Source of the DNA: a virus | Length of the DNA: 22,814 nt | Strand: one strand, 5' to 3' | IMG/VR virus record: IMGVR_UViG_3300009706_001100 | Location: 1 to 22,814 of that record | Shown: one piece after another, positions 1 through 22,814 of the stretch | Layout: each line of letters begins with the position of its first letter | How positions within the stretch are numbered: position 1 is the first letter of the stretch | The notes under the pieces: generated by a model | Seen by the model: the letters and a program-made list of their open reading frames with translations, nothing else | Database searches by the model: none | What the model was told of the DNA's origin: nothing | Translations under genes and position numbers: made by a program

Positions 1-50
1 CGCCGCGCGGTGGTGGTGGGCAATATCTAAGCAGGGCTGCGCAGTTGGCG

Positions 51-701
51 TCATACGCTCAGGCTGTCGGCGGTGTCGCCGCTGGCAAACGTGGCGAGCG
101 CCGGGCGGTGCCAGGCCAGCCGGATGCCCCACAGCACGCCGCCATATCCCTGGTGATCGGGCTCCACGTCGGTGCGCTGCACGTCCACCGTCATCGTCAC
201 CAGCGACGGCTGCGCCTGGTGCGGGTCAGCCACCAGCTTGATCGCCCTGGGCTCTGCCGTGGCGGTGCCGTTGACGCCTGTGGTGCTGACGCTGCTGGCG
301 TTTGCCAGCTCGTTGCCCGTGCCTGTGCCCTGTGCGTTTAAGCCATAAAGACGGATCCCCACGCTGTCGACTGGGCACGAGATGTCGAAGCGTAGCGCGC
401 CGGTGAAGTAGCAGGTGACGTGCGCAAACTCCACGCGCGGAGGCGCCAGCACCATCACCGGCACGCTATTGACGGCTGCCGCGTAGCTGCCTGAGCCGCC
501 TGACGTGCCGCCGTCGGGCACGTCACAGCCGATCCAGACGCCCGGATTGCCCCAGGATGTCATCAGCGCCCACTGCGCGCGCTCGATATCTGTGAGCAGC
601 GCCACCCTGCCGGTGGTCGGATCGGGCAGGTCGCGGGTGGCGGTGGTGTCGACTGCCTGCCCTGCATACTGGGCGCGGGCGTTGCCGGTATATGAGGCCA
701 T
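51..701 (-). CDS. Beta-rich tail protein, 216 aa
   Basis: The start is ATG 701 (MASYTGNARAQYAGQAVD), which has AGGGAG eight bases upstream and lies two bases after the previous TAG; the longer frame upstream is shadow. The protein contains ALLTDIERAQWALMTSWG, then a beta-rich domain (VMVLAPPRVEFAHVTCYF; LVTMTVDVQRTDV) and ends with WGIRLAWHRPALATF. Two Cys (CYF, SCP) could pair. It is probably part of the tail tip or fibre set. The gene after it would begin at or beyond the left edge; bases 1-50 show only a weak TTG candidate with no ribosome-binding site. Confidence 0.6.
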   Translation of the reverse strand: MASYTGNARAQYAGQAVDTTATRDLPDPTTGRVALLTDIERAQWALMTSWGNPGVWIGCDVPDGGTSGGSGSYAAAVNSVPVMVLAPPRVEFAHVTCYFTGALRFDISCPVDSVGIRLYGLNAQGTGTGNELANASSVSTTGVNGTATAEPRAIKLVADPHQAQPSLVTMTVDVQRTDVEPDHQGYGGVLWGIRLAWHRPALATFASGDTADSLSV

Positions 702-703
702 GT

Positions 704-1726
704 CTACGGCTCCCTGAAGATCTGAAGCGCCAGCAGCGAAACAAAGCCGGTCCCGGCGCTCTTTGATGCAGTAACTGCCACCGTGCCGCCCTGGGCGCCC
801 ATGGTGATGGTGCTGTGCACCCACGCGCCGGTGGTGCTGACGCTGCTGCTGGCCTGCTGGCTTCCGTCGGCCACGAGCACCGCCGTGCCGCTGGCATCCC
901 CTGACGCGATCACGTACCAGCTCACGCGATAGGTGCGCGGCACGTCGGTGGTGCCGGGCGGCAGCCAGGCCATGCCCACCAGGCTGCTGTCGGCGCCGTC
1001 GGTGTTCCACGCCTGCCTCAGCCCGCTGGTATGGTGCGGGTGCTGGATCGTTACCAGGCACGCCACGCGGTCACGCGCCATGGCGCGGCAGTTGTTCCAG
1101 CCTCGTGAGACCAGCTCGGTGCTGATCGGCTTGTCGGCCTCGGCGGGACTGGTGGCCGCATAGGCTGCGTCGAACGTGTCGCCCATGGGCGCATATGCTG
1201 CCGCGTCAGCGCCGCCGCTGCTGCGGTCCTCTGCCTCGTAATGCGCTGCGGCTGCTACCAGCACCACGTGGTTGCTGTCGTCGGTGTACCCATCCACGGC
1301 CAGCTCAAGCGGCGCGCTGCCGCTCGTGGGCCTCACGCTAATTGTGTGCAGCGTGGCGGCTGTCGCCGTCACCGTCGCGCTCACCGTCGCGCCACCGTAG
1401 CTGGCGCGCAGCGTGCCCGTGGTGCCGCCGCTGGTGACCAGCGCCCAGACGCTCACGGTCACCGTGCGCGGCGCGGCGTTGCCCATGATGATCCACCGGC
1501 CGAGCACATCTGGGCTGCCGCTGCTTGCGCTCGTGCTCGCCCCGGTGCTGGTGCCGCTGTTTAGGCCAAAGGTGGAGCTGAAAAGGTGCGGCGTGTGCGT
1601 GGTGTGCAGCCAGCGATCGGTATTGCAGAGCCGCTCCCACAACGGTGGCACCGAGCCGCCGCCCACGGGATTGATGCCGGGCACGAGGTAGGCCAGGTCC
1701 ATGGGCCTGTAGTCGATCGTCGGCAT
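704..1726 (-). CDS. Tail-tip / receptor-binding candidate, 340 aa
   Basis: A Ser/Thr/Ala/Gly-rich, beta-strand-rich protein. The N-terminal 50 residues (IDYRPMDLAYLVPGINP) are ordered-looking, followed by a linker (STGASTSASSGS) and two jelly-roll-like halves (RTVTVSVWALVTSG; VHSTITMGAQGGTVAVTAS). Such lectin-like composition is common in receptor-binding proteins. It ends with TAG, two bases before the next ATG. No collagen repeat or trimeric coiled coil is visible, so it looks like a globular tip protein rather than a long fibre. Function inferred. Confidence 0.6.
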   Translation of the reverse strand: MPTIDYRPMDLAYLVPGINPVGGGSVPPLWERLCNTDRWLHTTHTPHLFSSTFGLNSGTSTGASTSASSGSPDVLGRWIIMGNAAPRTVTVSVWALVTSGGTTGTLRASYGGATVSATVTATAATLHTISVRPTSGSAPLELAVDGYTDDSNHVVLVAAAAHYEAEDRSSGGADAAAYAPMGDTFDAAYAATSPAEADKPISTELVSRGWNNCRAMARDRVACLVTIQHPHHTSGLRQAWNTDGADSSLVGMAWLPPGTTDVPRTYRVSWYVIASGDASGTAVLVADGSQQASSSVSTTGAWVHSTITMGAQGGTVAVTASKSAGTGFVSLLALQIFREP

Positions 1727-4428
1727 CAGACCAGCTCCGATCCGGTGTCGTTGTGGACATAGGCGGCCTGCCTGGTGGTGCAGCTCGCCAGCACCGGGTA
1801 TGTGATCACCGTCGAGGTGTCCACCCAGGCAGGCAGCGCAGCGGTAAACGTGACCAGGCGCGGGTTGGCGTCGGTGATATCAGCCAGCGCCTGGATCGTG
1901 GCCTCTGCACTCTTCGGCGTGGTGGCGTCTTGCTCGTCGCCGGGTGTGTGCAGCAGCACCACGTCAGCCACCACCAGGCGATCCAGCACGTCGAACAGGT
2001 TGTCGACCGTGACCGTGGTGGTGCTGTCCACCGAGCTGATCCCCACGCTCGGGCACAGCGGGCCCGCCGCCAGCATATTGCCGGCCAGCAGCAGCGTCAG
2101 CGTTTGCGTGCCGCTGTACAGATCAGCTGACCAGCCCAGGCAGCGCGCGCCCACAGAGGCCGGCGCACGCGCGGCGGTCTTAAAGTCATACGTGACCGGG
2201 TGCGCCATGGTCAGGTTGACGAGATCGCCCGGCTGCACCTCGACCCACGGGCCCACTTGGATCGTCAAGATGCTCTCACCGTTGCCGCGTCGCATAATCG
2301 CCACAGCCAGCTGGCGCGCCTCATCCAGCGCCATGCCTGGCGCCTTGTAGCCGGCGGTGTGCGGGCCCTCCACTTGAATGCGCGGCACGTCGTTGACGGT
2401 CAGGCTCACAGGGTCGCTCATCAGCTCTGTCTGCGTTTCTACCGTGATCGCGTTGGGCGACTCGGCGGGCTCTGGCGCGCCGACAGCCTCCAGCACCGCC
2501 TCACCTATCGAGATGGTGACCGCAGCAGCGTCTGCCACGCCCACGTCGATCGGCACGGCCGCCAGGTTAACGTCACCCGTGGTCGCCGCGCCCGGCGCCT
2601 GCACGTCTGGGTGCGTCATGCGCTGCACCAGGCACAGCCCGCGCAGCGCCAGGTGCCCGCCCAGCAGATCCGCGATGGACGCAGCGCCGGCGCTGAATAG
2701 ATGCATCACGTGGCCCGCCAGGCCCGCAGCGCTCAGGCTGTTGGCGTCGATCAGCGAGTCGTCAACGCCGGCGCCCTGGCCCAGCGCCAGCGTGTCATAC
2801 GATCCGCGATTGCCCGATCCGCTCGACTCCAACAGCGTCAGCAGCACCTCGGCCACGCTGCCAGACTTGCCGGTGATATAGCCCACCGTCGCGCCGGTGT
2901 TCCAAAAGATGAACCCGCCAGCGACGTGGACCACAGACACCCGCAGCAGCACCAGGCTGGGCACGTCGACGTTAGCAAAGGAGCCGTCGACCTTTGCGTC
3001 CCACTGGATCACGGCCTTGCCCTCGTCGCTCTCGATCACGCCGTAGCCGCTGCCGGGAAATTGCACGTCTGCCCACTCCTGGCCCTCGGTCTGCACCACC
3101 GGCAGCCAGAATCCTGGCAGCGTAGCCGGGTGGACAGACGGCATCCTGACCGGGATCCTGAACTCAAAGAAGGCGTCGTTGATCGTGTAGCCGCCGCCGC
3201 CCGTGCTCGCGTTGTATTGCGGCTGGTAGATCCCAGGCCGCAGAAAATACGGCCCACCGGCAGGCACGTGGATGAACGACTGCGACGAGCTGAGCGCGGT
3301 GCTGTACGTCATGAACCGCAGCGAAATATAAGGCAGGCCGGCCACGCCACCGGCGCCAGGCAGCGGCGCAGGCAGCGCCCCCCAGCGCACACCGTCGCCC
3401 ACATTGAGCGCGTCGCTGACGCTGCTGGCGTCCACGGTGGACCAGATCGGATCCGTGACGCTGCTGCTGTAGGCGTCCACCATGCAGGCGTGTGCGATCT
3501 GCCCCAGAGTGAACACGCCATCAGGGTGCGACGGCTTGACCGTGCACGTGCCAGACACCGTGGCGCTGCTGGCCCAAACCCAGTTGAACAGCACCGAGCC
3601 GGGCGCGGCGTACACCGGCAGGCCCGCGATGGCCTCGGGCGCATAGTCGGGTTCGGGCCCGGCCTCGTAGCATACGGCCTCAACGTCATGGCCGATCGGC
3701 TGCGCGGCTTTGCGGATCAGCGGCAGGCACCGCAGCACCATGCCGGGCCCCGTCGGCCTGGGTGGCGAGTCAACATAGCCACGCCAGATCACCCGACAGT
3801 GCTTGGCCAGCGTGCCGGTGTCACACCATTCATCATTGAGCACGCGCCCGTCGGGGCTGACGAGGTGCCGCCACAGCGTGACGTGTCGCCCACGCCAGGT
3901 CACCGGCTTGTCTGTCACGTGTTTCATGGTCGGGCTTTGCCGCTTATACGTGCCCGCCATGCTGCCGGCCAGGCCGCGCGTGGTGAGGTCGACATGGGTG
4001 CCGTCCACCACGGTCAGGGCCACGCGCTCGGTGCCGATCCATGCGTTCGCCGCTGACCAGCCGGTGGTGTCTGTGACCAGCACCGAGCCCGTGCCCGTGT
4101 CCACGTCCTCGTCCAGCATCATGGACGCGCCCGGCAGGCTGAACAGCGCAGAGGTCAGCGCGTTGTCTTCGAGGCCCTGCCAGGTCAGGGTCACGTCATA
4201 GGCTGCGCCGCTGGCCACGCCGCTCTGGCGGTCCACCTCGATCGCCACGCTGTCGCCCTCGCCCACCAGCAGGCACTCCACGGCTGACGTGTAGCCAGGC
4301 GGCAGGGTGGGCGTGCTCGTGGAGTCGACGCGCGGCGGCACCGCCTCACAGAATATGTGCGGGATGCCCTCGATCTGCACCACGTGGATCCAGCTGTAGC
4401 CAGAACGCACCAGGCCCTGCCAGCTCAT
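1726..4428 (-). CDS. Large tail hub / tail-tip protein, 900 aa
   Basis: The largest product in the window. It has a beta-rich N-terminal region (WQGLVRSGYSWIHVVQIEG; SAVECLLVGEGDSVAIEV), then a mixed middle with TWRGRHVTLWRHLVSPDGRV and Gly/Ser-rich stretches, and a hub-type segment near 690-760 (VEVQPGDLVNLTMAHPVTYD), which resembles the last domain of central hub proteins of siphophage tails. The C-terminal 120 residues are beta-rich again. No lytic or endopeptidase motif is evident. Start is ATGA-overlapped with the previous gene. It ends in TGATG. A role as tail-tip scaffold joining tube to receptor-binding proteins is inferred from size and place. Confidence 0.68.
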   Translation of the reverse strand: MSWQGLVRSGYSWIHVVQIEGIPHIFCEAVPPRVDSTSTPTLPPGYTSAVECLLVGEGDSVAIEVDRQSGVASGAAYDVTLTWQGLEDNALTSALFSLPGASMMLDEDVDTGTGSVLVTDTTGWSAANAWIGTERVALTVVDGTHVDLTTRGLAGSMAGTYKRQSPTMKHVTDKPVTWRGRHVTLWRHLVSPDGRVLNDEWCDTGTLAKHCRVIWRGYVDSPPRPTGPGMVLRCLPLIRKAAQPIGHDVEAVCYEAGPEPDYAPEAIAGLPVYAAPGSVLFNWVWASSATVSGTCTVKPSHPDGVFTLGQIAHACMVDAYSSSVTDPIWSTVDASSVSDALNVGDGVRWGALPAPLPGAGGVAGLPYISLRFMTYSTALSSSQSFIHVPAGGPYFLRPGIYQPQYNASTGGGGYTINDAFFEFRIPVRMPSVHPATLPGFWLPVVQTEGQEWADVQFPGSGYGVIESDEGKAVIQWDAKVDGSFANVDVPSLVLLRVSVVHVAGGFIFWNTGATVGYITGKSGSVAEVLLTLLESSGSGNRGSYDTLALGQGAGVDDSLIDANSLSAAGLAGHVMHLFSAGAASIADLLGGHLALRGLCLVQRMTHPDVQAPGAATTGDVNLAAVPIDVGVADAAAVTISIGEAVLEAVGAPEPAESPNAITVETQTELMSDPVSLTVNDVPRIQVEGPHTAGYKAPGMALDEARQLAVAIMRRGNGESILTIQVGPWVEVQPGDLVNLTMAHPVTYDFKTAARAPASVGARCLGWSADLYSGTQTLTLLLAGNMLAAGPLCPSVGISSVDSTTTVTVDNLFDVLDRLVVADVVLLHTPGDEQDATTPKSAEATIQALADITDANPRLVTFTAALPAWVDTSTVITYPVLASCTTRQAAYVHNDTGSELV

Positions 4429-5129
4429 AGCGCCACCGCGCTGACCAGCAGATCCACCTCGGCCACGCTGCGCACATCGTCAAGCCAGCGCACAGACCGC
4501 AGCCCCAGCGGCCAGCCGTCGAGGTAGCCGATCGGGTTGCCGCTGGCGATCGCGTCCGTGTTGGTGCCCGTGCCGCCGCTATCCCTGCCGATCACCCTGA
4601 CCTTGCTGCGCAGGGCCCAGCCCGTGCGCAGAGCTGACAGGCCCTCGGCGTTAGTCGTCAGGCGCCAGCGCCAGACGCGTGCGCCGCCGTACACGTAGCC
4701 GTGTGTGCGTGCGAGTCGATCCACCTCATATTCCACCGATCGATCCACCTCCACCTCATCCCAGCTGGCGCCGTAAAGCGGGATCGAACCAAGCGGCACC
4801 AGCGCCGACTCGGCCTCGGTCACGCCGCCCATGGTATCACCTGGCTGCGCGCCCATGCCCAACAGCTCACCCAGGCGATCCGGCCAGACAAGCGTGGCTG
4901 ACGGCCCGGTCAGCCTCACGGCGCCTGTGCCGGTGGTGGCCGCTGACCAGCCAGCCGGATCGATCGCAGTGTCCAGCGCCGTGATGAGGTCGGGCCATAC
5001 CTGCCCGGCGTCGCCGCTGTCGGCCAGCGTGTATGTGGTGCCGTCGATCGTGATCTTGCGGTACCCGCGCGCTGACGTGCTCACGTAGGCGTGCAGGTAG
5101 GCCGCAGGCGTGAACCCAAACGCACTCAC
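4425..5129 (-). CDS. Distal tail protein, 234 aa
   Basis: The start is taken as GTG 5129, giving MSAFGFTPAAYLHAY and a four-base GTGA overlap that matches the other junctions; upstream codons in this frame lie inside the previous gene and read as shadow. Features are a strand pair (YRKITIDGTTYTLADSG), a helix (VWPDLITALDTAI), then GWSAATTGTGAVRLT and ATLVWPDRLGELLGM, a beta domain seen in several phage tail proteins. The C-terminal half is Trp/Arg-rich. A tail-tip or baseplate protein is likely; the exact role is unknown. Confidence 0.66.
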   Translation of the reverse strand: MSAFGFTPAAYLHAYVSTSARGYRKITIDGTTYTLADSGDAGQVWPDLITALDTAIDPAGWSAATTGTGAVRLTGPSATLVWPDRLGELLGMGAQPGDTMGGVTEAESALVPLGSIPLYGASWDEVEVDRSVEYEVDRLARTHGYVYGGARVWRWRLTTNAEGLSALRTGWALRSKVRVIGRDSGGTGTNTDAIASGNPIGYLDGWPLGLRSVRWLDDVRSVAEVDLLVSAVAL

Positions 5130-5764
5130 AGCGCCACCCACTGAGACGTGCCCTTGACGTTTAAACGCCCAAGCTCTGGCGACTTGCCCAGGCGCTTGCG
5201 GGTCACGCTGTCGACGCGCAAGCGCCCGGCCTGGGTGCTGCCGTGCCACAGATCCCACACCTGATCGGCGCTGAATGCGGCCTCATATGTCCAGACATTG
5301 GCCAGGGTGCCGTGGATCTCCAGCGAGAGCGCGCGGGTCGAGGCCTGGGAAAACACGCCGCCAGAGCCGTCTGCGATGCTGGCGACGGTGGTGGTGGCGT
5401 GCATGGCCTCGCGGAGCTGTATGCCGTGCTCTGGATAGAGGCCGTCCAGGTGCGCGCCCAGCGCGCCCAGCTTTGTGCCGCTGGTGCTCGCGGCCATATC
5501 CAGCCGCGTGCGGATCACGCCCGCGCAATCGATGCGCATGCTGATCGCCGACTCCCAGCTGAGCACACCGGTGCTGCTGGCATACGCCACCGCTGCCGCG
5601 TCGAGGGCGCTGGCCGTGGTGGCAATGGCGCGCGCCAGCACGATCGCTGACGTGCGCGTGGCGGGCACGATCGGCACGGTGGTGGCGCCAACGGTCACCG
5701 ACAGGGTGCCGCTCCAGCCGGTGAGCACCTGGGCCAGGCCCATCACGTTGCGCGGCGCGCCCAC
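5126..5764 (-). CDS. Distal tail protein, 212 aa
   Basis: Follows the tape measure gene directly (TAA then GTG), the usual place of distal tail proteins. The N-terminal half has the strand-helix-strand pattern TLSVTVGATTVPIV, then ALDAAAVAYAS, then STGVLSWES and LGALGAHLDGLYP. The C-terminal half is beta-rich (ALSLEIHGTLANVWTYEAAFSADQVWDLW). No enzymatic motif. It shares layout with the next gene, suggesting a common tail-domain ancestor. GTG 5764 is the first start; ATG 5743 is possible. It ends in GTGA with the next gene. Confidence 0.65.
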   Translation of the reverse strand: MGAPRNVMGLAQVLTGWSGTLSVTVGATTVPIVPATRTSAIVLARAIATTASALDAAAVAYASSTGVLSWESAISMRIDCAGVIRTRLDMAASTSGTKLGALGAHLDGLYPEHGIQLREAMHATTTVASIADGSGGVFSQASTRALSLEIHGTLANVWTYEAAFSADQVWDLWHGSTQAGRLRVDSVTRKRLGKSPELGRLNVKGTSQWVAL

Positions 5765-8155
5765 TTACCAGCCCGGCGCGGCGCCGGTGCCGCGACTGCT
5801 GTGCGCTGCCTGCTGGACGGCAGCGGCCACGGCTTGCGGGTGGCCCAGGATCACACCGCTGGAAAACTGCACGATCACGGTGCGGCTGCCGTCGGTGTCA
5901 AAGCCGCCGCTGCTGGCGTCACCGCCCGCGCCCGTCGCGCTCGTTGCTGCGGCCGTGGAGGCGCCACCGCCACCGCCGGCCGCGCTGCCGGCACCGGCAG
6001 CCACGGCGCCAAAGAGCCCAGCGCTGACGATATGCATGGCGCCCTTGACGTAATTTTGGCTCGCAAACGCAGCCACGCTGTGGGCGATCTCCATGGCCAT
6101 GGCGATCGCTGCCTTGGCGCGCTCATCCTCCAGAAACGACTGCGCCGCCACGCCCAGCGCGCCGGCCGTGGAGGCTGCGGCCTCGCCCACGCTCACCTGT
6201 CCGTCGGCATAGTCGCCCCAGGTCGTTGCCGCCGCGCCGGCAGCCTGAGTGATCGGCGCCAGCTCGCTGCCCAGCTGTGACATTTGCGAGCTGGTCGCCG
6301 CCATCACGCTGCTCACGTCGCGAAAATGCTGCGCCAGGTCACTGCGCTCGATGCGCTCAGCCTCCAGCGCATAGGCCGCCTGTGCGTCAGCCAGCTGCTG
6401 GGTGATGCGCACGCGCTCGACCAGTGACGCATTCTCGTCGTCGCCAAGCTGGCGCAGCGCGTGGGCGGCCTCGATCTCGGCCTCACGCAGGGCCAGGTGC
6501 GCGCGCTGCAGCGGGTCGGCCGCCGCCGCTGCGGCGCGGCGCACCTCGGCCAGGGCGCCAACCGCCTGCGCCTCGTCGCGCGCGGCGGCCAGCTCGGCCT
6601 GCGCGCCGTGCGCCGCGTCGTCGCGCGCGGCGCCTATGTCCAGGGCGGTGCCGAGCCACACCTCGGCCAGGCGCGCCGTCTCAGCGGTGCGCAGGGCCTC
6701 GATCGTCGCAGACCGGGCGCCGTTGGCGCGCATCTTTTCGATCTTGGCCTCTGACTTTGCCACGTGCTGCGCGTGCTCGACGCGGGCCAGATCCAGCGGA
6801 TCCGTGGCGAGCATGATCGCCAGCTGCTGGCGGGCTGCTATCAGCGCGCCCTCGGCCGCCGCGCGCCCTGACGGCGGCGCCTTGGCCTTGGGCTTGGGCG
6901 CCGTCGAGGGCGCCAGGCCCGGCGCAAACGGCACGCCCCATATTTGATCGAACACCGAGCTCTCAGCTGCGCGGTCGAATGATTCAGCCACGGCATCGAC
7001 AGCCACAGCGAGGGCGCCCGCGTCGCTCGCTGCACGGCGCGACTCACGGGCCAGGCCCGCCATCCCCTCGATCACGCGTCGAAGGTGGGGCGGGATCCCG
7101 CCGACCGTGGCCTGCATCTCCTGCCACTTCGCCAGCCTCATCTGCTCGGGCATCTTGGCGAGCGCCTCGCCCAGGTCGCGCGCGGCGGCGCTCTGGGCGG
7201 CCAGCAGCTGCACGCCCATCGCGGTGCCCAGGCCCTGCGCGCTGTCGTTGACCAGATCCACGCTGCGAGAAACGCCGGTCAGGGTGTCGGCCAGGTCGTC
7301 AGCGTCGGATCTGAGCGCGCGCAGGGCGTCGTCCACCAGGCCCAGCGTGACCATGAAGCCCTCGCTGGCCCAGACAGCCAGATCGCTCATCATGTCGCCC
7401 ATCGCGGTGGTGGTCTGCTGGGCGTCCAGGCGGAAGTCAGCCAGATCCACGCCGTCAAACTGCTCGCCCAGGGCCTGAAGCGCGGCGGGCAGGGCGACTT
7501 TGAGGCGCCGATCCATCTCGTCAAGCTCGCCCACGGCCACGCCGGTGGCGTCTGCATATGCCTGGGTGAGCCCTGTGATCTTGTCGAGGTTGACGCCAAT
7601 GTCGACCAGGCCGGTGGTGCGGCCTTTCAGCGACGACTCGATCACCTTGGCCACGTCGAGCACCCCACGGTGCTGATCGATCGCGGCCTTGGTGGCCAAG
7701 TCCAGCAGGCGGGTGGTGTCATCGACAGACACGCCCAGGCGCGCAAAGCGGTTAAGTACTACCTGCAGGTCTGTCGCCTCCACCAGGCCAGCGGTGGCAC
7801 GCTGCGCGTCGCCCAGCACCTGCGCGTGGTCGGCAAACGCCTGCGCGAACCGGATCCCCACGTTCGCGGCCTTCTCACCGCTCACCGCGAAATCCTTGAA
7901 GCCACGCGCCAGGGCGCCGATCGCCAGGGCGCCGATCCCCAGCTGCCCCATCGACTTGACCGTGCGCGAGACGCTCTTCCCAAGCTTGCGCAGGGCCGTG
8001 CGCTGGCGGTCGAATACGCGCGCCGAGCGCTCGCCCGCGCCGGTCAGCTTGAGCAGCTGCGCCTCATTTGCGCGCATCCCTGCCTGTACGCGCTTCAGCT
8101 CAGCGATCGCGTTGCCCTGGGCGTCAACCGCGATCAGCAGGGTGTCACCCGCCAT
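5765..8155 (-). CDS. Tape measure protein
   Basis: 796 residues, the longest helical protein in the window, and it sets tail length. An Ala-rich coiled-coil architecture runs throughout: N-terminal KRVQAGMRANEAQLLKLTG, a hydrophobic IGALAIGALA segment near 72-82, a long charged helical middle (about 430-610), and a C-terminal hydrophobic region (AIAMAMEIAHSVAAFASQN...AGLFGAVAAGAGSAAG) followed by a Gly-rich tail. Using about 1.5 angstroms per residue, the predicted tail is near 120 nm, an inference. No lysozyme domain is visible. The ATG follows GGGGACGCGCC and overlaps the T-like ORF by 11 bases. It ends with TAA, abutting the next GTG. Confidence 0.9.
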   Translation of the reverse strand: MAGDTLLIAVDAQGNAIAELKRVQAGMRANEAQLLKLTGAGERSARVFDRQRTALRKLGKSVSRTVKSMGQLGIGALAIGALARGFKDFAVSGEKAANVGIRFAQAFADHAQVLGDAQRATAGLVEATDLQVVLNRFARLGVSVDDTTRLLDLATKAAIDQHRGVLDVAKVIESSLKGRTTGLVDIGVNLDKITGLTQAYADATGVAVGELDEMDRRLKVALPAALQALGEQFDGVDLADFRLDAQQTTTAMGDMMSDLAVWASEGFMVTLGLVDDALRALRSDADDLADTLTGVSRSVDLVNDSAQGLGTAMGVQLLAAQSAAARDLGEALAKMPEQMRLAKWQEMQATVGGIPPHLRRVIEGMAGLARESRRAASDAGALAVAVDAVAESFDRAAESSVFDQIWGVPFAPGLAPSTAPKPKAKAPPSGRAAAEGALIAARQQLAIMLATDPLDLARVEHAQHVAKSEAKIEKMRANGARSATIEALRTAETARLAEVWLGTALDIGAARDDAAHGAQAELAAARDEAQAVGALAEVRRAAAAAADPLQRAHLALREAEIEAAHALRQLGDDENASLVERVRITQQLADAQAAYALEAERIERSDLAQHFRDVSSVMAATSSQMSQLGSELAPITQAAGAAATTWGDYADGQVSVGEAAASTAGALGVAAQSFLEDERAKAAIAMAMEIAHSVAAFASQNYVKGAMHIVSAGLFGAVAAGAGSAAGGGGGASTAAATSATGAGGDASSGGFDTDGSRTVIVQFSSGVILGHPQAVAAAVQQAAHSSRGTGAAPGW
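7907..7937 (-). repeat. 15-base tandem repeat, two copies, in the tape measure gene
   Basis: Two perfect tandem copies of a 15-base unit (CGCCAGGGCGCCGAT on the plus strand), period 15, encoding IGALA twice. The reading frame is kept, so it only lengthens the hydrophobic segment. Confidence 0.7.
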
Positions 8156-8465
8156 GGCGCGTCCCCTGCTCCATGGCGTGCGCCTGGCGGTCTGCCATCA
8201 TCGCGCGCAGCTGCGACCAGACGGCAGGCACCCACGCGGCAAAGGTGTCAGGCCAGCCGCTCAGCGGCGCCAGCTTGCTCGACGCCTCCAGCTGCGCGAC
8301 GCCCTGAACATACGGATCGGCCATGGCCTCGCGCAGCGGGCAGCGCGCCCACTCAGCGCCCAAGTATGTGCCGCCCCTGGCCTCACAGATCGACGGATCT
8401 GACGCGCACGCGGGATCGCCCTCAGCGCAATCGAGGCCGCTGCGCGCAAGCACGTCTGCCCACAC
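8145..8465 (-). CDS. Tail assembly chaperone second ORF (T-like), -1 frame
   Basis: About 106 residues from GTG 8465, which has GAGGG a few bases upstream in the end of the previous gene. The reading frame is -1 to the upstream gene and stays open through that gene up to 8870, so it could be made as a frameshift fusion (G-T) instead. No canonical slippery heptamer was found. The product has four Cys in the first half (C13, C20, C27, C42) and a Trp-rich C-terminal half (FAAWVPAVWSQLRAMMADR), then ends 11 bases inside the tape measure start. The non-overlapping half reads like real protein, unlike the Arg-rich shadow upstream. Role inferred from position. Confidence 0.6.
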   Translation of the reverse strand: MWADVLARSGLDCAEGDPACASDPSICEARGGTYLGAEWARCPLREAMADPYVQGVAQLEASSKLAPLSGWPDTFAAWVPAVWSQLRAMMADRQAHAMEQGTRHGG

Positions 8466-8473
8466 CAGCGCCC

Positions 8474-8854
8474 TCAGGCGCTGGCGCCGATAGGGTCGGG
8501 CGGTGCCAAGCTCAGCTCGAAGATAGCGCCGCCCAGGGCGGCCAGCTCGGCAGGCGGCAGGCGATCTAGCAGCTCGGTCAGCGCCGTCGCCGCCGTCTCG
8601 TCGAGGCCGGGCGCCTTGGCGCGCGTCACGCACATGATGCAGGCGTCCACGCTCACCGCCGCAGGGCTGTCTGATCGCAGGCGCAGCACCTCGCTGGCGC
8701 GCATGGGGCGCACCGTCATCACCAGCGCATCGCCCTTGACGGTGGTGCACTCCGCTGGGCTCAGCCAGCGCACAGGGCCATCGTCGCAGACCACTGACGG
8801 ATCGGTGGACGCTACCAGATCGATCCGATCTGACGTTCTGAGCAGTGGCAGCAT
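8474..8854 (-). CDS. Tail assembly chaperone (G-like)
   Basis: 126 residues, starting at ATG 8854, which has GAGGTG six bases upstream; an in-frame GTG at 8863 is an alternative. Features are an N-terminal strand (LPLLRTSDRIDLVAS), TVRPMRASEVLRL resembling the RPL-x-x-E core of tail-chaperone G proteins, and an Ala/Leu-rich C-terminal helix (ALTELLDRLPPAELAALGG). It sits directly between tube and tape measure, the constant position for chaperones that coat the tape measure protein. The next gene is in the -1 frame, as with lambda G and G-T. Family call is by position and geometry. Confidence 0.65.
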   Translation of the reverse strand: MLPLLRTSDRIDLVASTDPSVVCDDGPVRWLSPAECTTVKGDALVMTVRPMRASEVLRLRSDSPAAVSVDACIMCVTRAKAPGLDETAATALTELLDRLPPAELAALGGAIFELSLAPPDPIGASA

Positions 8855-8890
8855 GAACAGCACCTCGCACGTGGTCGCATCCTCGGGCTC

Positions 8891-10117
8891 CTACATAAAC
8901 GCGAGCCGCACCGGGGTGTCAATTGCGCTGCTGTTACCGTCGCCTGTGCCGCCGTCGGCGTCGTAATAGCCGGGCTTGATCGTGTGGGTGATGCTAACGA
9001 TCCCCTCGCTGTCGCCCAGGGTGCTCTGCACGTCTACCTGGCCAACGGGCACCAGCAGAGAAAACGCTGCGCCGGGCGTGCCAGTTCCAAGGTCGGCCTG
9101 GAGGTAGCTGTAGGTGTCGCCCGGCGCCTTGATCTCGCCGTCACCGATCGTGCTGGCGAGCACTTCCATATTGATCGTCACGTCGCGCGAGGTGACCACG
9201 TATTGGCTCACGCCCTCGCTGCTGGAGTGATTCAGCACCGCTGAATACTCGCAAGCGATCTCGATGCTCATGGACGCCACGTCAACGCTGGTGCCGCTGC
9301 TGCGCACGAGCGCGCCCGTGGCACCGGTCGAGGCCGGCAGCTGCGGCAGGCTGTACGTATAGAGGCCAGGATCGCCGCCAGAGCCCACAAACTCCCAGTC
9401 GGCAAACTGCAGCTCGGCCTCCAGCACAGGCTGCTGCTTGGCGTCCAGCGTGATCTTGGCGCTCGTCACGAGGCCGTCGAACATGATGATCCGCGAGCTG
9501 GCGTCAGCACCCAAAAACTCCATCGACAGCGGCACAGAGGGCTGACCGTTGCTCAAAAAGTGACTGATCGAGCCGTACACCGGGCGCCCCGCGATGGGCG
9601 AGCTGGGCGCGTTGCTGGTCAGGGTGGTCACCGCACCGCTGACCGACTTGACCCAGCCCACGATCAGCGTGCTGTCATCAGCGGCGGAGCTGGCCAGCAC
9701 CGCGTCAGCGGCCACGCTGGTGGGGCTGCCGCTCAGGGTCAGATCGGGCGCGCTGTAGCTGTCCACGGTCTTGCCCGCGACGCCCGTGGTGTAGTCGGTC
9801 CCGCCGAGCGCGTATTCCAGGATCAGCGAGTCGACGTGCTGATCGCTGCTGGTCGGGTCAGCGCCGGGCGTGGTGGCGCTCCAGCCATGCAGCGGCAGCT
9901 TGACGCTGGCCGTGGCACCCTCGCGGCTGCCGGCCGCGACGCGGTGCTGGTGATAGCCGCCACGGTAGGCCTCAGTCATGAGCGCCTCGCGCGTCAGCGA
10001 GGGCGTGGTGATCTCGCACTCGGCATAGGCCGCAGCGCCAAAGGTGGTCTGTTTTGTGCCCCATGCGGCCTGCTTGGCCAGCGAGACGCGCCCCAGGTTT
10101 GATGGATGATAGGCCAT
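8891..10117 (-). CDS. Major tail tube protein
   Basis: A 408-residue, beta-rich protein starting MAYHPSNLGRVSLAKQAAWGTKQ, which resembles the N-terminus of the large phage tube proteins (a Q/E-x-x-[WY]GT element followed by strands). It is rich in Ser/Thr/Val and nearly lacks Cys. The size is larger than classical 150-250-residue tubes, so an extra Ig-like domain is probable (near 130-190, with STLIVGWVKSVSG). It forms the hexamer-ring tube of a long tail. A GGAGTGAG ribosome-binding site precedes the ATG. It ends with TAG, and the same frame stays open after it through the next gene. Confidence 0.78.
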   Translation of the reverse strand: MAYHPSNLGRVSLAKQAAWGTKQTTFGAAAYAECEITTPSLTREALMTEAYRGGYHQHRVAAGSREGATASVKLPLHGWSATTPGADPTSSDQHVDSLILEYALGGTDYTTGVAGKTVDSYSAPDLTLSGSPTSVAADAVLASSAADDSTLIVGWVKSVSGAVTTLTSNAPSSPIAGRPVYGSISHFLSNGQPSVPLSMEFLGADASSRIIMFDGLVTSAKITLDAKQQPVLEAELQFADWEFVGSGGDPGLYTYSLPQLPASTGATGALVRSSGTSVDVASMSIEIACEYSAVLNHSSSEGVSQYVVTSRDVTINMEVLASTIGDGEIKAPGDTYSYLQADLGTGTPGAAFSLLVPVGQVDVQSTLGDSEGIVSITHTIKPGYYDADGGTGDGNSSAIDTPVRLAFM

Positions 10118-10119
10118 GT

Positions 10120-10545
10120 CTAGCTCACTCCGGTCAGGCGGTAGGTCACGTCAGCTGATATGCGCGCCTCGATGGCGCCGTCTCTCTCGTCAATGTCAAG
10201 CGGCTGTGTGGCGGCAGCGTATATGTCAGCCGCCTGGGTGTGCAGCCTGACCAGCGCGCGGTCCACGCGCTCCATGTCATCCGACACACGATCCAGCGTG
10301 GCCGCACCTGCGGCAGAGTAAAGCACGGTGACGGTAAACTGCGCGCGCAGGGCGTCAACGGTCATGAGATCCGCACGGTTTGGCGGGTCGCTCAGGTCGA
10401 CAACGAACACGCGATCAGGCGCGCGCAGCCCGTCGCGCAGGGCGGTGTCGACGTGCCTGAACACGTCGCGCCCGCTGGCCTGGGCGTCTGGCGTGATCGC
10501 CTCGATGGCCGCGATCACGGCGTCTCTGACCGCGCTCGCCCTCAC
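10120..10545 (-). CDS. Tail terminator-like protein
   Basis: A 141-residue protein with the layout of small tail-completion/terminator proteins: an N-terminal helix (VRDAVIAAIEAITP), a DVFRHVD segment, beta strands with RVFVVDLSD and AQFTVTVLYSA, a long helix (DRVSDDMERVDRALVRL), and a last strand pair (IEARISADVTYRLTG). Such proteins cap the growing tail tube and join it to the head. Placement between a connector-type gene and the tail tube fits. The GTG start overlaps the previous TGA. It ends with TAG, two bases before the tube gene. Confidence 0.62.
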   Translation of the reverse strand: MRASAVRDAVIAAIEAITPDAQASGRDVFRHVDTALRDGLRAPDRVFVVDLSDPPNRADLMTVDALRAQFTVTVLYSAAGAATLDRVSDDMERVDRALVRLHTQAADIYAAATQPLDIDERDGAIEARISADVTYRLTGVS

Positions 10546-11435
10546 CTGCGCACCACGCGCATGGTGTACATGGGCGCCACCTCGCCAGCATCTACCGCGC
10601 CATCGTCATCACGATCGATCCAGTTGTTCGCGACGGCTTCGGCGATGAGGCGCCGCAGCGTCTGCTCTTGATCGTGCTGGTATGCCGTCGGGTCGTACCC
10701 TGCAGGCACGAGCGCGTCACTGGTCGCGCACTCCAGCCGCAGCGCCGCCAGGCCCGCCGACTCAAACACGGATCGATCGCCCACCATGTGCGGGTAGTTT
10801 CCGTCTGCGCGCAGGATGTTCCTGACCCGCTGGCTGGCTCGCCGCGCCAGCTCAAAGTAATGGCCAGAGTCGAGCCCGGTGGCGTAGCCGGGAAAGGCCA
10901 GCGCCAGATACCGCGCAGCGTCGTCGCCGCTCACCGCGTCGGGCCAGGGCGTCTTAACCACGTCAACGATCGTGCGATAACGGCGCACCGTGCCGTCGCC
11001 GTCAGTCACAGACCACTCAACGCGGTGATTGAGCCCGCGATCTGCGGTGTCGGCAGCCGTCAGCGGTGCTGACACGCGTTGGCCCACCAGGGTGTCACCG
11101 ACTGCCAGGGTGCCCGGTGGCGGGTGCTCCAGGGTGATCGTGGTGCCTGACACCTCACTCACGCCCACAGAGGCCGCCCAGCCGCTGGCGCTGGTCAGCC
11201 AGTAGCGCACGCCGGGCGTCATGCCCGTCGCGTTGTCCACCGTCATCGCCGTCTGGGACGTGACGGTGGCCACGGTCGCGGTGCCTGCATCACCGATCGC
11301 GTCCACCGTAACGGTGGGCGTGGCCAGGGCGGTGCCGCTGGTGCCATAAAACGTGGCCGTGGCGCTGACCGGCGCGGCGGTGTCCGGGTACTCTGACACC
11401 GTGGCAGCCGCGTCCTCTGTCACCTCGATCGCCAT
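10542..11435 (-). CDS. Connector-region protein with beta-rich N-terminus and EF-hand-like loop
   Basis: A 297-residue protein. Residues 1-145 are Thr/Val/Ala-rich and beta-like, with Ig-like repeats of strands (TATVATVTSQTAMTV; GTTITLEHPP). Residues 150-297 are helical and mixed, with the stretch YFELARRASQRVRNILRADG and a C-terminal EF-hand-like loop DRDDDGAVDAGE (274-285) that fits D-x-D-x-D-G-x-x-D-x-x-E. The location right after the capsid and before the tail terminator suggests a head-tail connector or adaptor. The start ATG has AGGGAGGG upstream, so it is translated independently of the capsid gene. Family unrecognised. It ends in GTGA. Confidence 0.6.
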   Translation of the reverse strand: MAIEVTEDAAATVSEYPDTAAPVSATATFYGTSGTALATPTVTVDAIGDAGTATVATVTSQTAMTVDNATGMTPGVRYWLTSASGWAASVGVSEVSGTTITLEHPPPGTLAVGDTLVGQRVSAPLTAADTADRGLNHRVEWSVTDGDGTVRRYRTIVDVVKTPWPDAVSGDDAARYLALAFPGYATGLDSGHYFELARRASQRVRNILRADGNYPHMVGDRSVFESAGLAALRLECATSDALVPAGYDPTAYQHDQEQTLRRLIAEAVANNWIDRDDDGAVDAGEVAPMYTMRVVRR

Positions 11436-11457
11436 CGGCCCTCCCTGGCTCGGCGGT

Positions 11458-11483
11458 GGCGCCAGGCCGTCAGGCCCAGCGCC
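11458..11483 (-). other. Strong RNA hairpin after the capsid gene
   Basis: In the sense strand GGCGCTGGGCC and GGCCTGGCGCC flank the loop TGAC. The stem is 11 pairs, of which two are G-U wobbles that pair only in the minus-strand transcript (on the other strand they would be C-A mismatches). That asymmetry favours a function in capsid mRNA. It has no U run, so it is more likely a 3' stabiliser, processing site or partial attenuator than an intrinsic terminator. Confidence 0.6.
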
Positions 11484-11492
11484 GCGCCGTTA

Positions 11493-12470
11493 CTAGGACG
11501 GGTTACCGGCGATCCCGATCGGCTCAGGCTTGGCATCCACCGCCAGAGCGAAGTCGACGACCAGCTTGCGGGCCAAGGTGTCGGCGTCCTCGGTGATGCG
11601 CAGAACCGGCGGCAGGCGTTGCCACGCCACCAGGCAATTCTCCAGCTTGGGCAGCAAGTACCACGCGTTCGTGTCGGTCAGCCAGGGCGCCACCACGATG
11701 TCAGCCAGCCCCATGTACTGGCCCACCATGTTGTTTAGTCCCTGCGAGGGCGAGGCGGCGCTCGACGTGTCGGAGGCGCTGCCCACGGTGGTGGTCACGC
11801 TGGTCAGCGTGTACGTGGATCCGACAGCGGCCATGGCGGCCTCTTCGAGATCGGGCGGAACCACCAGGGTGAAACCACCCGCCACGAGGTCATAGGGCGC
11901 GCCGGTCGAGTCGACCCAGGCCCTAGCAGACTTGACGGCGGCGGCTACACCGGCCGCGTCGAGCGCGCTGGTGATGTAGTTGCTGCGCGTGGTCGGCCCG
12001 CCGCTCGGCGTGCCCGGCACGGTGTGATCCGTCGCGAACAGCGTTTTCGGCGTAGGCAGGCCGGTGGTGACCGTGCCGCCCACCAGGCCGCCCTCCAGCG
12101 TGGTGTAAACCTGCTTGGCATAGGTGTTAGCCACGGCGATGCCCATCCGGCGCGCCATGTCGGCCACGAGGTTGGGGATGATCTCCGCGTCGAGTCGGCC
12201 CACGGTCACCATCGATCCGTACTGCGCGATCGCGATGTCCTTGGTGCCACTCGCGCCGGCCGCGCTGGCCGTGGCGCTCAGGTCGGCCGAGCCATCCCAG
12301 CTGGCCACCTCGCCCAGCGAGGCCATCGAGGTCATGCGCAGAGCGCCAGACTGATCCGTGCGGAAATCCGCCACGCGGCGCCAGTGATCCGGGATCGAAG
12401 CCAGGCCGTCAACATAGTTGATCGTGGCAATAGAGCGGGCGTTACTCGAAGAAAATGCGGTGAGTGCCAC
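11493..12470 (-). CDS. Major capsid protein (HK97 fold, Mu gpT-like)
   Basis: Main shell subunit, 325 residues. The N-terminal part (NARSIATINYVDGLASIPDH) is followed by a strand-rich E-loop-like region (EVASWDGSADLSATA), then IAQYGSMVTVGRLDAEIIPNLVADMARRMG, the spine-helix pattern of HK97-fold capsids. LPTPKTLFATDHT and TLVVPPDLEEAA (A-domain) recall the Mu gpT family, as does the terminal VVAPWL...WYLLP. It has GTG as its start, fixed by the GGAGG site. It ends in a tandem TAG-TAA stop, the only one seen here, which suggests strict termination. Gaps on both sides and the following hairpin set it apart from the coupled genes. Fold assignment rests on pattern, size and position; no cleavage site is obvious. 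Confidence 0.85.
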   Translation of the reverse strand: MALTAFSSSNARSIATINYVDGLASIPDHWRRVADFRTDQSGALRMTSMASLGEVASWDGSADLSATASAAGASGTKDIAIAQYGSMVTVGRLDAEIIPNLVADMARRMGIAVANTYAKQVYTTLEGGLVGGTVTTGLPTPKTLFATDHTVPGTPSGGPTTRSNYITSALDAAGVAAAVKSARAWVDSTGAPYDLVAGGFTLVVPPDLEEAAMAAVGSTYTLTSVTTTVGSASDTSSAASPSQGLNNMVGQYMGLADIVVAPWLTDTNAWYLLPKLENCLVAWQRLPPVLRITEDADTLARKLVVDFALAVDAKPEPIGIAGNPS

Positions 12471-12565
12471 GGGACAGCCTCCAGGTGTGTGTGATCCGTC
12501 AGACGCCCAACAGCCTAGCCCACCCTGCCGCGCACCCGCTGGCGATCACCCAAACCCGCGCCAGG
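12471..12565 (-). promoter_or_regulatory. Intergenic leader of the major capsid gene
   Basis: This is the longest non-coding stretch in the window, 95 bases. In the sense direction it begins with a weak hairpin (CTGGCG / CGCCAG, plus-strand 12539-12564, 14-base loop) directly after the upstream stop, and ends with the strong capsid ribosome-binding site. I found no convincing -35/-10 pair. It may hold a promoter of unknown consensus or serve as an untranslated leader that frees the capsid mRNA from coupling. Confidence 0.4.
12478..12484 (-). promoter_or_regulatory. Strong Shine-Dalgarno site of the major capsid gene
   Basis: CTGGAGG lies on the minus strand with seven bases between GGAGG and the GTG start at 12470. 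It is the best ribosome-binding site seen in the window and decides the capsid start. High capsid demand explains it. Confidence 0.7.
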
Positions 12566-13048
12566 TCACCGGCTTACGGTCACAATGCCCTCGCGCACGG
12601 CGCCGGTGGCGCCTGGGATGCGTGCCATCTCATCCTTCCAGCTGTCGCCCACGCTGCGCTCGATGCGCTTGCGCAGCTCGCGCTTGCGCTCGTGGAGCAT
12701 GCGGTAGGCCTGGTGAGGGATGCACAGGTACAGGCCGCCGCTGTCGCCGTCGGCCGATTCAAAGCCAACTTTCTTTAGCCCCTGCGGCGCGCTCTGGTAG
12801 CCCATGCGTCGCATGTTCGCGGCCAGCGCCTCGGCCCTCGGCGCGCCGCGCTGGCCGCAGCGTGTAAACACCCAGCCCTTGGCATAGTCGTCGGGCATTC
12901 CATACCAGCTGCCAATACTCATGCGCTCGGCCTGATCGTGGGCCTGGAAATACTCATTGAGCTGCAGCAGGCTCTGCGCCTCGGCCTGAGCCGCGCCAGC
13001 GTTGATCGTGGCAGCAGCGTCCAGCTTGCCGCCTTTCTTGCCGCTCAT
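12566..13048 (-). CDS. Hypothetical head-region protein, 160 aa
   Basis: It lies directly before the capsid gene. A basic start (MSGKKGGK) and a Gln/Ala-rich helix (18-42) are followed by MSIGSWYGMPDDYAKGWVFTRC. Residues 73-118 then carry EALAANMRRMGYQ...DSGGLYL..PHQAYRML, which lines up with the module of the two small genes upstream. The C-terminus is a charged helix (HERKRELRKRIERS). Two Cys (64 and 109) are present. Function is not recognised; a capsid accessory or decoration role is possible from location. The TAATG start overlap and TGA stop precede the 95-base gap before the capsid gene. Confidence 0.68.
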   Translation of the reverse strand: MSGKKGGKLDAAATINAGAAQAEAQSLLQLNEYFQAHDQAERMSIGSWYGMPDDYAKGWVFTRCGQRGAPRAEALAANMRRMGYQSAPQGLKKVGFESADGDSGGLYLCIPHQAYRMLHERKRELRKRIERSVGDSWKDEMARIPGATGAVREGIVTVSR

Positions 13049-13626
13049 TACTCGCCCCCGAACGTCGCGCGCATTTGCGCGCGGTGAAAGTCAGCACCAA
13101 AGGTGCCGTGCTGGCTCGACTTCATCTGCTCGTTCATTTGCGCGGTCTGGGTCGCGCCCTCGGTCTGGGTGGCGAACAGGCCGCCATTGCCGTCACGCCA
13201 CGCCTGGAGCGCCTGGGCGCCGTCGGCGGTGCCCGGGTCAGCGGCAGGCGCGAGTGTCAGCAGGTGCGAGTCAGACAGGCTGGCGCTGGCGCCCATCTTG
13301 CGCAGGTAGTCGACGCGTGCGCGCTGCGCCGCGCGTGCGCTGATCGCCTCGACGGCCTCACGCGCTGATCGCGTGCGCTCCAGCTCGGCAGACAGCTCGG
13401 CACGCAGGGCGCCCATGCCATCGTCATCGGCAGGCGAGGCCGCCACCGGCACAGGCGGCGGCTCGGCCGTCAGCTGCACCGGCGGCGGTGTGGTGGCTGG
13501 CGCGGGCGTGGTGGGCTCTGGTGTGGCGGGTGCTGCCTGCTGCGGGGCGGCAGGCGGCGGGGCGGCAGGCTCTGGCGGTGTGGTTGCGTCAATGGGCGCA
13601 CCAGCGACAATGGCGGCATCGCTCAC
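13048..13626 (-). CDS. Putative scaffolding protein
   Basis: A 192-residue product with a long Pro/Ala/Thr-rich N-terminal half (about 1-65, disordered), then a charged coiled-coil-like helix (ALRAELSAELERTRSAREAV, about 72-100), and a short Gln/Met-rich tail ending in AQMRATFGGE. This order of disordered arm, helix and C-terminal capsid-binding tail, one gene upstream of the region leading to the major capsid gene, is typical of phage scaffolds. No Ser-His-Asp protease domain is visible, so it does not look like a protease-scaffold fusion. The GTG start overlaps the upstream stop; its TAA stop forms TAATG with the next gene. The call rests on composition and position. Confidence 0.55.
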   Translation of the reverse strand: MSDAAIVAGAPIDATTPPEPAAPPPAAPQQAAPATPEPTTPAPATTPPPVQLTAEPPPVPVAASPADDDGMGALRAELSAELERTRSAREAVEAISARAAQRARVDYLRKMGASASLSDSHLLTLAPAADPGTADGAQALQAWRDGNGGLFATQTEGATQTAQMNEQMKSSQHGTFGADFHRAQMRATFGGE

Positions 13627-13847
13627 CTTGCCGCCCGATACAGCGCCAGGGCCTCGCTGGTGGCGGCCATGGTCACCAGGCCGCCGGCGCGGGTGTGCGG
13701 GCGAAAGCCGAACCGGGATTGCAGCCGCGCGGCCTCGGTCTCGTCCACCTTGACCGTGTAAACGGTCGGCCCGCCATGCGTGGCCACATCAGGGCGCAGA
13801 CGCGGCACGGCCTTGATCTTGCGCACCTTGGCCCTGCGCTCAGTCAT
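13623..13847 (-). CDS. Small basic protein, 74 aa (shares a module with two neighbours)
   Basis: The ATG start overlaps the upstream stop by eight bases. The N-terminus is basic (MTERRAKVRKIK). A VYTVKVDETEAARL segment leads into FGFRP, then AGGLVTMAATSEALALYRAA. Residues 38-73 follow the same EAA / G-aromatic / GG / A-x-x-x-Y pattern as the upstream 75-residue protein. There is no membrane segment and no catalytic motif. The function is unknown. It overlaps the scaffold candidate by GTGA. Confidence 0.68.
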   Translation of the reverse strand: MTERRAKVRKIKAVPRLRPDVATHGGPTVYTVKVDETEAARLQSRFGFRPHTRAGGLVTMAATSEALALYRAAR

Positions 13848-14067
13848 CGCCGCCCCCGGTGCTGGCCAGGTAGGCGTCAGCCGCTTGCTGGTCGGCCACC
13901 ATCACATACTTGCCGCCGCTGGTGCCCGTGGCCTGCCACCCGCACCTGACCATCACGGCGGCCTCGTCGGGGTCAGACAGACACGAGGCCACCGCCACGC
14001 CATCCATGGCGCGGGCGGCCTTAAGCTGCGGCAGCTTTGCCGATCGGGGCTTCTTCGCCTTGCTCAC
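13840..14067 (-). CDS. Small basic protein, 75 aa (shares a module with two neighbours)
   Basis: The GTG start overlaps the upstream TGA. The first 20 residues are Lys/Arg-rich, and the tail is acidic/glycine-rich (TGGGDD). Between them, residues 35-69 run EAAVMVRCGWQAT..GGKYVM..QQAADAYLA, a helix followed by a G-W turn, a G-G hairpin and a closing helix. The same layout occurs in the next gene and in the 160-residue gene downstream. The function is unknown. Position among head genes suggests a minor head or decoration-type protein, which is inference. Confidence 0.68.
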   Translation of the reverse strand: MSKAKKPRSAKLPQLKAARAMDGVAVASCLSDPDEAAVMVRCGWQATGTSGGKYVMVADQQAADAYLASTGGGDD

Positions 14068-14924
14068 CTGGCACCTCGCTGGGCTTTCTTGAAGTCGGCG
14101 CGCACGCGCTCGATCGCCTTGTTTCTTGTGCGCAGGCGTTTACGCGCTGTCACTGATGTCTGGGCCAGCTTTAGCATGTTGACCAGCGCAGGCACAAACA
14201 GCTGGCCCACCAGGGCGTTGATCTTGGTCATGTCAGCCGCAGACACGTCGATCAGCGGGCCATACTTGTCGCCCAAGAACCGCGCCAGATCGCGGTTGTT
14301 TTTTGCCTGCCCCGTGCGCCGCCCCTTGCTGGCGCCTGCGCCGAGCAGGCCCGCCTCCTTACGGCGCCCGCCGTAAAACGAGATCCGCACGCGGGTGGGC
14401 CCCATGGGGCGGATCTGCATACTGCGCGCCAGGGTGCCGGTGTTGACCAGATTGACGCCAGAGGCGGCCTTGCTCGCGTCGCCCGCTCTGCGAAACTCGC
14501 CATACGTGCGAAACGCTGACCAGCCAGCCCAGCGCCCCGTGCTGATCCTGAACGCCTCCTGGCCAGCCTGGCGCGCTGATAGGCTGTGGCTCGGCACCCA
14601 GTAGTGCCCCTCGGCCTCGCCTGAGCCCTCACGGCTTGACCCTGGCGCGGGGCGTGCCTTGGGCCGCATGTCGCTGTACCTGCCCAGCCCTCGCCCGCTC
14701 GTGCGGCGCCCGTCCACAAACAGCCGTTTGCTGACGAGCGAAAACACCAGCCGCGCCACGTGCAGCACCGGCTCGGCGAGGCGCATCTCGTCGGGCCTGA
14801 TTATCTCGGGATCCCAGCCCGTCATGTTGATCCGCTGGCCTCGTCGCCCACGCGAGCTGACCTTGCTGACCGTGCGCCCGCCCTTTTTTTGACGCTTGCC
14901 CAGTCTATAGTCAGGCGCCACCAT
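14064..14924 (-). CDS. Virion morphogenesis / head-tail joining-like protein
   Basis: This 286-residue protein is very basic. Residues 1-33 are Lys/Arg-rich and contain QKKGG encoded by a seven-A run. The core around 160-235 reads VNTGTLARSMQIR...RVRISFYGG... and then RDLARFLGDKYGPLIDVSAADM. This matches the general pattern of gp10/gpG-type proteins, which have a TG-x-L-x-x-S strand, an ISF-like strand and a final helix after a phenylalanine-rich turn. Proteins of that group close the head or tail connector. The C-terminal region is basic again. The match is by pattern only, so a minor head protein is equally possible. It starts at TGATG with the portal and ends in GTGA. Confidence 0.5.
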   Translation of the reverse strand: MVAPDYRLGKRQKKGGRTVSKVSSRGRRGQRINMTGWDPEIIRPDEMRLAEPVLHVARLVFSLVSKRLFVDGRRTSGRGLGRYSDMRPKARPAPGSSREGSGEAEGHYWVPSHSLSARQAGQEAFRISTGRWAGWSAFRTYGEFRRAGDASKAASGVNLVNTGTLARSMQIRPMGPTRVRISFYGGRRKEAGLLGAGASKGRRTGQAKNNRDLARFLGDKYGPLIDVSAADMTKINALVGQLFVPALVNMLKLAQTSVTARKRLRTRNKAIERVRADFKKAQRGAR

Positions 14925-16471
14925 CAGGCCACCACCTCAAGCGGCGCGGGCTGCGCTCCACCGAGCACACGGCGCGCCGTGGCCTCGGTCACGCCAAGCG
15001 CCTCGACCATGAACACCACGCCGCCGTCGACCGTCAGCTGGCCGTTGCCCACGCGCTCAGCCACGGCCAGCGCGGCGACAACCTGCGCACCATTCAGCGC
15101 GGCGCCCTCGGCGCCCGTGTCGGCAGCCATTGCGGCCTTTTGCGCCAGGTTCGCGGCCACGCGCGCCTCTGCGTCCGCGAGGCTCATGGCCTCGCGGCGG
15201 CTCAGATCCTCGGCGGGCGTGGTGATGCCCATTGCCACCAGCCGCTCCAACGCCTGGGCCTGGTGCAGCTCGTCGACAATCTGCACCGGTTCGCGGTAGC
15301 TGACGGCCACGTCTGTGGGCGGCACCACCTCGACGCCGGCCTGGTGGTTGATCCAGCCGCGCACGGCCTCGGCGAGGCGCGACTCAGCGCGCGTCATCTC
15401 ATTGATGTGACGGCGCCGCTCCACGTCGCGATCCAAGTTATCCAGCCGCTTGGCCAGCGCTGTGAGCGCGCTCGACTTTAGGACGGTCGCAGGGCTCATC
15501 CCCTGCAGCGCCACGCTCATCTTCAGATAGTGATCGATCACGCCCCTGTAGGCGTCGAGGCGCGGATCCGCCTGGACAAACTCAAAGCGGTGATCGGGGT
15601 CGCTGAGCCCCACCACCGTCTCAGGCCCCAGCTCGATCTCCGCTGCCGTGGCGTGCGGCACGCCGCTGAGCACGGCCTGCCCGGCTGTCTGGTGGAGCGC
15701 GACCACGCCCAGAGACGTGGCATCCTCCTGCACGGCGCGCTGGCACATCAGCAGTGTCTCGTTGGCGTGCGCCCAAAACTCACCGGGCGCCGGCAGGGCG
15801 TTGCGCAGGCGCACCGCCGGGATGAACCCCAGCGGGTTGCTGCCGTCATCAGCCCAGATCCCTTTGCCGGCCAGGTCGCCCGGCGCGTCAGAGGTCCACT
15901 CGGCGCGGGTCGGCGTGATCATGGCCGTGCCAAAGCTGGTGATCCCGCTGCCCACGTCGCTGCCCACCGGCAGGCGCACAAACCACCTGGACACGTCGGC
16001 CTCATCGTGGCTCGTCGGATCGCCAAGCTCAACCGCCTGATCATGGGGCGGCGGCACGAGAAAACGCACACCGCCGCGACCATCAGGCCAGACCCAGACG
16101 GTGCTGTTATTGAGCGCGCACAGCTGCTGGTGCGCGCTCAGCAGCACATCGTTGGCGGCGCCATTGCGATACGCGCCCAACATGCGCTCGGTGGCGGCCT
16201 CGTCCAGGCCGTCAAAGGTGCGCTGCGGCGGGTTTAGGTAGAGCTGCGCCTGCTCCATTGCCAGGCGCCGCACCAGCGGCACAGGCTTGAGCATGTGCTT
16301 GCCATAGGTCACGGGGAAGCGGCGGCGGCGCTCGTCCTCCACGTCACGCATGTCGCTGCGCAGGTACTGCCAGAGCAGCCGCGTGATGGTGCGCCAGGCG
16401 GTGCCGCCGGCGCGATCCTCAGCGGAGGAGGCGGCCGTGGTGGCCAAGTCGAGAGGTGCGGCGACTGCCAT
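14924..16471 (-). CDS. Portal protein
   Basis: Forms the dodecameric ring at the head vertex through which DNA passes. It has 515 residues, normal for portals. The N-terminal part shows the usual pattern of a Trp-rich helix (AWRTITRLLWQYL), then VPLVRRLAMEQAQLYLNPP, a clip/stem-containing middle, and a long helix with SALTALAKRLDNLDRDVERRR, which resembles the crown/stem helices of SPP1-type portals. The C-terminal 100 residues are Ala-rich and helical. Size, layout and the position right after TerL support the call; there is no single diagnostic motif. The ATG has no clear Shine-Dalgarno site, so translation probably depends on ribosomes leaving terL (53-base overlap). It ends in TGATG with the next gene. 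Confidence 0.82.
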   Translation of the reverse strand: MAVAAPLDLATTAASSAEDRAGGTAWRTITRLLWQYLRSDMRDVEDERRRRFPVTYGKHMLKPVPLVRRLAMEQAQLYLNPPQRTFDGLDEAATERMLGAYRNGAANDVLLSAHQQLCALNNSTVWVWPDGRGGVRFLVPPPHDQAVELGDPTSHDEADVSRWFVRLPVGSDVGSGITSFGTAMITPTRAEWTSDAPGDLAGKGIWADDGSNPLGFIPAVRLRNALPAPGEFWAHANETLLMCQRAVQEDATSLGVVALHQTAGQAVLSGVPHATAAEIELGPETVVGLSDPDHRFEFVQADPRLDAYRGVIDHYLKMSVALQGMSPATVLKSSALTALAKRLDNLDRDVERRRHINEMTRAESRLAEAVRGWINHQAGVEVVPPTDVAVSYREPVQIVDELHQAQALERLVAMGITTPAEDLSRREAMSLADAEARVAANLAQKAAMAADTGAEGAALNGAQVVAALAVAERVGNGQLTVDGGVVFMVEALGVTEATARRVLGGAQPAPLEVVA

Positions 16472-17903
16472 AGGTGCGGTCCATGGTGTAGGTGGATCTG
16501 CTCTGCTCGGCCATAACCACGGCTGCCATGCGCAGGCAGTCGCTGGCGTGATCGTGCACGCCGTCTTTCTGGGCTCTCATGGTGTCGATCGTGCCGTCGG
16601 CGCGCTGCTTGTATCGGTAGTTCAGCATGGCTTTGATGAGGGCGCGGCGGTCCTGGCGGGCCGCGATGCCCGCCGAAAGGTATAGCATGGGCGGTCCGTC
16701 GACAGGATCGAGGAGCGAGTTAACCACGCCGATCCCTGCCACGATGCTCTGCTCTTCGCGGCTGCGCATCCGGCTCACCTGTGCCCTCGGGAACTGCTGC
16801 ACCAGCCAACTCATCTCAGAGCGCACCGCGCGGTCACCCACGGCCCAGCTGGGCGGGCGGCGCAGCTCTTTGCACCGGCGCTCGATCATGTCGCGGAAGC
16901 GCATGGTGCTGGTGCCGCCGTCTGGGCACAGCTCGTCAAACACCACCAGCGCGCCGTCGGGCAGGATGGCAATAAACAGCGCGTGTGGGTTGGCGTGCCC
17001 CCAGTCACAGACGATCAGGTAGGGCGCCTCTGCGTTGTGCGTGTAGGGGCGAACGTGGTCGTCGCGGCTGAACTGATACACCGCAGCGTGCGGCTTCAGG
17101 ATCTCGCCCAGCACCTCGGCGCGGTATAGGCGCTTGGAGTAGCTGCTGCGCATTTGCCGCACGTAATCATCAGGCAGGTGCGGGTTGTCCAGGCTGCTGG
17201 CCCTGATGGTGTACCAGCGGCGCAGCTCGGCCTGCACCTCGGCCTGGGCCAGGCCGCGCGCAGCGTGCCTGCGCTCGATGAACATGGCCGGGATCCCGCG
17301 CAGGCCCTTGGGCGTGGTCGTCGCCCACAGGGCGCGCATCCTGGCGCGCGGATCCCGCAGCCGCCCCTGCAGCACGTGCCAGATATAGGGCGGGTCAAAG
17401 CTCACCTCGGATTCATCGATGCAGGCCCAGGCGAGCGTGCGCCCGCGCATATTCTCGATCTTTGAGAAGCTCCGCCAGCTCACGGTGCCACCGCACACCA
17501 GCTGAGCCTCCAGGCGGCTCTTGACCATGCGCCGCACCAAGGGGAAGCCGGCGCGGTGGAGCTGCTCGATCGCCTGCTCCCAGTCTGGCAGCAGCGTTGA
17601 AACGCACAGATCGTAGGTCGGGCCAAGCACCACGCCATGGCACCCAGGATTGCAGATCGCGTGAATCATTTGCTCCCTGACAGACCACGCGGTTTTGCCC
17701 GAACCCACGCCAGAGCAGAAAAGTTTAAAGCTAGTCTGACCGGGCGCCGCGCCGGCCAGGTGCGCGCGCAGCTGGTGCGGCAGCGGCACATAGTCGGTGG
17801 CCGCGCCGATCAGCCGCAGGGCGCCCAGGCGATCGCTCGAATCGCCCAGCCGCTGCCGCAGGCCGAGCCACCGCTCGCGGTGGTTATCAAATGAGATCGT
17901 CAC
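16419..17903 (-). CDS. terL: Terminase large subunit (packaging ATPase and nuclease)
   Basis: The motor that pumps DNA into the prohead and cuts the concatemer. From GTG 17903 (494 aa) I see Walker A GVGSGKT (65-71), Walker B AWACIDE with catalytic Glu164, and the coupling motif TTTPKG (195-200). The RNase-H-like nuclease follows, with IVCDWG (Asp300), FDE (Glu324), VGDRA (Asp357) and the C-terminal HDHASDCLRMA (His450-Asp455) with its conserved acidic residues. Both domains are intact. GTG 17903 is preferred because GAGG sits nine bases upstream; an in-frame TTG at 17921 is an alternative. The basic C-terminal tail (about 20 residues) overlaps the portal start by 53 bases. Confidence 0.95.
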   Translation of the reverse strand: MTISFDNHRERWLGLRQRLGDSSDRLGALRLIGAATDYVPLPHQLRAHLAGAAPGQTSFKLFCSGVGSGKTAWSVREQMIHAICNPGCHGVVLGPTYDLCVSTLLPDWEQAIEQLHRAGFPLVRRMVKSRLEAQLVCGGTVSWRSFSKIENMRGRTLAWACIDESEVSFDPPYIWHVLQGRLRDPRARMRALWATTTPKGLRGIPAMFIERRHAARGLAQAEVQAELRRWYTIRASSLDNPHLPDDYVRQMRSSYSKRLYRAEVLGEILKPHAAVYQFSRDDHVRPYTHNAEAPYLIVCDWGHANPHALFIAILPDGALVVFDELCPDGGTSTMRFRDMIERRCKELRRPPSWAVGDRAVRSEMSWLVQQFPRAQVSRMRSREEQSIVAGIGVVNSLLDPVDGPPMLYLSAGIAARQDRRALIKAMLNYRYKQRADGTIDTMRAQKDGVHDHASDCLRMAAVVMAEQSRSTYTMDRTYGSRRTSRLGHHGRLLR

Positions 17904-18264
17904 CGGTGTCAGCCTCGTCAAGGTGCACGGCGCGCAGCTCTGGCGGCACCTGCACCATGGCGGTGGCCGCGTCGCCCACGCCGCCGCTGACGAGCGCTAT
18001 GCGGTACAGCAGCCGCAGGTGCTGGCTGATGCGCGGGGCGGCATCACCGCCGGCGCTCTGGTCGAGCAGGTCGGCCATCAGCTGCGCAGCGGTCACAGCG
18101 CCCAGGTCGCGCATGGTGAAGCCGCCGCGCCCCACGATCTCGTCGACGCGCTCGGCGATCTGGCGCGGGTACAGCGCGCGCACGCTGGTCCACGCGATCG
18201 GCACGTCGGCGGCTGACTCGGCCAGGCGCAGCTGATCCTGGCCCGTGCGGCTGGGCCCGCTCAC
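17887..18264 (-). CDS. Hypothetical protein, 125 aa
   Basis: This is an unrecognised product. The GTG start overlaps the upstream TGA (GTGA). The central part is helical and carries RQIAERVDEIVGRGGFTMRDL, which has the length and spacing of a small DNA-binding or oligomerisation helix pair. A second helical stretch (QHLRLLYRIALVSGG) follows and the tail is acidic (DEADTGDDLI). The last bases overlap the large terminase start region, so the two are translationally linked. A terminase-associated role is conceivable from position alone. Confidence 0.65.
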   Translation of the reverse strand: MSGPSRTGQDQLRLAESAADVPIAWTSVRALYPRQIAERVDEIVGRGGFTMRDLGAVTAAQLMADLLDQSAGGDAAPRISQHLRLLYRIALVSGGVGDAATAMVQVPPELRAVHLDEADTGDDLI

Positions 18265-18656
18265 CCGCCCGCCTCTGACGCAGCCACCAGCCAGTCGCGC
18301 AGCCAGTCAGCCGGCACGTCGCTGACGCTGGCGGCGTGGCGCCTTGCCTCTGCGATCGCGTCGGCATCGCGCGCCGCGTCAGAGCCCACGCGCCACAGGT
18401 GCCGCCAGATACAGGCGGCCACCCAGTCATGCAGCTGATCAACGTCGCGCCAATCCGCGAACGCCTGGCGCCCGGTGCCCACTTGACGCACGAGCGCGGG
18501 GCGCGCGGCGATGGCGGCGGCCGTCTCGCTGGCCGGGCTGCCGCAGTAGGCCGCCAGCATCACCAGGCGGCGCTGCGTGCGGCGCAGCGGGATGCCCTCG
18601 GCGTCGCGGTCGAACGCCCGCAGCAGGCGCCAGGTGTCGGTCAGCACGTACCTCAA
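18261..18656 (-). CDS. Hypothetical helical protein, 131 aa
   Basis: I do not recognise this protein. It is Ala/Arg/Trp-rich and mostly helical, with three Trp-containing segments (FADWRD, HDWVAACIWRHLWRV, ADWLRDWLVA). It has no membrane segment or catalytic motif. The start is a TTG that shares two bases with the nuclease stop (TTGA); an in-frame GTG nine bases later is an alternative. It ends in a GTGA overlap with the next gene. Lying between the nuclease and the large terminase, it could be a packaging accessory protein, but nothing in the sequence proves this. Confidence 0.65.
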   Translation of the reverse strand: MRYVLTDTWRLLRAFDRDAEGIPLRRTQRRLVMLAAYCGSPASETAAAIAARPALVRQVGTGRQAFADWRDVDQLHDWVAACIWRHLWRVGSDAARDADAIAEARRHAASVSDVPADWLRDWLVAASEAGG

Positions 18657-18964
18657 AGGCCCGCCATCATCCTAATAAACGGCTCCAGCCGCAGGCTGAC
18701 CATCCACTCGGATCGATCGTCGCGCCAGGCCACCACCGGCTCACGCCCGTCGGTGTCGTTGCACGCCTGGCGATAGGCCGAGCGCACGTTCACCTGCTTG
18801 CCGCGCTTCACCTCGATCCAGGCCGGCAGGCCTGGCCCGTCCACGTCGCAGCACCTGGCGCCTGCTGTCTGGTCGGTGCGCGCCACATCGTAGCCGGCGG
18901 CGCGCAGCAGGCGCGCCACCTCCTGCTCACCGCGCTTGCCCTTGTTTCTGCTCATGCTACCCAT
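18653..18964 (-). CDS. PD-(D/E)XK nuclease, Holliday-junction-resolvase-like
   Basis: A small nuclease of 103 residues. It starts with a basic MSRNKGKRGEQE helix holding the first acidic residue (Glu14), followed by GYDVARTDQ, then CCDVDG (Asp40/Asp42) and the strand WIEVKRGK with the catalytic Glu51-x-Lys53. That E...D...E-x-K layout matches archaeal Hjc-type resolvases and VRR-NUC-like phage nucleases. It may resolve branched replication or recombination DNA before packaging, which fits its place beside the terminase genes. ATG 18964 overlaps the terminase stop (ATGGGTAG); ATG 18955 is the alternative start. The exact substrate is inferred from the family. Confidence 0.72.
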   Translation of the reverse strand: MGSMSRNKGKRGEQEVARLLRAAGYDVARTDQTAGARCCDVDGPGLPAWIEVKRGKQVNVRSAYRQACNDTDGREPVVAWRDDRSEWMVSLRLEPFIRMMAGL

Positions 18965-19382
18965 CGTCCACCTCCAACAGCCTGGCGCGTGCCTCGATAT
19001 AACGCACCCGCTGGCCGGCCTCGGCCTGGGCAACCTGGGCGCGCGCCTCGGCGGCCATCAGCTCGGCGCGCTTGCCGGGGTCCATGAACTCCGCTGGGGC
19101 GCGGCGGGTGAGCAGCCAGCTGGCGGCGCGCCAGTCGGTGTCGGCGGCCTGGGCGACCTTGGCCACCAGGATCGCCACGCTGTCAGCTTGGGCGCACTCC
19201 ATGGCGCGCAGAAACTCGGCGTGCTTGCCGCCCTTGCACTCACGCCCACGCTGCAGCCACGAGAAAACGGAACGATCGCTAACGCCGGCGCGCAGGGCCG
19301 CATACTTGATCGGCAGGCCCTCGCGCACCGCGCTGGTCAGCTCATCCACCACAGCTGGCGTCATCTTGGTGCGGCGCGCCAT
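18957..19382 (-). CDS. Terminase small subunit (HTH DNA-binding)
   Basis: Recognises phage DNA and feeds it to the large terminase. The 141-residue product has an N-terminal helix-turn-helix, about residues 24-45 (IKYAALRAGVSDRSVFSWLQ), then a helical, Ala/Glu-rich body (60-141) that suits the oligomerisation region of small terminases. The ATG overlaps the lysin stop (TGATG); a TTG 18 bases upstream is in frame but less likely. It is separated from the large subunit by a nuclease and two unknown genes, a looser arrangement than the usual TerS-TerL adjacency. A generic HTH regulator is possible, but the size, fold layout and position favour terminase. Confidence 0.75.
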   Translation of the reverse strand: MARRTKMTPAVVDELTSAVREGLPIKYAALRAGVSDRSVFSWLQRGRECKGGKHAEFLRAMECAQADSVAILVAKVAQAADTDWRAASWLLTRRAPAEFMDPGKRAELMAAEARAQVAQAEAGQRVRYIEARARLLEVDDG

Positions 19383-20158
19383 CAGGAGGGCGCCACCCAA
19401 ACACGCCCCCCAGGCCCGAATGTGCGGCGATTAAACGGCAGGCAAAGTAGACCCGCTCCCCGTTTAAACTTAACGGGGGGGTGGGGGGTAACGCTTTGAG
19501 CCGCGCCAGGCCGCGCGCGGCGCCCCAGCAGCGGCGCTGTGGGCCATTTGACTCGTGCTGCCTTGCCCCAGCGGCGCAGCTCGCGCAGGCCACCGGGCAG
19601 CGCGCCGTCACATCGCTGGTTGCCGCGCTGCTCGACCGTGCGCCAGCGCGGCCCGCGATTGACGCGCATCCATGCGACCACCCAAAGGTCCACGCGCTTG
19701 CCGCAGGCGCGCCTGGTGGTGCGCAGCGCGTTGGAGATCTGCCCCAGATAGACGCCTGCGGCGCTCATGGCGTCGCGCCTGTCAGCACCCGCGCGCACCG
19801 CCCAGGGCCACAGCTGGAACCAGCCCACGGCTTTGGCGATGCGCTCACCTCGCACCTCACGCCAGTCACCCAGCGCGTCAGCGGTGCAGTGTGACTCGCT
19901 GCAGGCTGTGGCGGCCAGCAGGCCGCGCAGGCGCTCGGGCACGCCGGCGAGGCGCTCCATGTCCAGCCACGCGGTGACGGTGTACGGATCACAGCCGCAC
20001 TCTGCGGCGGCCTCGACCACCATGCGCGCGCGGCTCGGTGCCTGGCCGAGCGCCGCTGAGCACAGCCAGCCCGTCAGCATCACCAGCGCCACCACGATGG
20101 TCACCGCAAGCACCGCCGCGCGGCGCTCGTGCTCGCGCGCCCTATCATGCCACTCCAT
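19382..20158 (-). CDS. Exported transglycosylase-like lysin (SLT fold), membrane-anchored or signal-peptide form
   Basis: Likely cleaves peptidoglycan at lysis or entry. Numbered from ATG 20158 (258 aa; in-frame GTGs lie upstream at 20164 and 20167), residues 1-16 are charged and 17-38 form one Ala/Val/Leu-rich membrane segment containing Cys33, followed by ALGQA, a possible signal-peptidase site. The core has the lysozyme/SLT pattern: CSES with candidate catalytic Glu88, then GD, then AVGWFQLWPWA (110-120) matching the G-x-x-Q strand of transglycosylases. Cys86 and Cys91 flank Glu88; more Cys are at 54, 56, 152 and 183. The core ends near residue 205. A Pro/Arg-rich tail of about 50 residues follows and carries an internal hairpin in the DNA. 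No holin gene is adjacent. A virion-associated muralytic role is an alternative. Confidence 0.62.
   Translation of the reverse strand: MEWHDRAREHERRAAVLAVTIVVALVMLTGWLCSAALGQAPSRARMVVEAAAECGCDPYTVTAWLDMERLAGVPERLRGLLAATACSESHCTADALGDWREVRGERIAKAVGWFQLWPWAVRAGADRRDAMSAAGVYLGQISNALRTTRRACGKRVDLWVVAWMRVNRGPRWRTVEQRGNQRCDGALPGGLRELRRWGKAARVKWPTAPLLGRRARPGAAQSVTPHPPVKFKRGAGLLCLPFNRRTFGPGGRVWVAPS
19458..19478 (-). other. Inverted repeat inside the lysin 3' end (7-bp stem, 7-base loop)
   Basis: CCCCGTT and AACGGGG flank a seven-base A/T-rich loop, and the site contains the palindrome GTTTAAAC. It lies inside the coding tail of the lysin gene, about 75 bases before the small-terminase start, in the longest A/T-rich patch of this region. 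G/C homopolymers (7 and 6) lie next to it. There is no U run after the stem in the sense direction, so this is not a standard intrinsic terminator. It may reduce or pace expression between lysin and terminase; this is inference. Confidence 0.4.
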
Positions 20159-20783
20159 CGTCACCACCCAGCAGGCTCAGCTGCGCACCCTCCAGGCCCA
20201 GCATGGTGCGCCACTGCGCCACCTGGGCATCGTCAGGCGCCACCCTATCCACCCACTCCACCGCTGTCACGCCACGCGCCTCTGGCAGCCAGATGGCCCA
20301 GCAGTGTGACGAGGTGTCAGCCTTGCCGTCGCCGGTGAAGCTGATGCGCCCACGTATCCACAGCAGCACGTCAGGCGCCAGGTCGCTGCGCTCGCCCTCG
20401 CCCCACCACGTCACGCGGCTCAGCATGGCGCCCACCACGCCGTGCTCTCGACTGTGCGCCGCGATGCGCGCGGCGAAGTCGCCCAGCGCGTGCCCGTATG
20501 GCGGATTCGCGATCACCGGCAGGGCGGGCCAGGGCGCGGTGAGGGCGTTTACACTGAGCACCTGGCGCACCTGCGGGATCGCCATCAGGTCAGGGGCGAA
20601 CGCCGGCAGCAGTTCGATGCACTCCCAGTCATGGCCAGGCCCGAACCACAGCGGCAGCGCGCCGCGCCCGGCGCACGGGTCAAGCAGCGGCTCGTGCTGG
20701 TCAAGCACCCACCACAGGCGCTTGACCAGCGGCAGGGCTGCCTCTGGTGGCGTCGGGTAGTACTGGGTCGGGTTGTCACTCAT
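20145..20783 (-). CDS. N6-adenine DNA methyltransferase (NPPY type)
   Basis: SAM-dependent DNA methylase of 212 residues. Visible motifs in order are motif X-like YYPTPPEAA (8-16), motif I DPCAGRG (35-41), the acidic ECIE turn (54-57) and motif IV NPPYGHALGDF (93-103). The X-I-IV order with NPPY is typical of gamma-class and phage-type N6-adenine methylases; exocyclic N4-cytosine activity normally uses SPPY, so adenine is favoured. The C-terminal half (WWGEGERSD onward) has the Trp-rich pattern seen in phage members. ATG 20783 sits in GTGATGAGTGAC, overlaps the previous TGA, and follows a GGGGGTGAG ribosome-binding stretch. The target site cannot be read from sequence. It forms a pair with the upstream C5 methylase. 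Confidence 0.88.
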   Translation of the reverse strand: MSDNPTQYYPTPPEAALPLVKRLWWVLDQHEPLLDPCAGRGALPLWFGPGHDWECIELLPAFAPDLMAIPQVRQVLSVNALTAPWPALPVIANPPYGHALGDFAARIAAHSREHGVVGAMLSRVTWWGEGERSDLAPDVLLWIRGRISFTGDGKADTSSHCWAIWLPEARGVTAVEWVDRVAPDDAQVAQWRTMLGLEGAQLSLLGGDDGVA

Positions 20784-21517
20784 CACTCACCCCCAAGGGC
20801 GCGCCATGCAAAGCGCGCCACCGCTGGTACTTGCCCCCCCCCAAGGGCCCTAAGCCTGTCCACCCTAGCGGCCATCCCATCAACCACTCGACCCACAGCG
20901 GGCTCAGCTTGCCACCAGCCACCGCATTCAGCGGCAGGGTCGCGCGGCGGTGCTGAGCTGGCCCGCCGTTGTTGCTGGCGTCCTGACGCGTCGGTGTCGG
21001 CAGCCATGATCGGCGCATCGGGTTGGCGCGCGACGATCCACAGGCGGGCGCGCTTGTGAGGCGCGCCGATTGCGGCGGCGCCTGCGCCGACAACACCCCA
21101 CCGGCAAGCGAACCCCAGATCGGCCAATCCGCCGCAGACAACAGCGAGGTGGTGCCGGAGGTTGGGGCTATTCTCGATGAACACCCAGCCGGGCGCGCAG
21201 CCTGCGATAACTCGGAGCATTTCAAACCACAGCGATGAGCTGGGCCCGGTGATGCCCTTGTGCGTCCCGCACGCCGCCAGGTCAGTGCATGGAAACCCGC
21301 CAGACACCACGTCAACAGCGCCTCGCCACACGGCGGGCTTGAATGTCCTGATGTCGTCCCATATTGGAAAAGGGTCAAGGGCTCCATCGTTCTGTCTGGC
21401 CAGCAGTACGCCTCGGGCGTATCGGTCAATTTCAACAGCGCAAACGGTGCGCCATCCGAGCAGCTGTCCGCCAAGTATGCCGCCACCAGCGCCTGCGAAA
21501 AGTGCCAGCTCACGCAT
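20783..21517 (-). CDS. DNA (cytosine-C5) methyltransferase
   Basis: Transfers a methyl group from S-adenosylmethionine to C5 of cytosine in a specific DNA site. In the 244-residue product I see motif I FAGAGGG (7-13), the acidic strand VEID (28-31), motif IV GGFPCTDLA with catalytic Cys77, motif VI as IENSPN (114-119; usually ENV), motif VIII HKRARLW (154-160) and a C-terminal motif X-like GGGQVPAVA (226-234). The short, simple stretch between VIII and X would be the target-recognition region, which is compact for this family. ATG 21517 is preferred because GAGGTG lies just upstream; an in-frame ATG at 21532 would add five residues. A run of nine G encodes Gly226-228. No cognate restriction enzyme is adjacent, so it is probably an orphan phage methylase that protects DNA or acts in regulation. 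Confidence 0.92.
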   Translation of the reverse strand: MRELALFAGAGGGILGGQLLGWRTVCAVEIDRYARGVLLARQNDGALDPFPIWDDIRTFKPAVWRGAVDVVSGGFPCTDLAACGTHKGITGPSSSLWFEMLRVIAGCAPGWVFIENSPNLRHHLAVVCGGLADLGFACRWGVVGAGAAAIGAPHKRARLWIVARQPDAPIMAADTDASGRQQQRRASSAPPRDPAAECGGWWQAEPAVGRVVDGMAARVDRLRALGGGQVPAVARFAWRALGGE

Positions 21518-21662
21518 CACCGCGCACCTCATCAGCGCCCACCCACTGGGTCACCGTCTCGCCGCACGGGTGCCTGAACCGCACCTGCAGCAGGAGCTGG
21601 CCAGCGTCGTTTGTGTGCTCGTCGAGCACCTCGGCCACGTGCGTGCCCCATAAGATCACCAT
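21510..21662 (-). CDS. Small hypothetical protein, 50 aa
   Basis: A complete 50-codon frame from ATG at 21662 to TGA at 21510. It shares one base with the helicase stop (TGATG) and overlaps the methyltransferase start at 21517 by eight bases. It fills what would otherwise be a gap of about 145 bases in an operon with almost no gaps, which is the main argument that it is real. The protein begins MVILWGTHVAEVLDE and has a beta-strand-like QLLLQVRFRH segment, one Cys-Gly pair and a closing acidic tail. It has no membrane segment. I do not recognise the family. The alternating hydrophobic pattern resembles a small all-beta fold, but that is inference. Confidence 0.7.
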   Translation of the reverse strand: MVILWGTHVAEVLDEHTNDAGQLLLQVRFRHPCGETVTQWVGADEVRGDA

Positions 21663-22814
21663 CACGCCCCCCTCGGCGTCTCAAACGCCATGCGTGCGCC
21701 GTTCCATCGCACCTCACCCTCGACCACCGAAAACGGCGGCCCGTGCCTGAACTTGGGCACCGCGATGGACGCGCGCTGCCGCTCCTCCTGAATGCGCATC
21801 CTCGCCGCGTCGCTGTTGGGCAGGATCTCTGGGCGCATGTTTGGGCGGTGCGGGATCAGCGCCACGTCAGCGTCAGCCGCGATGGCCTGGCTGCCCCTGG
21901 CGTCGCTCAGCTTGAGCGCCGAGCCATCGCCGCGCGCCGCCGCGCTGGTGGGCTGGCTCAGCGCGATGGCCGCGCAGTCATACTCGATGGCGCAGCTCTT
22001 CATCATGCGCGAGGCCGCCGCGATCTCGGCCTCGTCGGTGGCGTCGCGCCGCCTGGTGCCGCCACGGCACAGCTGGAGATAGTCCAGCACGATGAGCCCC
22101 AGGCCGCCCGCGCACTCGTGCTGCACCCGCTGACAGCTCAGGCGCAGGGCCTCGGGCGTCAGGGTGTGCGCGTGCTCGATGTGCAGCTGCCAGTGCGCGG
22201 TGTCGTCGAGCGCCTTGGTGTACGCTGACAGGTCGCGCCGGCTCAGGTTCTGCAGCCCGCGCCGCGCGACATTGAACGGCACCGCCGACAGCTGGCTGAT
22301 GAGCCTGCCGCACAGGTCAGCCGCTGACATCTCCAGGCTGATGAACAGCACCGCGCGCCCGGCCTGGAGCGCGCTCAGCGTGTAGCTCAGGGCCAAGCTA
22401 GTCTTGCCCACGCCGGGCGCGGCAAGGATCACCGCCAGCCAGCCGGGCTGTATCGTCATGCGCTCGTCGAGCGCCACCACGCCAGAGCGCACACCGCCCC
22501 CCTCGGCCTCACCCTCCAGGCACCGCCGGTGGTGTTCGTCAAAGCCGCTGCGCGCATCCTCGGCCGTCGTTGGCACCAGCACCTCGGTCGCTTGGCGCAC
22601 GGCGCGCTCAGCCACCGCCGGCAGCTCTGTGGGCTCGTTGTCGGTGTCATAGGCCAGCGCCTCCAGGCGATGCGCTGCCGCGATCAGCTCGCGCCGCCCA
22701 CGGTACTGCCTGACGATCAGCGCGTAGGCGTCCACGTTGCCGCTGGTGCCCGCGCGGTCGAGCACCTCGCTGAGCCCTCGAAAACCCACCATGTCCCAGG
22801 TGCTCGCCTGCTGC
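21662..22814 (-). CDS. DnaB-like replicative DNA helicase (5' partial)
   Basis: RecA-fold hexameric helicase expected to unwind phage DNA at the fork. The frame is open to the right edge, so the N-terminal domain and true start lie outside the window. Counting from the internal ATG at 22792, the visible part has a linker helix (about 20-50) of the kind that precedes the DnaB motor, Walker A APGVGKTS (125-132), the ISLEMS strand (151-156), Walker B LIVLDYLQL (233-241), an ALSQ sensor (277-280), and the SDARGS...ADADV stretch (296-310) typical of DnaB. The usual arginine-finger segment appears as FRHGPP (348-353). The stop overlaps the next start by one base (TGATG). The motif set makes the family call firm. 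A UvsW or RecA-type ATPase is less likely because of the linker and the LDYLQL/ALSQ/SDARGS combination. Confidence 0.93.
   Translation of the reverse strand, partial: QQASTWDMVGFRGLSEVLDRAGTSGNVDAYALIVRQYRGRRELIAAAHRLEALAYDTDNEPTELPAVAERAVRQATEVLVPTTAEDARSGFDEHHRRCLEGEAEGGGVRSGVVALDERMTIQPGWLAVILAAPGVGKTSLALSYTLSALQAGRAVLFISLEMSAADLCGRLISQLSAVPFNVARRGLQNLSRRDLSAYTKALDDTAHWQLHIEHAHTLTPEALRLSCQRVQHECAGGLGLIVLDYLQLCRGGTRRRDATDEAEIAAASRMMKSCAIEYDCAAIALSQPTSAAARGDGSALKLSDARGSQAIAADADVALIPHRPNMRPEILPNSDAARMRIQEERQRASIAVPKFRHGPPFSVVEGEVRWNGARMAFETPRGA

Follow-up and report, generated by a model that had tools for sequence, protein, structure and literature searches.

Results and Discussion

The head gene block and its small genes

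Do three small genes in the head region of this phage share one duplicated module? The stretch analyzed here, hereafter the window, is the 22,814-base virus record IMGVR_UViG_3300009706_001100, in which the head genes all lie on the minus strand in the order terminase large subunit, portal, p286, p75, p74, p192, p160, and major capsid protein. The original prediction, whose coordinates were right (p75 14067-13840, p74 13847-13623, and p160 13048-12566, all on the minus strand), proposed that these three proteins carry one duplicated, fast-diverging domain split around the scaffold gene. Our results agree with it in part: the observation was right for two of the three genes, for which duplication and fast divergence are supported, while a three-member family split around the scaffold gene is unsupported. 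The features of the block are as follows (L104 and L110 are distant relatives of the window, introduced below).

Terminase large subunit, 16419..17921, minus strand: Pfam Terminase_6N above cut-off; PHROG terminase, E 4.9e-28
Portal protein, 14924..16471, minus strand: PHROG portal, E 0.00077; L110 ortholog PHROG portal, E 1.2e-9
p286, 14064..14924, minus strand: conserved protein between portal and p75/p74; no family match
p75, 13840..14067, minus strand: 75 aa, GTG start; small head-region protein, very likely the diverged copy of a tandem pair
p74, 13623..13847, minus strand: 74 aa; copy closer to the outgroup single gene; overlaps p75 by 8 bases
p192, 13048..13626, minus strand: scaffold-like by position and composition; Pro/Ala-rich N part, conserved C part
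p160, 12566..13048, minus strand: 160 aa; proposed separate conserved family, between scaffold-like and capsid genes
Major capsid protein, Mu gpT / Phage_capsid_4 type, 11493..12470, minus strand: Pfam matches, mainly via the L104 ortholog

The genes of this block are tightly packed, with overlaps of 1 base between portal and p286, 4 between p286 and p75, 8 between p75 and p74, 4 between p74 and p192, and 1 between p192 and p160, followed by a 95-base gap after p160. Because of the start-to-stop overlaps with p286, with each other, and with p192, p75 and p74 are probably translated together with the scaffold-like gene. Terminase and portal share 53 bases (16419-16471), whereas in L104 both genes merely abut (7991/7992).

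Assignments within the block vary in how directly they can be made. Window p192 has no Pfam match and a weak PHROG match to a terminase small subunit (E 0.022), and its ortholog in L104 matches Pfam Phage_scaffold below cut-off (14.4 vs 35 bits). The window capsid protein falls just below the cut-off of Mu-like_gpT in Pfam (E 0.0011), and its L104 ortholog passes the cut-offs of both Phage_capsid_4 and Mu-like_gpT; the capsid type is thus recognizable only through this relative. Downstream, p297 (10542-11435) ends in an acidic DxDxDG-type loop resembling an EF-hand calcium site. The loop is recognizable in the relatives L015, L104, L109, and L110, and p297 is possibly a calcium-binding head-tail adaptor.

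Relatives of the window

Direct searches found two near-identical contigs of the window (3300027839_001185 and 3300027847_001471), and a scan with a terminase alignment recovered L015, L016, and L017, whose terminases are 75% identical to that of the window; L016 was left out, its record ending within the portal gene. Later scans added L096, L098, L104 (portal 41% identical), L109, and L110 (terminase about 40%). We treated L104, L109, and L110, with terminases about 40% identical, as the outgroup; in the terminase tree they fall together on one side (100/100). All three outgroup contigs encode portal, p286, p192, capsid protein, p297, and p141 in unchanged order.

Kinship of p75 and p74

The similarity of p75 and p74 claimed in the original prediction is real. 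Aligned over their whole length, the two proteins have a Smith-Waterman score of 47, where shuffles average 22.9 (sd 4.3) and none of 2000 reaches it (2/2000 with cheaper gaps), and they are the best of the 171 pairs that can be formed from 19 window genes (z 7.8; runner-up 4.1). The proportion of matching residues, put at about a third, holds for the core, where 10 of 34 residues are identical in a hand count on the pairwise alignment over the segments originally compared, but not for the whole length, over which identity is 24%.

Profiles built from orthologs agree with the pairwise result. Two hhalign comparisons of p75 with p74 profiles gave probabilities of 92.5% and 94.7%, and the profile score was reached by 0/200 column-shuffled profiles, so the profile-profile check put forward for this pair came out clearly better than shuffled. 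With each profile built from rows excluding its target group, the outgroup-only profile detects all p74 and p75 rows (E 1e-9 to 0.022, with the next ORF at 0.95); all p75 rows and all three outgroup single genes are in turn detected by the p74 profile (E 2.8e-10 to 0.0067; next 0.32). The best 22 rows of the p75-only profile lack the L109 single gene and p74 of the L015 type. Window p75 also directly matches the p74 ortholog of L017 (34% identity, E 0.028), and the two copies in L017, together with the outgroup single genes, are intermediate. Judged by sequence, p75 and p74 are very likely paralogs.

Copy number and timing of the duplication

A pooled-profile search of ten whole records, all possibly incomplete, found two copies in 7/7 records of the window clade, which represent few lineages (the window with its two near-identical contigs, the L015/L096/L098 group, and L017), and one copy in 3/3 outgroup records. 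The outgroup single gene sits between the p286 and p192 orthologs in every case. In the gene tree, the p75 rows form one clade (100/99) and the p74 rows another (80/86). As this tree derives from 78 alignment columns, with 5 of its 8 inner branches open and the single genes placed without confidence, it fits more than one order of duplication and speciation.

Two readings are compatible with this distribution. A tandem duplication in the stem of the window's clade needs the fewest events and fits best, and we consider a duplication within this clade probable. One small head-region gene would have been duplicated in tandem in the ancestor of the window clade, after which the copies diverged, with p74 retaining more of the ancestral sequence than p75. 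The outgroup genes are nearer to p74 than p75 is (hhalign score 64.9 vs 42.3), an observation that would also follow if the duplication came before the outgroup branched off and p75 was then lost in the outgroup lineage; a single loss would suffice for this, as the outgroups make up one side of the terminase tree. Such an older duplication is nonetheless unlikely, as it costs one extra event, and the long branch of p75 (1.38 changes per column) is explained equally well by faster divergence of one copy. On the preferred reading, of a duplication within the window clade, the head cluster of this poorly known phage lineage offers a clean case of tandem duplication, set off by outgroups with one copy, though tandem twin genes of this kind are a tidy yet fairly ordinary outcome of phage evolution.

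Both copies diverge quickly. Between the window and L015/L017, p75 is 53/44% and p74 46/42% identical, compared to 71/71% for the portal and 62/65% for the capsid protein, and p286 (53/41%) is the sole gene comparable to the pair. This p286, which diverges as fast as the pair, has no match in Pfam, PHROGs, or NCBIfam. In contrast, p160 is better conserved than the pair (61 and 58% identity in L015 and L017). The description of a duplicated, fast-diverging module is therefore borne out for p75 and p74, by pairwise scores, profiles, copy count, and these identities, but does not extend to p160.

Predicted fold and conserved residues

An AlphaFold model of p75, built from an eleven-row alignment that includes the p74 rows, has a mean pLDDT of 68.2 (about 84 at residues 31-60). 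About the first 25 residues are disordered and form a Lys-rich arm, followed by a core (27-70) made up of a strand (27-31), a helix (33-41), two strands (45-50 and 53-58), and a closing helix (60-70). Each copy is predicted to consist of a short, basic, disordered arm and a beta-alpha-beta-beta-alpha core of ~45 residues. The family alignment, whose eleven rows define an orphan protein family and are usable for structure work, shows a basic N-terminal arm in every row (net +4 to +8), the helix AA in 11/11, the Gly before the aromatic residue in 10/11, and the Ala after the last strand in 11/11. The GG turn, which the original prediction took as a feature common to all three proteins, is not conserved in the orthologs of p75, p74, or p160. 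Nor is the spacing nearly the same in all three: the distance from the Gly-aromatic pair to GG is 8 residues in both p75 (43 to 51) and p74 (47 to 55) but 21 in p160 (83 to 104).

Fold searches of the PDB and BFVD with p75 returned nothing with E at or below 0.001, and a second-look structure aligner run against the PDB gave Z of at most 3.1, tied across unrelated folds; for these fold libraries, relatives missing from the match lists prove nothing.

p160 as a separate family

The p160 gene is present in the 10 records that carry the pair family, in one copy each. We reject p160 as a third family member on the sequence comparisons, in which hhalign against the small-gene profiles gives probabilities of 0.9, 0.3, and 1.2% and the whole-protein scores are reached by 179/2000 shuffles for p75 vs p160 and by 979/2000 for p74 vs p160. 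In the profile-profile check, p74-p160 was no better than shuffled, and p75-p160 nearly so. Since the notion of a module split around the scaffold gene needs p160 as a member and p160 fails, this arrangement is unsupported, and the idea is corrected here. We propose instead that p160 is from another family and does a job of its own next to the capsid protein.

It could still be argued that all three proteins descend from one ancient beta-alpha-beta-beta-alpha module, with p160 having gained a longer hairpin and flanking helices. The p160 model, with a strand (60-66), a helix (70-81), short strands (85-86 and 92-93), a strand (105-110), and a helix (112-141), has the same order of elements as that of p75, the level at which the models were compared. 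The score of the pooled small-gene profile against p160 was reached by just 1/200 column shuffles (7/200 for p75 and 20/200 for p74), the score of the p75 and p160 segments hand-picked in the original prediction by 3/2000 shuffles, and the small-gene profile ranks p160 above 8 other head-region families (1.2% vs at most 0.2%). However, the hhalign probabilities are all about 1% or lower, p74 and p160 remain at shuffle level by whole protein and by columns (1402/2000 for their hand-picked segments), and the profile of p160 gives a higher score (2.9%) with that of the unrelated capsid protein. The p160 model is also weak (mean pLDDT 63.5), elements in beta-alpha-beta-beta-alpha order occur commonly, and the three-member argument draws partly on GG and its spacing, which are unconserved. 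While the models make a very distant kinship with the pair at fold level conceivable, common descent of all three proteins from one module appears quite improbable.

In further comparisons, the second-look aligner filled the PDB list for p160 with long helices (Z at most 6.8), and with Foldseek no BFVD entry matched at an E of 0.001 or less. P74p87 of Thermus phage P74-26 (146 aa), encoded between scaffold and capsid genes, and Mushuvirus MmA_26 (149 aa), in the same place in the gene order, resemble p160 in position and length, and profile comparison matched p160 to neither (0.2% and 0.1%).

The converse of a three-member family, that p75 and p74 are themselves unrelated and owe their likeness to composition and a common fold alone, is hardly credible: both are short, N-terminally basic, and Ala-rich, with low whole-length identity, but composition-keeping shuffles and column-shuffled profiles fall short of their scores, the L017 copies and outgroup genes are intermediate, and the p75 and p74 genes are adjacent.

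Searches of databases and neighboring lineages

In searches of Pfam, PHROGs, and NCBIfam with p75, p74, p160, and their orthologs, nothing rose above the curated cut-offs. The weak rows, namely Volactin in Pfam for L017 p74 (E 0.0034), TrmL in NCBIfam for the L110 single gene (E 0.00053; 19.9 vs a cut-off of 190.6 bits), and a PHROG row for L017 p160 (E 0.019), were judged to be chance because each protein and its ortholog match different families. PDB sequences gave no meaningful match for p75 or p74. By tblastn of phage records, p160, p74, and the window capsid protein had no match, and p75 had two chance-level Gordonia phage rows (E 4) inside a methyltransferase gene. A row for the L104 single gene in MT838539 (E 0.07) was also taken as chance, as the frame is a long ORF of 462 aa, presumably encoding a phosphohexomutase, and not a small head gene; the p160 orthologs of L104 and L110 had one row each (E 2 and 0.8), which the profile did not confirm.

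The L110 capsid protein matches Mushuvirus and Helicobacter prophages in the phage-record search, and on two such records (L127 and L128) the p160 and pair profiles found no convincing relative, the best p160 row (E 0.0042), on the Mushuvirus terminase small subunit, being taken as chance. Among 76 distant terminase loci (L018-L093), many of them short fragments that may not reach across the head genes, neither family appeared at E up to 1, except for one row elsewhere at E 0.99. Among 50,697 phage records there was no tblastn match for the window, L104, or L110 portal, which suggests that this phage lineage is poorly sampled; neither the portal nor the terminase alignment found a relative in scans of genome contigs, and the papers listed by literature searches included none on the p75/p74 family. 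No family, fold, or virion evidence for the pair's functional role emerged.

A cluster of amino acid changes in p74

The window and contig 3300027839_001185 differ at 38 bases in 15,888 (99.8% identical), and 9 of these differences lie within one 250-base bin, which covers most of p74. Within p74, six codon differences change the amino acid and one is silent, all in core residues 35-54 (residues 35, 36, 37, 41 [silent], 45, 52, and 54), compared to 3 amino acid-changing and 20 silent differences in the 18 other genes together (Fisher p 0.0009, uncorrected, p74 having been picked once the data were known). The p74 of contig 3300027847_001471 is identical to that of the window. The cluster may reflect selection or one recombined tract; if it is real selection, it would point to a protein of the head block whose partner keeps changing. 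Taken further, the pair could be an accessory module that is packaged or exposed on the surface and evolves under diversifying selection, with a constant basic arm entering the head and a variable core acting on the host side, a very improbable reading modeled on T4 internal proteins such as IPI. PMC9958956 describes IPI as an injected inhibitor of a host endonuclease.

Proposed function and comparison with known systems

Overall, we lean toward the reading that p75 and p74 are diverged tandem copies, with a putative role as minor head-assembly proteins. The more specific assignment as minor prohead-core or head-completion proteins is tentative and follows from position, and the capsid accessory label given to the pair is likewise a reading of gene position only. 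The two proteins would be made alongside the scaffold-like protein at the time of head assembly, where scaffold, portal region, and DNA are candidate binding partners of the basic arm, and the copies might pair with each other or serve two nonidentical sites.

Three known systems offer points of comparison. The predicted fold of p75 has the two-layer alpha/beta, beta-alpha-beta-beta-alpha form of ring-building-motif domains such as EscJ and PrgK. EscJ (1yj7_A) aligns over 46 residues (rmsd 1.9, Z 3.1) and PrgK (4w4m_A) reaches Z 3.0, scores tied with RRM, microcompartment-shell, PII-like, and other unrelated folds; neither has a sequence match to the pair.

The lambda head gene cluster encodes gpW, a small alpha/beta head-completion protein with a disordered basic part, whose gene is flanked by terminase and portal and is not known to have a partner copy. 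It was not among the structure matches listed for p75. The lambda protein resembles the pair in size, alpha/beta character, and basic disordered part but differs in place and copy number.

In T4, the genes for gp67 and gp68 adjoin the scaffold and portal genes. To our knowledge, gp67 and gp68 are not paralogs of each other, unlike p75 and p74, and tblastn of phage records with p75 and p74 turned up no sequence match to them. They are described in PMC9958956 as prohead core proteins present in about 340 and 240 copies and degraded by protease. Like p75 and p74, they are two small proteins encoded beside scaffold and portal, a likeness of place only.
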